Below are positions 1 to 64,000 of a stretch of 64,000 nt of DNA, in pieces. Below the pieces are notes generated by a model. That model was not told the origin of the DNA, searched no databases, and worked only from the letters and a program-made list of their open reading frames with translations. How positions within the stretch are numbered: the stretch's first letter is position 1; every line of letters begins with the position of its first letter. The translations under genes and the position numbers were made by a program. The stretch is from Corynebacterium singulare (GTDB lineage Bacteria > Actinomycetota > Actinomycetes > Mycobacteriales > Mycobacteriaceae): assembly GCF_000833575.1 (NCBI RefSeq), contig NZ_CP010827.1, positions 872,980 through 936,979 on the forward strand, read 5' to 3'.

Positions 1-1160
<1,160 letters not shown>

Positions 1161-1282
1161 ACACCAAACAAACAATGGTTTGGGGAATAAACACAAACAC
1201 GAAGACAAAAAGTCACTGTCGCTCGCGTCCACTACACAGTATCTGACACAACACACACAACCAGACCAGGTGTGCTCTACGT

Positions 1283-1404
1283 GTTTGTCGGTGGCCTATA
1301 GCAGCAGGGAAACGCCCGGACCCATTCCGAACCCGGAAGCTAAGCCTGCCCGCGCTGATGGTACTGCAACCGGGAGGTTGTGGGAGAGTAAGAAACCGCC
1401 GACA
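1283..1404 (+). rRNA. rrf: 5S ribosomal RNA
   Basis: The sequence GTTTGTCGGTGGCC is followed by the 5S core CCCGGACCCATTCCGAACCCG and closes with a complementary AAACCGCCGACAT end, giving about 120 nt, the usual 5S length. It lies about 120 bp after the 23S gene and just before a strong terminator, as the last gene of an rRNA operon. Exact ends are uncertain by a few bases. Confidence 0.93.
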
Positions 1405-1438
1405 TTAAACAACAAACAAACAACTCAATACAGAGACA

Positions 1439-1480
1439 GGGGTCCTAGACGACACAACGTCTAGGACCCCTTTCCTCTTT
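1439..1480 (+). terminator. Intrinsic terminator of the rRNA operon
   Basis: A perfect 13-bp stem GGGGTCCTAGACG / CGTCTAGGACCCC with a 6-nt loop (1439-1470) is followed by TTTCCTCTTTTTG. It closes the 23S-5S transcript. Confidence 0.93.
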
Positions 1481-1840
1481 TTGTTTTCATCAGCATCACC
1501 GGCACACGCTGCTGCCGTTGTAAAAGTGCAGACCTGAAAGTCGACACACCCAGCTGGCCCAACACCCACCCAAACCAGACTGAATCAGCCACCTGCGGGT
1601 CTGCACTTATAGGCCACGGCACCACGATCTAGTTCAAGGGAATCGGCTCTGCGGGAACTGTCACGCCCTGGTACGCCGCGGAGTCGCTACCTATCCTTAG
1701 TTCGACGGACACATAGCTGGTCCGGCCACGCGCCACAACTGTGCCGGTGAGGGCATTCATTTCAGGTCTAGTCGCGGGCTACAGTTCCCCTAAAGTTAGC
1801 TGTCTCGCCAAAGTCTATGGTTTCCTCTACAAGTCAAAGC
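1481..1840. other. Gene-free spacer after the rRNA operon
   Basis: No convincing open frame or RNA gene is visible in this 360-bp stretch. Its one notable structure is the spaced inverted repeat described at 1524-1608. Confidence 0.6.
1524..1608. repeat. Spaced inverted repeat
   Basis: AAGTGCAGACC (1524-1534) and its exact reverse complement GGTCTGCACTT (1598-1608) flank a 63-bp interior. The pairing extends by a T-G wobble and one further pair. It could be the basal stem of a small RNA or a remnant of an inserted element. No function is visible. Confidence 0.6.
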
Positions 1841-1890
1841 AAAACTAGCCCCCCGGCCGCTATCGTGGCGGGCCGGGGGGGGCTAGTTTT
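1841..1890. terminator. Bidirectional terminator
   Basis: AAAACTAGCCCCCCGGCC and GGCCGGGGGGGGCTAGTTTT form a very GC-rich stem flanked by A and T runs on either strand. It is the probable terminator of the leftward gene ending at 1951 and would also stop residual rightward rRNA transcription. Confidence 0.85.
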
Positions 1891-1950
1891 ACAGGAAAGA
1901 TAGGCAGGAGGTCTTCAGCCGACGATCCCGCGGAAGGGCTAACCTGGCAC

Positions 1951-2661
1951 TCAACCGATCAATCCGAGTCCTTCTGCACTCGATGCCGCCATGTAGACTC
2001 CCACAATTGCCGCGATCCACAGCAACGTCACTTTCGCTTCATACTCCAGCCGACGGATGGCGCGCTCCAGACGGGGAAATACAGCCGGCCCTGCTGCGCC
2101 TGCAATGACAGCCATAAGAGTTGCCGGAAGGACCATGATGATGCAGTACCCCGCAATAAGCGCGACCTTGCCGCTAAACCCGAAAGACATAGACTGGATA
2201 ATTCCCATTGCGCCTAGGTAGGGCAACATCGTCGCAGCCTCGACAACGGCAGCAGCTAGCGCAAGCCCCACCATGCCGGTCGCGCTCAGTGACGCGCTCC
2301 GTGCAAGGCGTGAAGCCCGACTCGTTGGCACAGTGTTGCCGGCGGTCTGTGTGGACTTGGGCTTTTTGGGGTTTGGCGAGAACACACCGAAGACGAAAAG
2401 CCCTGCGCCCAGAACAAGCGTCATCCACCGGAACCAGTCAGTCTCGCTTGCTCCAGAAAGCCTCGATATCGCCGCATCGAACCCTAATAGAAGCGCAAGG
2501 CCAAGGCAGAAATATGCCGTGGCGATCGTAGCGAGATAGGTGCCCAATAGGCCTAAACGTACTCGTCGCCAGATAACAATCAGGGCGATAGGAATGACAA
2601 GGGTACCTGCACTCAAACTATCTACGAGTGCAAGGCCGGCAAGGGGAAGGAAGTCTGACAT
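1951..2661 (-). CDS. GAP-family (Sap-type) membrane protein
   Basis: 236 aa, an integral membrane protein with about six hydrophobic segments and a short charged loop near residues 95-120 (SPNPKKPKSTQ). The N-terminus and overall pattern (LAGLALVDSLSAGTLVIPIALI) fit the GAP/Sap (sulfolipid-addressing protein) family of actinobacteria, whose mycobacterial members help export or place surface lipids. A GGAG ribosome site lies about 9 nt before ATG. It is divergent from the TetR gene at 2843 with inverted repeats between them, so it is probably that regulator's target. The substrate is unknown; Corynebacterium lacks sulfolipid-1, so the role may be small-molecule or lipid efflux. Confidence 0.8.
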   Translation of the reverse strand: MSDFLPLAGLALVDSLSAGTLVIPIALIVIWRRVRLGLLGTYLATIATAYFCLGLALLLGFDAAISRLSGASETDWFRWMTLVLGAGLFVFGVFSPNPKKPKSTQTAGNTVPTSRASRLARSASLSATGMVGLALAAAVVEAATMLPYLGAMGIIQSMSFGFSGKVALIAGYCIIMVLPATLMAVIAGAAGPAVFPRLERAIRRLEYEAKVTLLWIAAIVGVYMAASSAEGLGLIG

Positions 2662-2731
2662 GGAATTCTCCAGTAGTCGGGTGTTCGAGGGGGGTTGACC
2701 TTAGCTTCGCGAAAGGCCTTAATCCCGATTT

Positions 2732-2765
2732 ATACGTTCGTATTAATCGTGCGGTTGGTACGATT
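2732..2765. promoter_or_regulatory. Candidate TetR operator between divergent genes
   Basis: Two inverted repeats sit together: ATACG-TT-CGTAT (2732-2743) and AATCGT-N9-ACGATT (2745-2765). They lie midway between the GAP-family gene (start 2661) and the TetR gene (start 2843), the usual place for a TetR operator. Binding is inferred. Confidence 0.55.
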
Positions 2766-2842
2766 GTATGAGGCGCAATGCGCGAGTGCAACTACACTCA
2801 TGAATGGCTCATCGCATTTGAGCCACGGAAGATTGGAGATCC

Positions 2843-3466
2843 ATGTCTGTTGATCGCACCACACCCATCACTGGCACCACCGCCGTGATCGCTGATGCTG
2901 CGATTCGAGTGATGGTCAGCCAGGGGCTCGATGCCCTTAGCGTGCGCAATGTCGCCGCTGAGGCTGGCGTCGCTCCTGGGACTGTCCAGTACCATATGGG
3001 TAAACGGGACGACATCATCGCGAAAGCTTTTGTCAGGTCATTGCAGCGCCAAGAGTCGCGGGCACTTACGCAAACCGATGCGACGGATTTTCACGCGATC
3101 TTCCACGGTCGCCTGGCCGAGCTTTTGCCAATTGGACCTGTCCAGCGCGAGGATTCCGCAGTGTGGGTCATTGTGGGAGCTGCTGCCTCGACGCGCGAAT
3201 GGCTGGCTGACTTATACGACGCCGAGGTGAGGAAGTTTCGAGCGCGAGTGTCTGAAGGTCTCGAAGTAGCGCAACGTTTCGGAAAGTTAGCCCGAGGGCT
3301 GTCGCCTGAGCAAGGTGCTCGTCTTGTCACTGCACTGGTCAACGGGCTGACGATCGACTACCTCAATGCGCCTGTGGACTCGGCGAAGCAGTTGCTGGCA
3401 GACCTTGCTTCGGGGCTCGCGCTGATTGTAGAACCCGGTTCTGCTAAAGGCCAGAACAGAATGTAG
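2843..3466 (+). CDS. TetR/AcrR-family transcriptional regulator
   Basis: 207 aa. The N-terminal helix-turn-helix (about residues 14-60) carries the TetR pattern IADAAIRVMVSQGLDALSVR followed by NVAAEAGVAPGTVQYHMGKRDDII. The rest is the variable ligand-binding domain. GGAG lies 4 nt before ATG. The divergent neighbour is a GAP-family membrane protein and the intergenic region holds palindromes, so the simplest reading is a local repressor of that gene and of itself. The ligand cannot be inferred. Confidence 0.9.
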   Translation: MSVDRTTPITGTTAVIADAAIRVMVSQGLDALSVRNVAAEAGVAPGTVQYHMGKRDDIIAKAFVRSLQRQESRALTQTDATDFHAIFHGRLAELLPIGPVQREDSAVWVIVGAAASTREWLADLYDAEVRKFRARVSEGLEVAQRFGKLARGLSPEQGARLVTALVNGLTIDYLNAPVDSAKQLLADLASGLALIVEPGSAKGQNRM

Positions 3467-3531
3467 GGGCTGAAAGCCGTTAAAGACAAGAACGCGCAGG
3501 GCAGTGAAGGCAAGCTTAGGAGCCTGAATTC

Positions 3532-4659
3532 TTAGGACTCTGCAGTTAGACGCCGCACGGCTTCACGGATGACCCCGGGGCGCTTGCAGAAGGCGAAGCG
3601 CACTTTGTGCTTCCAAGGCTCAGGATTGTCCGTAAAGGCGGCCAACGGGATGGCAGCCACGCCTTTTGTCGTGGGCAGCTGCATGCAGAAGTCGATGCCG
3701 CTTAAACCAGTAGAGGAGACATCGGCAACCACGTAATAGGTGCCGCCGGTGTCGTGGACGTGGAACCCTAGCTGCTCGAGCCCTTCTACGAGGATGCTTC
3801 GGCATTCTGCGAGCTCAGCCACCATTCCATTCAGCCATTCCTTTTCATAGCGCAGGGCATGTGCAACGGCGGGCTGGAATGGCGTGGTGGACACGAAGGT
3901 GGTGAACTGCTTGGCTTTGATGACGCCGTCGAGAAGCTTAGGCTCCGCAATGGCCCAGCCAGTCTTCCACCCGGTGCAGTTGAAAGACTTGGCGGCAGAA
4001 GACACCGTGACCGTGCGCGAAGCCATCCCCGGCAGGGAAGCGATGCTGACGTGTTCGGTGTCGAAGGTGAGGTTCTCGTAGACTTCATCGGCGAGAACCA
4101 GCAGGTCTCTTTCCACGCAGAGTTCTGCGAGTTCACACAGTGCCGCACGAGAGAAGACCGAGCCCGTCGGATTGTGCGGAGTATTGATGATGATCATGGC
4201 GGTGTTGTCCGTGATGGCCGCGCGCACGGCGTCGACGTCAATGTCCCAGCTGTTCCCTGATTCTTTTAAGGGGACGGGGATGCGGGTGGCGTCGGCAAGC
4301 GCTACGGCCGCGATGTACGCATCGTAGTAGGGCTCAAGGACGATGACCTCCTGGCCGGGCTCCACCAGGCCCAAGACTGAGGCGGTGATCGCTTCGGTGG
4401 CGCCGGCGGTGACCACGACGTGGTCCTGGGGAACCGAGTAGGTCTCCGCGATGGCACTGATCAGCTCCGGTACTCCGCGCAGAGGTGCGTACTGGTTGTT
4501 CCCATGAGCGATGTTCTCCTGGGCAATCTCCAGCATGCGCTGCGGGCCATCACTATCGGGGAATCCCTGGCCCAGATTTACCGCGTCATTCTCTACGGCG
4601 AGCGCGGTCATGGTGGCGAAGATGGTTTCGTCGAATTCTTGCAGTCTCTCAACAGTCAT
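3532..4659 (-). CDS. PLP-dependent class I/II aminotransferase
   Basis: 375 aa, complete fold-type I aminotransferase. NPTG at 163-166, DEVY at 191-194 and the PLP-binding lysine K224 in SSAAKSFNCTGWK are present. The N-terminus (AVNLGQGFPDSDGPQ) is that of the M. tuberculosis DapC (Rv0858c)/MetC-like methionine aminotransferase group. It may act as N-succinyl-diaminopimelate or methionine/kynurenine aminotransferase; as I recall, C. glutamicum uses a different gene for dapC, so no symbol is given. Its ATG directly follows the TAA of the DUF3239 gene, so translation is probably coupled at the end of the XPB operon. Confidence 0.88.
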   Translation of the reverse strand: MTVERLQEFDETIFATMTALAVENDAVNLGQGFPDSDGPQRMLEIAQENIAHGNNQYAPLRGVPELISAIAETYSVPQDHVVVTAGATEAITASVLGLVEPGQEVIVLEPYYDAYIAAVALADATRIPVPLKESGNSWDIDVDAVRAAITDNTAMIIINTPHNPTGSVFSRAALCELAELCVERDLLVLADEVYENLTFDTEHVSIASLPGMASRTVTVSSAAKSFNCTGWKTGWAIAEPKLLDGVIKAKQFTTFVSTTPFQPAVAHALRYEKEWLNGMVAELAECRSILVEGLEQLGFHVHDTGGTYYVVADVSSTGLSGIDFCMQLPTTKGVAAIPLAAFTDNPEPWKHKVRFAFCKRPGVIREAVRRLTAES

Positions 4660-5298
4660 TTAGAGCACCAACAGGTCATACTTCGTGGCCTTCACGTCAG
4701 ACAGGCGCTTGCGCGCGCGTTCGAGACGCTGCCATTGGTCTTCCGGGATGGACTTGCGCGCTACGGTAACTGTTTCCGCATCCGGGGTGCCCCACGCGAT
4801 GGGCATAGGGGTGATCTGCTGCCAATGCTCCTTGTCGCTGGAGCTACGCTGGCCAGAAACAGCCGCAACCGGAACCTTGGTGCCCACCGTGCGCTTGATG
4901 CCCGGGATGTTGCTCACCGTGCGCAGGCACACGCCCCAGCGCGGCGTGGCCTTCGGGTCCACGTTGGTGTTCACCAGCGCGAGAAGCACCATGTCGCGCT
5001 CATTGACCTCAGCCACAACTGCGGGCGCAAGAGGATAGGAGTCATACAGCTTCTGCGCCGAGCCCACCTGGCGGGAGGCCAGCACACCAATGACCGCGCA
5101 GAAAATACCGAAGAGCACCATGCCCAATCCCACGGTAATGCGCCAGGCGGCATCAATGCCGAAGTACAGCGCAATGCCGCCAATGATGAGCAGCAATCCC
5201 ATAACGAGACCGGAGTTGCGCAGGCGTGAGGAATCGCGCAGGAGCTCGTTGTTCTGCTTGGCAAAGTCCTCGTGGACATTAAACTTGAAAATCTTCAT
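4660..5298 (-). CDS. DUF3239-type membrane protein
   Basis: 212 aa. The N-terminus is MKIFKFNVHEDFAKQNNELL. Two adjacent transmembrane helices follow at about residues 31-50 and 53-72 (GLVMGLLLIIGGIALYFGI, then a second segment), and then a soluble C-terminal domain of about 135 residues with no motif I know. It matches my memory of the DUF3239 family confined to corynebacteria and relatives. It lies 4 bp after the XPB helicase gene and abuts the aminotransferase, in one transcription unit. The role is unknown. Confidence 0.72.
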   Translation of the reverse strand: MKIFKFNVHEDFAKQNNELLRDSSRLRNSGLVMGLLLIIGGIALYFGIDAAWRITVGLGMVLFGIFCAVIGVLASRQVGSAQKLYDSYPLAPAVVAEVNERDMVLLALVNTNVDPKATPRWGVCLRTVSNIPGIKRTVGTKVPVAAVSGQRSSSDKEHWQQITPMPIAWGTPDAETVTVARKSIPEDQWQRLERARKRLSDVKATKYDLLVL

Positions 5299-5302
5299 TG
5301 GT

Positions 5303-6940
5303 TCACAAGTCTACTGCGTCCACCAGCCGGTAGGCATACCCTTGCTCCGCTAAAAAACGCTGGCGGTGCATGGCGTACTCCGAATCAAGGGATTCACGCG
5401 CCACGAGAGTGTAGAACGTGGCCTCCTGCCCGTCCTTCTTCGGGCGCAGCAGACGGCCGAGGCGCTGTGCTTCCTCCTGCCGGGAGCCAAAGGTACCGGA
5501 GACCTGGATTGCCAAGGCTGCCTCGGGCAGGTCGATGGAAAAGTTAGCCACCTTGGACACCACGAGTGTGTTAAGTTCGCCATCGCGGAACTGTTGGAAG
5601 AGTTTTTCGCGCTTGGCGGTGGAGGTTGTGCCGTCGATGACGGGGGCGTGAAGGTGCGTGCCTAATTCTTCGAGTTGGTCCACGTAGGCACCGATGATGA
5701 GTGCTTGCTGGCCTTCATGTTTCTTCAGTAGCTTGTCCACGGTGCGGAGCTTGGCGCTTGCCGACGCCGCAATTCTGTACCTATCCCGTGACTGCGCTGT
5801 GGCATAGAGCATGCGCTCTTCCTGCGTCATGTCCACGCGCACTTCGACGCAGTCCGCGGTGGCGATGTAACCTGCGGACTCCAGCTCCTTCCAGGGTGCG
5901 TCATAGCGCTTGGGCCCGATGAGCGAGAAAACATCGCCTTCGCGGCCATCCTCGCGCACGAGGGTGGCGGTAAGTCCCAGACGGCGGCGTGATTGGAGGT
6001 CGGAGGTCATGCGGAAGACTGGGGCAGGGAGTAGGTGAACTTCGTCGTAAATGATGAGGCCCCAATCGTGGGAATCAAAGAGCTCAAGCGCTCGGTATTC
6101 GCCCTTCGTCTTGCGAGTCACCATCTGGTAGGTGGCGATGGTAATCGGCTTGATCTCCTTCTTTTCGCCGGAGTATTCGCCGATCTCATTCGGGGTGAGG
6201 CTCGTGCGGCGCAGCAGCTCATCGCGCCACTGGCGGCCAGCAACTGTGTTGGTGACGAGGATGAGGGTAGTGGCTTGGGCCTTGGCCATCGCGGCGGCAC
6301 CCACGATGGTCTTACCTGCGCCACAGGGCAGAACGACGATGCCGGAGCCGCCCGCCCAGAAGGACTCGGCGGCGTACTGCTGATAATCGCGCAACTGCCA
6401 GTCCACTTCATCGGTACTTAAACGCATGGGGTGTGATTCGCCGTCGACGTAGCCGGCGCGGTCATCTGCCGGCCAGTTGGCCTTGAGCAGCTCCTGCTTG
6501 AGCCGCCCACGGGCAGAGGGTGGAACCGCAACGGTGTTGTCGTCGATGCGCTGACCCAGCAGCTCACCCACCTTCTTGCGGCGCGTGAGTTCTTCCAGGA
6601 TGGCGGGCTCATCTGATTCGAGGATGAGGCCGTGGGCCGGGTGGGCTAGGAGGCGGACGCGGCCGTAGCGGGACATGGTCTCGGCGACGTCGATAAGCAG
6701 CGCCTGCGGCACCGGAAAGCGGGAGTAGCTCTCCAGAACATCGACTACTTGCTCGGCATCGTGGCCGGCTGCGCGCGCATTCCACAAGGCCAACGAGGTA
6801 ATCCGGTAGGTGTGAATGTGCTCGGGCGCGCGCTCGAGCTCAGCAAACGGGGCGAGCGCGGCACGGGCCTGGGTGGCCTGCGGGTGGTCGACCTCAAGGA
6901 GGACGGTTTTGTCCGACTGGACGATGAGCGGTCCGGGCAT
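5303..6940 (-). CDS. XPB-type DNA repair helicase
   Basis: 545 aa superfamily 2 helicase. An N-terminal damage-recognition-like domain (about 1-180) precedes Walker A PCGAGKT at 205-211, DEVH at 299-302, SAT-type motif LTATLV near 323-328 and the XPB-specific RED triplet at 329-331. The C-terminal RecA domain ends in a QRLGRLLRPK motif VI. Bacterial XPB/ERCC3 proteins are 3'-5' DNA helicases linked to repair or transcription. It is the second gene of a leftward operon after the XPB-associated protein at 6970-9072, the same pairing as Rv0862c-Rv0861c in M. tuberculosis. Confidence 0.94.
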   Translation of the reverse strand: MPGPLIVQSDKTVLLEVDHPQATQARAALAPFAELERAPEHIHTYRITSLALWNARAAGHDAEQVVDVLESYSRFPVPQALLIDVAETMSRYGRVRLLAHPAHGLILESDEPAILEELTRRKKVGELLGQRIDDNTVAVPPSARGRLKQELLKANWPADDRAGYVDGESHPMRLSTDEVDWQLRDYQQYAAESFWAGGSGIVVLPCGAGKTIVGAAAMAKAQATTLILVTNTVAGRQWRDELLRRTSLTPNEIGEYSGEKKEIKPITIATYQMVTRKTKGEYRALELFDSHDWGLIIYDEVHLLPAPVFRMTSDLQSRRRLGLTATLVREDGREGDVFSLIGPKRYDAPWKELESAGYIATADCVEVRVDMTQEERMLYATAQSRDRYRIAASASAKLRTVDKLLKKHEGQQALIIGAYVDQLEELGTHLHAPVIDGTTSTAKREKLFQQFRDGELNTLVVSKVANFSIDLPEAALAIQVSGTFGSRQEEAQRLGRLLRPKKDGQEATFYTLVARESLDSEYAMHRQRFLAEQGYAYRLVDAVDL

Positions 6941-6969
6941 GGTGGAACCGAGTCCTTTCTGGTGTGCTG

Positions 6970-9072
6970 TTAAACGTCGTTGGCGAACCGAACAGTGGAA
7001 ATACGGTGCACGGGGAATCGCACGGGCTTGCCGCTCGCGCCCAGGGCATCGATGTAGCCGCCTTCGACGGACAGCGGCTTCACCGTGACGGTGCGGATGG
7101 TGCCGCTCTTGTCGGCATAGGAAATCACAATATCGGTGTGGACGCGCGCGGCAGCTCGGGCCAGCGCGAGCGGATCCGCTTCCTCCTCATTGTGTGTGCT
7201 GGGGGTCTGTCCTGATGTCCGCAGGTTCTGCACCGCCTGGTCCACCGAGGCGGGCGTGCGGGTAGTGGCCGTGGCACGGGGCGTGGGCAGAAGATACGGC
7301 TCCGGTGCCACTGCGATCGAGGCGCCGGACTCATCCTCCGGGGTAGGAGACAAGCCCTGAGCCCGGAGTTTCTCCAGCAGCTCGCCAACGCGCAGTGGGG
7401 AGACCGCGACCGTTGGAGCAAGCAGTCGCAGTTCGGAGACCGAAGCGGCAGCGAGTTCCATCAGCGCGGGGTCCTCACTACGCAGATATGACAGTGCAGG
7501 TCCGCTGCGGAGAGTGCCGTGGCGCTTGGCGACGTCCCCGATGGCAAACCCCAGCGCCTGTGGCACGCCCATGGGTGAATGTTTCTCTAAGAATTCCGTC
7601 ATCTCCGCAGCGGTGAGGCCGTGGTCCATGCCGCGGCGAATGGTGGATTCGCTCATGCGGTACACACTGGCCAGGCCGGGGGATTCAAGATCAGCCAGAG
7701 ACGTTAAGGTGCGGTGCGTAGCTGGCTCGAGCGGCCCCGGCACGAGGATGGTGAGATCCTGCTGGATGATGAACTCGGAGACCGTGTCGGGGACGAGATC
7801 AGCAGCGGCAGAGGAGTTGTTGAGCACCCGTGTGGCTTTGCCCATCGCCACCGCACCGATCCATTCGGCCTCGGCACGCAGCTTCTCGATGGTGAGTGTG
7901 CGGGTATGGCTAGCGAAAAGCGGCGATCTAAAGCGCAGCTCTTCCCAGAATTCTTCTTCAGTGAGCGCAACTGCGGAGTGGGCGTAGACGTCGAGGACGA
8001 ACGCTCGGAAGTGGGATAGACGGCGCACGTGAGTGTCCTCAGACAGCGCACGGGTGCCGTCCCAACTGGCCCAGGGGGAGTCGCGCCAGGCGTCGAGAAG
8101 AATGCGCCACTTTTCCCCGAGCTCAGCCACGAGCCAGTCGTGTGATCCCGTGGTGGGGGCGAGGAAGTGTCCTTCGAGGCTATCCGGCTCGCCGCGGTGT
8201 AGGAGACGGGCATGGTGGCCAAGGTTGATGAGCTGTGCGGCTTCCTCTTTGTCCACATCGAGTTCCTTGGCAAGCTGGGAAAGGGAGCGCACGCCTACCG
8301 AGGAATCCTTGAGCAGCGCCTCCGGATGAGCCCCCAACACCTCAATGAGCTGCTCCATGGTGCGCACAACCTCCAAGCCCGCGGCCGCACCGACATCATC
8401 CGCCTTCGAATCCGGCTCCGGGATACCGGCGCGCCCGGACGGTGTCGTGGGGATGGGTGGGGTGGTATCCCCGGCAAGAATTCGTGCGAGGGAGCGTGGA
8501 AGGCGCACTGAGTGCGCGTTGATGCGCTCGAGAAACCCCTTGGCCAGAAGGCGTTTGGTGGGGTCCTCGGAGTTACTGTCGGGCTCCGTGTTGGTGGTGT
8601 ACCCCGCGCCTTCACTTTTAGCTAGCGTGCCGAGAATCCGGCGTTCATCGTCCGGTAGTTCCGCGATGTCCTCCTCGCTGAACTCACGGCGGTTGAGCAG
8701 TGACCACCCCGTGGGGAGTGCGCCCATTACGCCGGTCACGATGCGCACCTGAGGGGCATCCCCAAAAACGAGGCCGCGCTCCTTGAGCTGTTGTGTGACC
8801 TTTGGGTTGGTGTCATCCACCATGCCAATCTCACCGCCGCGCTGCGCAATGTCCTCCAGAACTGCGAGTTGTTCTGCGTTGCTATGCGCAAGGGCATCGA
8901 CGACGTGCATCGGCAGAGTAAGACGCGAGGCTAACGCACCGAAGTCCTTCGGTGCCGGGGCCAAGGTTTCTCTGCGGTGGCTGAGCAGGGCGCGGAGGTC
9001 CTCCTCAGGCAAGTGGCTAAGCCATTCGCGGTAGCTGTCGGTGACGCGGGCGCGCTTCTTAGGGGAGGTCAT
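6970..9072 (-). CDS. XPB/Ssl2-associated winged-helix protein
   Basis: 700 aa. This is the actinobacterial 'helicase-associated domain' protein (M. tuberculosis Rv0862c type) that always precedes XPB. It has an N-terminal region rich in short helices, a central winged-helix-like stretch near 250-300 (LSQLAKELDVDKEEAAQLI), and a C-terminal domain resembling the N-terminal domain of XPB/Ssl2 (about 430-560, FIIQQDLTILVPGPL). No nuclease motif is evident. It is the first gene of the operon, 29 bp before the helicase, and is probably a partner or loading subunit of it. Confidence 0.82.
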   Translation of the reverse strand: MTSPKKRARVTDSYREWLSHLPEEDLRALLSHRRETLAPAPKDFGALASRLTLPMHVVDALAHSNAEQLAVLEDIAQRGGEIGMVDDTNPKVTQQLKERGLVFGDAPQVRIVTGVMGALPTGWSLLNRREFSEEDIAELPDDERRILGTLAKSEGAGYTTNTEPDSNSEDPTKRLLAKGFLERINAHSVRLPRSLARILAGDTTPPIPTTPSGRAGIPEPDSKADDVGAAAGLEVVRTMEQLIEVLGAHPEALLKDSSVGVRSLSQLAKELDVDKEEAAQLINLGHHARLLHRGEPDSLEGHFLAPTTGSHDWLVAELGEKWRILLDAWRDSPWASWDGTRALSEDTHVRRLSHFRAFVLDVYAHSAVALTEEEFWEELRFRSPLFASHTRTLTIEKLRAEAEWIGAVAMGKATRVLNNSSAAADLVPDTVSEFIIQQDLTILVPGPLEPATHRTLTSLADLESPGLASVYRMSESTIRRGMDHGLTAAEMTEFLEKHSPMGVPQALGFAIGDVAKRHGTLRSGPALSYLRSEDPALMELAAASVSELRLLAPTVAVSPLRVGELLEKLRAQGLSPTPEDESGASIAVAPEPYLLPTPRATATTRTPASVDQAVQNLRTSGQTPSTHNEEEADPLALARAAARVHTDIVISYADKSGTIRTVTVKPLSVEGGYIDALGASGKPVRFPVHRISTVRFANDV

Positions 9073-9185
9073 GATGGGCCCCTAGTTTAGTTGCTGGGAA
9101 GGACTGGTAGGGAGCGGGGGAGGATTGGGGCACTTGTTGTTCAGTTGAGTTACTTTTTGGCGCGCGGTTTGGAATAATGAGGGGT

Positions 9186-9371
9186 ATGTCGAATGAGAAC
9201 AAAGGCCACATTTCCCCGGCTTGGCCGAAGAATAGCCCCCGTGAGCACGCCATCACCGAAATCTCCGCACCGTTTGCCGGCGCTTCCAGCCCTTTCGGTG
9301 ATGATCTGATTTTGCCGATGCCGGCAGAGAAGCTGAACTACGTTCACCCGTACACCCGCATCAACCGCTAA
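9186..9371 (+). CDS. Small conserved actinobacterial protein
   Basis: 61 aa (MSNENKGHISPAWPKNSPRE...), polar, with no transmembrane segment. GAGGGG lies just before ATG 9186, which is preferred over the in-frame ATG at 9177. It is divergent from the XPB operon, where M. tuberculosis has the small gene Rv0863, so homology to that family is plausible. The ending EKLNYVHPYTRINR is tyrosine- and arginine-rich. Function is unknown. Confidence 0.7.
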   Translation: MSNENKGHISPAWPKNSPREHAITEISAPFAGASSPFGDDLILPMPAEKLNYVHPYTRINR

Positions 9372-9435
9372 GAGAATGTGCAGATAGCTGCGCATTCATC
9401 TACGGTGAGGCCGCGCCTTACGCGGCAAGTTTAAC

Positions 9436-9466
9436 GCCCCTCCGAGAATGTTCTCCTCGGTGGGGC
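9436..9466 (+). terminator. Hairpin after the 61-aa gene
   Basis: GCCCCTCCGAG (9436-9446) pairs with CTCGGTGGGGC (9456-9466), with one T-T mismatch. There is no T-run after it, so termination is uncertain. Confidence 0.5.
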
Positions 9467-9523
9467 TATGCCTCGTGTTCAGGATATTTCCCTAAAGGAT
9501 GAGCTGAGGGGGTAAAAACAGAA

Positions 9524-9550
9524 AGACCGGCTGGATTGTCCAGCCGGTCT
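9524..9550. terminator. Terminator between convergent genes
   Basis: A perfect 12-bp stem AGACCGGCTGGA / TCCAGCCGGTCT has a 3-nt loop. On the minus strand it runs into TTCTGTTTTTACC, fitting an intrinsic terminator for rpf1. Confidence 0.85.
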
Positions 9551-9597
9551 ATTGTTTGTCGCGCTCAGTTTCTAGGACTGCTGAGCAGTGGTTCCCA

Positions 9598-10299
<702 letters not shown>

Positions 10300-10322
10300 C
10301 TAGGTTGTCTCTTGCGTTCTCG

Positions 10323-10426
10323 CGCCCAGATAGTGCCCAGTCCGGCAGATGTTTATGTATTCGATGTTCATATTCATGCACATCATTAGTGGCCGCTGTG
10401 TGAAAGCCCGGACTGTGTCTGGGGCG
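10323..10426 (-). promoter_or_regulatory. Structured 5' leader of rpf1 (candidate)
   Basis: CGCCCAGA and CAGTCCGG (10323-10345) are complementary to CCGGACTG and TCTGGGGCG (10408-10426), forming a basal stem of about 16 pairs with a bulge that closes about 62 nt of the rpf1 leader. Actinobacterial rpf genes are often preceded by c-di-AMP (ydaO) riboswitches, but I could not match this element to that consensus. Confidence 0.5.
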
Positions 10427-10476
10427 AGACTTCCACGACTGGCGGCCGAAGTGCCTGAGGGAAAGGGTAGCCGTTT

Positions 10477-10497
10477 ATAACGAAACAGTCACGTTAT
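10477..10497. repeat. Inverted repeat, possible operator
   Basis: ATAACG-N9-CGTTAT is a perfect 6-bp inverted repeat with 9-bp spacing, about 190 bp upstream of rpf1. It has the form of a dimeric regulator site; no regulator is identified. Confidence 0.4.
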
Positions 10498-10810
10498 TTG
10501 GCTCAAAACGGTAACGGAAGCGTTGGAATCGCAGTGTTTTCCCTGCTCGCTTCGGGAATGTTATCTATGTCACACGGGTAACGGGTGTGGTGGGTGTGGC
10601 GATACATAACGTGGGTTTCTTCGGTGGGGTGTCAAAGGTTAGAATGAATCTCTTTATTAGTTCCACCGGAAAGTTCCTGCGCGCGGTCTTAGGAGTCTGA
10701 GCTAAGCGTCGCCGCGCCTCCTTGTTCCGGAAGTGGAGCGCTCATGGGCCCACGGCCTGGTGGCGCCTACACTTGCATAGGAGAGACGGAAAGAAAGTGA
10801 GTGAAGAACC

Positions 10811-11191
10811 ATGCCAATCGGCAAAGTGAAGTGGTATGACGCCGACAAGGGCTTCGGCTTTGTCAGCAACCCGGGCGATGAAGACGTCTACGTGGGCCGC
10901 AACGTGCTGCCCAAGGGCGTCGACGAGCTGTTCCAGGGCCAGCGCATTGAGTTCGACTTCGCGGCCGGCCGTCGCGGTCCGCAGGCCCTGCGCGTGAAGG
11001 TTCTGGATGCCCCACGCCGCCGCACCCCGGCTCGCAAGCCGGAGGAGCTGTCGAGCATGTTGTCTGATGTCATGACGTTGCTTGAGACCCAGGTCCAGCC
11101 GGTTCTTAGCCAGGGTCGCTACCCAGAACGCAAGACTGGACGTCAGGTAGCAGAGATTCTGCGCGCCATTGCGAAGGACTTGGATAGCTAG
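10811..11191 (+). CDS. cspB: Cold-shock protein with C-terminal extension
   Basis: 126 aa. Residues 1-65 form a cold-shock domain with RNP1 KGFGFV (14-19); in place of the usual RNP2 VFVH it has DVYVG. The extension of about 60 residues (arginine-rich linker, then a helical tail) matches the larger actinobacterial CspB, for example Rv0871, rather than the 67-residue CspA. It binds single-stranded RNA/DNA as a chaperone. It is divergent from rpf1, as in M. tuberculosis (rpfA-cspB region). Monocistronic, followed by two hairpins. Confidence 0.9.
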   Translation: MPIGKVKWYDADKGFGFVSNPGDEDVYVGRNVLPKGVDELFQGQRIEFDFAAGRRGPQALRVKVLDAPRRRTPARKPEELSSMLSDVMTLLETQVQPVLSQGRYPERKTGRQVAEILRAIAKDLDS

Positions 11192-11210
11192 GGCCTAAAG
11201 CTTTTAGGCC
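11192..11210 (+). terminator. Hairpin at the end of cspB
   Basis: A perfect 8-bp stem GGCCTAAA / TTTAGGCC with a GCT loop starts right at the stop codon of the cold-shock gene. There is no T-run. Confidence 0.55.
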
Positions 11211-11219
11211 GATAGCTCG

Positions 11220-11292
11220 AAAGTGCCCTAGCTGACGAAAGTTAGGCTGATTTTTCAATGATCAGTCGTAAGTTTGGCAGCTAGGGCACTTT
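11220..11292. terminator. Long inverted repeat between convergent genes
   Basis: AAAGTGCCCTAGCTG (11220-11234) and its exact complement CAGCTAGGGCACTTT (11278-11292) flank 43 bp that can pair further (CTGAT / ATCAG). With A3/T4 ends it can end transcription from either side. The size and layout also resemble a miniature inverted-repeat element. Confidence 0.65.
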
Positions 11293-11335
11293 TCGATCGT
11301 GGAGGCGCGTGGGGCAACGCGCCGCAGCGCCGCTA

Positions 11336-11920
11336 TTACTCTGCTGGCGCTTCGGCGTCGCCGGTAGCCTTGGACTCCTTGAGTTCATCTTCGCTCAGCG
11401 TGGACAGAGACCACACAGTGTGCATGGGAGTCTCCTCACCGTTGGCATCATGGCCAATCATGAGGGTGGAAATCTCCACCACCTTCAACAGTGGGCGCTC
11501 ACCGGTGGACGCTTCAATCGGGGCGACGGAGCCGGGGATCTCCACCGAGGTGGTTTCGTTGGCGCCGTGGGCAGTGCTGTCATTGGCGGCCGGATCATCG
11601 TAGATGGACAGTACGGACCACTCGTGGTTTGAGATCGCCTCGGGGATGTCGAGCTTGAGCGTGTCATCGGGGCCCACCGTGAGGTTGGGGACGTCACCTT
11701 CCTCGCACTCAGTGCCCGGCTCGCAGATGCTGTATGGCGAAACCTCGATGGTTTCATCGCCCACCGTGGCCGTGATGGTGACATCCTTCGGCTCCGGGCC
11801 CGGACGGTCATTCCACCACTTCTGGAACAGCACCACTGCTACAACGATTACCGCTACGGCGATAATGAGCGCCAGAAATTGCAGTAGTGACTTTTTCCTT
11901 GCTTGCTTCACGGTTGCCAT
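11336..11920 (-). CDS. DUF2771-type membrane-anchored protein
   Basis: 194 aa. A lysine/arginine-rich start is followed by one transmembrane helix at about 12-32 (SLLQFLALIIAVAVIVVAVV), then an extracytoplasmic acidic domain with two cysteines in a short loop (CEPGTEC, about 66-72). The pattern fits the corynebacterial DUF2771 family. Its ATG lies 12 bp after the stop of the glutaminyl-cyclase gene, in the same leftward unit, so both products act on the cell surface. Function is unknown. Confidence 0.75.
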   Translation of the reverse strand: MATVKQARKKSLLQFLALIIAVAVIVVAVVLFQKWWNDRPGPEPKDVTITATVGDETIEVSPYSICEPGTECEEGDVPNLTVGPDDTLKLDIPEAISNHEWSVLSIYDDPAANDSTAHGANETTSVEIPGSVAPIEASTGERPLLKVVEISTLMIGHDANGEETPMHTVWSLSTLSEDELKESKATGDAEAPAE

Positions 11921-11931
11921 GGCTGTGAATC

Positions 11932-12813
11932 CTACTCGAAGCGAACCCGGTACAGGTCATCCCAGAGCTTGCCGGTGATCCAAAACTCGTCCGTGCCTGG
12001 AATATGGGCGATGCCGTTGAGGACGGCATTGGGGTCCTCGTAGGGGCGGTGCTGGAGACGTGCCGTATCGATGACGGCGGTGACGTCGCCAGAGCTAGGG
12101 TCGATGCGCAGGATGTCGTCGCTCATCCACACATTGGCGTACACCTGACCGTCGACGCATTCCAGCTCATTGAGATTGTCCACCGGGGATCCGTTAAGAG
12201 TGACGTTAGTGCGCGGGCCAAGCTCGGCAAAGGTGTCAGGGTGCAGGTGGCGTAGCGTGGCGGAGCCATCGGACATGATGAGCTCGTGTCCCGCGTTGCA
12301 CAGCCCCCAGCCTTCGCCGTCGTAGTCCACCCGGTTGATTTCGTCGAAGGTGGTGGCATCACGCAGGATAGCTGTGCCGGATTTCCATGTCAGCTGCCAG
12401 ATGCCGGCATCGGTTTGTGTGATGCCCTCACCAAAATAGGAGTTGTTGAGTGCGATTTCCTGGAGTGGGTTAAGCGAACCTGGGCGAACTCGAAGCAGGC
12501 GTGATTCCCCATATTGACCTGTACCAATGAGCAGGTTGCCCGCGGTGTCCACTTCCAAGCCTTGGGTGAAGGTGTGGGGGAGGAGAGGCTTCGTCTCCAG
12601 GACTGTGGCACTGAGGCGCTCGGGGGACGCAGTGCTTGCCGACGTCCCCTCGGCCCCCACCTGCGCCGTCTCCACCGTCTCAGGCGCCGCTGGATCCACA
12701 CCACCAGGTGTGGAAGAGCAGGACGACAGCGGCGCGAGCAGCGCTGCAGCAGACAACGTAGCGGTGAGAATGCGGGACGCGCGAGTGAGGCGGGGGAGGG
12801 TCATGTCTGTCAT
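11932..12813 (-). CDS. Glutaminyl-peptide cyclotransferase, lipoprotein
   Basis: 293 aa. A lipoprotein signal peptide ends in the lipobox LSSC (Cys32). The mature protein is the plant/bacterial-type glutamine cyclotransferase beta-propeller: LLPHTFTQGLEV, GTGQYGESRLLRV, a YFGEGIT segment, and LNELECVDGQVYANVWMSD. The enzyme cyclises N-terminal Gln to pyroglutamate, probably on exported proteins. ATG 12813 may instead be ATG 12804. There is no clear ribosome site and a CATAGT -10-like box sits just upstream, so the mRNA may be leaderless. Divergent from the DUF3027 gene. Confidence 0.88.
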   Translation of the reverse strand: MTDMTLPRLTRASRILTATLSAAALLAPLSSCSSTPGGVDPAAPETVETAQVGAEGTSASTASPERLSATVLETKPLLPHTFTQGLEVDTAGNLLIGTGQYGESRLLRVRPGSLNPLQEIALNNSYFGEGITQTDAGIWQLTWKSGTAILRDATTFDEINRVDYDGEGWGLCNAGHELIMSDGSATLRHLHPDTFAELGPRTNVTLNGSPVDNLNELECVDGQVYANVWMSDDILRIDPSSGDVTAVIDTARLQHRPYEDPNAVLNGIAHIPGTDEFWITGKLWDDLYRVRFE

Positions 12814-12836
12814 TGTGCACTATGGTGACGGCCGTG

Positions 12837-13499
12837 ATGAATAATGAGAGGGTGACTCGCAAGAAAAAGATGCATTCCCCGCTTCTCGATTCCGCCGCGG
12901 TCGACCTGGCGCGCCGGGCAGTGGAGGAGGTGGGTGAGGGGGACGTCGGCAAGCACCGCGGCGTTGCCGGAGTGGGCCGCAACGTGGCCACCCACCGTTT
13001 TGATGCCCACGTCCCGGGTTATCCGGGCTGGGAGTGGCACGCCGTCGTTGCCTGCGCCGAAGGCTCGCGAACACCGACTGTCAATGAGGTTGCGCTCGTC
13101 CCTGGTGGGCACGCGCTCCAGGCCCCGGAATGGGTTCCCTATTCCGAGCGACTGCGCCCAGGTGACCTCGGCCCCGGCGATCTCATGCCGCCGGCACCTG
13201 ATGATGAACGCCTACACGATGGTGAGCTCTCTGAGACCGGCCTTCAGGAGGCCAAGGATCGGTGGCGCAAGAAGTACGGGCCGACAACGGAGATGGCATC
13301 GCAGGCGCAGCTGCAGTGTAAAACCTGTGCCTTTTACCTCACACTTCTGCCCAATTACGGTGTCTGCGCCAATGAATACTCCGCCGACGGCAAGGTCGTT
13401 CACGCCGCCTATGGCTGTGGCGCACATTCCGGGACGACCATTCGTGAAGAAGGATCGGAACCGGAGCGGCCCTTCGACGACGAGAAGCCGATTTTCTAA
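12837..13499 (+). CDS. DUF3027 protein
   Basis: 220 aa from ATG 12837 (MNNERVTRKKK); an in-frame ATG at 12813 would add 8 residues but overlaps the first codon of the divergent cyclase. It has no signal peptide and is probably cytoplasmic. The conserved core includes VATHRFDAHVPGYPGWEW and VNEVALVPGGHALQAP. A C-terminal part has four cysteines (CKTCAF, GVCANE, GCG) that could bind a metal. It matches the actinobacterial DUF3027 family (M. tuberculosis Rv0883c type), which I recall lying near serC and sepH there. Function is unknown. Confidence 0.8.
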   Translation: MNNERVTRKKKMHSPLLDSAAVDLARRAVEEVGEGDVGKHRGVAGVGRNVATHRFDAHVPGYPGWEWHAVVACAEGSRTPTVNEVALVPGGHALQAPEWVPYSERLRPGDLGPGDLMPPAPDDERLHDGELSETGLQEAKDRWRKKYGPTTEMASQAQLQCKTCAFYLTLLPNYGVCANEYSADGKVVHAAYGCGAHSGTTIREEGSEPERPFDDEKPIF

Positions 13500-13622
13500 T
13501 GGTGGCTTTTTACCTGCACGAAGCAGTAATGCACGTGTGGGTTTTGCATTTTAGGGGTCAGATGGAGCACTCTTAGCTGGTAAAACTTCATTTCTCTAGA
13601 TAGTAAGGGGCGCTCTCTCACG

Positions 13623-15026
13623 ATGAACGCAGCTATCGACCGCTATTTCAAAGTCACCGAACGCGGATCCACCATCGGCACCGAGGTCCGTGCCGGTGTG
13701 GTCTCGTTCTTTGCGATGGCCTACATCATTCTCCTGAACCCTCTCATCCTGGGTACCTCGGAAGACTCTGCGGGTACCACCCTGGGCATCCCACAAGTCG
13801 CCGCTGCAACGGCGCTGGTTGCCGGTGTTATGACCATCGCCTTCGGCGCCATTGCGCGTTATCCATTCGCCATGGCTGCAGGCCTGGGTATGAACACCTT
13901 CGTTGCCGTGACGATGGTGTCCATCAACGGCCTAGAGTGGCGCGAGGCCATGGGCCTCGTCGTCATCGAGGGCATCATCATTGTCCTGCTGGCTATCTCC
14001 GGCTTCCGCCAGGCTGTCTTCGATGCCATTCCCGCCTCCATGAAGGCCGCGATGGGCGTCGGCATTGGCATGTTCATCGCGCTCATCGGTTTCGTTGATG
14101 GTCACTTCGTTACCCGCGTCCCAGATGCGGCGATGACGACCGTTCCGGTGGGCCTCGGCATTAATGGTTCGATCTCCACGTGGCCCGCCTTCGTCTTCAT
14201 CGTGGGTCTAATCCTGTCCAGTTTCTTCGTCATCCGTCAGGTACGTGGCGGCCTGTTCATCGGCATTGTTATCACCACGATTATTGCCATGATCATCCAG
14301 GCTCTCACTGGTTCTGAGGAGTGGGGCATGGCCACCCCAGAGGTTCCCGATTCCTTGGGCGGCCTGCCGGACCTTTCCATCGTGGGTCAGGTCGACCCGA
14401 TAAGCGCCTTCACCAAGCTGGGTGTGGTCTCCACCGTGCTGCTCATCTTCACGCTGCTGCTCACCAACTTCTTCGACGCCATGGGCACGATGAATGGCTT
14501 GGGCAAGCAGGCTGACCTCGTCGATGAGCAGGGCAACCTGCCGGACATGAAAACGGCGCTGGTTGTCGAAGGTTTCGGTGCCGTTGCTGGTGGTGCGGGT
14601 TCGGTCTCGTCCAACACGGTGTTCGCTGATTCTGCCGCCGGTATCGGTGACGGCGCCCGAACTGGTCTCGCCAACGTGGTCACCGGTGTCATCTTCCTGC
14701 TGGCCATGTTCCTCACTCCGCTCTACGAAATTGTGCCGATTGAGGCCGCCGCCCCAGTGCTCGTCATCGTCGGTGTCATGATGGCCGCACAGCTCAAGGA
14801 CATTGAGTGGACCCGCATGGACCAAGCAATCCCGGCCTTCCTCACCATTGTGGTCATGCCGTTTACCTATTCCATTGCTAACGGTATTGGCGTGGGCTTC
14901 ATCGCCTACGCTCTCATGGCGACTTTCGCCGGTAAGGCCAAGAAGGTGCATTGGATCATGTGGCTTGTTGCAGCCCTCTTCGTGGTCTACTTCGCCATGG
15001 GGCCGATTACCGCAGCGCTGACCTAG
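13623..15026 (+). CDS. NCS2/AzgA-type purine permease
   Basis: 467 aa with about 12-14 transmembrane segments. The start (RYFKVTERGSTIGTEVRAGV) followed by FFAMAYIILLNP, then FFDAMGTMNGLGKQADLVDE and GAVAGGAGSVSSNTVFADSAAG, are hallmarks of the AzgA/PbuG/AdeQ branch of nucleobase:cation symporters, which take up hypoxanthine, guanine or adenine. Monocistronic, with an AAGG-type ribosome site before ATG 13623. No purine riboswitch signature is evident in the 120 bp upstream. Confidence 0.9.
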   Translation: MNAAIDRYFKVTERGSTIGTEVRAGVVSFFAMAYIILLNPLILGTSEDSAGTTLGIPQVAAATALVAGVMTIAFGAIARYPFAMAAGLGMNTFVAVTMVSINGLEWREAMGLVVIEGIIIVLLAISGFRQAVFDAIPASMKAAMGVGIGMFIALIGFVDGHFVTRVPDAAMTTVPVGLGINGSISTWPAFVFIVGLILSSFFVIRQVRGGLFIGIVITTIIAMIIQALTGSEEWGMATPEVPDSLGGLPDLSIVGQVDPISAFTKLGVVSTVLLIFTLLLTNFFDAMGTMNGLGKQADLVDEQGNLPDMKTALVVEGFGAVAGGAGSVSSNTVFADSAAGIGDGARTGLANVVTGVIFLLAMFLTPLYEIVPIEAAAPVLVIVGVMMAAQLKDIEWTRMDQAIPAFLTIVVMPFTYSIANGIGVGFIAYALMATFAGKAKKVHWIMWLVAALFVVYFAMGPITAALT

Positions 15027-15068
15027 GGAGGTTCGGACCAAGACTGGGCCACCGCTAGACTGGGGCGC

Positions 15069-15890
15069 ATGCGTTTGATCATCGATGACCCGGAAGACCC
15101 TCGCCTGGACGATATCCGCGATTTGAAGCACGCGGATAAGTCCGGCGAGGGTTTCGTCTTTGGTGAAGGCCCCCTCTGTGTGGAGCGCCTGCTGGCTTCG
15201 CGTTTTCCGGTGCGCTGCATTATCGGATTCGAGGCCAAGCTGGACACCTTCCTTGCCACGCACGACGTGGGGGACATCCCCGTGTACCAGGTTACCCGCC
15301 ACACCCTGGGGGAAGTCACCGGCTTTGATATGCACCGCGGCCTCGTCGCAGCAGCAGACCGCGCCGAGGCGTGGAGCGTGGATGAGGTCATCGCCGGTGC
15401 ACGCACCCTCGCCATTATGGAGGGCGTCGGGGATCATGAAAACATTGGTTCCCTCTTCCGCAATGCCGCCGGCATGGAGGTGGATGGCATTCTGCTCGGC
15501 TCGGGTGCGGCCGACCCGCTCTATCGACGCTCGGTGCGCGTCTCGATGGGTCATGTGTTGCGCCTGCCGTGGGCGCGCTTCGATGGCGGATTCACTACGT
15601 GGCAGCGTGGATTGGAGACACTGCGTGAGCAGGGCTTCAGGCTCGTCTCGCTGACCCCGCATCCCGAGGCTGTGCACATTGCGGACGCCCTCGACGGTGC
15701 AGACAAGGTGGCGCTGCTTGTGGGTGCGGAGGGACCAGGGCTGACTGAGCATGCGATGAAAGCTACCGACGTGCGTGCCCGCATCCCCATGGCGGAGGGA
15801 ACCGATTCGCTCAACGTGGCGACGTCGGCGGCCATTGCGTTTTATGAGCGCCAGCGCTGCCAGAGATTCCGCGAGGTCGACACCGCATAG
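15069..15890 (+). CDS. TrmH/SpoU-family RNA 2'-O-methyltransferase
   Basis: 273 aa. An N-terminal substrate-binding domain (about 1-105) precedes the SPOUT knot with motif 1 GVGDHENIGSLFRNAAGMEV and the C-terminal SAM-binding motifs LLVGAEGPGLTE and ARIPMAEGTDSLNVATSAAI. It methylates a ribose in rRNA or tRNA; the target cannot be read from sequence. ATG 15069 follows the permease by 42 bp. The last 49 bp overlap the convergent DUF6928-like gene. Confidence 0.92.
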   Translation: MRLIIDDPEDPRLDDIRDLKHADKSGEGFVFGEGPLCVERLLASRFPVRCIIGFEAKLDTFLATHDVGDIPVYQVTRHTLGEVTGFDMHRGLVAAADRAEAWSVDEVIAGARTLAIMEGVGDHENIGSLFRNAAGMEVDGILLGSGAADPLYRRSVRVSMGHVLRLPWARFDGGFTTWQRGLETLREQGFRLVSLTPHPEAVHIADALDGADKVALLVGAEGPGLTEHAMKATDVRARIPMAEGTDSLNVATSAAIAFYERQRCQRFREVDTA

Positions 15891-16672
15891 CGGCGCACTA
15901 ACCCGCCCAAGTGCTTGGCGGTGCGCACAATCTCTTCACCCGTGGAATCCGGCTCAAGATCGTGCTCCTCATAGTCGTCATAGTCATGAAGGCCGAGCTT
16001 CGCCACCGAGGTGCTGGCTACCTCAGCCACGCTGCGGCGGGGCGGGGGTGTGTCAACCTTGGGCTCTGGGCGGCCATCGGTGGCATAGCCCACGACGTCC
16101 ACATCCGGACCATCAGCGCCGACCTCGATGCCCAACCAGTAGGCTTGGGCAGCTTCGGTTATGCTCTGCGGCTCGAAGGGGAGTGCAATGCCGCCGGCTG
16201 GCTCGTCTTTCTCGCCGGCCCAGTAGGGAGCCTCGAACGTCTCGGGAAGTCCGTGATCCTCATAGAGATTGACACGGGTTCCGCACAAGGAACGGCGCAG
16301 GCGCGGGCCCGTCCAGTGTGCGAATCCTGCGTAACCCGTCTCCGGATTGGAGGTGAACGCATAGATCTCATGCGCCGGAACGGCTTCCCGCAGAGTACGC
16401 GAGAGCTGCGAGAGAATGAGCTGATCATCACTGATGATTGTCTGAACCACGGTGACGCCTGGGTAGCCGCCGATATAGAACTCGCTCGTACCAGGCTCAG
16501 CGGAGCGGTTAAGCGGGAACTGACCAATCGGCGTCACGGGGAGTGCAGGATTGAGTTGAGCCAGGAATTTCCGGCCGAAGCCGCGATCGGCCTTGGGCTC
16601 ACCGCGGAGGACCTCGGCGGGGTCAGCAGCAGTGACGTACCAGAGAGTGAGAACGGCGCTTTGAGTTTCCAC
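15842..16672 (-). CDS. DUF6928-like protein
   Basis: 276 aa, GTG start (residues METQSAV...). Soluble and tryptophan/tyrosine-rich: LTLWYVTAADPAEVLRGEP, PVTPIGQFPLNRS, IYAFTSNPETGYAGFAHWTG. It fits the actinobacterial DUF6928 family. It begins 6 bp after the stop of sepH, with a weak ribosome site, so it is probably coupled to sepH. The C-terminal region (about 200-276) is disordered and acidic and then basic, and overlaps the TrmH gene end by 49 bp. Function is unknown; the sepH linkage hints at cell division or envelope. Confidence 0.72.
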   Translation of the reverse strand: METQSAVLTLWYVTAADPAEVLRGEPKADRGFGRKFLAQLNPALPVTPIGQFPLNRSAEPGTSEFYIGGYPGVTVVQTIISDDQLILSQLSRTLREAVPAHEIYAFTSNPETGYAGFAHWTGPRLRRSLCGTRVNLYEDHGLPETFEAPYWAGEKDEPAGGIALPFEPQSITEAAQAYWLGIEVGADGPDVDVVGYATDGRPEPKVDTPPPRRSVAEVASTSVAKLGLHDYDDYEEHDLEPDSTGEEIVRTAKHLGGLVRRYAVSTSRNLWQRWRS

Positions 16673-16678
16673 GGCAGG

Positions 16679-17872
16679 TTACTCGCGGGGACGCTTCGTG
16701 GTGGAACGAACGCCGAGCAGCACATCCTCCCAGTGCGGGGTGACGGCCTTGCGGCGGCGCTTGGTGGGCTTGGGCTCCGGATCGGGGTTCTGGAGGAAGT
16801 CCTCGTCCACGCCGGTGTCCTTGCTCTTCTCCGCGTCGGTAACGGGGTCCGCGGAGCCCTGGCTGTCTTCACGGTGAGCAGCATCGGTGGAGGCCTCTGC
16901 GCCCGGCTCCTCGCCGCCGCGCGGCGAAGGCAGGACGGAGGGCTCCGCGTAATGCTCGGCGGAGTCAGCGTCCGAAGCGCTGCCCGAGTACACGGACAGA
17001 TCCGTCACCCCCGGGTCACCGGCGCGCGCAGACTCAATGTCCTCGTGCTCGTCGAACTGCCCGCGGCCGTCAATGGCCTCGTCATAGCGCTCGCCACGCC
17101 CCACTGAAGTCAGGGAGCGTACCGGTTGCACAAAGTCCGGGTCCGTCAGGTCAGCGGCTACAGAGTTGCGAGCCTCCACGGTGGCGGGGGAGGTCATGGT
17201 CTGCTTGAACGTCCACTCCGCCTCGTTGGCAGACAGGCCTGCTTTCCACGTGATACGTAGAATCCACGGCTCGCCTTGGTGGCGGTAGGCATCCCACGTC
17301 GACTCCGACAGTGAGTGCCCGCGCGCCGCGAAAGCCGTAGCGAGGATTTCCCACAGCGTTAGCTTGGCCGGCCCATCGTCGCGGATGGGGTGTGCCTGCT
17401 TGGCGACGTCCGCAATCCTCGCCCTTTCCAGCAACACCGGGTGTGCAAAAGGTTCGATACGAGATTCCGGCACACCGAGTTCTTCCGCCATTTCTGCGGT
17501 GGACGCGCCGGCGCGGATACGTGCCTGGATCTCGTTCGGGCGCAGGCTCATCGCCTGCGTGGAGGATGACTGCGAATCGTGGGCGCTCTGAGAGGAGGGC
17601 ACTACGGTGTGAAGACCCCGGGGAGGCTCGTGTGCGGTAGCTGGCGATGGGGTGGTGCTTGTGGTTGCCGTGGTGTGGTCCGAACCCTGGTCTGCCGACG
17701 AGTTGGCTGAGGCTGTGGAGTCTTTAGATTCCGAGGTCTCGCTGGAGCTAGCAGGAGCGAGCAACTCACGAAGCTCGTCGGTGACCTCGAGGAAAAACTC
17801 CTCACCATCCTCTGCCCGGAGAACGAGCGAGGAGTCAGTTGAGTCGCTGGGTGCGAGGAAAATCTCGCGCAT
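16679..17872 (-). CDS. sepH: Septation protein SepH
   Basis: 397 aa from ATG 17872 (MREIFLAPSDSTDSS): AAGGAG lies about 8 nt upstream, so the in-frame start 30 bp earlier is rejected. The N-terminal DUF3071 domain is split by a long low-complexity Ser/Thr/Pro insertion (about residues 40-120). It then continues with a helix-turn-helix-like segment (LRPNEIQARIRAGASTAEMA) and GHSLSESTWDAYRHQGEPW. The C-terminal 150 residues are disordered and acidic with a basic tail. Actinobacterial SepH stimulates FtsZ ring assembly. The insertion makes it longer than most. Confidence 0.88.
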   Translation of the reverse strand: MREIFLAPSDSTDSSLVLRAEDGEEFFLEVTDELRELLAPASSSETSESKDSTASANSSADQGSDHTTATTSTTPSPATAHEPPRGLHTVVPSSQSAHDSQSSSTQAMSLRPNEIQARIRAGASTAEMAEELGVPESRIEPFAHPVLLERARIADVAKQAHPIRDDGPAKLTLWEILATAFAARGHSLSESTWDAYRHQGEPWILRITWKAGLSANEAEWTFKQTMTSPATVEARNSVAADLTDPDFVQPVRSLTSVGRGERYDEAIDGRGQFDEHEDIESARAGDPGVTDLSVYSGSASDADSAEHYAEPSVLPSPRGGEEPGAEASTDAAHREDSQGSADPVTDAEKSKDTGVDEDFLQNPDPEPKPTKRRRKAVTPHWEDVLLGVRSTTKRPRE

Positions 17873-17925
17873 GGTGGCGCTCCTTAGCCTGGTAGCGGAC
17901 ATGTGATGAAGTCCACTTTACCCAG

Positions 17926-17963
17926 AACATGCCCCGAACTCTGGCAAGAGCGCGGGGCATGTT
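17926..17963 (-). terminator. Hairpin after serC
   Basis: AACATGCCCCG and CGGGGCATGTT form an 11-bp perfect stem with a 16-nt loop, downstream of leftward serC. There is no T-run; it may be a terminator or may separate serC from sepH transcription. Confidence 0.6.
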
Positions 17964-17983
17964 GAGGAGGTAGGTGAATTTGT

Positions 17984-19233
<1,250 letters not shown>

Positions 19234-19287
19234 TTAATTAAGCCGCTTCGGCGTGAGCCGGAATGGCATGTTGAGAAAGGAAAGCAC

Positions 19288-20580
19288 GTGGCTTCTGAAG
19301 AGAACAAGGTTGTACTGCACTACCCTGGTGGCGAGTACGAGATGGACATCAAGCAGTCCACCGAGGGTGACTCCGGTTTCGATATTGGCAAGCTCCGCAA
19401 CGAGACTGGCCTCGTTACCTTCGACCCGGGTTACGCAGCTACCGGTTCTACTGAGTCCAAGATTACGTTCATTAATGGTGAGGAAGGCATCCTTCGCCAC
19501 CGCGGTTATGACATTGCGGACTTGGCTGAGAACGCCTCCTTCAACGAGGTCTCTTACCTGCTGATTAAGGGCCACCTGCCGAATGAGGACGAGCTGTCCA
19601 AGTTCAACACGGAAATCCGCCACCACACCCTGCTGGATGAGGACTTTAAGGCCGCATTCAACATCTTCCCGCGCAACGCGCATCCCATGGCGGTGTTGGC
19701 TTCCTCCCTTAACATTCTGTCTGCGTACTACCAGGACCAGCTCAACCCGCTGGACCCGGAGCAGCTGGACAAGGCAACCGTGCGACTTCTGGCTAAGGTG
19801 CCGATGCTGGCCGCGTACGCATACCGCGCATCCCAGGGTAAGCCGTACATGTACCCGGACAACAAGCTCAACGCGCGTGAGAACTTCCTGCGCATGATGT
19901 TCGGTTACCCGACCGAGGAGTACGAGGTTGACCCGGTTGTTGCTAAGGCCCTGGATAAGCTTCTTATTCTCCACGCTGACCACGAGCAGAACTGCTCCAC
20001 GTCCACGGTTCGCATGATTGGTTCCGCACAGGCCAACCTGTTTGTTGCTATCGCTGGTGGCATCAACGCCCTGTCTGGCCCGCTGCACGGTGGTGCTAAC
20101 CAGGCCGTTCTGGAGATGCTTGAGGACATTCAGAACAACCACGACGGTGACGCTACGGACTTCATGAACCGCGTGAAGAACAAGGAAAAGGGCGTTCGCC
20201 TCATGGGCTTCGGCCACCGCGTGTACAAGAACTACGACCCGCGCGCGGCTATTGTCAAGGAGACCGCACACGAGATCATCGACCACCTCGGTGGCGACCC
20301 GATGCTGGACCTGGCTATGAAGCTGGAGGAGATTGCGCTCAACGACGACTACTTCGTCTCCCGCAAGCTCTACCCGAACGTGGACTTCTACACCGGCCTC
20401 ATCTACCGTGCCATGGGCTTCCCGACGGACTTCTTCACCGTCCTCTTCGCCATCGGCCGTCTGCCGGGCTGGATTGCTCAGTACCGCGAGCAGCTGGAGC
20501 TCAACACCAAGATCAACCGCCCGCGCCAGATTTACACCGGCGAGACCCTGCGCAAGGTTACCCCGCGCAGCGAGCGCTAA
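19288..20580 (+). CDS. gltA: Citrate synthase
   Basis: 430 aa, GTG start with AGAAAGGAAAGC upstream. It condenses acetyl-CoA and oxaloacetate to citrate. A type II citrate synthase N-terminal domain is followed by HADHE (229-233), the catalytic His267 in SGPLHGGANQ and His310 in GFGHRVYKNYDPRA. The length fits the family. It is monocistronic, and codon use is strongly biased (CTG, ACC, GGT), as expected for a highly expressed gene. Confidence 0.97.
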   Translation: MASEENKVVLHYPGGEYEMDIKQSTEGDSGFDIGKLRNETGLVTFDPGYAATGSTESKITFINGEEGILRHRGYDIADLAENASFNEVSYLLIKGHLPNEDELSKFNTEIRHHTLLDEDFKAAFNIFPRNAHPMAVLASSLNILSAYYQDQLNPLDPEQLDKATVRLLAKVPMLAAYAYRASQGKPYMYPDNKLNARENFLRMMFGYPTEEYEVDPVVAKALDKLLILHADHEQNCSTSTVRMIGSAQANLFVAIAGGINALSGPLHGGANQAVLEMLEDIQNNHDGDATDFMNRVKNKEKGVRLMGFGHRVYKNYDPRAAIVKETAHEIIDHLGGDPMLDLAMKLEEIALNDDYFVSRKLYPNVDFYTGLIYRAMGFPTDFFTVLFAIGRLPGWIAQYREQLELNTKINRPRQIYTGETLRKVTPRSER

Positions 20581-20651
20581 ACCGTACGCTGATACGGTGC
20601 GGCGCATAGCTCATACGCTGCGCTTCTAGGGCCGGGCCACCCGTTACCCCG

Positions 20652-20657
20652 TATACT
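20652..20657 (+). promoter_or_regulatory. -10 box upstream of fkpA
   Basis: TATACT about 75 bp before the FKBP start fits the actinobacterial sigma-A -10 consensus. No good -35 is seen. Confidence 0.4.
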
Positions 20658-20732
20658 GGGGGCGATGTGGCTCGGCCTTAAGTATTTGCAGCCACCAAAG
20701 AAGAAAAATTTATCCAAGGAGGAGATCCCCCA

Positions 20733-21089
20733 ATGGACAAGCCCGTAATCGAGCCGGCAACGGAGCCCGCTCCCCAAGACCTTGTCATTGAAGACATCGT
20801 GGTGGGTGACGGTGCCGAGGCCCAGCCGGGCGGCTTCGTTGAGGTCCACTACGTTGGCGTTGACTACGAGACGAACCAGGAGTTCGATTCTTCGTGGGGC
20901 CGCGGTCAGTCGATCGAGTTCCCGCTGACCGGCCTCATCGCCGGTTGGCAGGAAGGTATCCCGGGTATGAAGGTGGGTGGCCGCCGTAAGCTTGTCATCC
21001 CGCCGGAGAAGGCCTATGGACCTGCCGGTGGCGCACACCCGCTGTCTGGCCGCACCCTGACCTTCGTCATTGACCTGATTCGCGCCTAA
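20733..21089 (+). CDS. fkpA: FKBP-type peptidyl-prolyl isomerase
   Basis: 118 aa, one FKBP domain with no signal peptide, so cytoplasmic. VEVHYVGVDYETNQEFDSSW, the GWQEGIPGMKVGGRRKLVIP loop and the terminal LTFVIDLI are canonical; the active-site residues Y, F, D, W and I are in place. It catalyses proline cis-trans isomerisation in protein folding. AAGGAGG lies before ATG. Located just downstream of gltA, as in other corynebacteria. Confidence 0.95.
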   Translation: MDKPVIEPATEPAPQDLVIEDIVVGDGAEAQPGGFVEVHYVGVDYETNQEFDSSWGRGQSIEFPLTGLIAGWQEGIPGMKVGGRRKLVIPPEKAYGPAGGAHPLSGRTLTFVIDLIRA

Positions 21090-21110
21090 ACCGCGCACAC
21101 GAGGGTACGT

Positions 21111-21167
21111 GCCCCGCCTCTTTCTCCCCAGTGCCGTGATAGGCGCTGAGGGGGAAATGGGCGGGGC
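21111..21167 (+). terminator. Large hairpin after fkpA
   Basis: GCCCCGCC...GGGCGGGGC encloses a second stem TTTCTCCCCAGTGCC / GGCGCTGAGGGGGAAA. This extended GC-rich structure lies 22 bp after the stop codon. It lacks a T-run. Confidence 0.65.
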
Positions 21168-21196
21168 ATACGGCGTATATGGGGATGGTAAGAACG

Positions 21197-21220
21197 GTGT
21201 CCCCAAAAATCGGGGGACAC
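21197..21220 (+). terminator. Second hairpin before the aldo/keto reductase
   Basis: GTGTCCCC / GGGGACAC forms a perfect 8-bp stem around an A-rich loop. It could be a back-up terminator or an operator of the following gene. Confidence 0.45.
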
Positions 21221-21282
21221 GATAGGTGTGTGATTGCGCTCGGCGGCCCCACGGTGTGCCGCAGTGGGGCACAATGGGGGAC

Positions 21283-22134
21283 ATGAGTGTCCCACAAACC
21301 ACGTTTAATGATGACCGCGAGATGCCGTTGCTGGGTCTCGGAACCTACAAACTGCGCGGTGAGGATCTCACCCGCTGCGTGCGCGAGGCTATCGAGCTGG
21401 GCTACCGCCACTTTGATACAGCAACTCTCTATGAGAATGAGACGGAGCTAGGTCACGCTTTGGCCGACGCCATGAAGGCCGGTGACGTCACTCGTGATGA
21501 GCTCTTCATCACCAGCAAGGTCTGGCATGACCACCACGGCAAAGGCAAGGTGGACTTGGCTTTCCGTGAGTCTCTGGACAAGCTGCAGCTGGACTACCTT
21601 GACCTGTACCTTATCCACTGGCCCTGGCCACAGGGAGGGCTCTACGTGGAGACATTCGAGGAAATGGCTCGTTTGCAGGGCATGGGGCAGATTGCCTCCA
21701 TTGGTGTGGCAAACTTCTACGAGGAGACCCTCCAGGAGCTCATGGCAAAGACTGGCATCGTGCCTGTTCTGAACCAGGTGGAGCTGCACCCGGGCTTTAC
21801 GCAGCCGGGGCTGCGGGAATTCCACGACAATCACGACATTGTCACAGAGGCCTGGTCGCCGCTGGCGCGCGGTGTCATCCTCAACAACCCCGAGGTTGCC
21901 GCCGTTGCAGAGAAGCACGGCATCACTCCTGGGCAGGCGGTGCTGGCTTATCTGATGGCGAAGGGGATTTCTGTCATCCCGAAGTCCAGCCGTCGCGAGC
22001 GCCTTGAGGAGAATTTCGCGGCTGCCACGATCGAATTGACCCGCGAGGACATCGAGGTTCTTGATTCCCTTGACGGCCGTGAGGGATTTGGACGCATGTT
22101 CAAGGATCCGCGCGAGTTCCCCGGAGCTGAGTAA
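21283..22134 (+). CDS. Aldo/keto reductase
   Basis: 283 aa from ATG 21283 (MSVPQTTFNDDREMPLLGLG), which has GGGGGAC close upstream. An earlier in-frame start gives an implausible Cys/Arg-rich leader. The AKR signatures are present: GYRHFDTATLYENE with catalytic D and Y, the SKVWHDHH segment with the catalytic lysine, LDLYLIHWPWP, and the NADPH-binding PKSSRRERLEENFAA. It reduces aldehydes or 2,5-diketo-gluconate-like substrates; the exact one is unknown. Monocistronic. Confidence 0.92.
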   Translation: MSVPQTTFNDDREMPLLGLGTYKLRGEDLTRCVREAIELGYRHFDTATLYENETELGHALADAMKAGDVTRDELFITSKVWHDHHGKGKVDLAFRESLDKLQLDYLDLYLIHWPWPQGGLYVETFEEMARLQGMGQIASIGVANFYEETLQELMAKTGIVPVLNQVELHPGFTQPGLREFHDNHDIVTEAWSPLARGVILNNPEVAAVAEKHGITPGQAVLAYLMAKGISVIPKSSRRERLEENFAAATIELTREDIEVLDSLDGREGFGRMFKDPREFPGAE

Positions 22135-22157
22135 CCCCGCGCATACTGAGACAAGCT

Positions 22158-22243
22158 AGCCCGTCTTTCTTCACGTCACGTCGCCCGATTCTCCCGCCAG
22201 TGCTGGGGGAGGGGGAGGCTCGGGAAGTGGAGGAAGGCGGGTT
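22158..22243 (+). terminator. Extended hairpin after the aldo/keto reductase
   Basis: An outer wobble-rich stem (AGCCCGTCTTTC with GGAAGGCGGGTTT) encloses inner pairs CCCGA / TCGGG and TCTCCC / GGGGGA. It is the likely terminator of the preceding gene. Confidence 0.5.
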
Positions 22244-22382
22244 TCGCTGTGTCCAATCACGCAACGGGGAGAGGCGTTGGGCAATGAAGTGACGATTTCT
22301 CTTCGCACGTTGTTAAGTCGTCGGCTAGAACTCTGCTAACTTTTGGTTCGCTAAATTAGATTTGAGCGGGCGGTGAATTAGC

Positions 22383-22433
22383 GGGGGTGCCAAGAATCGG
22401 GGGATAGGTGCATGTTGTAGTGCATCGCGGGGG
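22383..22433 (+). promoter_or_regulatory. Three G5 runs, candidate RamA-type sites
   Basis: GGGGG occurs at 22383, 22399 and 22429, twice as GGGGGTG. RamA of C. glutamicum binds G4-6/C4-6 stretches bounded by T/C or A, and mctC is one of its targets there. This is a resemblance only. Confidence 0.35.
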
Positions 22434-22512
22434 TGGCTGATGTTAAGGTGGGCAACTTTTCTTGGCAGGATTTACAACCTTGCAGAGTCTGTTCGGTAAC
22501 TTACAGATCAAG

Positions 22513-22561
22513 ACAAAACGTGACCGAGGGCACTGTCCCTCATTCCCGGTGGACGTTTTGT
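22513..22561 (+). promoter_or_regulatory. Nested hairpin in the leader of the mctC operon
   Basis: ACAAAACGT (22513-22521) pairs with ACGTTTTGT (22553-22561). Inside, ACCG pairs with CGGT, and GAGGG pairs with CCCTC. The structure ends about 20 nt before the AAAGGAG ribosome site of the DUF485 gene, so folding could gate translation or transcription. Experimental function is unknown. Confidence 0.5.
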
Positions 22562-22591
22562 GCAGAAATAATTTCCACAAAGGAGAGCGAC

Positions 22592-22936
22592 ATGACTGAT
22601 GCACCTGCCTCGCTTAACTCGCGCCGCGAACCTACGCCGCAAGAGTTTATTGCCATGCGGGATAGCCCCCAGTTCAGCAAACTGCGCGGAACCTACCGCA
22701 AGTTCACTTTCCCCATGACCGTGGCCTTCTTTCTGTGGTACGTCCTGTACGTACTTGCAGCCGTGTTTGCGCCGGAGTTCATGGGAACTGAAATTGGTGG
22801 CGGCTGGAACATTGGCCTTGTATTCGGCTTGGCTCAGTTTCTGACCACCTTCGTCATTACGTACATCTACGTCAATTACGCCAACAAGAACATTGAGCCG
22901 CAGTCAGCGGCCATTCGCCAGGAACTGGAGGGCTAA
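22592..22936 (+). CDS. DUF485 membrane protein
   Basis: 114 aa from ATG 22592, with AAAGGAGAGCGAC directly upstream; the in-frame upstream extension is rejected. Two transmembrane helices lie at about residues 41-62 (FPMTVAFFLWYVLYVLAAVF) and 77-99. DUF485 proteins are small partners encoded just before ActP/MctC-type solute:sodium symporters, and the stop is 3 bp before mctC ATG. Probably an accessory or stability subunit of the transporter. Confidence 0.92.
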   Translation: MTDAPASLNSRREPTPQEFIAMRDSPQFSKLRGTYRKFTFPMTVAFFLWYVLYVLAAVFAPEFMGTEIGGGWNIGLVFGLAQFLTTFVITYIYVNYANKNIEPQSAAIRQELEG

Positions 22937-22939
22937 ACA

Positions 22940-24586
22940 ATGCAGACCTTTACTGTCGCCGCAGCGGAATCCTCCGCCGGCAATCCGATTCTGAACATCG
23001 GCGTTTTCGCCGCCTTCTTGGTTATCACCATGTACGTGGTGCTTCGTGCCGGAAAGTCCACCAAAGAAGCGTCGGACTTCTATACCGGTGGCGGTAGCTT
23101 CTCCGGCCGTCAGAACGGCCTTGCTATCTCCGGTGACTACCTCTCCGCGGCATCCTTCCTTGGAATCGTTGGTGCCGTAGCACTGAACGGATATGACGGC
23201 TTCCTGTACTCGGTCGGCTTCTTCGTCGCCTGGCTCGTAGCTCTTATGCTCGTGGCGGAGCCGATGCGTAACGTCGGCCGCTTCACCATGGCAGACGTGT
23301 TGTCCTTCCGCCTTAAGCAGCGCCCGGTCCGCGTGGCAGCAGCCATCTCGACCTTGTTTGTGTCGCTGTTCTACCTCATCGCGCAGATGGCCGGTGCAGG
23401 TTCCCTCGTGGCCGTGCTGCTGAATATCCACGATTTCAAGTGGCAGGCAGTCGTGGTCGGCATCGTGGGAATCCTCATGATCGTTTACGTTCTCATCGGT
23501 GGCATGAAGGGCACCACCTACGTGCAGATGATCAAGGCCGTGCTTCTGGTGACCGGTGTGGTCATCATGTGCATTCTGACCTTCGTCATGCTCAAAGGTG
23601 GCTTTAGCACGCTCTTTAGCCAGGCTATTGATATGCACGCTAACTCCGCTGCGATCAAGGAGGGCGGCTATGAGGCCTCCCAGATTATGGAGCCGGGTCT
23701 GAAGTATGGCAAGAACCTGACCACCAAGCTTGACTTTATCTCCCTGGGTATTGCGCTCGTTCTGGGCGTTGGCGGTCTGCCGCACGTTCTCATGCGTTTC
23801 TACACGGTGCCGACTGCCACCGAGGCTCGCCGCTCCGTTACGTGGGCCATCGTTATTATCGGTGCCTTCTACCTCATGACCCTGGTTCTGGGCTACGGTG
23901 CTGCCGCTTTGGTTGGTCCGGACCGCATCCTCGCTGCGCCGGGTGGTGCAAACTCTGCGGCGCCGTTGCTAGCACTGGAAATCGGCGGTTCCATCTTCAT
24001 GGCGGTTATCTCCGCGGTGGCGTTTGCTACAGTCCTTGCCGTTGTGGCAGGCCTGGCCATTACCGCGTCCGCGTCTATCGCGCACGATGTCTACCACTCT
24101 GTCATCCGCAACGGCGAGTCCACCGAGGCCGAGCAAGTCCGCGTCTCCCAGATCACCGTGGTTATTCTCGGTATAGCGTCCATCATCCTGGGTATTCTCG
24201 CCATGACTCAGAACGTCGCCTTCCTGGTGTCCCTGGCCTTCGCCGTTGCCGCCTCTGCGAACTTGCCGACTATCCTGTACTCCCTGTACTGGCGTCGTTT
24301 CAACACCGCAGGCGCAGTGGCCTCGATGTACACCGGCGTTATCTCGTGTCTGGTGCTCATCTTCCTGTCCCCGGCAGTATCCGGAACTCCGACCTCGATG
24401 TTCCCTAACGCTGACTGGTCTATCTTCCCGCTGTCCTCCCCGGGTCTTGTGACCATCCCTTTGGCGTTCTTTGCAGGCTGGATCGTGTCCATCATGACTC
24501 CGCCGGACAACCTCGAAGAGCTCTCCGCCGAGATGGAGGTTCGTTCCCTGACCGGTGTCGGCGTTGAGGCTCCGGTTGACCACTAA
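22940..24586 (+). CDS. mctC: Monocarboxylate transporter MctC (SSS family)
   Basis: 548 aa with about 13 transmembrane helices. FYTGGGSFSGRQNGLAISGDYLSAASFLGI is the solute:sodium symporter start, followed by GGMKGTTYVQMIKA and GGLPHVLMRFYTV. In C. glutamicum MctC takes up pyruvate, acetate and propionate by proton or sodium symport, and the DUF485 gene plus surrounding gene order (gltA, fkpA upstream) support orthology. A short CCACTA / TAGTGG hairpin overlaps the stop codon. Confidence 0.93.
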   Translation: MQTFTVAAAESSAGNPILNIGVFAAFLVITMYVVLRAGKSTKEASDFYTGGGSFSGRQNGLAISGDYLSAASFLGIVGAVALNGYDGFLYSVGFFVAWLVALMLVAEPMRNVGRFTMADVLSFRLKQRPVRVAAAISTLFVSLFYLIAQMAGAGSLVAVLLNIHDFKWQAVVVGIVGILMIVYVLIGGMKGTTYVQMIKAVLLVTGVVIMCILTFVMLKGGFSTLFSQAIDMHANSAAIKEGGYEASQIMEPGLKYGKNLTTKLDFISLGIALVLGVGGLPHVLMRFYTVPTATEARRSVTWAIVIIGAFYLMTLVLGYGAAALVGPDRILAAPGGANSAAPLLALEIGGSIFMAVISAVAFATVLAVVAGLAITASASIAHDVYHSVIRNGESTEAEQVRVSQITVVILGIASIILGILAMTQNVAFLVSLAFAVAASANLPTILYSLYWRRFNTAGAVASMYTGVISCLVLIFLSPAVSGTPTSMFPNADWSIFPLSSPGLVTIPLAFFAGWIVSIMTPPDNLEELSAEMEVRSLTGVGVEAPVDH

Positions 24587-24637
24587 GACAATAGTGGATC
24601 ACTACTTCTAGGAGGGAAGCGGGTAAACTCACACTCC

Positions 24638-25657
24638 GTGTTTAACTCGCAGCCATCGCACAGGGCGGTATCAGCACGAGCTGGTGCCGCCCTTCTGGCG
24701 TGCGTACTTGGTGCATCGGTTCTCATCGCTTGCGCGCCGCCGAATGAGCAGGATTCAGACTCAGGTCGTGCTACGAGATCCGCACCTGCGACGCTAGCGC
24801 CCGTCTCGCACAGGAAAGGTGCACCGCAGCTGGCTGGCGTTGATGACAGCGTGGGTCAATTCCTCACAGGTGATAAGTCGAAGTCCATTACGTACTACCG
24901 CATCGAGACCGGAATGCACATGGGCTCGCCGACAGAGCACCAACCCCGCTATGCGCTGAGCCTGATCAAGCTCTACATCGCCACCTATGTCATCGAGCAT
25001 GGCTCCTTCGAAGACAAATACCTCGCGTTGGAGATGATTGCTGATTCATCCGACGAGAGCGCCGGGAAGCTTTTTGAGAAATATCCACGGTCTATCGACT
25101 CGATTGCCAGGGAGTATGGTCTTACCTCAACCAAGGCAGGGAAGGACTGGGGGCATTCGAAAACGTCGACCTATGACGTGGTCAGATTCATTGTGCAGCT
25201 CATGGAGGATGACCCTACCCACCCGGTACTCGTGGCCATGGCTCACGCCGACGAGGTGTCTGCTGACGGATACCAGCAGGATTATGGCACTGCTGCGCTA
25301 AGCGACGTCGTCGGTACGAAGTGGGGATGGTCCGACAGTAAGGACCGCCACTCCTCGGTTTCCTTCAGCGAAAATTTCGTCGTTGCCGCATCTATTGAGG
25401 GCTCGGCGAGTGAACTTACCTCGTATGTCCGCAAAGAAATCACCGGCAAGAGCCTGGTTAAGGGAAATAATCTGAATAAGGAAGCTCTAGCCAATCCGTC
25501 CTTCACCACGTCGACGGTGGCCACTGCTTCGTCGTCTGAAACGACGAAGCCCTCGTCGAGCACTGCGACCACGTCATCGACGACGAAGAAACCAAAGACA
25601 AAGAAAAAGGCGACGTCGACAGTCGCGTCAACGTCGCCGTCATCAGACAAAAAGTAA
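24638..25657 (+). CDS. Lipoprotein with beta-lactamase-like SxxK and KWG motifs
   Basis: 339 aa, GTG start. A lipoprotein signal ends at LIAC (Cys32). The domain at about 65-260 has S108-L-I-K111 in a helix after YALSLIKLYIA, an SSDESA segment (137-142) at the place of the SxN motif, and TKWG (227-230) where KTG is expected, followed by a strand-like VSFSENFVVAASIEG. This is the layout of class A beta-lactamase/PBP-like serine hydrolases, but distant. The C-terminal 70 residues are a Ser/Thr/Lys-rich tail likely to lie in the cell wall. Substrate is unknown; a peptidoglycan or ester hydrolase is possible. Confidence 0.7.
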   Translation: MFNSQPSHRAVSARAGAALLACVLGASVLIACAPPNEQDSDSGRATRSAPATLAPVSHRKGAPQLAGVDDSVGQFLTGDKSKSITYYRIETGMHMGSPTEHQPRYALSLIKLYIATYVIEHGSFEDKYLALEMIADSSDESAGKLFEKYPRSIDSIAREYGLTSTKAGKDWGHSKTSTYDVVRFIVQLMEDDPTHPVLVAMAHADEVSADGYQQDYGTAALSDVVGTKWGWSDSKDRHSSVSFSENFVVAASIEGSASELTSYVRKEITGKSLVKGNNLNKEALANPSFTTSTVATASSSETTKPSSSTATTSSTTKKPKTKKKATSTVASTSPSSDKK

Positions 25658-25664
25658 CGGAGCC

Positions 25665-26591
25665 CTAGCCCATCGCCTTGCGTACAGTGTTAAGGACATC
25701 GATGGCGCCACGAACCTGGTCATTGCTGACTGAGGAGCCGGCGATGGTGATGCCATTTCCGCCGGCGCTGGAGCCGCGGCCGGTGGGATCGGGCAGGGAG
25801 ATGTCGGGCAGTGGAGCGTCGTTCGGCACAGCAGGGATGTCTTTGAGATCCGGCAGGGAGAGCGAACCGTCGCCCGGCGTCCACTGGCCCCAGTCGCGGG
25901 CGTACACGGTGTTGATATCACACGTGACGCCGTCGATAGTGGCCTGACGTTTAGCTGGCTGGTGGATGGTGGTGCGCGGATGAATCTTGCCGCCCGAACC
26001 CCAGTCGTGCATCCAAAAGAACTCACCAATTCCGTCAGCGACGCACCAGTCGATGACGTTGTAATTGCCATACACGCCCGTCTGGTATCCCGCGCCCGTC
26101 AGCGCGGTGGAGAAAGCCTCGAGGTAGGGGCGAATCTGATTCTCGTACTGTGCGCGCGTTGGGTTGTCATCGATAGCGATGTAAATCGGGCGGCCGGTCG
26201 GTCCTCCTGCGGCCTTATGGATGGCGATAGCCTGCGGGGCGTGGACACCGGCGCCGGCGGCCCCGTTGAGCCAGTCAGCAGTTTCTGCGCGGCCGAACTG
26301 ATAGATGGAGGCGGTCTTGAGGCCGGCAGCGGCGTTGGCCTTGGTCTCTGCCAAGGTTACGGGCTTGCCCTTCATCCACTGTGCATCAGGGCGGCGTTGG
26401 GAAACGTAGCGAATGGCGCCAAGGTGTCCGGCTGCTTTGATGGCGTTGGCTGAAGGGACACCAGCGGAGAAATCAATGATGGTGCCAAGTGCGGGGCCCA
26501 CTGCGAGGGCGGCGGGGGCTTGGCTGCCAACGGCACCAGCGGCTAGCGCAATGGCGCTGACCTTGAATAGGGAACGACGGGACAGGGACAC
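25665..26591 (-). CDS. DUF1906 glycoside-hydrolase-like secreted protein
   Basis: 308 aa. A twin-arginine signal (SRRSLFKVSAIALAAGAVG) with cleavage near residue 31 is followed by a TIM-barrel-like DUF1906 domain (GTIIDFSAGVPSANAI, LKTASIYQFGRAETADWLNG, YIAIDDNPT, GVYGNYNVIDWC, ending TIDGVTCDINTVYARDWGQW). This is the family of Rv2525c of M. tuberculosis, a Tat-exported cell-wall protein related to GH25-like lysozymes. The C-terminal tail (about 245-308) is Pro/Gly-rich with a short helix. It is convergent with the lipoprotein gene, 7 bp away. Confidence 0.88.
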   Translation of the reverse strand: MSLSRRSLFKVSAIALAAGAVGSQAPAALAVGPALGTIIDFSAGVPSANAIKAAGHLGAIRYVSQRRPDAQWMKGKPVTLAETKANAAAGLKTASIYQFGRAETADWLNGAAGAGVHAPQAIAIHKAAGGPTGRPIYIAIDDNPTRAQYENQIRPYLEAFSTALTGAGYQTGVYGNYNVIDWCVADGIGEFFWMHDWGSGGKIHPRTTIHQPAKRQATIDGVTCDINTVYARDWGQWTPGDGSLSLPDLKDIPAVPNDAPLPDISLPDPTGRGSSAGGNGITIAGSSVSNDQVRGAIDVLNTVRKAMG

Positions 26592-26775
26592 GGTTTCTCC
26601 TCAAGCGGGCTCATGGACGACGGCGCGGGGACAGGGATAGAAAGGCGCCGCATGTCACTACAGTTGACGGTAAAAGAGTATCTGGAAACACTCTAGTCAC
26701 AATGGTTGAAAATTGCATCACATGTAACTGGAAAAGTAACCCTAGTGGTGTAGCCCAGGACGATAGCCCTTGTGC

Positions 26776-27204
26776 TTAAGCTTCCTTTGTGCGGAAGGTG
26801 ACGGTGGTGGGGTTTTCCACCGTGCGGGATACCGTGCAGTCCTTGTCGTGAGAAATGCGCACGAGCCGCTCGATCATCGACTCTGCTTGGCGGCCGGCAT
26901 CGGTGTCGGGGAAGCGGAGGAAAAACTCCACGTCGACTTCGCTCAGCCGGGAAGCCCCGTCTTCGTTGATGCGGGTGCCGTCCACGTGGACGTCGAAAAG
27001 CTCAGGCTCTGCGCGCCGGGAAGTGACCACATCAACGTCGACTGCTGAGCACCCCGCCACGGCTGCCAGCAGCAGCTCGACTGGGCTGAGGAGGCCCTCA
27101 CCGGTTCCAAACTCGAGGGTGGCGCCGGCGGCATTTGTGGCGCGGTAGTGACCCGTATTGACGCGGGTAACGTCGACGCCGTACTTCTTCGTGATATTGC
27201 TCAT
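26776..27204 (-). CDS. OsmC-family protein
   Basis: 142 aa from ATG 27204 (MSNITKKYGVDV); a start 9 bp earlier is possible. The single OsmC/Ohr domain has the conserved cysteine in LLAAVAGCSAVDVDVV but only one obvious reactive cysteine in the usual frame (a second is in DKDCTVSRTV near the C-terminus, as in OsmC/Ohr peroxidases). OsmC/Ohr proteins reduce organic hydroperoxides with thiols. Monocistronic. Confidence 0.88.
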   Translation of the reverse strand: MSNITKKYGVDVTRVNTGHYRATNAAGATLEFGTGEGLLSPVELLLAAVAGCSAVDVDVVTSRRAEPELFDVHVDGTRINEDGASRLSEVDVEFFLRFPDTDAGRQAESMIERLVRISHDKDCTVSRTVENPTTVTFRTKEA

Positions 27205-27342
27205 GAGGGCCATCCTAGCGATTGAGTTCAGTTAAAAATTTATTCATATTGCGGACATGAAGGAGACAACTCGGAATACTATTCTTCAGTCGTCTCTTTC
27301 GGCCGATTCATCTCACCCACATTCACTTTGATTGGAAGTACT

Positions 27343-29580
27343 ATGACTACTCGCCGCCTTCTTGGCACCTTGGTCACCGCTTCGGTGGCCGGAACATTCC
27401 TCGTGGTCCCGGCTAGCGCCGCCGAGCCAGAAGAAGGAATGGGCTCGCGCTTCAGCATTGGCGTGCTGCCGGATACCCAGTTCTACTCCCGCTACTCCAC
27501 TCCGGAGACCGGAAACCTTGCTCAGGCCCGCTATGGCAGCGAGCCCTACAAGGCACAGACAGAGTGGCTGGTAAAGAATCAAAAGGCCCTCAATATGGAC
27601 TTCGCTACCCACCTCGGTGACGTCGTGGACCAAGCGGACATCGATGGCGAGTGGAAGGTCGCGGACGAGGCGATGAAGGTTCTCGATGAGTCGGATCTGA
27701 ATTATTCCGTTCTGCCGGGCAACCACGACATGATCGATGACAAGTCGGCACACCCGTACAACGACTACTTCAGCGCTAAGCGCGCCAAGGCCGCCAACCC
27801 GGAGACCTTCCAGGAGCGCCACACCGCGGTGAACAATGACTCTGAGTACCACATTTTTGAGGCTGAGGGGCAGAAGTACCTGGTCTTGGCGCTGGCCTGG
27901 CGCGCGGACGACGAAGCTCTGAAGTGGGCCCAGGGCGTTCTCGATGCGCACCCGGACCTGCCAGTCATCCTCACCAGCCACGAGGTTCTCAACATTGATG
28001 GCTCTGGCAAGGTGTTCTACTCCGATGACTACGGCCAGGGTCTGTGGGACAAGTTCATCAAGAAGAATGACCAGATCTTCCTCACCATGGGCGGCCACCA
28101 CCACGGCGCCGGCTACCGCGTAGACAAGAACGATGCTGGCCACGATGTTATCGGCATTTTGCAGGACTACCAGATGGCGTACCAGGGCGGTAACGGTCTG
28201 CTCGGCGTGCTCGAGTTCGATCTTTCCGGCAATGAGCTGGAGATGACCGCACTGTCCCCGTGGGTAGCGCAGAAGCCGGCTAAGGAGCTCACGCAGTTCG
28301 ACAAGCTCATCCTCGACGGCAAGGGCGATAGCTACCACGTGCCGCTCAACTTCAAGGAGCGCTTCGCGGACTTCGCCCCGGAGTGGACCATCGGCGATGA
28401 GAATGACCCCGACCTAGGCCAGAAGGCCCGCGACATCGCTGAGGAAGGCTACACCCCGTACACCATCCCGAAGGACCAGCTGCCGGAAGGCCCGAACGAC
28501 TACGTCAAGGCTAAAGAAACTGTCTTCCACTGGCGTCCTGGTCAGACCAAGAACAAGGATGGCAAGCAGCTTGCCGAAGGCGATGTGGCCACCGAGGGTG
28601 CAGTCATCCCCGATGCCTTCGGTGCCGATGGTGCTGGTGACCTTGTCCGCGAAGGCGGCCCGTCCAACGTGGGCGAGCGCATCACCTACAGCACTGACCA
28701 CCACCCGCTGTCCTCCGATTCCGGTTCCCTGTACTGGTCTGACCCGGCTGGCAAGGCTTCGATGGCGGAGTTCCGGTCCAAGGAAGGCGCTGCCATCAAC
28801 AAGGTCGATACCTCCGCGGGCTACACCTTCGAGTCCTTCGTGAAGATTCCGAAGGATTTCAACGGCTCTGAGCACGGCTGGGGAAGTGCGCTGTCTCGTG
28901 ACTCCAGCATTGCTGAGCTTGTCGACGGCTCCGATGACACCGATCCCACCGTCATGTTCGGCATCTCCAACCTGCGCGAGCTGCGCTGGTGGGCGGAGCC
29001 CAAGGAAGGCTCCGGCTCTACTGTCTGGTCCCACGAGGTTCCCACCGATGAATGGATGCACATCGCGGTGGTGAACAAGCCGGATTCCGACACCGTGGAG
29101 ATGTTCATCAATGGTGCCCCGATCCTGCGCAATGCCAAGGGTGCTGAAGGCCTCCTCCCGCGCGAACTGCAGTGGGTCATGGGTGCTGGCTTTGATAACC
29201 GTACGCCGCAGGACCCGTGGTATGGCTGGATTGGTGAGACCCGCCTGACCCAGGGCGTTCTCACCCCGGACCAATGGCTCACCGCTCGCCCGGCTGTGAA
29301 GGAGGAAGAGCCGTCCTCTTCTGCGTCTACCTCCCCGTCTGAGTCCACTACCGAACCGACCAAGCCCACTGAGCCGACCAATACGAAGGAGCCTTCCGCA
29401 AGCGGTATCGGTGAGGCTTTCTTCGCCGGCTCGAGCAACGGCGCCAAGGTGATTTTCCCGATCGTTGCCGTCATCGCCGTCCTGGGCGGTGCCGCCTATG
29501 CCCTCATCCCGACCGTCAACCGCATCTTCGGCCTCAACATCCCGCAGCCGCCGCTGCCGAAGATTCCGGGCCTGAACTAG
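27343..29580 (+). CDS. Surface metallophosphoesterase with LamG-like domain
   Basis: 745 aa from ATG 27343 with GGAAG upstream. A signal peptide covers about 1-27 (ends PASAAEP). The calcineurin-like domain has D44 in VLPDTQ, GDVVDQAD (92-99), GNHD (126-129), a TSHEV motif and GGHHHGAG near 250, a full metal-binding set. A long middle region and a concanavalin/LamG-like domain (about 455-655, LYWSDPAGKASM ... WYGWIGETRLTQGVL) follow, then a Ser/Thr/Pro linker and one C-terminal transmembrane helix. It is anchored outside the cell; nucleotide or phosphodiester hydrolysis is likely. Strong codon bias suggests high expression. Confidence 0.88.
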   Translation: MTTRRLLGTLVTASVAGTFLVVPASAAEPEEGMGSRFSIGVLPDTQFYSRYSTPETGNLAQARYGSEPYKAQTEWLVKNQKALNMDFATHLGDVVDQADIDGEWKVADEAMKVLDESDLNYSVLPGNHDMIDDKSAHPYNDYFSAKRAKAANPETFQERHTAVNNDSEYHIFEAEGQKYLVLALAWRADDEALKWAQGVLDAHPDLPVILTSHEVLNIDGSGKVFYSDDYGQGLWDKFIKKNDQIFLTMGGHHHGAGYRVDKNDAGHDVIGILQDYQMAYQGGNGLLGVLEFDLSGNELEMTALSPWVAQKPAKELTQFDKLILDGKGDSYHVPLNFKERFADFAPEWTIGDENDPDLGQKARDIAEEGYTPYTIPKDQLPEGPNDYVKAKETVFHWRPGQTKNKDGKQLAEGDVATEGAVIPDAFGADGAGDLVREGGPSNVGERITYSTDHHPLSSDSGSLYWSDPAGKASMAEFRSKEGAAINKVDTSAGYTFESFVKIPKDFNGSEHGWGSALSRDSSIAELVDGSDDTDPTVMFGISNLRELRWWAEPKEGSGSTVWSHEVPTDEWMHIAVVNKPDSDTVEMFINGAPILRNAKGAEGLLPRELQWVMGAGFDNRTPQDPWYGWIGETRLTQGVLTPDQWLTARPAVKEEEPSSSASTSPSESTTEPTKPTEPTNTKEPSASGIGEAFFAGSSNGAKVIFPIVAVIAVLGGAAYALIPTVNRIFGLNIPQPPLPKIPGLN

Positions 29581-29593
29581 CGCTCAGCCCTCG

Positions 29594-29629
29594 ATCCTCC
29601 GTCCCTCGTCTCACATTGAGGCGGGGGAT
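29594..29629 (+). terminator. Terminator of the metallophosphoesterase gene
   Basis: ATCCTCCG pairs with CGGGGGAT and CCTC with GAGG around a 10-nt loop, followed by TTGTTG. The structure begins 13 bp after the stop codon. Confidence 0.65.
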
Positions 29630-29693
29630 TTGTTGTGGGTCTGCCAGATGACGATTAATCCTTAGTGACTCGAAAAGACTAGCGAAAACTCTC

Positions 29694-29699
29694 TATACT
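29694..29699 (+). promoter_or_regulatory. -10 box implying a leaderless mRNA
   Basis: TATACT ends 7 bp before the ATG at 29707, so transcription would start at or next to the start codon. No Shine-Dalgarno sequence fits in between. Confidence 0.6.
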
Positions 29700-29706
29700 T
29701 GAGGCT

Positions 29707-30930
29707 ATGTTCACATCGCTTCACCGTGCATTGGGGCTCGGCCCCACTGAAAAGATCACTTCTGAAATGCTCGACAAGTTAGTCGAGTTCGGGGTGGAGG
29801 AAGCCTCGGATTTGGACTTTAAAGAGAAAGTTCCCCCCGCCTCCGCTGTAGCTGCCGGTGACATGAAGAAGGATTTGTGTGCCATGGCTAATACGGGAGG
29901 TGGAGTGATTGTATACGGCATTCGCGAGAGCAGCGAGAACAAAGATCAAGCGGGAACTCGGAGCTCAGCAGGAAGTACCGGTCCTGAGTTTGAGCAAGCA
30001 GTCTTACAACTGGCTTATGGAAGTATCGCTCCGCCACTGAACGGGCTTGAGTTTCACCGAGTGGACGAAGGGCGAGAGAACAACGCTCTCGTTCTTGTGG
30101 TACCTGCAAGCAGGCAGGCGCCGCATATGTATTTTGTGGAGAAAAAAGATAAGCGGACCCTTGCGGTCCCAGTCAGGAATGGCGCCTATTCTGAGTGGCT
30201 CACCGAGCCGGAAATCGCTCGTTTGTACCGCCAGCGATTTGAAGCACAGGCAAGGGCTGATGAGCAACTTCAGGTACTTTTCGAAAGAACTATTCAGCTC
30301 AGAGCAGATGAAGGCTATTGGATGGCGGGCGTTGCCTACCCGACTTCGAGCGCTATTGGGTTCAAACGGGAAGCCACAACTATTGTAAAAGTTGCTCTAG
30401 CGGCCAAGGACCACGTAATACGTAAGCAATATGACGGTGGGATAACTCCATTGACAGCTAGTTATCAAAGCTGTCGGCGAGGCTTCAGGAGCTGGAGATT
30501 TGCTGAGGACCGCGATTGGGAGAGGCCGGAAACATATGTTGAGTTTCACGACGATGGTGCTATTTCTGTGTTGTGTCGCCTAGATGAAGCGGTGGCAGGA
30601 TCTGGGACGTCATTAGTTAGCTCGTATAGGCTTGCGGTTGTTGCAGGCGATCTCGTAGCTTTGATGGCCGAGTACTCTCGGCTTACGGGAGTCAGAGGGT
30701 ACGACGTTAGGATCGGTATGGAGTGGACCGGGGCTAGGCCACTGGAGATCTCTGCTCCTAGGGATATTCGCTTTTTTAGTGAAAAGCCGCTGCCGATCAC
30801 TCGTTTCATTCCCGTCACTGTAACGGTAGACATCTCGGACCCAGAAACACTGTTAGATTCGGCTCGCTCGTTAGCCCTTGATTGTTTGAATCAAGCTGGA
30901 ATCACTAGGCTTACGGTCTTTGATAGCTGA
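29707..30930 (+). CDS. AlbA_2 (Schlafen-type) domain protein
   Basis: 407 aa. Residues about 25-170 form an AlbA_2 domain: EEASDLDFKEKVPP with the acidic/Lys cluster, then DLCAMANTGGGVIVYGIRES and a conserved LVLVVPASRQAPH strand. The C-terminal 230 residues have no motif I recognise and lack the usual winged-helix/ATPase tail. AlbA_2 proteins bind nucleic acid, and some are tRNA/RNA nucleases or defence components. It is the first gene of the AT-rich block, 175 bp before a DNA methyltransferase on the same strand. It may be a regulator or an added effector of the restriction-modification pair. Confidence 0.8.
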   Translation: MFTSLHRALGLGPTEKITSEMLDKLVEFGVEEASDLDFKEKVPPASAVAAGDMKKDLCAMANTGGGVIVYGIRESSENKDQAGTRSSAGSTGPEFEQAVLQLAYGSIAPPLNGLEFHRVDEGRENNALVLVVPASRQAPHMYFVEKKDKRTLAVPVRNGAYSEWLTEPEIARLYRQRFEAQARADEQLQVLFERTIQLRADEGYWMAGVAYPTSSAIGFKREATTIVKVALAAKDHVIRKQYDGGITPLTASYQSCRRGFRSWRFAEDRDWERPETYVEFHDDGAISVLCRLDEAVAGSGTSLVSSYRLAVVAGDLVALMAEYSRLTGVRGYDVRIGMEWTGARPLEISAPRDIRFFSEKPLPITRFIPVTVTVDISDPETLLDSARSLALDCLNQAGITRLTVFDS

Positions 30931-30989
30931 CATTCTCAGTGGACACCTCTCGGGGGAGCTTGAGAGCCTTTGGCGGCTTCTCGAGTCCT

Positions 30990-31018
30990 AGGGGCAGTGG
31001 CCTGTATGTCTTGCCCCT
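30990..31018 (+). terminator. Hairpin between AlbA_2 and methyltransferase genes
   Basis: AGGGGCA (30990-30996) and TGCCCCT (31012-31018) form a 7-bp stem. Beside it GAGAGCC / GGCTTCTC can also pair. It may end the AlbA_2 transcript or control the methyltransferase. Confidence 0.4.
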
Positions 31019-31104
31019 CCTGTAGCGTGATGGAGACAAAATGAGGCTGGGGCAAGTGTGTAAAGCGAAAAAGCTCAAGCACGCTCTATGAAAGGTAAGA
31101 GAAG

Positions 31105-32064
31105 ATGGCTCAACTTTACTCATCGATCGAGGTATGCGCTGGTGCTGGAGGGCAGGCCTTGGGGCTGGAGATGGCGGGCTTCGAGCACGATCTTTTAATT
31201 GAGATCGAAAGCTGGTGTACGAAAACGTTGCGTCATAATCGTCCTGAATGGAATGTACTGCAAGCTGATCTCAACGAGTGGGAGCCTGCGCCCGAGCACC
31301 ACGGTATTGACCTCTTTGCAGGAGGGGTACCTTGTCCTCCATTTAGTGTTGCAGGAAAGCAACTCGGTAAGGAAGACGAGCGTGATCTTTTCATGCGCGC
31401 AATCGAACTTGTAGAAATTATTAACCCGCGCGGTGTTTTGCTTGAAAACGTTCGAGGTCTTATGGATCCTAAATTTGAGGAATATCGTAAGGAGATTCTC
31501 TCTCGTTTAGAGAAGGCTGGCTACATCGCCGAATGGAAGCTCATAATCGCTTCAGATTATGGAGTTCCGCAGCTTCGTCCGCGGGCGATCTTGATTGCTC
31601 TGAGACCTGAGGATTGGGAGCACTTTGAATGGCCGGAGAAGCATCCGGAAGAGGCACCAACAGTTGGAGAAGCAGTAGTTGATCTAATGTCCGCTAACGG
31701 TTGGAAAGGGGCAAAGTCTTGGGCCAGAAGTGCGAATAAAATCGCTCCGACGCTTGTTGGCGGTTCAAAGAAGCATGGTGGGCCAGACTTAGGACCAACT
31801 CGCGCGCGGAAAGCTTGGCTGGAGATGAATGTCATTGGCACGACTATTGCAGATGAGGCACCAGAGCAAGATTTCAACGGCCAACCGCGGATGACCCCTA
31901 AGATGTTGGCGAGGATTCAGGGATTCCCTGATTCTTGGGAAATTACAGGTCGAAAGACCAACGCTTGTCGTCAAATTGGTAACGCTTTTCCGCCGCCCGT
32001 AGCTAAGGCAGTTGGTCTTCAAATCCGTAGTGCCTTTGAGGCGACAGATAGCAAAACTAGTTAG
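31105..32064 (+). CDS. C5-cytosine DNA methyltransferase (type II)
   Basis: 319 aa, complete. Motif I is IEVCAGAGGQALGLEMAGF, the catalytic motif IV is PCPPFSVAG with Cys77, motif VI is LLENVRGLM (ENV 114-116), motif VIII is near YGVPQLRPRAILIAL, and motif X is the C-terminal GNAFPPPVAKAVG. It transfers methyl from SAM to cytosine C5. The target-recognition region (about 190-260) is short, suggesting a 4-5 bp site; the site itself cannot be predicted. Its last 4 bp overlap the convergent HNH nuclease gene, making a compact modification-restriction pair. Confidence 0.95.
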   Translation: MAQLYSSIEVCAGAGGQALGLEMAGFEHDLLIEIESWCTKTLRHNRPEWNVLQADLNEWEPAPEHHGIDLFAGGVPCPPFSVAGKQLGKEDERDLFMRAIELVEIINPRGVLLENVRGLMDPKFEEYRKEILSRLEKAGYIAEWKLIIASDYGVPQLRPRAILIALRPEDWEHFEWPEKHPEEAPTVGEAVVDLMSANGWKGAKSWARSANKIAPTLVGGSKKHGGPDLGPTRARKAWLEMNVIGTTIADEAPEQDFNGQPRMTPKMLARIQGFPDSWEITGRKTNACRQIGNAFPPPVAKAVGLQIRSAFEATDSKTS

Positions 32065-32819
32065 CGTTCCTCGACTCTTTCGAGATAATCGAGCACGGCG
32101 GTTTGAACAAGCGGTCCACCAAGACGGTACTCATCAAATGCACGGTCCAGATTAGTTCGTGTTCGCTGGCCAGCCCGAATCCAAGAGAGCATTTCTAGGC
32201 GATCGGACTTTTTCAAACTCTTAACTTGTTCTACTACGCTTTGGGGATCAGCAGTCGAACCGGTATCTGCTCGTGCTGATTCGTTGCAGACACGGCACTC
32301 AGTCTGGAGATTGTCAAGCGTAGCCGTTCCACCATGTGAGTTTGCTCTGATATGGCCAGCGGTTAGAACGACTGTTGAACCGTCATCATACTTTTCACGG
32401 GCGGCTCGTCCGCATAGAACACAGCGCCCGCCGTCACGTTCGAAAACCTGCCGACGTAGTTTCGCAGAAATGGAGTCTCGGCTTGGGCGAGGTCCTTCTC
32501 CGGGCCACCAGCCGTACTTTTCAAGGATGCAATCCTCGCCAAGGCTCGGTTCCTCCTTGGCTGAAAGGTACTCCCAACCGTAGTCGCGAAGTTCTCGTTG
32601 CCTTCGCTGTGCGTGTTCATTCTTGATGTTGAGCGTCTCTCTGAGCTGACGCGTAGTAAACCGGCCTCCTAGTTCGACGTTCCAACGAAGCCAGGATGCC
32701 ATTCTTGGAACTGCTCCGGTCGTACCGCGCTGTTTAGACTCCCACCACAGTTCGCCATCTGGTGCAAAAGCTTCGATGGGGTAATTCTTTTTTCCGGGAA
32801 CGAAGTCGAAATCAGCCAT
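32061..32819 (-). CDS. HNH endonuclease, probable restriction partner
   Basis: 252 aa. The C-terminal half holds an HNH/zinc motif: C133-x2-C136, H156 in LTAGHIRAN, N170 in LDNLQTEC, and C175-x2-C178. The N-terminal 115 residues include a helical segment (TTRQLRETLNIKNEHAQRRQ) that may read the DNA site. The gene is convergent with the cytosine methyltransferase and overlaps it by 4 bp, so it is most likely the type II restriction enzyme of the pair. An HNH nuclease with methylation-dependent activity remains possible. Confidence 0.85.
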   Translation of the reverse strand: MADFDFVPGKKNYPIEAFAPDGELWWESKQRGTTGAVPRMASWLRWNVELGGRFTTRQLRETLNIKNEHAQRRQRELRDYGWEYLSAKEEPSLGEDCILEKYGWWPGEGPRPSRDSISAKLRRQVFERDGGRCVLCGRAAREKYDDGSTVVLTAGHIRANSHGGTATLDNLQTECRVCNESARADTGSTADPQSVVEQVKSLKKSDRLEMLSWIRAGQRTRTNLDRAFDEYRLGGPLVQTAVLDYLERVEER

Positions 32820-32926
32820 AATTCGAATCTACACTCGCTAGATAATTGCCATCGGCAATTTCGGAAGGCCTTTAATCTAAGAGGACAGCTAGCTCAATAA
32901 CTTGTTCTAACGCTTTGGAAATGCAA

Positions 32927-34075
32927 TTAGCCGGAATGCTCCTTCAGCCAATCCAGGGCGACATCAATTCCTGTCCACGCAAGAGCAGTGGCACCATCCG
33001 AAAGCGTTTGGTTAGCGACTTCGCCTACGCATGCATCGGCGAAAGCCTCTTGGTGGTTCAAAACAGGATAAGAACCCACACCGATATAAGGGTGTATTGC
33101 CCTAGTTATATTGGAGACGTTAGCAAAATCAGTTGAGGCTTGACTCATTAATGTTTCAGGGCCATCTGTACGCAATTCACGTCCAAGGAGAAGGGCATTT
33201 TTCTCGTAGTATCCGAGGCCAGCCTCATCAGTAACGAAGTCGGAATACGGTTTCGACTCATCGATGATGGAGACTTCGCAACCGGTGGCAAGAGCCCCAG
33301 CTTTGAAACAGTTGATTACTTTTTGGGACGTAGCCTCCAGTTCTTCCATCGTTGACGCTCGTACGTACCAGCGCCCTTGTGTGCGGTGAGGAATAGCGTT
33401 TGGAGCATCACCACCTTTAGTGACAATCCCGTGCACACGCACAGTCGGGGGAAGCTGCTGCCGTAGTAAACCAATGGCAACTTCTGAGATTGTAAAAGCA
33501 TCGGCAGCGTTGACGCCTTGGGTTGGGTAGGAAGCCGCATGTGACGCATGGCCAGTGAAATTTACTTCCCAATGCAGAACGGCGAATGGCTTAGCCCTTA
33601 CGACATCAACGGGGGCGGGGTGCGACATCATTGCAAAGTGCAGCCCATCGAAAGCGCCGCGGTCTAGCATCTCAACCTTCCCGCCCTTTCCTTCTTCTGC
33701 TGGAGTTCCGAAAATCTCTACTGAGAGATCCAGTTCTTCCGCGACCTCGGAAAGAGCGATACCAGCCCCGAGAGACATGGCAGCAATCAGATTATGGCCG
33801 CAGGCATGCCCAATACCTGGCAGTGCGTCGTATTCCGCCATGATCCCAATTCGCTTAGAACCCGAGCCTTTCACTGCATGAAATGATGTAGGGATTGCTA
33901 CGTAATTCTCTTCAACATCAAAGCCACGTGAACGCAAGAAGTTTGCACATCGTTTAGATGACTCAACCTCCTCCCAAGCGATCTCGGGATTTTCATGAAG
34001 CCATTCAGAAAGCTCGATGAGAGCACTCAACTCCTTGTGGATAGCTTCGCGCGCCCTCTCTTTATACTTATTCAT
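32927..34075 (-). CDS. M20-family amidohydrolase (AbgB/PM20D2-like)
   Basis: 382 aa from ATG 34075 (MNKYKERAREAIHKEL). The M20 metal site is EYDALPGIGHACGHN (81-95) with D83, H90 and H94, and the catalytic glutamates are in GTPAEEGKGGK. A lid domain (about 180-290) begins WEVNFTGHASHAASYP. M20D enzymes hydrolyse N-acyl-amino acids, p-aminobenzoyl-glutamate or acyl-aminobenzoate-type amides. It is the last gene of the FMO-RidA-DUF1028-M20 operon, overlapping DUF1028 by 8 bp, so it probably performs a hydrolytic step in that pathway. Substrate is unknown. Confidence 0.9.
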   Translation of the reverse strand: MNKYKERAREAIHKELSALIELSEWLHENPEIAWEEVESSKRCANFLRSRGFDVEENYVAIPTSFHAVKGSGSKRIGIMAEYDALPGIGHACGHNLIAAMSLGAGIALSEVAEELDLSVEIFGTPAEEGKGGKVEMLDRGAFDGLHFAMMSHPAPVDVVRAKPFAVLHWEVNFTGHASHAASYPTQGVNAADAFTISEVAIGLLRQQLPPTVRVHGIVTKGGDAPNAIPHRTQGRWYVRASTMEELEATSQKVINCFKAGALATGCEVSIIDESKPYSDFVTDEAGLGYYEKNALLLGRELRTDGPETLMSQASTDFANVSNITRAIHPYIGVGSYPVLNHQEAFADACVGEVANQTLSDGATALAWTGIDVALDWLKEHSG

Positions 34076-34736
34076 CGCCAGGCACCCCATAGGAAGGAGC
34101 GGTGTGCGGTGATTTTCCGCGCGTCACGTAGTCATCGCGTTGGGGCATCCAAATTTCGAGTAGCTTCTCGAGTTCAGCAATCGGCGAATCAGACCAGTCC
34201 ACCCGCAGGTCAGTTTCTATCCACCCAGCGTCACGAACGACGCCTAAACCAGCAGACTGAACTGGGCCAGCTTCACCACCGGCCTCCAGGCCAGCGATCA
34301 TCGTTTCAAGCAAACGGTGCTCGAGTTCACCGCTAGTGCTTTCAAATCGGCGAAGCATCGCGTCGATAACCTTTTCCGATGCGAGCATATTTCCGGCAAT
34401 TACACAGTTATCGCCGACAACCTGGTTGTGCGTACCAAGCGTGTGGACTCCAGAGTGAGAGAAACCTGGACCCTTCGCTGGAAGAATCGTAATTTGTCGG
34501 TAATCCAGCGTGGAGTCATTCTCCTTGAGCCAGTCAAACGCCTCTTGAGCTGAACTGCCATTTTCGAGTCGCCCCAAAAGTACCGGACCGAACCGTGGAT
34601 CGGTGATGTTTTGGGATGACACCGCACCGATTTCGCTACGAAGGTTGAGGCAGCGAGCAGCGACTGCGGGTGAAGAAGACGAAACAGCTTGGCCAATGGC
34701 ACCTGAGCTGTCGCGAGCAATGATTGAAAAAGTCAT
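34068..34736 (-). CDS. DUF1028 protein (Ntn-hydrolase-like)
   Basis: 222 aa. The DUF1028 start MTFSIIARDSSGAIGQAVSS is diagnostic, with a SQNITDPRFGP strand, GPGFSHSGVHTLGTHN and an LRVDWSDSPIAELEKLL tail. The residue after the initiator Met is Thr2, which could act as the N-terminal nucleophile of an Ntn-hydrolase. The family's reaction is not established. Co-transcribed with RidA and the M20 hydrolase; the overlap with M20 suggests coupled translation. Confidence 0.88.
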   Translation of the reverse strand: MTFSIIARDSSGAIGQAVSSSSPAVAARCLNLRSEIGAVSSQNITDPRFGPVLLGRLENGSSAQEAFDWLKENDSTLDYRQITILPAKGPGFSHSGVHTLGTHNQVVGDNCVIAGNMLASEKVIDAMLRRFESTSGELEHRLLETMIAGLEAGGEAGPVQSAGLGVVRDAGWIETDLRVDWSDSPIAELEKLLEIWMPQRDDYVTRGKSPHTAPSYGVPGDE

Positions 34737-34822
34737 AAGCCTTCCAATGCTTGGGGAGCCTTATACGGATGGACAGTGAGAAGTGTCGACACCCCTGTAG
34801 GGCTCAGAATGGTTATCGAAAT

Positions 34823-35236
34823 CTAGTTGTTATCTAGAACGGCCGTCGCATCAATTTCGACGAGCCATTCCGGGCGAGCCAGTGCATCAACTACAAGTCC
34901 TGTAGAAACGGGGTACACGCCCTTCAGCCACCTACCCATTACGTTGTAAACGGCTTCGCGGTAGCGAATGTCTGTCAGATAGACGGTGACCTTTACGATG
35001 TTCTCGAGACTTCCGCCTGCTTCTTTCATAAGCATGTCGATGTTTGCCATTGCCTTTTCGGCCTGTGCCTCGACGTCACCGATGCCGACAGATTCGCGAG
35101 AGTCTAGATCTTGGCCAATCTGGCCACGGAGGAAGACAATGTTATTAGCGACCACTGCTTGGCAAAGATCATTGGAGAGATTTTGTTCTGGGTATGTGTC
35201 CTTCGTATTGAAGGGACGGATACGAGTGAACTTCAT
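34823..35236 (-). CDS. ridA: RidA-family enamine/imine deaminase
   Basis: 137 aa from ATG 35236 (MKFTRIRPFNTKDTYPEQN); a longer in-frame start would read a leader inside the FMO gene. The YjgF/RidA domain has NNIVFLRGQIG, the NIVKVTVYLTDIRYREAVYNV core and a C-terminal STGLVVDALARPEWLVEIDATAVL with the conserved Arg. RidA proteins hydrolyse reactive enamine or imine intermediates and, in pathway-specific forms such as RutC, act as dedicated catabolic steps. Placed second in the monooxygenase operon, so probably a pathway enzyme. Confidence 0.92.
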   Translation of the reverse strand: MKFTRIRPFNTKDTYPEQNLSNDLCQAVVANNIVFLRGQIGQDLDSRESVGIGDVEAQAEKAMANIDMLMKEAGGSLENIVKVTVYLTDIRYREAVYNVMGRWLKGVYPVSTGLVVDALARPEWLVEIDATAVLDNN

Positions 35237-35277
35237 GGTGAAGCCTTTCGGTAGTTGGGATGATGAACGTGAGGGAC

Positions 35278-36531
35278 TCAGTCTTCGGGGTGACGGTAAT
35301 CGCGGTAGTTGCGCTGAATGTTGATTTGATCTGCGACAAACTTGGCGTCGTGCCAGCAGCCCCAAATAAACGACGAGCCACGACGTGACTGCCACGGCAG
35401 TCCGACGAAGTAAACACCGTGCGCAGTAGAGACTCCACGGTTGTGAATCGGAGTACCTTGGCTATCGACAGCGTTTTCTACGTCGAGCCAGGCGTAATCT
35501 CTCCCATATCCGGTGGCCCAAAGGATGCTATTCACACCATTGGCCTTCAGTTCGAGCTCTTGTAGCGGATTTACTACGCATTCAGGATCAGGTCCCAAAG
35601 TGTGGGCCTCGGGTTCTTCGGGGAGATCTAGCCCATTCTGTTCAATGAATGCGTCTGCCTCTCGAAGGAGTGAGAGATAGTTTTCGTCTCCCTCATGGAT
35701 ATTGCGTGCGAGGTCTGCAGCAAATTTCATGCGACCGTTTTCATACGGTCCGGCGCGTCCTACGAGCGTGATTCCTTTAGCTGCGAGATCTCGGAAATCC
35801 ACGGTGTGACCGCCCTTGGCACCGGTAACTGAGATAGTGACATGTTCAGCGCCTTCTGCTGGTGTTGCCATATCCCACTTATCTAAGACGCCGAGCCAGT
35901 AGACAAAATCGCGGTTTCGATACCGACGAGGAGGACGATCGTGAGGACCTACGGCAAGGTAGACCTCCCGGCCCGCGTCGCGGAGCTCGTCTGCAATCTG
36001 AACGCCGGAAGACCCCGCACCAACAACGAGTACCCCGCCTTCGGGAAGATCTCCTGGGTTGTGGTAGTCGGATGAGTGGATTTGGAAGATTTCTTCTTGT
36101 GGGACTACGGCAGGGATTGCGGGGACCTGAAATGCTCCAGTGGCGGCAACGACAAAGTCACAGTCATACGTGTCCTCGGAAGTTTCCACAATGAATCCGT
36201 GACCGCCATCCTTGCGAGTCACTTTCCTGACGGTTATTCCCTCTTTAACCGGTAGATCGAAAAGCTTGGTGTATTTCACCATGTAGTCAGCGACTTCTTC
36301 TTTAGGGACGAAGCGTTCTTGGTCTCCCTCGAACTTCAACCCTGGGAAACGATCGTGCCAAGCGGGGCCATTTGCAACGAGAGAGTCCCATCGTTCCGAG
36401 CGCCAGCGAGAAGCGATTTTGTCTCGTTCAAGGACGATGTGGTCGATCCTGTAGGAGCGAAGATGTTCGCTAGTTGCAATACCAGCTTGGCCAGCGCCGA
36501 TAATGACGACTTCCTTTTTGATGTGAGGCAT
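35278..36531 (-). CDS. Flavin-containing monooxygenase (CzcO/YUCCA-like)
   Basis: 417 aa from ATG 36531 (MPHIKKEVVI), with GGAG 7 nt upstream. An FAD motif VVIIGAGQAGIATSEHL lies at 7-24. A sequence FQIHSSDYHNPGDL stands at the place of the FMO fingerprint FxGxxxHxxxY. The NADPH motif is GGVLVVGAGSSGVQIADEL, and a WATGYGRDYAWLD motif is near the C-terminus. It inserts one oxygen atom into a soft nucleophile or carbonyl. It is the first gene of the leftward operon and divergent from a LysR gene, so it should be the committing step of the pathway. Confidence 0.92.
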   Translation of the reverse strand: MPHIKKEVVIIGAGQAGIATSEHLRSYRIDHIVLERDKIASRWRSERWDSLVANGPAWHDRFPGLKFEGDQERFVPKEEVADYMVKYTKLFDLPVKEGITVRKVTRKDGGHGFIVETSEDTYDCDFVVAATGAFQVPAIPAVVPQEEIFQIHSSDYHNPGDLPEGGVLVVGAGSSGVQIADELRDAGREVYLAVGPHDRPPRRYRNRDFVYWLGVLDKWDMATPAEGAEHVTISVTGAKGGHTVDFRDLAAKGITLVGRAGPYENGRMKFAADLARNIHEGDENYLSLLREADAFIEQNGLDLPEEPEAHTLGPDPECVVNPLQELELKANGVNSILWATGYGRDYAWLDVENAVDSQGTPIHNRGVSTAHGVYFVGLPWQSRRGSSFIWGCWHDAKFVADQINIQRNYRDYRHPED

Positions 36532-36679
36532 ACAAAACTCCAAATGTCGGAAAATGAGGCTGGATCACGGTCGTAAAGGTAAAGTGCGGCACACTGTCTA
36601 GAAAGTGTGATCCAGATATCAATAGTCTGTTGTGGGGGTGCGAGTTAAAGCAAGTACCTTCTACGTACAAAGATCATCA

Positions 36680-36693
36680 ATTATTCTGATAAT
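36680..36693. promoter_or_regulatory. Candidate LysR box, FMO operon
   Basis: ATTAT-TCTG-ATAAT is a perfect inverted repeat containing the T-N11-A LysR-type core. It lies between the divergent FMO operon (start 36531) and the LysR gene (start 36762). Confidence 0.55.
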
Positions 36694-36761
36694 AGGCATG
36701 ACCTGTATTTTTTGCGGTGGAGAGTGCGGTTTTGGGTATTTGATGGGTAAAGGAGCAGACA

Positions 36762-37673
36762 GTGGCAAAGACTGAATCGGCGATAACGCTGACGCAAATG
36801 CGTTACTTTGTGCGGGTGGCTGAGCTGAGGTCGATGAGCGCAGCTGCAGATGAGCTTTTTGTAGCTCCGTCCGCAGTGTCAATGGCTATCTCACAGCTTG
36901 AGCAGGCTGTTGGATGTCAGCTTCTGATGCGACGTCGTTCAAAGGGGGTTGCCCTTACGGATCAGGGGCGAATTTTCTATCCGCATTGCCTAAGGGTTCT
37001 AACGGGGGTTAAGGACGCGGTTGATAGTGTGCGGACGGGTGCTTTGGGGGGACGGTTGACGGCTGGATGCTTTACGACTCTCGCGCAGTTTTGGATTCCG
37101 GATATTGTAGAAGGAATTCATGCGAGCCATCCAGGGGTGGATGTTGATATTTGGGAATGTGATGCGGACCAGTTGGAGGACGCATTGTCACAGCGGAAAA
37201 TTGAGGCTGCCCTTGCATATGACTTCGATTATGGCCGAGAGATTGAATTTGTCCCAATGGGCACAGCACCTCTTTATGCAGTTTTTGGAGATGGTCACCG
37301 GTTCGCTCATGCGGAAAAGGTGGAATTGTCCTCGTTGGCGTCTGATCCCCTAGTGCTGTTGGACTTGGGGAAATCCTCAAACTATTTCTTGTCTGTGTTT
37401 CGTGAGGCAGGGGTTGAACCGCTGGTGAGTTATAGATTCGAGAGCTTTGAGATTGTTAGATCTATGGTTGCAAGGGGTTATGGGTATTCCGTGCTTAATC
37501 AGTCGCCGGTGCATGACCTGACTAACGAAGGACTGCATTTGAATCGTGTGCCGATAGTTGGGGCGGAGGAGGGGCTTCGGGTCGGGGTAATTAAGCGAAG
37601 GGGGGAGAATCTGTCGCTGAGGGCGGAATTGTTTGTTGACACCGTGCGATTGTTGCTGCAGGAGCGTCGATAG
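36762..37673 (+). CDS. LysR-family regulator of the FMO operon
   Basis: 303 aa, GTG start with AAAGGAG upstream. The N-terminal winged helix-turn-helix (about 10-65) reads ITLTQMRYFVRVAELRSMSA then AADELFVAPSAVSMAISQLE. The C-terminal LysR effector domain extends from about 90. It is divergent from the FMO-RidA-DUF1028-M20 operon with a LysR box between, the standard arrangement for an activator responding to a pathway inducer. The second LysR at 39414 is a homologue with an almost parallel layout. Confidence 0.93.
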   Translation: MAKTESAITLTQMRYFVRVAELRSMSAAADELFVAPSAVSMAISQLEQAVGCQLLMRRRSKGVALTDQGRIFYPHCLRVLTGVKDAVDSVRTGALGGRLTAGCFTTLAQFWIPDIVEGIHASHPGVDVDIWECDADQLEDALSQRKIEAALAYDFDYGREIEFVPMGTAPLYAVFGDGHRFAHAEKVELSSLASDPLVLLDLGKSSNYFLSVFREAGVEPLVSYRFESFEIVRSMVARGYGYSVLNQSPVHDLTNEGLHLNRVPIVGAEEGLRVGVIKRRGENLSLRAELFVDTVRLLLQERR

Positions 37674-37758
37674 TTGCACTACGAAGTGCTCGGAGGGCTA
37701 AGTGACCCGGTGGGCCTCTAGGGCTATTTGGCGAAATGGTATTAAGAAAAGTGAAGGG

Positions 37759-37774
37759 GGTATCAAAAAATACC
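37759..37774. promoter_or_regulatory. Inverted repeat upstream of the MFS transporter
   Basis: GGTAT-CAAAAA-ATACC is a perfect 5-bp inverted repeat with a T-N11-A-like core, 157 bp before the transporter start. It could be a LysR target that ties transporter expression to the pathway. Confidence 0.45.
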
Positions 37775-37930
37775 GATAGACTAAACGTCAGAGTTGCCAT
37801 ACTGTGATCCGTAATACGCGCCAGTGTAAGGCGCATCACGTTGGAAGTATAAATACTGTCTTGTCACTCAGAATTTCAATTGTGGTGTCCAACACAGACC
37901 TGGCGGTAGGATCACGCAAAGGATTGGATA

Positions 37931-39286
37931 ATGACGAACTCAATAGATCAAAGAAAGGCTGCGTCACCTCAAGAACTACGGCGCAACACCATTGCCGGGG
38001 CAATCGGTGTCCTCGTCCACTGGTTCGACTGGGCAGTTTATGCCTATCTGGCGACTACGATTTCCCACGTATTTTTTCCCTCCGACGATGAAACGGCCAG
38101 CCTTCTCTCTGTATTTGCGGTCTTCGCGGTTGCTTTCTTCGTTCGGCCTCTTGGCTCCGTGATATTTGGTCATATTGGCGACACACTCGGGCGAAAGAAA
38201 ACCCTCTCATTTGTCATCATTACGATGGCTGTGGGAACCCTCATGATCGGACTGATTCCATCCCATGAAACTATCGGTATCTGGGCTCCGATCTTGTTGA
38301 TTGTCGCCCGGGTGATTCAAGGTATCGCGGCTGGAGGAGAATTCGGTTCTGCCGCATCGTTCCTTTCTGAATACTCGCCGCGCGGAAAACGTGGTTTTGG
38401 AACCTCGTGGATTGAATTTGGCTCTGTTATGGGATTCCTTTTGGCTTCCGTGGTGGTGGCCGGAATGCACTTGACGCTTTCCGATGAAGCAATTATGGCT
38501 TGGGGATGGCGAGTTCCATTCTTGCTGACTGTCCCTCTGGCAGCAGTAGGCCTTTGGATCAGATTGAAAATTGAAGACACGCCAGAATTTCAAACACTGC
38601 AAGAGGAGGATATTGTTCCTGAGGCCCCTCTGAAAGAGGTATTTCAGAAAAACTCCAAGCAGTTTTTCCAAACAATTGGTATTGAGATTTTCATGAATTG
38701 CACGTTCTATGTGGTCATGGTTTATCTCATCACTTACCAAGAGACAGTTGCAGGCATTGAACCTGGTGTGGCTTCCATATTGTCTGCGGTCGCTTCGATT
38801 GTTGCCGCGGCTATGATTCCACTAGCTGGAATTTGGTCCGACAAAATCGGACGAAAACCGGTATTGTTTACCGCTGCAGCATTGCTTATCGTATTGGCGT
38901 TCCCAATGTTCTTGCTTATGAAGCAGGGGACTGCGCTGGCAGGGTTTATCGCTACCTTTGGGCTTGCGGCATCTCTTGCGCTTATTCTTGGTACCCATTC
39001 GGCAACCGTATCCGAGCTTTTCCCGACACGTACCCGACAATCAGGCTTATCGATGGCTTATTCAATTGCTGGAGCTTTCTTTGCCGGCACCCTTCCGTAC
39101 CTGAATACGTGGCTCATCGATGTCACTGGCAACGACATGATTCCGGCATACACGCTAATTGTGGTCGCGATAATTGGCGTGATTACTCTGCTTACAATTC
39201 CTGAGACGAAAGGTATTGCTCTCTTGCACGAATCGGACCTGGCTGGCGCAAAGAGGAATAAAAAAGAGGCTCTTCTAGGAGAATGA
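37931..39286 (+). CDS. MFS transporter, metabolite:H+ symporter type
   Basis: 451 aa with 12 transmembrane helices. NTIAGAIGVLVHWFDWAVYA and the loop motif FGHIGDTLGRKKTL, plus ASFLSEYSPRGKRGFGTSWI, place it in the MHS branch (ProP, ShiA, KgtP, citrate/alpha-ketoglutarate-type carriers) that takes up organic acids and zwitterions with protons. It sits between two LysR genes facing the catabolic operon, so it is the likely importer of the substrate. AAAGGA lies 11 nt before ATG. Confidence 0.93.
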   Translation: MTNSIDQRKAASPQELRRNTIAGAIGVLVHWFDWAVYAYLATTISHVFFPSDDETASLLSVFAVFAVAFFVRPLGSVIFGHIGDTLGRKKTLSFVIITMAVGTLMIGLIPSHETIGIWAPILLIVARVIQGIAAGGEFGSAASFLSEYSPRGKRGFGTSWIEFGSVMGFLLASVVVAGMHLTLSDEAIMAWGWRVPFLLTVPLAAVGLWIRLKIEDTPEFQTLQEEDIVPEAPLKEVFQKNSKQFFQTIGIEIFMNCTFYVVMVYLITYQETVAGIEPGVASILSAVASIVAAAMIPLAGIWSDKIGRKPVLFTAAALLIVLAFPMFLLMKQGTALAGFIATFGLAASLALILGTHSATVSELFPTRTRQSGLSMAYSIAGAFFAGTLPYLNTWLIDVTGNDMIPAYTLIVVAIIGVITLLTIPETKGIALLHESDLAGAKRNKKEALLGE

Positions 39287-39351
39287 ACTATCAATGATAC
39301 ATCTCGCCCCTAAGCGGGTGTGACTATACTTCCGGTAGAAGATTGCCACGA

Positions 39352-39390
39352 TTGCAGGGTGACAGCAAGCATTTACGGGCCCTGCAATTT
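39352..39390 (+). terminator. Terminator of the MFS gene
   Basis: TTGCAGGG (39352-39359) and CCCTGCAA (39380-39387) form a perfect 8-bp stem followed by TTTTGG. It ends just before the LysR start, so it may also act as an attenuator for that gene. Confidence 0.65.
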
Positions 39391-39413
39391 TGGCGTTGGA
39401 AGAAAGGTATTCG

Positions 39414-40313
39414 TTGGGTATTTCCTTTCGACAGCTCGAGTACTTTGACGCCGTCGCTGAAACTGGCAGTGTGACTGCGGCTGCTTCAAAACTATTTGTC
39501 TCGCAGTCGGCGATTTCGAGCGCAATCGGTGAGCTAGAGTCAAGCCTTAATGTCTCCTTGTTTATACGTCATCCTCGTGGGTTGTCTCTAAGTGCGGATG
39601 GTCTCGTAATTCTGAGACATGCAAAGGCTGCACTCGGTGTTGTCAGTGAAATCCAAAATGTTGCACGCCACTTGGGGCAGGAGATTTCGGGGTCTATTCG
39701 TCTCGGCTGTTATTCAACAATCGCGCCGCGTCTAGTTCCTCCTCTTGTAGAACTATTGGAATCAAAGTATCCAGAATTGCGGTTATCTTTTGAAACAGGA
39801 GATCGTTCCAAGCTTATCGATGGCCTGCGGCGCGGAAACTTCGATGTCATCGTGATTTACGATTACAGTTTTGAACAGGGGCTGAATGAAGTTGGAACGA
39901 TTACTGAGCTAACGGCGGTTAAACCGTATGCCTTACTGCCTTCTGAACACCCTCTGGCAGGTTCCCCTTCTGTTTGGTTGGAGCAGTTGGTCGAGGACCG
40001 ATTTATCCTTTTCGAATTGAAGCCAGCAGCACAATATTTTCTGTCCTTGTTCGAGAAAGTCAAGTTAAAGCCAAAAGTTTGGTTTCGGACCGGAAGCAAT
40101 GAAGTTATCCGAGGTATGGTGGCCCGCGGCCTGGGATATTCCTTATTGACTCAATATTCGGAACTCAGTTTTTCGCATGACGGGAATGCTTATGTTCAAA
40201 AGCAGCTTTCGAATGATTTTGATGCGCTGCCTATCGTAGCGGTCACTTTGAAAGGGGGAGAAGAGCGGGCAAAAGTCGATGTATTTCTTTCGTTGCTTAA
40301 GGAACTCTATTGA
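39414..40313 (+). CDS. LysR-family regulator (second copy)
   Basis: 299 aa from TTG 39414 (MGISFRQLEYFDAVAETGSV), chosen because AGAAAGG lies 6 nt upstream; an earlier TTG at 39390 falls inside the T-run of the terminator. The winged helix-turn-helix is in TAAASKLFVSQSAISSAIGE, and the effector domain follows. Its design and C-terminal segments (MVARGLGYSLLTQY versus MVARGYGYSVLNQS) show it is a homologue of the LysR at 36762. It probably regulates the MFS gene or shares the pathway inducer. Confidence 0.9.
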   Translation: MGISFRQLEYFDAVAETGSVTAAASKLFVSQSAISSAIGELESSLNVSLFIRHPRGLSLSADGLVILRHAKAALGVVSEIQNVARHLGQEISGSIRLGCYSTIAPRLVPPLVELLESKYPELRLSFETGDRSKLIDGLRRGNFDVIVIYDYSFEQGLNEVGTITELTAVKPYALLPSEHPLAGSPSVWLEQLVEDRFILFELKPAAQYFLSLFEKVKLKPKVWFRTGSNEVIRGMVARGLGYSLLTQYSELSFSHDGNAYVQKQLSNDFDALPIVAVTLKGGEERAKVDVFLSLLKELY

Positions 40314-40401
40314 GGATTAAAATCCCAGTAATATGGGGTTGCGGCTTTCATTGTTTGCCAATTTTGCCGTGCATGAACGGGCTAGAGGCCCAGCTACGGA
40401 G

Positions 40402-40408
40402 CTTGTAG
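40402..40408. repeat. Left target-site duplication of the IS
   Basis: CTTGTAG directly precedes the TG end of the element and is repeated at 43043-43049. Confidence 0.9.
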
Positions 40409-40442
40409 TGTTGCGCGGGGGTATCTAGTAACACCGTGGTGA
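40409..40442. repeat. Left terminal repeat of the IS21 element
   Basis: Begins TGTTGCGC and contains TATCTAGTAACACCGTGGTG; pairs imperfectly with the right end at 43009-43042. Confidence 0.85.
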
Positions 40443-40543
40443 CTATCTAGTAACGGGATGGTGAGTATCGAGTAACACTTTGGGGGAAGATTCTTCTGAC
40501 CGCGTGACAAAAGGGCTCGCGGCATAATCAGAGGAGTCCGATC

Positions 40544-42178
40544 GTGACTGATTACCGGGCCGTGATGGACCTTGTCTTACAAGGCTGGTCCGTCCGTCAA
40601 ATCTGCTCGACTGTGCGTTGCTCACATACCACAGTCCAAAAGGCCCGCCAGACAATGGCGGCACACCAGATCACAACCCATGAACAACTCGCCGGCATCA
40701 CCGACGAAGAAATGGCCACATGGTTTGTTGATGGTCGAAGTCTTGCCCAAGGAGACTTCGTGCCCATCGACTTCGACGCGGTGGCCAAAGCACGTACCGG
40801 CCGAAACAAAGTCACTCTCCAAGTCTTGTGGGGCCGCTACACCACCCAACCTGCCCGTCCGTCTCAGCGTTACTACAGCTACGAGCGGTTCCGCCAGCTT
40901 GTCGCCGAACACGTTGATGCCACAGGACTTACCGCACGCATTACGCATATCCCGGCACACACTATGCAAGTCGACTGGGCCGGTACCACAATGCGGCTGT
41001 TTGACCCGATTGATGCCCGGGGTGCAAAAGTCAGTATTTTCGTGGCGTCACTGCCGTATTCCGGAATGTTGTTTGCCTGTGCTTGCCCGAACCAGCGGCA
41101 AGCAGCATGGCTGTGGGCGCATATCCAAGCGTTTGAATACTTCGGTGGCGTCGCTGAAGTCATTGTGCCTGATAATGCTTCGACAGCGTCACACGCAATC
41201 GGTGCTGCTGACCGCAACCGGCAGGTTAATTCCACCTACGAGGAATTCCTCGAGCATTACAACACTGCCGCGCTGCCTGCTCGCGCTCGGCGTCCGAAGG
41301 ACAAGGCGAACGTGGAAGCGGCAGTCAAGATCATCACCCAAAAAGTCATCCATACCCTCCACGGGCATCAATGCGTTGGGCTCGATGAACTCAATGCACG
41401 CATCCGCAGCCTAGTTGACGGTATCAATGACGCGGTACCCTTTCGTGGCACCTGCACCAGCAGAAGAATGCTCTTTAATGAGTTTGAACGTGATGTGCTT
41501 GGCCAACTTCCCGCATCACCGTGGCAGCATACCGAATGGAAACGCGCGAAAGTCGCCCCCAACTTCCACATCACCGTCAATACTGCTCACTATTCGGTGC
41601 CCTACCAGCTCGTCGGCCGCACTGTCGATGTACGCATCACCGGCAACGAAGTAACCGTCTTTGACGCTGGGCAGCGTGTTGCCACCCACCAGCTAGCCCA
41701 AGCCCGGGGGATCTATGTCACTGACGTGGATCATATTCCTGCCACCATGGCTGATACCACAGGACTGTGGACCAGTGACTACTTCTACCGTGAAGCAGCC
41801 AAGATCGGGCCAGCGACCCAGAAAGTCATCGCAGAACTCATCAGCGCAAAGGCAATCCCTGCCCAGGCATATCAGTCGTGTCGAAACGTACTAAATATGG
41901 GCAAGCACGCCAACAAGGCGATTTTGGAACAAGCCTGTGCCCGCCTGATCGCACCTGATGGCGCAAGGAGGGCCGTGTCGTATACCGCGGTGAAAAACAT
42001 GATGGCTGCGGTACGCAAAGACCAATCCACCCGCCCGACAGGCCATGATCTTCTGCCAACAACACCGCCTGAAACACCACCAGCAGTACACGCACGTGAT
42101 ACCCGCGGCGCGTATCTGGGTGGGTCTGCTCAGTTCAGCATGGAAAACCTTAGGAAGAAAGGACCTTCGCAGTCATGA
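40544..42178 (+). CDS. istA: IS21-family transposase IstA
   Basis: 544 aa, GTG start with GAGGAG 7 nt upstream. An N-terminal helix-turn-helix (about 5-45, GWSVRQICSTVRCSHTTVQ) binds the ends. The rve/DDE core holds MQVDWAGTTMRLFD (first Asp) and EVIVPDNAST (second Asp), with the Glu in the PKDKANVEAAVKI helix. A C-terminal beta-barrel domain begins FHITVNTAHYSVPYQLVG. It cuts and joins the IS ends together with IstB. No frameshift or stop is visible, so it is probably active. Confidence 0.96.
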   Translation: MTDYRAVMDLVLQGWSVRQICSTVRCSHTTVQKARQTMAAHQITTHEQLAGITDEEMATWFVDGRSLAQGDFVPIDFDAVAKARTGRNKVTLQVLWGRYTTQPARPSQRYYSYERFRQLVAEHVDATGLTARITHIPAHTMQVDWAGTTMRLFDPIDARGAKVSIFVASLPYSGMLFACACPNQRQAAWLWAHIQAFEYFGGVAEVIVPDNASTASHAIGAADRNRQVNSTYEEFLEHYNTAALPARARRPKDKANVEAAVKIITQKVIHTLHGHQCVGLDELNARIRSLVDGINDAVPFRGTCTSRRMLFNEFERDVLGQLPASPWQHTEWKRAKVAPNFHITVNTAHYSVPYQLVGRTVDVRITGNEVTVFDAGQRVATHQLAQARGIYVTDVDHIPATMADTTGLWTSDYFYREAAKIGPATQKVIAELISAKAIPAQAYQSCRNVLNMGKHANKAILEQACARLIAPDGARRAVSYTAVKNMMAAVRKDQSTRPTGHDLLPTTPPETPPAVHARDTRGAYLGGSAQFSMENLRKKGPSQS

Positions 42179-42951
42179 CACAGCCACAACCAGCATCGGC
42201 ATCAGCACGCTTTCTAGATGAATCGGTCCTGCCGGTCTTTACCGATCTGCGAATGACGGCCTTCGGCCGAACCGTGATTGATATTGCCGCAGATCCCGTC
42301 TTCGACTCGTGGAGCTTTTCTGACAAGGTGCTCCACGCACTCGATAAAGAAGTCGCGGCCAAGCGTGAGAGACGAGTCAACAAACTACTCAAAGCATCCC
42401 GATCGCCAAATCTTGATGCATGTATCGAAGACATCACCTACGCACCCGGCCGCAACCTCAACAAAGAGCAAATCACCAGACTCGCTCACTGCCAATGGTG
42501 TCAAAAAGCGCAAAGCATTGTCATCCTCGGCAAATCATCCGTCGGCAAAACCTACCTGGCCCAAGCACTGCTAACCGCCGCGTGCAGAAACGACTACTCC
42601 GCCCGCTTCTTCCGCACAGACACACTAGCCAACCAGCTGATGGTGCTACGCCATAATGACGCAGCACGCATGGAATTTCTTCAAGACCTACACCTGGCAG
42701 ACGTACTCGTTCTTGACGACTTCCTAACAACCCCGATTGATGCAGCCACAGCACACCAGCTACTCAATATTCTTGCGGAACGTGAACACCGGGGATCAAC
42801 GATCGTGACCTCACAGTTCACGCCCGACGAGTGGTACAAATCCATCCCGGATGCTGTCATCGCCGAGTCGATACTGAATCGGCTTGTCGTTGGCGCTGAG
42901 ATCATCACACTGGAAGGACCCAACATGCGCCTAGAAGGCAACGCAGAGTAG
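42175..42951 (+). CDS. istB: IS21-family helper ATPase IstB
   Basis: 258 aa. AAA+ domain with Walker A GKSSVGKTYLAQ (about 121-132) and Walker B VLVLDDFLTTP, and a sensor-like IVTSQF. It starts by 4-bp ATGA overlap with istA, the usual arrangement for this pair. IstB is the ATP-dependent target selector and stimulator of the transposase. Complete. Confidence 0.96.
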   Translation: MTQPQPASASARFLDESVLPVFTDLRMTAFGRTVIDIAADPVFDSWSFSDKVLHALDKEVAAKRERRVNKLLKASRSPNLDACIEDITYAPGRNLNKEQITRLAHCQWCQKAQSIVILGKSSVGKTYLAQALLTAACRNDYSARFFRTDTLANQLMVLRHNDAARMEFLQDLHLADVLVLDDFLTTPIDAATAHQLLNILAEREHRGSTIVTSQFTPDEWYKSIPDAVIAESILNRLVVGAEIITLEGPNMRLEGNAE

Positions 42952-43008
42952 TTGCTCATAAGCAACGCCCGGGTGTTACTCAATACTCACCCGGGCGTTA
43001 CTGCTTGC

Positions 43009-43042
43009 TCACCACGGCGTTACTAAATACGTGGTCCTAACA
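43009..43042. repeat. Right terminal repeat of the IS21 element
   Basis: Contains TCACCACGGCGTTACTAAATA and ends CCTAACA; 25 of 34 positions pair with the left end. Confidence 0.85.
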
Positions 43043-43049
43043 CTTGTAG
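43043..43049. repeat. Right target-site duplication of the IS
   Basis: CTTGTAG directly follows the CA end, identical to 40402-40408. Confidence 0.9.
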
Positions 43050-43109
43050 GCCAAAAATGGGGCACAAATATGTGTCGAGCAGCTCACTGTCGTGTTGAGC
43101 TTCCGGGAC

Positions 43110-43142
43110 GCCCCAGAGAGTCGAATCGCTAGTTTCTGGGGC
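43110..43142 (-). repeat. tRNA-like mini-hairpin, remnant of tRNA-Arg ends
   Basis: On the minus strand this 33-nt unit starts GCCCCAGA and ends TCTGGGGC. The outer 7 nt on each side are identical to the acceptor arms of the neighbouring tRNA-Arg(CCT), and the interior carries GATTCGACTC, a T-loop-like TTCGA. D and anticodon arms are absent. It may be a collapsed tRNA copy or an attachment-site remnant. Confidence 0.65.
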
Positions 43143-43158
43143 AACTGAAAACGAAAAA

Positions 43159-43191
43159 TCTCGAGACACCGACCGGAACGATGTCTCGAGA
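43159..43191 (-). terminator. Terminator of tRNA-Arg
   Basis: TCTCGAGACA (43159-43168) and TGTCTCGAGA (43182-43191) form a perfect 10-bp stem. On the minus strand it is followed by TTTTTCG, 10 bp after the tRNA 3' end. Confidence 0.9.
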
Positions 43192-43201
43192 CTTCACATG
43201 G

Positions 43202-43274
43202 TGCCCCAGAGAAGATTCGAACTTCCGACACCGGCTTTAGGAGAGCCGTGCTCTATCCCCTGAGCTACTGGGGC
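43202..43274 (-). tRNA. tRNA-Arg (anticodon CCT)
   Basis: 73 nt. Acceptor stem GCCCCAG / CTGGGGC with discriminator A, D-arm GTAGCTCAGGGG, anticodon loop CTCCTAA in the stem GGCTCT/AAAGCC region, and T-arm GTTCGAATC. The CCA is not encoded beyond ACCA-like context. The site marks the right border of the accessory block. Confidence 0.95.
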
Positions 43275-43345
43275 GGGGGTGCGTTGTGCACCTAGGTAAG
43301 ACTAGCAGCACCGCTCGGTGTGGCGGTAAATGCGTCGCCTTGGAT

Positions 43346-43633
43346 TTACTTGCCGGCCAGCTCCGCGTACTTGGCCTGTACCTCGCTGGCGGAAGGGTTG
43401 GTGGCGTGCGTGCCGTCGGAGTAGAGGACGGTGGGCACGATGCGGTTGCCATCGTTGACGGATTCAATCCACGCGTTGATATCTTCGGTGCCTTCCGCTT
43501 CGGCGTCGACAAGCGCGTGCGGGGTGCCGAGCTCATTCAGATCCGTCAGCAAGCGCTTGCAGAACGGGCACCAGTCGGCAAAGAAGATGGTGACGTGCTC
43601 AGTGGTTTCGGGAGTAGGAACGTTGGTGCTCAT
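43346..43633 (-). CDS. mrx1: Mycoredoxin / glutaredoxin-like protein
   Basis: 95 aa thioredoxin-fold protein with the CPFC active site (Cys22 and Cys25) and the cis-Pro motif NRIVPTVLY. Actinobacterial mycoredoxin-1 uses mycothiol to reduce S-mycothiolated proteins. As I recall, C. glutamicum mrx1 lies next to folA and thyA, matching this position. Its ATG overlaps the folA stop as TAATG, so it is translationally coupled as the last gene of the thyA-folA-mrx1 operon. Confidence 0.85.
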   Translation of the reverse strand: MSTNVPTPETTEHVTIFFADWCPFCKRLLTDLNELGTPHALVDAEAEGTEDINAWIESVNDGNRIVPTVLYSDGTHATNPSASEVQAKYAELAGK

Positions 43634-44178
43634 TAGGCGGCAGCCTTTCTGTTGTAGGTGAGGAATCGGTATTTCATGGGCAGCTCGCTTGGGGGCTGAC
43701 CGGGGATGGTGAGGTGACCAGACTCGGAGGTGAGCCAGTCGGTATCGGCAGACAAACTGAACTCTTCGGGCACAGTGGGGGCGTGGACGGCATCCGCGCC
43801 GTAGGCATCGCCGACCTGCACGCCCATGAGGGTGAGCTCAATGGTGTCGACCCGGTCAAGGGAGGAGTTATAGAGTTGGCCACCGCCGATGATCCAGGCG
43901 TCGCCAAGCACTGCATCGAGTGCGGCGTCGAGGTTGTCCACCACGGTGGCGCCCGCAGACCACTCGCCAGGTGCGCGACGGGAGAGGACGATGTTCTCCC
44001 GGCCTGGTAGCGGGCGGAACTTAGGGTTGAGGGATTCCCATGTCTTGCGGCCCATGATGACGGGCGCGCCCATGGTGACCTCTTTGAAGTGTTTGAGATC
44101 CTCTGGCACGTGCCAGGGCATGACGGCACCGTCACCGATGATGCCGTCGAGGGACTGCGCCCAGATAGCACCGAGCAT
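43633..44178 (-). CDS. folA: Dihydrofolate reductase
   Basis: 181 aa. [22 protein letters not shown] with the active-site Asp/Glu region PEDLKHFKEVTMG and VIMGRKTWESL are canonical DHFR; PLPGRENIVLSRR and AWIIGGGQLYNSSL complete the NADPH site. It regenerates tetrahydrofolate, needed because thymidylate synthase produces dihydrofolate. TAATG overlaps link it to thyA upstream and mrx1 downstream. Confidence 0.96.
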   Translation of the reverse strand: MLGAIWAQSLDGIIGDGAVMPWHVPEDLKHFKEVTMGAPVIMGRKTWESLNPKFRPLPGRENIVLSRRAPGEWSAGATVVDNLDAALDAVLGDAWIIGGGQLYNSSLDRVDTIELTLMGVQVGDAYGADAVHAPTVPEEFSLSADTDWLTSESGHLTIPGQPPSELPMKYRFLTYNRKAAA

Positions 44179-45002
44179 TAGACGGACACCTGCGCCTTGA
44201 TGGTGGGGTGGGGGTCGTAGCCGATGATTTCGAAATCCTCGAAGTCATAGTCAAAGAGGCTCGCGGCCTTGTGGAGCTTGAGCTGTGGGTATTCGCGGGG
44301 ATCGCGGGAAAGCTGCTCCTTGACCTGCTCGATGTGGTTGTTGTAGATGTGGCAGTCGCCGCCGGTCCAGATGAGGTCGCCCACCTCGAGACCTGCTTGC
44401 TGGGCAAACATGTGGGTCAGCGCGGCATAGGAGGCCAGGTTGAAGGGAACACCGAGGAACATGTCGGCTGAGCGCTGGTAGACCTGCATGGAGAGTTTGC
44501 CGTTAGCGACATAGAGCTGGAAAAGCAGGTGGCAGGGCATGAGCGCCATCTTGTCCAGCTCAGAAACGTTCCATGCGGAGACGAGGTTGCGGCGGGAATC
44601 CGGGTTGTTTTTCAGGGTATCGAGCGCGACCTGAATCTGGTCGATGTGCTGGCCATCCGGTGTGGGCCAGGAGCGCCATTGCACGCCGTAGACAGGGCCC
44701 AGTTCGCCGTCCTCATCAGCCCACTCGTTCCAGATGCGGACCTTGTTCTCTTGCAGCCACTTGACGTTGGACTCGCCGCGCAGGAACCACAGCAGCTCAC
44801 CAATCACGCCGTGGAAATAAACCTTCTTGGTGGTGAGCAGCGGAAAAGACTCCGCCAGGTTGTAGCGCAGCTGGGCGCCGAACAGGGAACGGGTACCGGT
44901 GCCAGTGCGGTCGCCTTTGGGTGTGCCTTCTTCGAGGACGCGGCGGAGAAGATCCTCATATGGTGTTGTGAGGGCTGAAGAAGCGGTGGGAGTGTCACTC
45001 AT
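44178..45002 (-). CDS. thyA: Thymidylate synthase
   Basis: 274 aa from ATG 45002 ([19 protein letters not shown]). The catalytic Cys157 is in [13 protein letters not shown], with [19 protein letters not shown] and the nucleotide-binding [18 protein letters not shown]. It converts dUMP and methylene-THF to dTMP and DHF. A typical ThyA (not the flavin-dependent ThyX). First gene of the thyA-folA-mrx1 operon. Confidence 0.97.
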
Positions 45003-45069
45003 GATGTCCAAGTGTAGAACGTTGGAGAAATCTTAGGTAGAGCGGTAGGGGTACCGGTGATGAGATTTG

Positions 45070-45945
45070 TTATTTCGATAGCTGGGCTTGATAAATAGCC
45101 TCTAGAGCTTCGTCGATTGGGGTCGCCTGCCATGAGGACGTGGCACCGGTAAGAATTGAGGGACGGTCCCACAGGTATCTCATTTCTTTCAGTCCTCGGA
45201 GGTCCGTGCTGGCAACGCCAGCTACTTTCAGCATCCATGGGTGAATGGTGATGGGGGAGTGTTGGCATCCGGCACGTCGAGCAAACTCAGCTTGAGTCAG
45301 AGCGGGAGCGCAAGGTGTGGAAATTATTGGGGGTGTTGAATCATCTAAAAGTGCGTCTGCCAACGCTCGTGCAAAGTCTGGAAGATACGTGACCGAGTGT
45401 TTAGCGTGTGCGTTAAAAAGAGCAAGGGGACGCTTCTTCCCAATGATGAGCTGATGGTAAACGCATCCGGGGCCGGCATCTGGTCCGTACAGATCGGCCG
45501 CGATTACTGAGGTAGTGCGCGAGGGGGAGGCTAAGCGGTTCTCGATTAGGGTCGCTCGAACACCGGGTTTGCCATTGCGAGATCGGGTGAGGGGAGTATC
45601 AGGCGAAATCACCTCGTAAGTCTGGTCGAACCCATACATCGATTCGGGAAAGACGACGGGGATGCCCCGTTGGGTGGCTACCTTCAGCACGGTTTCTTCA
45701 GCTGGAATGAGTAGGTCGCGCCACTTTTGTGCGTCATATGGGGCGTGGATGCAGTGGGCAATGGCGTCGATCTGGTCTGGGTAGGCGTCACTGTGTGTTG
45801 CGTCGCCCTTCTTGAAATCAACGTTTTCACTGGTGGCGAATTGGGGCTGTCGCCGCGTCATGATTGTGCATGTGTGCCCTCTTTTTGCGAGTTCACGTGA
45901 TAGTGCACGGCCAACGGGGCCCGCGCCGGTGATGAGAAAGTGCAT
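45070..45945 (-). CDS. NAD(P)-binding epimerase-like protein
   Basis: 291 aa, atypical short-chain dehydrogenase/NmrA type. Rossmann motif MHFLITGAGPVGRALSREL, then TRRQP (NADP-binding loop) and FPESMYGFDQ, in which a Tyr is present but the usual Tyr-x3-Lys pair is not evident. Divergent from the TetR gene at 46050 and separated from thyA by 67 bp. It may be the target of that regulator. The pair looks like a small accessory detoxification or metabolite module; substrate is unknown. Confidence 0.85.
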   Translation of the reverse strand: MHFLITGAGPVGRALSRELAKRGHTCTIMTRRQPQFATSENVDFKKGDATHSDAYPDQIDAIAHCIHAPYDAQKWRDLLIPAEETVLKVATQRGIPVVFPESMYGFDQTYEVISPDTPLTRSRNGKPGVRATLIENRLASPSRTTSVIAADLYGPDAGPGCVYHQLIIGKKRPLALFNAHAKHSVTYLPDFARALADALLDDSTPPIISTPCAPALTQAEFARRAGCQHSPITIHPWMLKVAGVASTDLRGLKEMRYLWDRPSILTGATSSWQATPIDEALEAIYQAQLSK

Positions 45946-46012
45946 TGAGTGTCCTCCACTCTTATTAGTGACTGGCGCTCTCTAAGGTTATAGGTGCACT
46001 GGGCTACCGTCA

Positions 46013-46025
46013 AGAGCAGTGCTCT
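46013..46025. promoter_or_regulatory. Candidate TetR operator
   Basis: AGAGC-AGT-GCTCT is a perfect palindrome overlapping the -35 region of the TetR gene. A half-site GCGCTCTCT recurs about 45 bp to the left, near the epimerase start. Confidence 0.5.
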
Positions 46026-46037
46026 CTTTTGTGTTGA

Positions 46038-46043
46038 TATAGT
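46038..46043 (+). promoter_or_regulatory. -10 box, leaderless TetR mRNA
   Basis: TATAGT ends 6 bp before the ATG at 46050. There is no room for a ribosome site, so the transcript is probably leaderless. Confidence 0.5.
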
Positions 46044-46049
46044 TTTCAT

Positions 46050-46718
46050 ATGTCGATGACACCAAGAGCGCGTGCTCGCGAAGAGACGATGTCGCGCATT
46101 GTTGAGCTCGGACGAAAGCAGCTTGATGCAGGTGGCCCAGAAGCCTTGAATCTGCGTGCAATTGCTCGTGATTTGGGGATAGTTTCTTCGGGTATCTACC
46201 GCTATGTGCCCGACAGGGCCCACCTATTAACGATGCTGATTATCGATGCGTTTGAAGCGCTCGATGGCGCCGTTGCCCAAGGAGTGGGTACGGCTACTGG
46301 GACGCGAGCTAAATTCGTGAGCCTTGTGGCCGCTATGAGGATGTGGGCTTTGAAATTTCCTCAAAGGTGGGCGCTTATTTACGGCACGCCCATCATTGGA
46401 TACGAAGCGCCCGCCTCAGAAACAACGGGTGCGGGTACAAAAGTTAGTCGGCGACTAGCCGTTTTGTTATCTGAGACCTCGGTTAAAGAGTTAGAACCGC
46501 GTTCCTCTCAGCTCTCGCAAGACCTTGCTGCGGCATCTGATGAGCTTGATGTGGAACTTCCCGCTGACGTCATGGAAAAGGCGCTTGAGGCGTGGATACA
46601 GATAATTGGCGTGATTAATGCCGAGGTTTTCGGTTACCTCGGCAAAGACACACTAAATGACTACCACGAGTTTCATGCTCGAATGGTTTCTCGTCTTGCA
46701 GACGAGTTGGGACTTTGA
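46050..46718 (+). CDS. TetR-family regulator (WHG-type C-terminal domain)
   Basis: 222 aa. The N-terminal helix-turn-helix (about 8-60) reads ETMSRIVELGRKQLDAGGPE, then ALNLRAIARDLGIVSSGIYRYVPDRAHLL. The C-terminal domain, with WALKFPQRWALIYGTPIIGYEAP, resembles the TetR WHG family. It is divergent from the epimerase gene with a palindrome between, so it is probably its repressor. The inducer is unknown. Confidence 0.9.
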   Translation: MSMTPRARAREETMSRIVELGRKQLDAGGPEALNLRAIARDLGIVSSGIYRYVPDRAHLLTMLIIDAFEALDGAVAQGVGTATGTRAKFVSLVAAMRMWALKFPQRWALIYGTPIIGYEAPASETTGAGTKVSRRLAVLLSETSVKELEPRSSQLSQDLAAASDELDVELPADVMEKALEAWIQIIGVINAEVFGYLGKDTLNDYHEFHARMVSRLADELGL

Positions 46719-46759
46719 CTTAGCGGCGCTGCGTAGGAGGGGAACGCCGCACAAGAAAC

Positions 46760-47518
46760 CTAGTACCCGCCGTTGGCCTCCGCGTAGGCGGCAGCGTGCT
46801 TGAGAATATCTTCGGCCAGCTCCGGGCGGCAGATCAACAGATCTGGGATGAAGGTGTCCTCGTTGTTGAATTTGATGGGGGAGCCGTCCAAGCGCGAGCA
46901 GTGCAGACCCGCGGCCAAGGCAACGCCGACCGGGGCAGCCTGGTCCCACTCGTACTGGCCACCGGCGTGAATGTAGGCGTCATAGTCACCCAACAAGACG
47001 TGGATGGCCTTGGCACCTGCAGACCCCACGCCGACGGTCTCAAAGCCCATCTTGTCCGCGACATAACCCGCCACCTTCGGCGGGCGGTTGCGAGAAACGA
47101 CAAACTTCTTCGACAGCGGGCCGGTCACCGCCCGTACGTCGGAAGACTTAAAAGTCACTCCCATATCCGGCATACCTACGGCTGCGTGGATAGGGACTCC
47201 GTTTTCCACCAGTGCGATGTGGACGGCCCAGTCTTGGCGGCCGGTAGCGAACTCCTTGGTGCCGTCGAGCGGGTCAACGATCCACACGCGCTCCTTCTTC
47301 AGGCGGCTCAAGTCATCGGAGGCTTCTTCAGACAGGACGCCGTCCTGAGGGCGGTGCTGCTCCAGCACGCGGGCAATCCATTCCTGGGCGGCTTCATCGC
47401 CGGCATCACCAAGCGCCAAGCCGCGCAACAGGCCACCGTTGCGCACACCTTTGAGGATCTCGCCGCAGCCATCGGCGAGGGAGTTGGTTAGACGGGAATC
47501 AGAAATCTCAACGGTCAT
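46760..47518 (-). CDS. cysQ: 3'(2'),5'-bisphosphate nucleotidase CysQ
   Basis: 252 aa from ATG 47518 (MTVEISDSRLTNSLADG); an earlier in-frame ATG at 47560 would overlap the divergent lhr start. Inositol-monophosphatase fold with metal motif VLSEEASDD and WIVDPLDGTKEF, then QYEWDQAAPVGVALAAG. CysQ dephosphorylates PAP from sulfate assimilation, or acts as inositol/fructose phosphatase in actinobacteria. Adjacent and divergent to lhr. Confidence 0.92.
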   Translation of the reverse strand: MTVEISDSRLTNSLADGCGEILKGVRNGGLLRGLALGDAGDEAAQEWIARVLEQHRPQDGVLSEEASDDLSRLKKERVWIVDPLDGTKEFATGRQDWAVHIALVENGVPIHAAVGMPDMGVTFKSSDVRAVTGPLSKKFVVSRNRPPKVAGYVADKMGFETVGVGSAGAKAIHVLLGDYDAYIHAGGQYEWDQAAPVGVALAAGLHCSRLDGSPIKFNNEDTFIPDLLICRPELAEDILKHAAAYAEANGGY

Positions 47519-47552
47519 AACGCCCAGATTACCGCGCGCGCTACAGTAGGGC

Positions 47553-50500
47553 ATGCCCAAAAACGTTCTCGGAAAGTTTCGCCCGCAGGTCGCCGGCTGG
47601 TTCGAGAACGTTTTCGCTGCTCCTACCGCCGTTCAGGAACAAGCATGGGAGGCTATCTCCGAGGGAGCCCACGCCCTCGTGGTGGCCCCGACTGGTTCTG
47701 GTAAGACACTCGCGGCCTTCCTATGGGCACTGAACTCTTTGGTGGAGCGCGAAGGCCAGACCGCCCTGCCGCTGAGTACCGAGCCCACACGCGAGGGCGC
47801 TCACGACGGCGTACGGGTGCTCTACATTTCCCCGCTCAAGGCCTTGGGCGTGGATGTGGAGAACAACCTGCGTGCCCCGCTCAATGGCATCGCGCGCACT
47901 GCTGAGCGCCTGGGGCTCGACGTGCCGGACATCACCGTGGGCGTGCGCTCCGGCGATACCCCGCAGGCAGAGCGCTCCCGCCAGGTGCGCAAGCCGCCGG
48001 ACATTCTCATCACTACGCCGGAATCGGCCTACCTCATGTTGACGTCGAAGGCGGCCGGGATCCTGAAGACCGTGGATACCGTCATTATTGATGAGATTCA
48101 CGCCCTGGCCGGCACCAAGCGCGGCGTACATCTGGCCTTGACTCTTGAGCGGTTGGGGCGTATCGCCGGCGAGTTCCAGCGCATCGGCCTATCTGCCACC
48201 GTGCGGCCACTGAGCGCCGTATCGAACTTCCTGGGCGGTGACCGCCCCGTCGACATCATCGCGCCACCGGCGAAGAAGCGCTGGCAGCTCGACGTCCACG
48301 TGCCGGTTGAGGACATGTCGGACCTGCCCACCCCGGAGCAGGGTTCTCCCATCGGGGAGGCGACAGTCGAGGACCCCTTAGGCATCACGCAAGGCCCTCA
48401 AGATGCACTGCGCGTGCATGCGCAGGACGGGGCAGGGGAATCGGCCCTGCCCTCGGCGAAGTCCATTTGGCCCTTCATCGAAGAAGAGCTCTACGCCGAA
48501 ATCATGGAGCACCGCTCCACCCTCGTCTTCGTAAACTCGCGGCGGACTGCCGAAAGGCTGACCAGCCGCCTCAACGAGCTCTACGCCCAGGAGCACGACC
48601 CAGAGTCCTTAAGCCCTGCAACCCGGCGCGACCCAGCCCAGCTCATGAAGCAGGTCGACGTTGCTGGGAAGGCCCCGGCTGTTATCGCCCGAGCGCACCA
48701 CGGCTCGGTGTCCAAGGACGAGCGTGCGCTGACGGAAACCATGCTCAAGGAGGGAACGCTGAAGGCCGTCGTGGCGACCAGCTCCCTAGAGCTGGGCATC
48801 GACATGGGTGCGGTGGAGCTGGTGGTGCAGGTGGAATCCCCGCCGTCGGTGGCGTCGGGCCTGCAGCGCGTGGGGCGCGCCGGGCACTCGGTAGGCGCGG
48901 TGTCCCACGGTTCCTTCTACCCGAAGCACCGGGCGGACCTTGTGCAGTCGGCGCTCACCGTCGCGCGCATGGAGGACGGCCTCATCGAGGAGATGCACGC
49001 CCCGCGTAACCCGCTCGACGTGTTGGCCCAGCAGACGGTGGCCGCTGCGGCAGCGGCAGGGGAGGAGGGCCTGCTTGCCGACGACTGGTATTCCCTCATC
49101 CGCCGCTCCTGGCCCTACCGCGATCTGGCACGCGAGGTCTTCGATTCCGTGCTGGATCTGGTCAGTGGCGTGTATCCCTCGACGGATTTTGCGGAGCTTA
49201 AACCCCGCGTGGTCTATGACCGCGTGAGCGGCGTGCTCACCCCGCGTCCCGGGGCGCAGCGCGTGGCGGTGACCAACGGCGGTACCATTCCCGACCGCGG
49301 TATGTTCGGCGTTTTCCTCGTGGGAGGCAACGAGAAATCCCCGCGCCGTGTGGGTGAGCTCGATGAGGAAATGGTCTATGAGTCGCGCGTGGGGGACATC
49401 TTCACGCTTGGTGCGACGAGCTGGCACGTGGAGGAGATTACGCGCGACCAGGTGCTCGTCAGCCCTGCCCCGGGGCATACCGGGCGGTTGCCCTTCTGGA
49501 ACGGCGACCAGGCTGGGCGTCCCTTTGAGCTGGGCAAGGCGTTGGGAGCGTTTCGTCGAGAAGCATATGCGGACCCGGCCATCGTGCGCGATGCCGATGA
49601 GCTCGCTCGCCGCAATATCGCGGCCTACCTGAAGGAGCAGGAGGAGGCCACGGGGCTGATTCCGGATGAGAAGACGCTGCTGCTGGAGCGCTTCACAGAT
49701 GAGTTGGGGGATTGGCGCGTGCTGCTGCACACCCCGTTTGGCCGGCCGGTCAACGCTGCGTGGGCGCTGGCGGTGGGACAGCGCGTGGCGGAACGGACAG
49801 GCATGGACGCTCAAGCCGTGGCGGGCGATGACGGCATCGTGCTGCGCCTGCCGCAGGGCGAGGCGGACCCGGATGCATCGCTGTTTTCCTTTGACGCCGA
49901 CGAGATCGCGGACATCGTCACCGAGCAGGTGGGTAACTCTGCGCTCTTCGCCTCCCGTTTCCGGGAGTGCGCGGCGCGTGCTTTGCTCCTGCCGAGGCGC
50001 AATCCGGGCAAGCGCGCGCCCTTGTGGCAGCAGCGCCAGCGTGCAGAGCAGCTTCTCGACGTCGCCCGCAACTACCCCTCCTTCCCCATCATCCTGGAGA
50101 CCGTGCGCGAGTGCGTGCAGGATGTTTACGACTTGCCGGCGCTCACGGAGGTCATGCGGGAGCTGTCGCACCGCCGCATCCGTATCGCGGAGGTCACCAC
50201 GGAGCAGCCCTCGCCTTTTGCCTCCTCGCTGCTGTTTAACTACACCGGCGCCTTCATGTACGAGGGTGACTCACCCCTGGCGGAAAAGCGAGCGGCGGCC
50301 TTGGCGCTGGATCCGGCGCTTCTGGCGAAGCTGTTGGGCACGGTGGAGCTGCGCGAGCTTCTCGACGCCGACATTATCGCCGAGGTCCACGCCCAGCTGC
50401 AGCGCACCACCCCGGAGCGTCAGGCGCGCACCACCGAGGAGGTCGCTGACCTGCTGCGCGTGCTGGGCCCGATTCCCGTCGACGAGCTGGGCGCACATTG

Positions 50501-52454
50501 CACGGTGCCATTGAGCGCACTCGATGCGCTCGGTGCGCGCATTATGCGGGTGCGTATCAACGGCCGCGAACACATAGCCCAAGCGCTGGATGCGCCGCTG
50601 CTTCGCGACGGTCTGGGCATCCCCGTCCCGCCCGGCATCCCCGCCCAGCAAGCCACGATTACTGATGCTGTGGACCAGCTCGTCAGCCGGTGGGCGCGCA
50701 CGCGTGGGCCGTTCATCGCGCGCGATGTGCAGGAAGCCTTTGGGCTGTCCGCTGCCGTGGCGCACTCGACGCTCAATGGTCTGGACTCCATCTTGGCCGG
50801 GCACTACCGCCAGGGCGTGGAGGAACAGGAGTACTGCGCGGCGGAGGTGCTCAAGGTTATTCGCTCCCGCTCGCTGGCTGCTGCCCGTGCGGCCACGCAG
50901 CCGGTCTCGCCCGCAGCCTTCGGACGCTTCCTGCCGGACTGGCAGCAGGTGGCGGCCGTGGGCCGGCGCCCAGTGTTGCGCGGAGTGGATGGTGTCTTTG
51001 CGGTAATCGAGCAGTTGGCGGGTGTACGCCTTCCGGCATCTGCGTGGGAGAGCCTCATCCTGCCCGCGCGTGTGGGGGATTATTCGCCGACCATGCTGGA
51101 TGAGCTCACCGCTAGTGGCGAGGTCCTCATTGTGGGCGCGGGCAAGGCGGGTGCGAATGACCCCTGGATCATGCTGCTGCCGGTAGATTATGCAGCGCAG
51201 TTGGCGCCGCAGGTCTCCGCGGAGGAGGTGGGCTTGTCCATGCTGCAAACCCAGATCCTTGAAGCCTTAAGCGGCGGCGGCAGCTACCTCATCTCCGATA
51301 TCCAACCGCGCTTGAGCGGCACGAGCGAGGAGGTTCGCGAAGCGCTCTGGGGCCTAGTAGAAGCCGGCTTGGTGAGTCCCGATTCCTTCTCCCCGATCCG
51401 TGCTCACCTGGCTACGGGCGGCCGCGCGGGGCGGGCTGCTCACCGCGCTAAACGCCGGCCAACCCGGTCCCGCCTGCGCATGGGGCGTACGTCCTTTGCC
51501 CAGTCCCACAATGCCGTAGGAACGCAGAACGCCCCCGACGTGGTGGGCCGCTGGTCCCTGTCCGTTCCCGCCGCCACGGATGCGACGTCGCGGTCCATCG
51601 CGCATGGCGAAGCCTGGCTGGATCGCTATGGCGTGCTCACCCGCGGTTCCGTGGTGGCCGAGGACGTCCTTGGTGGTTTCGCCCTGGCCTATAAGGTGCT
51701 CTCTGGCTTTGAGGAATCCGGCAAGGCCATGCGCGGTTACGTCATCGAGGGCCTAGGCGCTGCGCAGTTCTCCACCCCCGCGGTCATCGACCGCCTGCGC
51801 GGCTTGGCGGATTCCCCCGACGTCACGGGCTGGCCTTCTGGCACTCGTGAGCCGCAGGTCTATGTCCTTGCCGCCACGGACCCCGCGAACCCGTATGGCG
51901 CAGCGCTACCGTGGCCGCCTTCTGACGGCACCGACTCCGCAGCCCGCCCCACCCGCGCCGCGGGTGCCTTGGTGGTACTCATGGACGGCTTGCCTGTTGC
52001 GCACCTGACCCGCGGCGGCAAGACGCTCACCACGTTCTTCGCGGCGCTGCCCGAGGGCATCGAGCGCACCGAGGTGGTGTCCGCCATTCTCGCGGGCCTC
52101 TCTGAGCTGGTTGCCGCAGGCCGCCTAAGCAAGCTCGTCATTGAGAAGGCTAACGGCCGTCCCATTTTTGACGGTGAGCTTGCCGGTGAGTTGCGCGCGG
52201 CCGGTGCGGCTTTGACACCGAAAGGTGTGCGCATTACTGGCTCCGCGAACTCAGTGATGCCTTCGCGATCTTCTGCAGCCCCCTCCGAGCCGCACCGTCC
52301 CGCTCGCCGGGGAGGACGTCGCGCCGTGGACGCCATCGAGGAGCTTTCCTTCGACGACTCGGACGAGGAAGCTCCTGGCACCGTGGGCGAGAATGGTTCA
52401 CCCGGAAAACCTGGAAGCCCGGGTGGCTTCCGCCCGCGACGCCGTCGACGCTGA
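47553..52454 (+). CDS. lhr: Lhr ATP-dependent DNA helicase
   Basis: 1,633 aa superfamily 2 helicase. Walker A APTGSGKT at 45-52, DEIH at 180-183, SAT-like LSATVRPLS, and motifs IV-VI ending QRVGRAGHSVG. After the helicase core (about 1-500) come the Lhr winged-helix/beta-barrel region and a very long C-terminal domain, as in mycobacterial Lhr, a 3'-5' translocase. The end is low-complexity basic (RRRR). In mycobacteria Lhr is linked to a Nei-type glycosylase; here an Fpg/Nei gene lies 1.4 kb downstream. Confidence 0.96.
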   Translation: MPKNVLGKFRPQVAGWFENVFAAPTAVQEQAWEAISEGAHALVVAPTGSGKTLAAFLWALNSLVEREGQTALPLSTEPTREGAHDGVRVLYISPLKALGVDVENNLRAPLNGIARTAERLGLDVPDITVGVRSGDTPQAERSRQVRKPPDILITTPESAYLMLTSKAAGILKTVDTVIIDEIHALAGTKRGVHLALTLERLGRIAGEFQRIGLSATVRPLSAVSNFLGGDRPVDIIAPPAKKRWQLDVHVPVEDMSDLPTPEQGSPIGEATVEDPLGITQGPQDALRVHAQDGAGESALPSAKSIWPFIEEELYAEIMEHRSTLVFVNSRRTAERLTSRLNELYAQEHDPESLSPATRRDPAQLMKQVDVAGKAPAVIARAHHGSVSKDERALTETMLKEGTLKAVVATSSLELGIDMGAVELVVQVESPPSVASGLQRVGRAGHSVGAVSHGSFYPKHRADLVQSALTVARMEDGLIEEMHAPRNPLDVLAQQTVAAAAAAGEEGLLADDWYSLIRRSWPYRDLAREVFDSVLDLVSGVYPSTDFAELKPRVVYDRVSGVLTPRPGAQRVAVTNGGTIPDRGMFGVFLVGGNEKSPRRVGELDEEMVYESRVGDIFTLGATSWHVEEITRDQVLVSPAPGHTGRLPFWNGDQAGRPFELGKALGAFRREAYADPAIVRDADELARRNIAAYLKEQEEATGLIPDEKTLLLERFTDELGDWRVLLHTPFGRPVNAAWALAVGQRVAERTGMDAQAVAGDDGIVLRLPQGEADPDASLFSFDADEIADIVTEQVGNSALFASRFRECAARALLLPRRNPGKRAPLWQQRQRAEQLLDVARNYPSFPIILETVRECVQDVYDLPALTEVMRELSHRRIRIAEVTTEQPSPFASSLLFNYTGAFMYEGDSPLAEKRAAALALDPALLAKLLGTVELRELLDADIIAEVHAQLQRTTPERQARTTEEVADLLRVLGPIPVDELGAHCTVPLSALDALGARIMRVRINGREHIAQALDAPLLRDGLGIPVPPGIPAQQATITDAVDQLVSRWARTRGPFIARDVQEAFGLSAAVAHSTLNGLDSILAGHYRQGVEEQEYCAAEVLKVIRSRSLAAARAATQPVSPAAFGRFLPDWQQVAAVGRRPVLRGVDGVFAVIEQLAGVRLPASAWESLILPARVGDYSPTMLDELTASGEVLIVGAGKAGANDPWIMLLPVDYAAQLAPQVSAEEVGLSMLQTQILEALSGGGSYLISDIQPRLSGTSEEVREALWGLVEAGLVSPDSFSPIRAHLATGGRAGRAAHRAKRRPTRSRLRMGRTSFAQSHNAVGTQNAPDVVGRWSLSVPAATDATSRSIAHGEAWLDRYGVLTRGSVVAEDVLGGFALAYKVLSGFEESGKAMRGYVIEGLGAAQFSTPAVIDRLRGLADSPDVTGWPSGTREPQVYVLAATDPANPYGAALPWPPSDGTDSAARPTRAAGALVVLMDGLPVAHLTRGGKTLTTFFAALPEGIERTEVVSAILAGLSELVAAGRLSKLVIEKANGRPIFDGELAGELRAAGAALTPKGVRITGSANSVMPSRSSAAPSEPHRPARRGGRRAVDAIEELSFDDSDEEAPGTVGENGSPGKPGSPGGFRPRRRRR

Positions 52455-52545
52455 ATTTTAAGGGGCAATGCTTCCTCAGCGACTCGGCGCGAGGCCTAAC
52501 GTGGAAGGACGATAGACCATTCGATTTTAAGGAGTCGTGCTTTCC

Positions 52546-53802
52546 ATGCGGCTAAAGCGCCAACTGCCCAACGTCACCGAGCTGAAAAACCTCATGCGAT
52601 TCGAGGCTCCCAACTTTGACCGCCGAGCCGCCCGTCTGGCGGAAGCTGCAGACGTGTGGGATCTGCGTCGGATTGCCAAGCGCCGCACGCCGAAGGCTGC
52701 CTTCGATTACGTCGACGGTGCCGCCCGCGATGAGGTGAGCTACAGGGAATCCCGTGACTTCTTCCGTGATGTGCGCCTTATGCCCAACGTGCTCAATGGC
52801 GCACATGACATCAACCTCGGCACCGAGATCGCCGGTGAACCCGCCGCGCTACCTTTCGGAATTGCCCCAACCGGTTTTACTCGTTTCATGCATGCCGAGG
52901 GCGAAGATGCCGGGTGCCAAGCCGCGCGCGATGCAGGCATCCCGTTTACGCTCTCCACGATGGGGACGCGCTCGGTGGAGGAGGTGGCGGCGTCGCAAAG
53001 CACGAGCGGACGCCGCTGGTTCCAGCTCTACCTGTGGAAAGATCACGCTGCGTGCCAGGACCTTATGGACCGCGCTGCCGCGAACGGCTATGACACTCTC
53101 GTCGTCACCGTGGATACGCCCGTGGCAGGCCAGCGCCTGCGTGATACCCGCAACGGCATGCGCATCCCGCCGCGCCTGACCGCCGGTACTGTCTTCGACG
53201 CCGCGTGGCGCCCGGAATGGTGGTTCAATTTTCTTACCACGGACCCAGTCACTTTCGCCTCCCTCACGTCCACTACCGGCACCTTGGGCGAGCTGGTCAA
53301 CACCATGTTTGACCCCGGCCTCAACTTCGAGGACCTGGCGTGGATACGCCAGCAGTGGAAGGGCAAGCTCTTCGTCAAGGGAATCGTCAACCCGGCGGAC
53401 GCCCGCAAGGTCATCGACCTGGGCGCTAACGGAGTGGTCGTTTCCTCCCATGGCGGGCGCCAGCTCGACCGCGTAGTCAACACACTCCAGGCCCTTGAGG
53501 CCGTGCGCGCAGAGGTGGGCCCAGAAGTAGAGATCATCTACGACTCCGGCGTCATGTCCGGCGTGGACATCGCCATCGCCTTGGCCCTCGGCGCAGACTT
53601 CGTCCTCATCGGACGAGCCTACCTCTATGGTCTGATGGCTGGCGGTAAGGAAGGCGTCGACCGCGCCATCGAGCTGCTCGCTGCCGAATTCAAGAACACC
53701 CTGCAGCTGCTGGGTGTGAAGAAGATTGAGGATCTTGGGCGACAGCACGTCATTACCCCGTGGGAGCCGTTGGAAACTGGGCAGCACACGCCGGTAGAGT
53801 AG
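52546..53802 (+). CDS. FMN-dependent alpha-hydroxy-acid (lactate) dehydrogenase
   Basis: 418 aa from ATG 52546; AAGGAG lies 11 nt upstream, whereas GTG 52537 is only 2 nt from it. TIM-barrel flavoenzyme with the catalytic His302 and Arg305 in SSHGGRQLDRV, Lys278 in LFVKGIV, and FQLYLWKD/TVDTPVAGQRLRD. It oxidises L-lactate (or another 2-hydroxy acid) to the ketoacid with quinone or oxygen as acceptor. It resembles the LldD2-type of actinobacteria. Inserted between lhr and the Fpg/Nei glycosylase. Confidence 0.9.
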   Translation: MRLKRQLPNVTELKNLMRFEAPNFDRRAARLAEAADVWDLRRIAKRRTPKAAFDYVDGAARDEVSYRESRDFFRDVRLMPNVLNGAHDINLGTEIAGEPAALPFGIAPTGFTRFMHAEGEDAGCQAARDAGIPFTLSTMGTRSVEEVAASQSTSGRRWFQLYLWKDHAACQDLMDRAAANGYDTLVVTVDTPVAGQRLRDTRNGMRIPPRLTAGTVFDAAWRPEWWFNFLTTDPVTFASLTSTTGTLGELVNTMFDPGLNFEDLAWIRQQWKGKLFVKGIVNPADARKVIDLGANGVVVSSHGGRQLDRVVNTLQALEAVRAEVGPEVEIIYDSGVMSGVDIAIALALGADFVLIGRAYLYGLMAGGKEGVDRAIELLAAEFKNTLQLLGVKKIEDLGRQHVITPWEPLETGQHTPVE

Positions 53803-53829
53803 GCACCCGTTTGGTGAGGAGGTTCTGCT

Positions 53830-54651
53830 GTGCCTGAGGGTGATTCCGTTCTACAGCTGTCTAACCGGCTGCAGTTTATGGAAGGCCGGCGCGTGTCGCA
53901 TTCCTCTGTGCGCGTGCCGCGCTATGCCACCGTGCGTTTCGATGGGCTGGTGTGTGAGGAAGTCTGGCCCTATGGCAAGCACCTCTTCATGGATTTTGGT
54001 GGCGAGCTGATTCTGCACACACATCTCAAGATGGAGGGCACCTGGGCCATCCATTACGCCGGGGACCGCTGGCACAAGCCTGGCCACAGCGCGCGCGTGG
54101 TGCTGCAGATGGAGAATTCACCGCGTGATATCGAGCTGGTGGGCCACTGGCTGGGGTTGGTCGAGGTTTTCCCGGCCCGCGAATTTGAGCAACGCATGGC
54201 GCACTTGGGTCCAGACATCCTTGCGCCGGAGTGGTTGGAGGGCGGCTTTGAGGAGGCGGTGCGGCGCATCGAGTCGCGTCCTGAGCGCAGCATTGGCGCG
54301 GCACTCCTGGATCAACGCAATGTGGCGGGATTGGGCAACGAGTATCGCGCAGAAATCTGCTTCCTGGCCGGTATCCATCCTGCAACGCCCGTAGCGCTTG
54401 CCGACGTCCCCCAGATCCTCACCCTCTCCCGCCGCCTCATCTGGGCCAACCGCGACTCCCCAGTGCGCGTGACCACCGGTGTGAAGAGAGCAGGGGAGAC
54501 CACCTACGTCTTTGGGCGCAACCGCCAGCGCTGTCGGCGGTGTGGCACGCTTATTGAGAAATCCACGCTGGGTGGTGTGGACGCCGGCGGCGACGACGGT
54601 GAGCTAGAGCGAGTCATCTGGTGGTGCCCGCACTGCCAACCGCGCGGCTAG
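53830..54651 (+). CDS. Fpg/Nei-type DNA glycosylase
   Basis: 273 aa, GTG start. After Met, Pro2 and Glu3 (PEGDSVLQLSNRL) form the catalytic N-terminus of the Fpg/Nei family. The H2TH domain includes LDQRNVAGLGNEY with the conserved Lys/Asn site. The C-terminal zinc finger reads CRRCGTLIEKS...WWCPHCQ. It excises oxidised bases and nicks the strand by beta/delta elimination. The PEGD start is typical of actinobacterial Nei2 rather than Fpg. Ends 11 bp before the YccF gene. Confidence 0.93.
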   Translation: MPEGDSVLQLSNRLQFMEGRRVSHSSVRVPRYATVRFDGLVCEEVWPYGKHLFMDFGGELILHTHLKMEGTWAIHYAGDRWHKPGHSARVVLQMENSPRDIELVGHWLGLVEVFPAREFEQRMAHLGPDILAPEWLEGGFEEAVRRIESRPERSIGAALLDQRNVAGLGNEYRAEICFLAGIHPATPVALADVPQILTLSRRLIWANRDSPVRVTTGVKRAGETTYVFGRNRQRCRRCGTLIEKSTLGGVDAGGDDGELERVIWWCPHCQPRG

Positions 54652-54661
54652 GCTTGGTGGT

Positions 54662-55075
54662 ATGAAGATCATTTTGAACATCATCTGGTTGGCAACTGGT
54701 GGCCTTGTCCTCGCACTGGGCTACCTCCTTCTCGGCATCCTGGCCTGTATCCCCATCGTGACTATCCCCGCTGGCGTGGCCTCGATGCGCATGGCGAACT
54801 TCGCGCTGTGGCCCTTTGGGCGCTCCGTCATTCAGCCGGTCAAGGGTACTGGTGGAATGTCGCGGTTCTCCAACGTTGTCTGGTTCCTCGTCGCCGGCCT
54901 GTGGCTGGCCATTGGTCACGTCACCACCGCCGCGGCGCAGGCAGTCACCATCGTGGGCCTTCCGGTTGCGTGGGCCAACCTGAAGATGATTCCGGTAACC
55001 TGCTTCCCCTTCGGTCGCAAGATTGTCGATTCGGATGAGATTCCCTTCGGCTGGGAATCGATGATCAAGCTCTAG
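54662..55075 (+). CDS. YccF-domain membrane protein
   Basis: 137 aa with two repeated units, each two short hydrophobic segments: LNIIWLATGGLVLALGYLLL (about 5-25) and SNVVWFLVAGLWLAIGHVTT (about 69-88), each followed by an amphipathic IVTIPAG/IVGLPVAW turn and an FALWPFGR/VTCFPFGR end. This internal duplication is the YccF (DUF307) signature. Function is unknown. It is in the same direction as Fpg/Nei and HNH genes. Confidence 0.9.
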   Translation: MKIILNIIWLATGGLVLALGYLLLGILACIPIVTIPAGVASMRMANFALWPFGRSVIQPVKGTGGMSRFSNVVWFLVAGLWLAIGHVTTAAAQAVTIVGLPVAWANLKMIPVTCFPFGRKIVDSDEIPFGWESMIKL

Positions 55076-55125
55076 ATTTTCTCTGCGGTTGCGGAGGTGA
55101 GGAGACTGGTTTAGTCTCCTTTGGC

Positions 55126-56190
55126 ATGGGGGATTTAGAGACCTATTTCTCCTTCCGCAACTCGGGGATCACGTTGGTGGAGCAAGCGGGAGGAGGAGAA
55201 CAACACCTACGCGCACGCGGTGCCGCACCGGCCGATGCCGCCGAATTAGCACGCCTGCACCACATCTACTTCGGTGCTACCAAGTTCACTGGTAAGCAAC
55301 GCACCGCGCGTGCGCGTGCCCTAGACCAAGGCCACGATGTGGCCACACTAAGCCTTATCGAGTCCTACACGTCGAAACTCAAGAATCAGCTGGATGCCTG
55401 GAATCTAAGACTCAGACTTGCCGGCACCGACGCACACAACATCCCAGCAGTAGCCACCAAGCGCCTAAAAGAGCTCAAGCCCAAGCGTGTGCCGAAACCT
55501 GGGGTGCGCATGACCTACCGTAAGCAAGGCCCGCACTCGCTGACTATTACCGGGGATCCGTTGATGATTACTGAGATGCACGGCACCTTAGAATCCATCA
55601 ACCACACCAACCTGCTGGAGGCTTGCAAACAAGTCTTCTTCACCAACAACCACGGTGGAACAAAGCCTGCGGTGCTCACCAGCGTGGTGGTGACCCTAGA
55701 CAAGCTTGACAAGATTGTCTCCGGTGACGGTGACGACATCGTCCTGGAGTTAACCAACGGTGGGCGTATGACCGGGGCTGAGTTTTTGAACTACAAGTTT
55801 GCTGAAATCGGCTACGTCACCCTAATCCACCCCACCATCGGGCCGGTATGGCTACACCGCATGCAACGCTTCGCTGGGTTTGAGCAACGCATGATGGCCA
55901 GTGCCGAGCACCCTACGTGTGCGAGGGAAGGCTGTAATAAGCCGGCTGATTTTGCCCAGGTGCATCACCTGGTGCCGTGGAAGGCCGGTGGAGAAACAAA
56001 CCCGCCGAATTTAACGATGTTGTGTGCTTATCACAACGGGATTAATGATGATGACCCGGATAAACCCACCGGGGCAGGCTATGTCTTCCGCCTGCGCGGT
56101 GAGGTTGGCTACATCCCGCCCTGGGCAGAACCAATCACCACCCAAGCCGCTTATCAGCAAGCCCAGAACAACCTGCCCCGGCCAGGGTAA
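55126..56190 (+). CDS. HNH endonuclease of the DUF222/13E12 type
   Basis: 354 aa. An N-terminal helical DUF222-like domain (about 20-300; LARLHHIYFGATKFTGKQR, LLEACKQVFFTNNHGG) is followed by the HNH motif with CAREGCNKPADFAQVHHLVP, WKAGGETNPPNLTMLC and YHN. The family is abundant and often multi-copy in corynebacteria and mycobacteria (REP13E12). Its natural role is unknown; homing or mobile-element origin is likely. Sequence style is nearer the core than the AT-rich block. Confidence 0.85.
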   Translation: MGDLETYFSFRNSGITLVEQAGGGEQHLRARGAAPADAAELARLHHIYFGATKFTGKQRTARARALDQGHDVATLSLIESYTSKLKNQLDAWNLRLRLAGTDAHNIPAVATKRLKELKPKRVPKPGVRMTYRKQGPHSLTITGDPLMITEMHGTLESINHTNLLEACKQVFFTNNHGGTKPAVLTSVVVTLDKLDKIVSGDGDDIVLELTNGGRMTGAEFLNYKFAEIGYVTLIHPTIGPVWLHRMQRFAGFEQRMMASAEHPTCAREGCNKPADFAQVHHLVPWKAGGETNPPNLTMLCAYHNGINDDDPDKPTGAGYVFRLRGEVGYIPPWAEPITTQAAYQQAQNNLPRPG

Positions 56191-56284
56191 ACCCCCCAAC
56201 GCCACACCGCCGACGCGGACGCCCCCACGAGGCATCCGCGACGTTGGTGATCCCGCAGAACAATCCAGTCCTCTCATACGTATA

Positions 56285-56314
56285 AACCCCCGACCGTTTG
56301 ATCGATCGGGGGTT
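56285..56314. terminator. Terminator between convergent genes
   Basis: AACCCCCGA / TCGGGGGTT forms a 9-bp stem around the inner CG/CG pair and AT-rich loop. It lies between the rightward HNH gene and leftward pgi and can serve both. Confidence 0.8.
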
Positions 56315-56337
56315 GGTGAGACGTCGCCAAGCAGTGC

Positions 56338-57972
56338 TTAGCGGTGGTTGCGGTACCAACCGATGAGAGCATCGGTGGAACCGTCGCCGGATGCGGCTTC
56401 CTCCTTGCCGGAGACGGCCGGTGCCAGGTCGTTGGCTTGCTGCTTGCCCAGTTCCACGCCCCACTGGTCGAAGGAGTTGACATCCCAGATAATGCCCTGG
56501 GTGAACACGATGTGCTCGTAGAGCGCGATGAGCGCGCCGAGGGTCTGCGGGGTCAGTTCCTCAGCCAGGATGGTGGTGGTAGGGCGGTTGCCCGGCATCA
56601 CCTTGTGCGGAACCACGGCAGGATCTACGCCCTCAGCCGCAATTTCCTCGGCGGTCTTACCAAAGGCCAAAACCTTGGTCTGCGCGAAGAAGTTACCCAT
56701 GAGCAAGTCATGCATCGAGCCGGTGCCGTCGGCGGTGGGGAAGTCCTCCTTCGGGCGGGCAAAGCCGATGAAGTCCGCCGGGATGAGGCGGGTACCTTGG
56801 TGCATCAGCTGGAAGAAGGCGTGCTGACCGTTGGTGCCCGGCTCGCCCCAGTAGATCTCACCGGTGCCGGTGGTCACGGGGGTGCCATCGCGACGCACGG
56901 ACTTACCGTTGGACTCCATGGTCAGCTGCTGCAGGTAAGCCGGGAACCGGCCGAGGTCCTCGGAGTAGGGCAGCACTGCGTGAGTCTGAGCGTCGAAGAA
57001 ATTGGAGTACCACACGCCCAGTAGACCCATGAGAACCGGAACGTTTTGCTCCAGCGGTGCGGTGCGGAAGTGCTCGTCCATGGCATGGAAGCCCTCGAGG
57101 AATCGCATGAAGTCCATCGGTCCGATGGTGCACATCAGCGACAGGCCGATAGCAGAATCGACGGAGTAGCGGCCGCCCACCCAGTTCCAGAAGCCGAACA
57201 TGTTCTTCGGATCGATGCCAAATTCGGCGACCTTCTCCGCGTTGGTGGAAACGGCAACGAAGTGCTTGGCCACGGTGGACTCATCGCCATCAAACTGCTC
57301 GATGAGCCAGCGGCGAGCGGCATGAGCGTTGGCCAAGGTTTCCTGGGTGGTGAAGGTCTTGGAGGCCACGATGAAGAGGGTGGAGCCGGCATCGAGGCCG
57401 TCGAGAGTCGCAGCAAGATCCGCCGGGTCAACGTTGGAGACAAACTCCGCGCTAATACCCGCGACCTCATAAGAACGCAGGGCCTTGGCAGCCATGGCTG
57501 GGCCCAAGTCGGAGCCGCCAATGCCAATGTTGACGACCTTCTTGATGGTGTGGCCGGTGTGCCCCAGCCAGGTGCCGGAGCGTAGGGCAGTGGCGAAATC
57601 ACGCATGCGGCCGAGGACCTCGTGGACGTCGGCAGCCACGTCCTGGCCATCGACGCTGAGATCCTTCTCCACGGGCAGGCGCAGTGCGGTGTGGAGGACG
57701 GCGCGGTCCTCGGTGTTGTTGAGGTGCTCGCCGCCGAACATGGCGTCGCGGCGGCCCTCGACGTCGGCAGCGCGGGCAAGGTCCACAAGCTTGGCGACGA
57801 CCTCCTCATCAATGAGGTTCTTCGACAGATCCACATGCAGGTCTGCGGCATCGAAGGAATAGTCGGCGGCGCGGGAGGGTGAGGAGGCGAAGAGCTCGCG
57901 CAGATTGAGGTCCTTCTTCTCTTCAAAGAGCGAGCTGAGCGCGGCCCACTGCGGCTGTGCGGTGATGTCCAT
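56338..57972 (-). CDS. pgi: Glucose-6-phosphate isomerase
   Basis: 544 aa, complete. It interconverts glucose-6-P and fructose-6-P at the entry of glycolysis. The signatures [16 protein letters not shown] (sugar-phosphate binding), [17 protein letters not shown] and [15 protein letters not shown], with the catalytic Glu/His/Lys set, are present. Monocistronic, with its own terminator. Ends with GWYRNHR. Confidence 0.97.
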
Positions 57973-58054
57973 TGCAAAAGCCTTTCTGGCAGGTAGCAGA
58001 CATGAAACTTACTGTTTCTACCGTAGTCCAGAACGCGCGACGCTGCCGGGGGAG

Positions 58055-58972
58055 TTAGATGTAGAGGGTAAGACCAAAATGCTGCATTGTGTTGCCGATT
58101 TCCATGGCGCCGGCTTTCTGGTTATCGGGCTCATCAACGACGTATGACATGACGCCCACGGCGTAGAGCTCGTTATCGATGACGGCGTAGACGGGGCCGC
58201 CGCTGTCTCCACGGTCGCTGTCGTTACCGAAGGCAAACAACCCCTGGTCAGCATCTCGCCCAATGTAGTTACCACAAGACACTCCTCGCGTGGACCCGGC
58301 GCGGCAGATGGTGGGGTGTGCTAGGTCGACTTCGTCAAGGCTCATCCAACCGATCAACGGTGCGTTGAGAGCCGGGGATGTGGATACCTTGGCTGCGGGA
58401 TTTGAAACTTCGATCAAGCCGATATCGGCGGAGTTGATCTGTTCGGTGTTGGTGTTGCGTGCTTCGAGCACCATCTCACCAATCTTGACGCGGTTTCCGG
58501 CGGTGTCGTTGTAATAGAACGTATCGCCCTTATCGCCGCAGTGGCCTGCGGTGAGAATAAAGAGGCGTTGGCCGTCACCCGCAAAATGGCCTGCGGAACA
58601 GCGTCCGTCATTGTCGAGATTGTAGATTGCAACCCCCGGGGTTAGCACTCCTGCCGTCATGAAGTATTCGGCTGCTTCGGGCTGAGCTAGGTCAACGCGT
58701 GGTTCGGGGCGCTCGGCTTGGGGGATTTCGGTGGTATTATCCCACAAAGCGTCGCCATCGAGGACCTTGTCCGAGCCTTTCTCCGAGGCCTGCGTATCGG
58801 GGTGCTGCTCATTATCAGGGGCGCGGCCCTCCAGGCCGGCGCCTGCACCCGGAAGGTTCAGCGTAGTCGTGGTAATCGTTGCGACCGTGGAAGAAGAGCT
58901 GCCACAGGCACTGAGCGCTACGGCGGAGGTGATCGCGATGAGAGAGGCCGCGAGGCGGGAGGGAAGGCGCAT
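58055..58972 (-). CDS. Trypsin-fold serine protease, lipoprotein
   Basis: 305 aa. A lipobox LSAC gives Cys23. After a Ser/Thr/Pro/Glu-rich spacer (about 24-100), the S1-like catalytic triad is H144 in LTAGHCGDKG, D183 in NSADIGLIEV and S257 in RGDSGGPVYA. Three further cysteines could form a disulfide. It is membrane-anchored outside the cell. It is a paralogue of the next gene (59124-59966), downstream of it on the same strand. Substrate is unknown. Confidence 0.93.
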   Translation of the reverse strand: MRLPSRLAASLIAITSAVALSACGSSSSTVATITTTTLNLPGAGAGLEGRAPDNEQHPDTQASEKGSDKVLDGDALWDNTTEIPQAERPEPRVDLAQPEAAEYFMTAGVLTPGVAIYNLDNDGRCSAGHFAGDGQRLFILTAGHCGDKGDTFYYNDTAGNRVKIGEMVLEARNTNTEQINSADIGLIEVSNPAAKVSTSPALNAPLIGWMSLDEVDLAHPTICRAGSTRGVSCGNYIGRDADQGLFAFGNDSDRGDSGGPVYAVIDNELYAVGVMSYVVDEPDNQKAGAMEIGNTMQHFGLTLYI

Positions 58973-59123
58973 GCCGCGAGCTTAGCGCATGCTGAATGCC
59001 TCTGTTCTCAGTTGGGGAGCAGTCCGCGGCTGTCCACGGGGCACACCGAAAAGTTTGAGAGTGTGACGACACAGTTGACGAGGTGGCGGATCCCCACAGT
59101 GACCTTAAACGCAGGGCTGATTC

Positions 59124-59966
59124 TTAGGAATAGACCTTGAGCCCGAAGTGATTCATGATGTGGCCTAATTCCATAGCCATCGTAATCCGATTATCTGTGG
59201 TCAGAGAGCCGGAGTAGATACCCACGGGGTAGTACTGACCATCAATGAGCGCATAGACTGCTCCGCCACTATCACCGAAGTAGCCGTCGTTTCCGAAGAA
59301 GAAGGCACCGATCTCTGGTTTCGCAGTGAGGTAATTGCCGCAGGAGTACCCGCGGGTAGCACCAATGCGACAGATAGTTGGCTTTATCCGATCGACTTGT
59401 TCGAGGGACAACCAACCATTGACCTTGCCATTGAGCGCTGGTGTCGCCGAGTACTCCGCGGCGGGGTTGGTGATCTGAATGAGGCCGATGTCAGGAGAAG
59501 AGATAAGACCGTCCCGGTTGGTGTTCTTGGTCTCTACGGTCATCTGACCGAAAAACACTGGTTTCCCCGCGCGGTCACGGTAAAAGAAGCGGTGTCCGGG
59601 ATTGCCGCAGTGCCCAGCGGTGACAACAAAAACGTTGTGCCCATCGCCCACAATATGACCTGCAGAGCATTTCTTCTGTTCGTCGTGGTTGTAGATTGCA
59701 GATCCAGGCTCGACGCGTCCAGCGTTGGTGAAGTACTGAGCAGCATTCCGGTCGGCGACATAAATCTCCGGCTGCAGGTTTCCTGGAAGCGAGATGCTGC
59801 CATCCCCTGTGGGAGCCAAGGCATCAGCGAGGCCACCTATATCAAGCTGCGATGACCCTGAGCTGAGCTGCGCCAAGCCCAACTGGGCCTGTGCTGCAGG
59901 AGCCCAGAGGCTCGCAGCGATGGCAGCTGCGGTGACTGTAGAGAGAATGCGAGAGAGAATTTTCAT
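59124..59966 (-). CDS. Trypsin-fold serine protease, secreted
   Basis: 280 aa. A normal signal peptide (about 1-27, ending AAQAQ, with no lipobox cysteine). The catalytic triad is H119 in VTAGHCGNPG, D159 in SSPDIGLIQI and S233 in FGDSGGAVYA. It aligns along its length with the lipoprotein protease at 58055, sharing RGYSCGNY/RGVSCGNY and an identical ending style (HFGLKVYS versus HFGLTLYI). A duplication with one copy anchored and one released. Located between chorismate mutase and pgi. Confidence 0.93.
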   Translation of the reverse strand: MKILSRILSTVTAAAIAASLWAPAAQAQLGLAQLSSGSSQLDIGGLADALAPTGDGSISLPGNLQPEIYVADRNAAQYFTNAGRVEPGSAIYNHDEQKKCSAGHIVGDGHNVFVVTAGHCGNPGHRFFYRDRAGKPVFFGQMTVETKNTNRDGLISSPDIGLIQITNPAAEYSATPALNGKVNGWLSLEQVDRIKPTICRIGATRGYSCGNYLTAKPEIGAFFFGNDGYFGDSGGAVYALIDGQYYPVGIYSGSLTTDNRITMAMELGHIMNHFGLKVYS

Positions 59967-59991
59967 TGTTGAGCGGTCCTGTCCGGCGGGT

Positions 59992-60354
59992 CTAGCCCAG
60001 CTTGCCGCGACCTAATCGAAGCAAAGCGGAGGCAATGGAGGGGCCTTCCTCGCCTAGTTCATCGCGGAACTCATTGAGAATGGCGATCTCGCGGGTATGT
60101 ACCAGGCGGGTGCCGCCAGAGCTCATGCGAGTCTTACCTATTGTGCGGGAAATATCTGTGCGGCGCTTGATGGCATCAAGGATGACGCGGTCGAGGCGGT
60201 TGATTTCCTCGCGGTAGCGCTGAATTTCGGCGTCGCTCAAGGGATCGTCCGTGCCGGACGGCATGCGGATGTTCAGCCCGTTGTCCACGACATTGGGGTC
60301 GTGGTGCTCCGGGTTCACGCTTGCGGAGGAGGAATCAGCATGTGAAGAGCTCAT
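59992..60354 (-). CDS. Chorismate mutase, AroQ class
   Basis: 120 aa from ATG 60354; the much longer open frame upstream is an antisense shadow of pcrA. The N-terminal 30 residues are a Ser/His-rich tail. The AroQ core starts at NIRMPSGTDDPLSDAEIQR with IREEINRLDR-type RYREEINRLDRVILDAIKRR, then GKTRMSSGGTRLVHTRE and a final LLRLGRGKLG. It converts chorismate to prephenate for Phe/Tyr; in actinobacteria it works in complex with DAHP synthase through this C-terminal LGRGKLG tail. Divergent from pcrA. Confidence 0.9.
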   Translation of the reverse strand: MSSSHADSSSASVNPEHHDPNVVDNGLNIRMPSGTDDPLSDAEIQRYREEINRLDRVILDAIKRRTDISRTIGKTRMSSGGTRLVHTREIAILNEFRDELGEEGPSIASALLRLGRGKLG

Positions 60355-60475
60355 GCCATCAGATTTTGCCACCCCGCCAAACAAAAAGGAATCGCTTCTG
60401 GTGGTTCCGTGGTTGGTGCAGGTGACATGTGGTTTACGGGGAATGTCCAGCGGGGCTAGTAGGTTGGAGAGCATT

Positions 60476-63058
60476 ATGAACAACGAATCTCCTTTTAGCC
60501 CTCGTCCCTCCGCGCCACAGTCCTCTTCACCGTTTAGCCCTGCGCCGTCGGAGCCTGCCGCTGACGATGCCTTGTTTGGTCTGCCGGCGGAGCCACCAAT
60601 GGAGCCGGAACCGGAACCAGAAGAGCCGGAAATGGGCGTTGATCCACTGCTGGAAGGACTTAACCCACAGCAGGCAGAGGCCGTAACCCACTCTGGCTCG
60701 CCGCTGCTTATTGTTGCCGGTGCAGGATCCGGCAAGACGGCAGTGTTGACGCGACGCATCGCCTTTCTTATGCGCTCGCGCGGGGTAGCTCCTTGGCAGA
60801 TTCTCGCTATCACCTTTACCAACAAGGCAGCTGCAGAGATGAAGGAGCGCGTCGGCCAGCTCGTCGGCCCGGTGGCTGAGCGCATGTGGGTGTCTACGTT
60901 CCACTCCATTTGTGTACGCATCCTGCGCAACAATGCGCAGCTCGTGCCGGGGCTGAATACGAACTTCACCATTTATGACGGCGATGATGCGCGCCGGTTG
61001 CTCACCATGATTGCCAAAGACATGCAGCTGGACCTTAAGAAGTACTCTGCTCGCGTTCTGGCTAATCAAATTTCGAACCGCAAGAATGAACTTATCTCTC
61101 CAGAGGAGGCACGCGCTGAAGCGGAGAAGACGAAGAATCCCTTCGAACTCACTGTGGCGAAGGTATTCGAGGAGTATCAACGCCGCCTGCGCGCGGCGAA
61201 TTCGGTGGACTTCGATGACCTCATTGGTGAGGTCGTGCGTATTTTTAACCAGCACCCGCAGGTGGTGGAGTTCTATCGTCGGCGCTTTAAGCATGTGCTT
61301 ATCGACGAATACCAGGACACCAACCACGCGCAGTACGCTCTCGTCTCTGCTTTGGTAGGAAGGGGAGAGCTTCCCCATGATGCTCCTGAATTGTGTGTGG
61401 TGGGTGATTCCGATCAGTCCATTTATGCCTTCCGCGGAGCCACGATCCGTAATATCCAAGAATTCGAGCGTGATTACCCGCAAGCGCACACGATTCTTCT
61501 GGAGCAGAATTACCGCTCGACCCAGACCATCTTGAATGCAGCGAATGCTGTCATTGCCAAGAATGAGGGCCGCCGCAAGAAGAATCTGTGGACGGCACAC
61601 GGCGAAGGCGAGCAGATTGTGGGCTACGTGGCGGATAACGAGCACGATGAAGCTCGCTATATCGCTTCTGAAATCGATTCTCTTGCGGATAAGGGGAAGT
61701 CCTATTCCGATATTGCGATCATGTACCGCACGAATAATGCTTCCCGTGCGCTTGAGGACGTGTTCGTACGTTCCGGCATTCCCTACAAGGTGGTAGGCGG
61801 AACACGCTTCTATGAGCGCCGCGAGATTCGAGACCTCGTGGCTTATCTGCGCATTATGGATAACCCAGATGACACCGTGAGCCTGCGCCGCATCATTAAT
61901 GTGCCGAAGCGCGCTATCGGTGACAAGGCCCAGGCGCAGATTGCTCTCCACGCGGAGAACTTGGGTGTCAGTTTTGGTGCTGCTCTGCGGGACGCTGCGG
62001 AAGGACAAGTCGCTGGGCTGGGAACACGCGCAGTTAATGCGGTGAGCAAATTTAACGAGATGATGGACGGCGTGCGTGAACAGCTGCCGGGCATGACCAA
62101 TGAGGTCACCGGCCAGCCGGACCTAGGGGAGCTGCTGAATGCACTGCTTGATGCCACTGGCTACCGCGCCGAACTGGAAAACTCCAACGACCCTCAAGAC
62201 GGCGCCCGTCTGGATAACCTCAACGAATTGGTGTCCGTGGCTCGTGAATTCAGCTCAGAGGCAGCCAACCAAATAGCCTTTATGGGGGCGGATGCGCAAG
62301 AGACTCCTGAGCTTGCGGAAGGAGAGGCCGCGCCGGGCTCGTTGCAAGCCTTCCTTGAAAAAGTCTCGCTCGTGGCAGACGCGGACCAGATTCCGGACCA
62401 CGAATCCGGAGTCGTCACACTGATGACTCTGCACACTGCAAAGGGCCTGGAATTCCCGGTGGTCTTCCTCACCGGCTGGGAGGACGGCCAGTTCCCGCAC
62501 ATGCGCTCTTTAGGTGACCCGAAAGAGCTCAGTGAGGAACGCCGCCTTGCCTACGTGGGTATTACCCGCGCTCGGGAACAGCTCTACCTCACGCGCGCGA
62601 TTCTTCGTTCGTCGTGGGGCAACCCGGTGACGAACCCGGCCAGTCGCTTCCTCGCCGAGGTCCCGGAGGACCTCATCGACTGGCGCCGTGAAGAACCAGA
62701 CAGTTCGCTGTCCGGCGCGTGGGGTGGAGATGATTCCTACCAATACGGGCGTAGCTTTGGCTCCGAGAGCGGATTCTTCCGTTCCCGAAGCGGTGGCAGC
62801 CAGGGTGGTTATGGCTCGCGGGGCGCTGCGTCTTCCCCTTCGCAGCGCTCACGCAAGCCAGCGTCAGCATCGTCGATGCCAAAGAATAACCATCTCAATT
62901 TAGTTGTGGGGGACCGCGTCAACCACGCGAAGTACGGGCTGGGCACGGTGATCGAGGCCTCCGGAACCGGTGCGCGCGCAACGGTTACCGTGGACTTCGG
63001 TTCAGCGGGCAAAGTCCGCCTCATGCTCATCGGCGGTGTGCCGATGGAAAAGCTCTAA
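60476..63058 (+). CDS. pcrA: ATP-dependent helicase PcrA/UvrD1
   Basis: 860 aa from ATG 60476 (GGAGAG upstream); upstream in-frame codons are antisense to chorismate mutase. A Pro/Glu-rich N-tail (1-60) precedes the UvrD core with Walker A AGAGSGKT (81-88), DEYQDTN (Walker B), GDSDQSIYAFRGA, QNYRSTQ and VTLMTLHTAKGLEF/AYVGITRAREQLY. The C-terminal Ser/Gly/Arg tail ends in a Tudor-like RNAP-binding motif (GDRVNHAKYGLGTVIEASG). 3'-5' DNA unwinding in excision repair and replication. Confidence 0.96.
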   Translation: MNNESPFSPRPSAPQSSSPFSPAPSEPAADDALFGLPAEPPMEPEPEPEEPEMGVDPLLEGLNPQQAEAVTHSGSPLLIVAGAGSGKTAVLTRRIAFLMRSRGVAPWQILAITFTNKAAAEMKERVGQLVGPVAERMWVSTFHSICVRILRNNAQLVPGLNTNFTIYDGDDARRLLTMIAKDMQLDLKKYSARVLANQISNRKNELISPEEARAEAEKTKNPFELTVAKVFEEYQRRLRAANSVDFDDLIGEVVRIFNQHPQVVEFYRRRFKHVLIDEYQDTNHAQYALVSALVGRGELPHDAPELCVVGDSDQSIYAFRGATIRNIQEFERDYPQAHTILLEQNYRSTQTILNAANAVIAKNEGRRKKNLWTAHGEGEQIVGYVADNEHDEARYIASEIDSLADKGKSYSDIAIMYRTNNASRALEDVFVRSGIPYKVVGGTRFYERREIRDLVAYLRIMDNPDDTVSLRRIINVPKRAIGDKAQAQIALHAENLGVSFGAALRDAAEGQVAGLGTRAVNAVSKFNEMMDGVREQLPGMTNEVTGQPDLGELLNALLDATGYRAELENSNDPQDGARLDNLNELVSVAREFSSEAANQIAFMGADAQETPELAEGEAAPGSLQAFLEKVSLVADADQIPDHESGVVTLMTLHTAKGLEFPVVFLTGWEDGQFPHMRSLGDPKELSEERRLAYVGITRAREQLYLTRAILRSSWGNPVTNPASRFLAEVPEDLIDWRREEPDSSLSGAWGGDDSYQYGRSFGSESGFFRSRSGGSQGGYGSRGAASSPSQRSRKPASASSMPKNNHLNLVVGDRVNHAKYGLGTVIEASGTGARATVTVDFGSAGKVRLMLIGGVPMEKL

Positions 63059-63062
63059 AGCT

Positions 63063-63815
63063 TTAGATGAGGATGCCGCGCTCGTCGAACCACTCCACTG
63101 GGTCAACAGCTGCGCCGCCGCCTGGGTGAACCTCGAAGTGCAGGTGCGGGCCGGTGGAGTGGCCCTCGTTGCCGATGACGGAAATCTGGTCACCGGCCTC
63201 GACGCGGTCGCCTACGCTGACCAAGAGCTGGTCGCTCGGCATATGGCCGTAGACGGTGATGGTGCCGTCATCGTGCTGGATGCGAATCCAGTTGCCGAAG
63301 CCTTGGGCTGCGCCTGAAGAAATGACCTCGCCGTCCATGACGGCGTAAATCGGGGTGCCAACCGGGTTCGCCACATCGATACCGTTGTGGAAGGAACCCC
63401 AGCGTGGGCCGAAGCCAGAGGTGAACGTACCGGACGTTGGGAACACCACGATGTTGCCGTCAGCATCCTGGCCGCGGGTAGGGGTCAGGCCGGAGTGGTC
63501 GCCCTCAGGGGCGAAGGCCTCCGCGAGGCCGGGAATGCTGGAAGGGTCGAGAACGATGTCATAGCCGTTCTCAGTGGCATTGACCGTGGGGACGGATGCG
63601 CCGTTCAAAGCACCGGCCGTGGAGATGAGGAGCCCAGTGAAAGCCTTGAAAAGGTCGGACTGGGACTCTTCGTTGACGTCTGTAGTGACCGTGCCCTTGG
63701 AGGACCCGTCGGAGACATCTACGCTCGCCGCTGGTTCGGCGGCGAACGCCGGAGCCGTGACGGTAGCGGCGGCGCTAACTGCCACGGCGGCGAGTGCGCA
63801 GAGGGTGCGCTTCAT
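63063..63815 (-). CDS. Secreted M23 (LytM) peptidase
   Basis: 250 aa. A signal peptide ends near residue 26 (TAPAFAAEP). Residues 50-115 form a linker with short hydrophobic stretches. The C-terminal LytM domain (about 130-235) has the zinc ligands H143 and D147 in SFHNGIDVA and H226 in GPHLHFEV, plus H191 in YGHM and H224, the full catalytic set. It is predicted to cleave peptide cross-links in peptidoglycan. It is convergent with pcrA, 4 bp apart. Confidence 0.93.
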   Translation of the reverse strand: MKRTLCALAAVAVSAAATVTAPAFAAEPAASVDVSDGSSKGTVTTDVNEESQSDLFKAFTGLLISTAGALNGASVPTVNATENGYDIVLDPSSIPGLAEAFAPEGDHSGLTPTRGQDADGNIVVFPTSGTFTSGFGPRWGSFHNGIDVANPVGTPIYAVMDGEVISSGAAQGFGNWIRIQHDDGTITVYGHMPSDQLLVSVGDRVEAGDQISVIGNEGHSTGPHLHFEVHPGGGAAVDPVEWFDERGILI

Positions 63816-63863
63816 AACTTCACGTCCTTATGAACTGCTCTGGCTAGCTGTATCGGCGACTTC

Positions 63864-63885
63864 TGCTGAGGTAGGGCCCTCAGCA
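63864..63885. promoter_or_regulatory. Inverted repeat in the leader of the M23 gene
   Basis: TGCTGAGG-N6-CCTCAGCA is a perfect 8-bp inverted repeat, 49 bp upstream of the peptidase start. It is either an operator or a leader hairpin. Confidence 0.5.
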
Positions 63886-64000
63886 TGAAACCTGTGAGTG
63901 ATGGGCTGCGGTCCTAACAACCGCGGTGCCGCCGCGCGGCCAGCGACACGCCGGCGTCTTAACGCCATCGTGTGAGTCCGTGTGGCAACGAGATACAAAC
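63886..64000. other. Upstream region of the M23 gene, cut by the window end
   Basis: GC-rich and without a credible gene in the part visible. It may belong to a longer structured leader (see findings). Confidence 0.4.

Follow-up and report, generated by a model that had tools for sequence, protein, structure and literature searches.

A Corynebacterium singulare gene cluster predicted to import imidazole-4-acetate and degrade it to aspartate

In Pseudomonas aeruginosa, hinF-L-H-G (PA5393-PA5390) converts imidazole-4-acetate to aspartate (PMC8231116). Brevibacterium strain S111 grows on histamine, and PMC6467879 lists its Hin proteins by gene tag (HinI 11520, HinF 11515, HinL 11505, HinH 11500 and HinD 11485; Table 3 of that paper, which also has the accessions of P. 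putida HinF/L/H/G, AWA45227-AWA45230). The same source gives 60% identity between the S111 flavin monooxygenase (FMO) and HinF, and already terms HinH an amidase in histamine/imidazole-4-acetate catabolism. Hin-like proteins with >80% identity have also been counted in cheese-rind data, where 2 of 55 were on unclassified Corynebacteriales contigs (PMC8921697). Among the matches listed in our literature search, none described histamine or imidazole-acetate catabolism in a named Corynebacterium, the relevant ones being Pseudomonas, Brevibacterium and cheese papers. No paper found by that search named DUF1028.

We found a related cluster in C. singulare. We analyzed a stretch of 64,000 nucleotides from this species (the window) and confirmed the coordinates of all seven genes of the cluster, which spans 32927..40313 (Table 1). 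The cluster is a variant of the described bacterial histamine pathway and appears to encode its second half. Judging from sequence, we estimate a probability of roughly 0.83 that the module imports imidazole-4-acetate and degrades it to aspartate. If so, the earlier guesses at an unknown substrate would give way to one that can be tested, and the product would have a name.

Table 1. Features of the cluster and its surroundings (positions in the window)
Feature	Coordinates	Strand	Basis
HinF-type FAD monooxygenase, predicted imidazole-4-acetate monooxygenase	35278..36531	-	Pfam/NCBIfam, tree, identity to Brevibacterium and Arthrobacter FMOs
HinL-type RidA, Ser at canonical Rid active-site Arg position	34823..35236	-	family and alignment
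DUF1028, HinH-type amidase, Thr right after start Met	34068..34736	-	family and alignment
M20D amidohydrolase, proposed to take the place of HinG (N-formylaspartate deformylase)	32927..34090	-	family; no HinG orthologue found elsewhere in the genome
ATCA-N7-TGAT, proposed LysR (T-N11-A type) operator	36676..36690		motif statistics
LysR regulator 1	36762..37673	+	family; best PDB matches 3fzv/6m5f
MHS-type metabolite:H+ symporter, predicted imidazole-4-acetate importer	37931..39286	+	Pfam/NCBIfam; identity to Brevibacterium MHS
LysR regulator 2	39390..40313	+	family; best PDB matches 3fzv/6m5f
Low-GC variable island with the cluster	29632..43153		GC and genome comparison

The cluster proteins were assigned to families using Pfam and NCBIfam profiles. 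The RidA protein fell in RidA/Ribonuc_L-PSP, the DUF1028 protein scored 201 bits to the DUF1028 profile, and the M20 protein exceeded the TIGR01891 cut-off. The symporter scored 404 bits against TIGR00883, under the cut-off of 443 bits. An initial annotation had described a complete-looking uptake and degradation module with two homologous LysR regulators. All seven genes were present with the families it had named, and the LysR proteins share 31% identity. The FMO gene starts with ATG at 36531, within a longer open reading frame that opens with TTG at 36543. The gaps between FMO and RidA (41 bp) and between RidA and DUF1028 (86 bp) suit a predicted operon. With the ATG at 34075 as the M20 start, DUF1028 and M20 overlap by the 8 bp noted earlier; with the ATG at 34090, the overlap is 23 bp. 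No Rfam match reached the gathering score in 32000-41000.

The best NCBIfam match of the FMO was TIGR04046, the MSMEG_0569 family, which we take to be Nit1C-type. Membership could point to a role of the cluster in nitrogen supply from cyanide or nitriles. However, the FMO scored 350.8 bits, below the TIGR04046 cut-off of 498.35, and there is no nitrilase or radical-SAM protein among the cluster genes. We dropped this link because of the score and regard it as extremely improbable.

We found that the FMO, RidA and DUF1028 match HinF, HinL and HinH. The link to the Hin proteins runs through the published identity table and gene tags, with Brevibacterium genes as the bridge (PMC6467879). The S111 locus has the order aspartate ammonia-lyase, FMO, LysR, RidA, DUF1028, M20, MHS, aldehyde dehydrogenase; the locus record carries no tags, and the published tags fit it by order and gene kind. 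Against the FMOs encoded by Brevibacterium S111/S22 and by an Arthrobacter plasmid, the C. singulare FMO has 61-62% identity (61% to that of S111, a comparison made through S111 rather than with HinF directly). RidA, an enamine deaminase relative adjoining the FMO, is 75-77% identical to those of S22 and S111 (77% to the S111 gene that fits HinL by position). DUF1028 and the S111 gene that occupies the HinH position share 52% identity, and the MHS symporter is 59-61% identical to those in the Brevibacterium clusters. In a tree of 76 FMO rows (11 of 120 listed proteins and loci L011, L020 and L032 were omitted by hand), the window FMO fell in the mainly actinobacterial half. Because several forks are open, the tree shows only placement among actinobacterial FMOs.

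The clusters also differ. Those of Brevibacterium S111 and S22 share FMO, LysR, RidA, DUF1028, M20D and MHS with C. singulare, with the four enzymes 52-77% identical, but have HinD and aspA inside the cluster and go with growth on histamine. The published Brevibacterium table places HinG at a gene elsewhere and gives no role to the M20D and MHS genes (PMC6467879). The hinFLHG genes of P. putida U and P. aeruginosa likewise encode relatives of FAD monooxygenase, enamine deaminase and amidase in the order hinF-L-H, with a hydrolase as the last gene, and are under LysR control, which we also predict for C. singulare. In contrast, the C. singulare cluster has M20D last instead of the HinG type, an MHS importer instead of a nearby hinACD, and an extra second LysR. 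The plasmid cluster of Arthrobacter sp. ERGS1:01 (L102) has the four genes in the same order, a divergent LysR and the ATCA-N7-TGAT box; it adds an adjoining primary-amine oxidase, aldehyde dehydrogenase and aspartate ammonia-lyase, and has no MHS gene in the stretch read.

These matches revise the initial annotation, which had presented an undescribed pathway of unknown substrate: its FMO, RidA and DUF1028 have described counterparts (PMC6467879), and the match points to imidazole-4-acetate (PMC6467879, PMC8231116). Its description of a complete-looking module holds, and its order of reactions, oxygenation followed by C=N hydrolysis and amide cleavage, fits. Its candidate substrates, N-acyl amino acids or amide-linked skin compounds, are not supported. 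The M20 protein does come from an amide-hydrolase family. However, Xaa-Arg dipeptidases are its nearest PDB relatives (2e-64); N-alpha-acyl-glutamine aminoacylase matches only distantly (1.3e-11). The gene-by-gene hinFLH match, and the fact that related clusters are linked to amine oxidase, aldehyde dehydrogenase and aspA, also argue against an undescribed pathway for such compounds, for which we found no contextual support and which we consider very unlikely.

A search of the C. singulare genome with the ArgE-like gene from the Acinetobacter cluster gave no HinG orthologue (best match, 26% identical); M20D occupies the HinG place. Therefore, the cluster M20 is the likely last enzyme. That HinG would be ArgE-like is suggested by the proteobacterial clusters and by the label of PA5390, 'peptidic bond hydrolase'. 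The proposed replacement suggests that actinobacteria run the last step with another M20 subfamily. An aspartate ammonia-lyase (HinI) is encoded at G000:C1:1442824-1444257, unlinked to the cluster, and is 50% identical.

Using Acinetobacter and Brevibacterium genes as queries, we found no close genes in the genome for the front end of the pathway (HinC or a histamine oxidase, HinD, HinA). The front-end enzymes might be encoded elsewhere and be too divergent to recognize, in which case C. singulare would have the full histamine pathway. There are seven aldehyde dehydrogenase matches (best, 38%) and five aminotransferase matches (best, 30% over most of the length and 39% over a shorter stretch) that could fill such roles. 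In contrast, no copper amine oxidase was found in the genome, the best match to a HinA-type permease was 23%, and an MHS importer is a neighbor in 8 of 11 Corynebacterium clusters. We think a full pathway unlikely.

The missing front end might also indicate that the true substrate is a closely related imidazole acid, such as another imidazole carboxylate or N-methylimidazole-acetate, a main human histamine metabolite. The importer is of organic-acid type, and identity is just 50% between the cluster FMO and the one that adjoins aminotransferase, aldehyde dehydrogenase and permease genes in Acinetobacter. However, the more similar Brevibacterium and Arthrobacter FMOs lie beside histamine-type genes, and one Corynebacterium genome (G166) has a HinD relative (63-65%) adjoining its cluster. 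We judge such a substrate to be improbable. Our preferred reading, import and degradation of imidazole-4-acetate, suggests that a product of histamine breakdown is scavenged by some corynebacteria that do not use histamine itself.

We infer the reactions, the importer substrate, the ligand and binding site of the regulators, and how HinL and HinH share the work from the protein families, the gene order, the kinship to the cluster of a histamine-growing strain, the common box and the lack of close front-end genes. The MHS symporter would take up imidazole-4-acetate, and the FMO (HinF) would hydroxylate the imidazole ring to yield imidazolone-acetate. DUF1028 (HinH) and RidA (HinL) would then produce N-formyl-aspartate by opening the ring and releasing the formimino nitrogen as ammonia. 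As a guess, DUF1028 might cleave the ring amide using its N-terminal Thr and HinL might act on the C=N bond. M20D would replace HinG in stripping the formyl group, and the aspartate could be converted to fumarate by the ammonia-lyase encoded outside the cluster. The proposal would tie DUF1028 to a narrow span of steps, from imidazolone-acetate to N-formyl-aspartate.

The Arg of the PAR motif is catalytic in canonical RidA. The cluster RidA shares the family Ribonuc_L-PSP with the canonical 2-imino acid deaminase but lacks this Arg. At this position, fixed from three alignments to RidA proteins in the PDB, we found Ser in 93/98 rows and Phe in 5/98 (duplicates included). In DUF1028, Thr2, a possible N-terminal nucleophile after Met, was present in 98/98 rows, a count that is biased because the 80 loci were collected with six patterns, one of which was MTFSIIAR. 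Thr2 was also present in the 10 further Corynebacterium genomes recovered with the profile and in the four plasmid copies recovered with tblastn, and the solved DUF1028 relative 2imh likewise has Thr at that position.

Both LysR proteins had 3fzv/6m5f as their best PDB matches by a wide margin. The database names these only 'Probable transcriptional regulator'; we take them to be P. aeruginosa HinK. Like HinK, the cluster regulators may sense imidazole-4-acetate, and they may bind ATCA-N7-TGAT, a T-N11-A form present in the divergent promoter region (36544-36761) before the FMO. A loose T-N11-A definition gave two imperfect sites, a number reached by 17% of 500 mononucleotide shuffles. Of the eight Corynebacterium intergenic regions between LysR and FMO, five had the exact ATCA-N7-TGAT (shuffle mean 0.07; 0 of 1000 dinucleotide shuffles reached 5). 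A wider test is fairer because the motif was picked from these same eight regions. It found the motif in 10 of 66 stretches of 300 bp preceding FMO genes, with ~0.6 expected from its density in the same loci; four new sites (L007, L010, L096 and L102) remained after removal of the motif-suggesting sites and one duplicate. A T-N11-A type box before the FMO is shared across loci, which supports the initial annotation on this point. We propose that ATCA-N7-TGAT is the LysR operator, a regulator site ready for testing.

The initial annotation would have been refuted if the four enzyme families did not co-occur elsewhere. They do so in actinobacteria, and proteobacteria have the set with a different M20 type. 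DUF1028 was present in 11 of 242 Corynebacterium genomes, all 11 of which had FMO-RidA-DUF1028-M20 in the same order. The HinD relative and aspA (57%) each adjoined the cluster in one of the 11. An amine oxidase relative was found in only 3 of 30 scored actinobacterial loci (within the stretch covered). The combination of aldehyde dehydrogenase, class III aminotransferase and amino-acid permease adjoined FMO-RidA-DUF1028 in 4 of 80 loci, all from Acinetobacter.

The set is not tied to imidazole-acetate, because RidA-DUF1028-M20 was also found beside other oxygenases and 33 of the 80 DUF1028 loci had no FMO within the stretch covered. DUF1028 was absent from the short flank in 4 of 7 FMO loci of the family sample (L108, L110-L112). 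We tentatively suggest, with less confidence than we place in the imidazole-4-acetate reading, that an Arg-less HinL-type RidA, DUF1028 and an M20 deacylase might form a portable ring-opening and deamination unit. For different heterocyclic acids, it could be coupled to a HinF-type FMO, PhyH-type dioxygenase or HpaB-type hydroxylase and to different importers. DUF1028 would then be a new ring-opening amidase with an N-terminal Thr, HinL a new class of Rid iminohydrolase, and the Corynebacterium unit one that serves host-derived imidazole-acetate.

The cluster lies in an island with a GC content of 51.8%, versus 60.3% in the flanks. One related genome (G195) lacks the island, and genome G016 has different DNA there. 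The island also holds an IS21-type element and genes that probably make up a restriction-modification set.

We found that the gene cluster in the window is a real, conserved and catabolic module. All seven genes claimed for it in the initial annotation are present, and Pfam and NCBIfam assignments of the families are concordant. The four leftward genes are tightly spaced, with gaps of 41 and 86 bp. The 8 bp overlap described for DUF1028 and M20 holds with one M20 start and becomes 23 bp with an alternative start.

Features of the window
Feature	Coordinates	Strand	Remarks
Low-GC island	29632-43153		about 13.5 kb; 51.8% GC vs 60.3% in flanks; carries the cluster
SLFN/AlbA_2-domain gene, C5 cytosine methyltransferase, HNH nuclease	29707-32819		adjacent; on island
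M20 (M20D type)	32927-34090	-	
DUF1028	34068-34736	-	
RidA	34823-35236	-	
FMO	35278-36531	-	
LysR-type box ATCA-N7-TGAT	36676-36690		putative operator, between FMO and LysR1
LysR1	36762-37673	+	
MHS importer	37931-39286	+	
LysR2	39390-40313	+	
IS21-type istA/istB element	40544-42951		right end of cluster, on island

The co-occurrence search called for in the initial annotation bore out the grouping. DUF1028 occurs in 11/242 Corynebacterium genomes, and all 11 (window included) retain the order FMO-RidA-DUF1028-M20; in one, G120, M20 is split into two pieces (L096:8007-9255). The DUF1028 protein, searched against genome contigs, had 157 confirmed relatives; the best 80 were retained, which sample its close relatives and not DUF1028 as a whole. 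At identity cut-offs of 40-45%, set for this analysis, at least 78 of these best 80 loci had the RidA type, at least 47 the FMO type (48 counting a fragment at the edge of locus L032), at least 17 the M20D type and at least 50 an ArgE-like M20 type. No locus had both M20 types within the DNA examined. The 17 M20D-bearing loci are the 17 that are actinobacterial by record title, and FMO is in 16 of them. Starting from FMO (E <= 1e-90; 7/201 genomes of the family sample), the short flank held RidA and DUF1028 in three genomes (C. singulare included), RidA alone in two and neither in two.

Other arrangements were seen. Two Rhodobacter/Tabrizicola loci (L027, L029) have DUF1028 with no RidA relative in the DNA examined. 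RidA-DUF1028-M20 lies with an ectoine-hydroxylase-like dioxygenase in Acinetobacter baylyi (L078:7564-14549) and with an HpaB-type hydroxylase in Gulosibacter (L006:2956-8672), with no FMO nearby in either; the oxygenase partner seems exchangeable. Klebsiella and Pantoea plasmids (L103:7562-16672; L105:8562-18672) carry RidA-DUF1028-ArgE beside an ABC transporter, quinone oxidoreductase, GST, type II dehydroquinase, GhrA and a polyamine-type binding protein, and no FMO is annotated in these stretches. These sets would belong to a different pathway. E. coli plasmids also carry DUF1028.

The substrate of the module, initially called unknown, is most likely imidazole-4-acetate, judging by homology to bacterial histamine breakdown (Hin); the module is a variant of a described pathway, not the undescribed one first proposed. 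According to PMC8231116, hinF-L-H-G (PA5393-PA5390) convert imidazole-4-acetate to aspartate, and hinD, hinC and hinA are Pseudomonas histamine genes of aldehyde dehydrogenase, aminotransferase and permease kinds. Four Acinetobacter loci have the same genes as our cluster adjoining an aldehyde dehydrogenase, a class III aminotransferase and an amino-acid permease. PMC6467879 lists P. putida HinF as an FAD monooxygenase (EC 1.14.13.5), HinL as an enamine deaminase, HinH as an amidase and HinG as an amidase (EC 3.5.1.8), and also gives gene tags for Brevibacterium. The S111 tags given there (11520, 11515, 11505, 11500, 11485) agree with the gene order of Brevibacterium S111 locus L023: aspartate ammonia-lyase, FMO, (LysR), RidA, DUF1028, (M20), (MHS), aldehyde dehydrogenase. 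Therefore, HinL corresponds to this RidA and HinH to this DUF1028. Strains S111, S22 and L261 grew on histamine as sole carbon source; the genes were not themselves tested there (PMC6467879). The chemistry proposed runs from imidazole-4-acetate through imidazolone-acetate to N-formyl-aspartate (PMC2542419). For C. singulare we infer all reaction steps.

Two plasmid clusters give independent support for this identity. An Arthrobacter plasmid holds together aldehyde dehydrogenase, primary-amine oxidase, LysR, FMO, RidA, DUF1028, M20 and aspartate ammonia-lyase; a Pseudonocardia plasmid holds LysR, MFS, FMO, RidA, DUF1028, M20 and aspartate ammonia-lyase. Among 30 actinobacterial loci (three species represented twice; cut-offs set for this analysis), 12 had a HinD relative, six aspartate ammonia-lyase and three an amine oxidase relative.

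Compared with the Hin pathway, the C. singulare module has a different last enzyme and a different importer, and its front end is missing. No copper amine oxidase was found in the C. singulare genome, where best matches were 38% for aldehyde dehydrogenase (Brevibacterium query), 30% over most of the length (39% over a shorter stretch) for aminotransferase (Acinetobacter query) and 23% for permease. Aspartate ammonia-lyase is encoded away from the cluster. Copper amine oxidase is present in one of the 11 Corynebacterium genomes (G066), and a HinD relative adjoins the operon in another (G166); eight have the MHS importer linked to it, as Brevibacterium clusters do. This suggests that the acid itself is taken up. 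Since C. singulare has no HinG orthologue (best match 26%), the cluster M20D is the candidate for the last step. Its closest PDB relatives are Xaa-Arg dipeptidases, and one further full-length relative of it (35% identical) is encoded in the genome.

Conserved residues were examined. M20D C97, H99, E132, E133, H157 and H346, presumably metal and catalytic residues, are conserved in at least 29/30 rows. The 98-row alignments count the genome of the window and three other species twice each (four duplicate pairs). In them, the position of the PAR-motif Arg of the PDB RidA proteins compared is occupied in this RidA type by Ser in 93 rows and by Phe in 5, and R5, R7, R37, R91, R93, E94 and W124 are conserved in at least 97. 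DUF1028 Thr2 is in 98/98 rows, partly built in because one pattern used to fetch the 80 loci covers it; copies obtained by other means have it too.

The top PDB matches of both LysR proteins, well ahead of others, were 3fzv and 6m5f, the latter of which we take to be P. aeruginosa HinK. HinK responds to imidazole-4-acetic acid (PMC8231116 and PMC10912698), with weak affinity (1.56 mM; PMC8231116). The LysR-type box initially noted (T-N11-A) in the divergent FMO/LysR1 region stands as ATCA-N7-TGAT, matched exactly in 5/8 Corynebacterium LysR-FMO intergenic regions. It occurs in 10/66 300-bp stretches before FMO genes, all 10 actinobacterial, vs about 0.6 expected from motif density within the same loci. 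Because the motif was chosen from the eight intergenic regions themselves, independent support comes from four further sites (L007, L010, L096, L102). An earlier test with a looser box definition found nothing. The sole other exact site within the window is at 16424-16438.

The cluster was likely gained by transfer. In the FMO tree, the window sequence falls together with those of other corynebacteria, within a half made up mainly of actinobacterial sequences; one Acetobacter row is also in that half, and several forks are open. The island lies at a tRNA-Arg(CCT)/folA/thyA flank. Relative G195 (L113) has the flanks without the island, only about 0.6 kb separating the matching ends. In G016 (L114), closest by flank proteins (91-92%) among 20 relatives searched, about 10.9 kb without nucleotide match occupies the site. 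The genes left of the cluster are probably a restriction-modification or defence set; the best PADLOC matches of the methyltransferase are DruM2, then type II.
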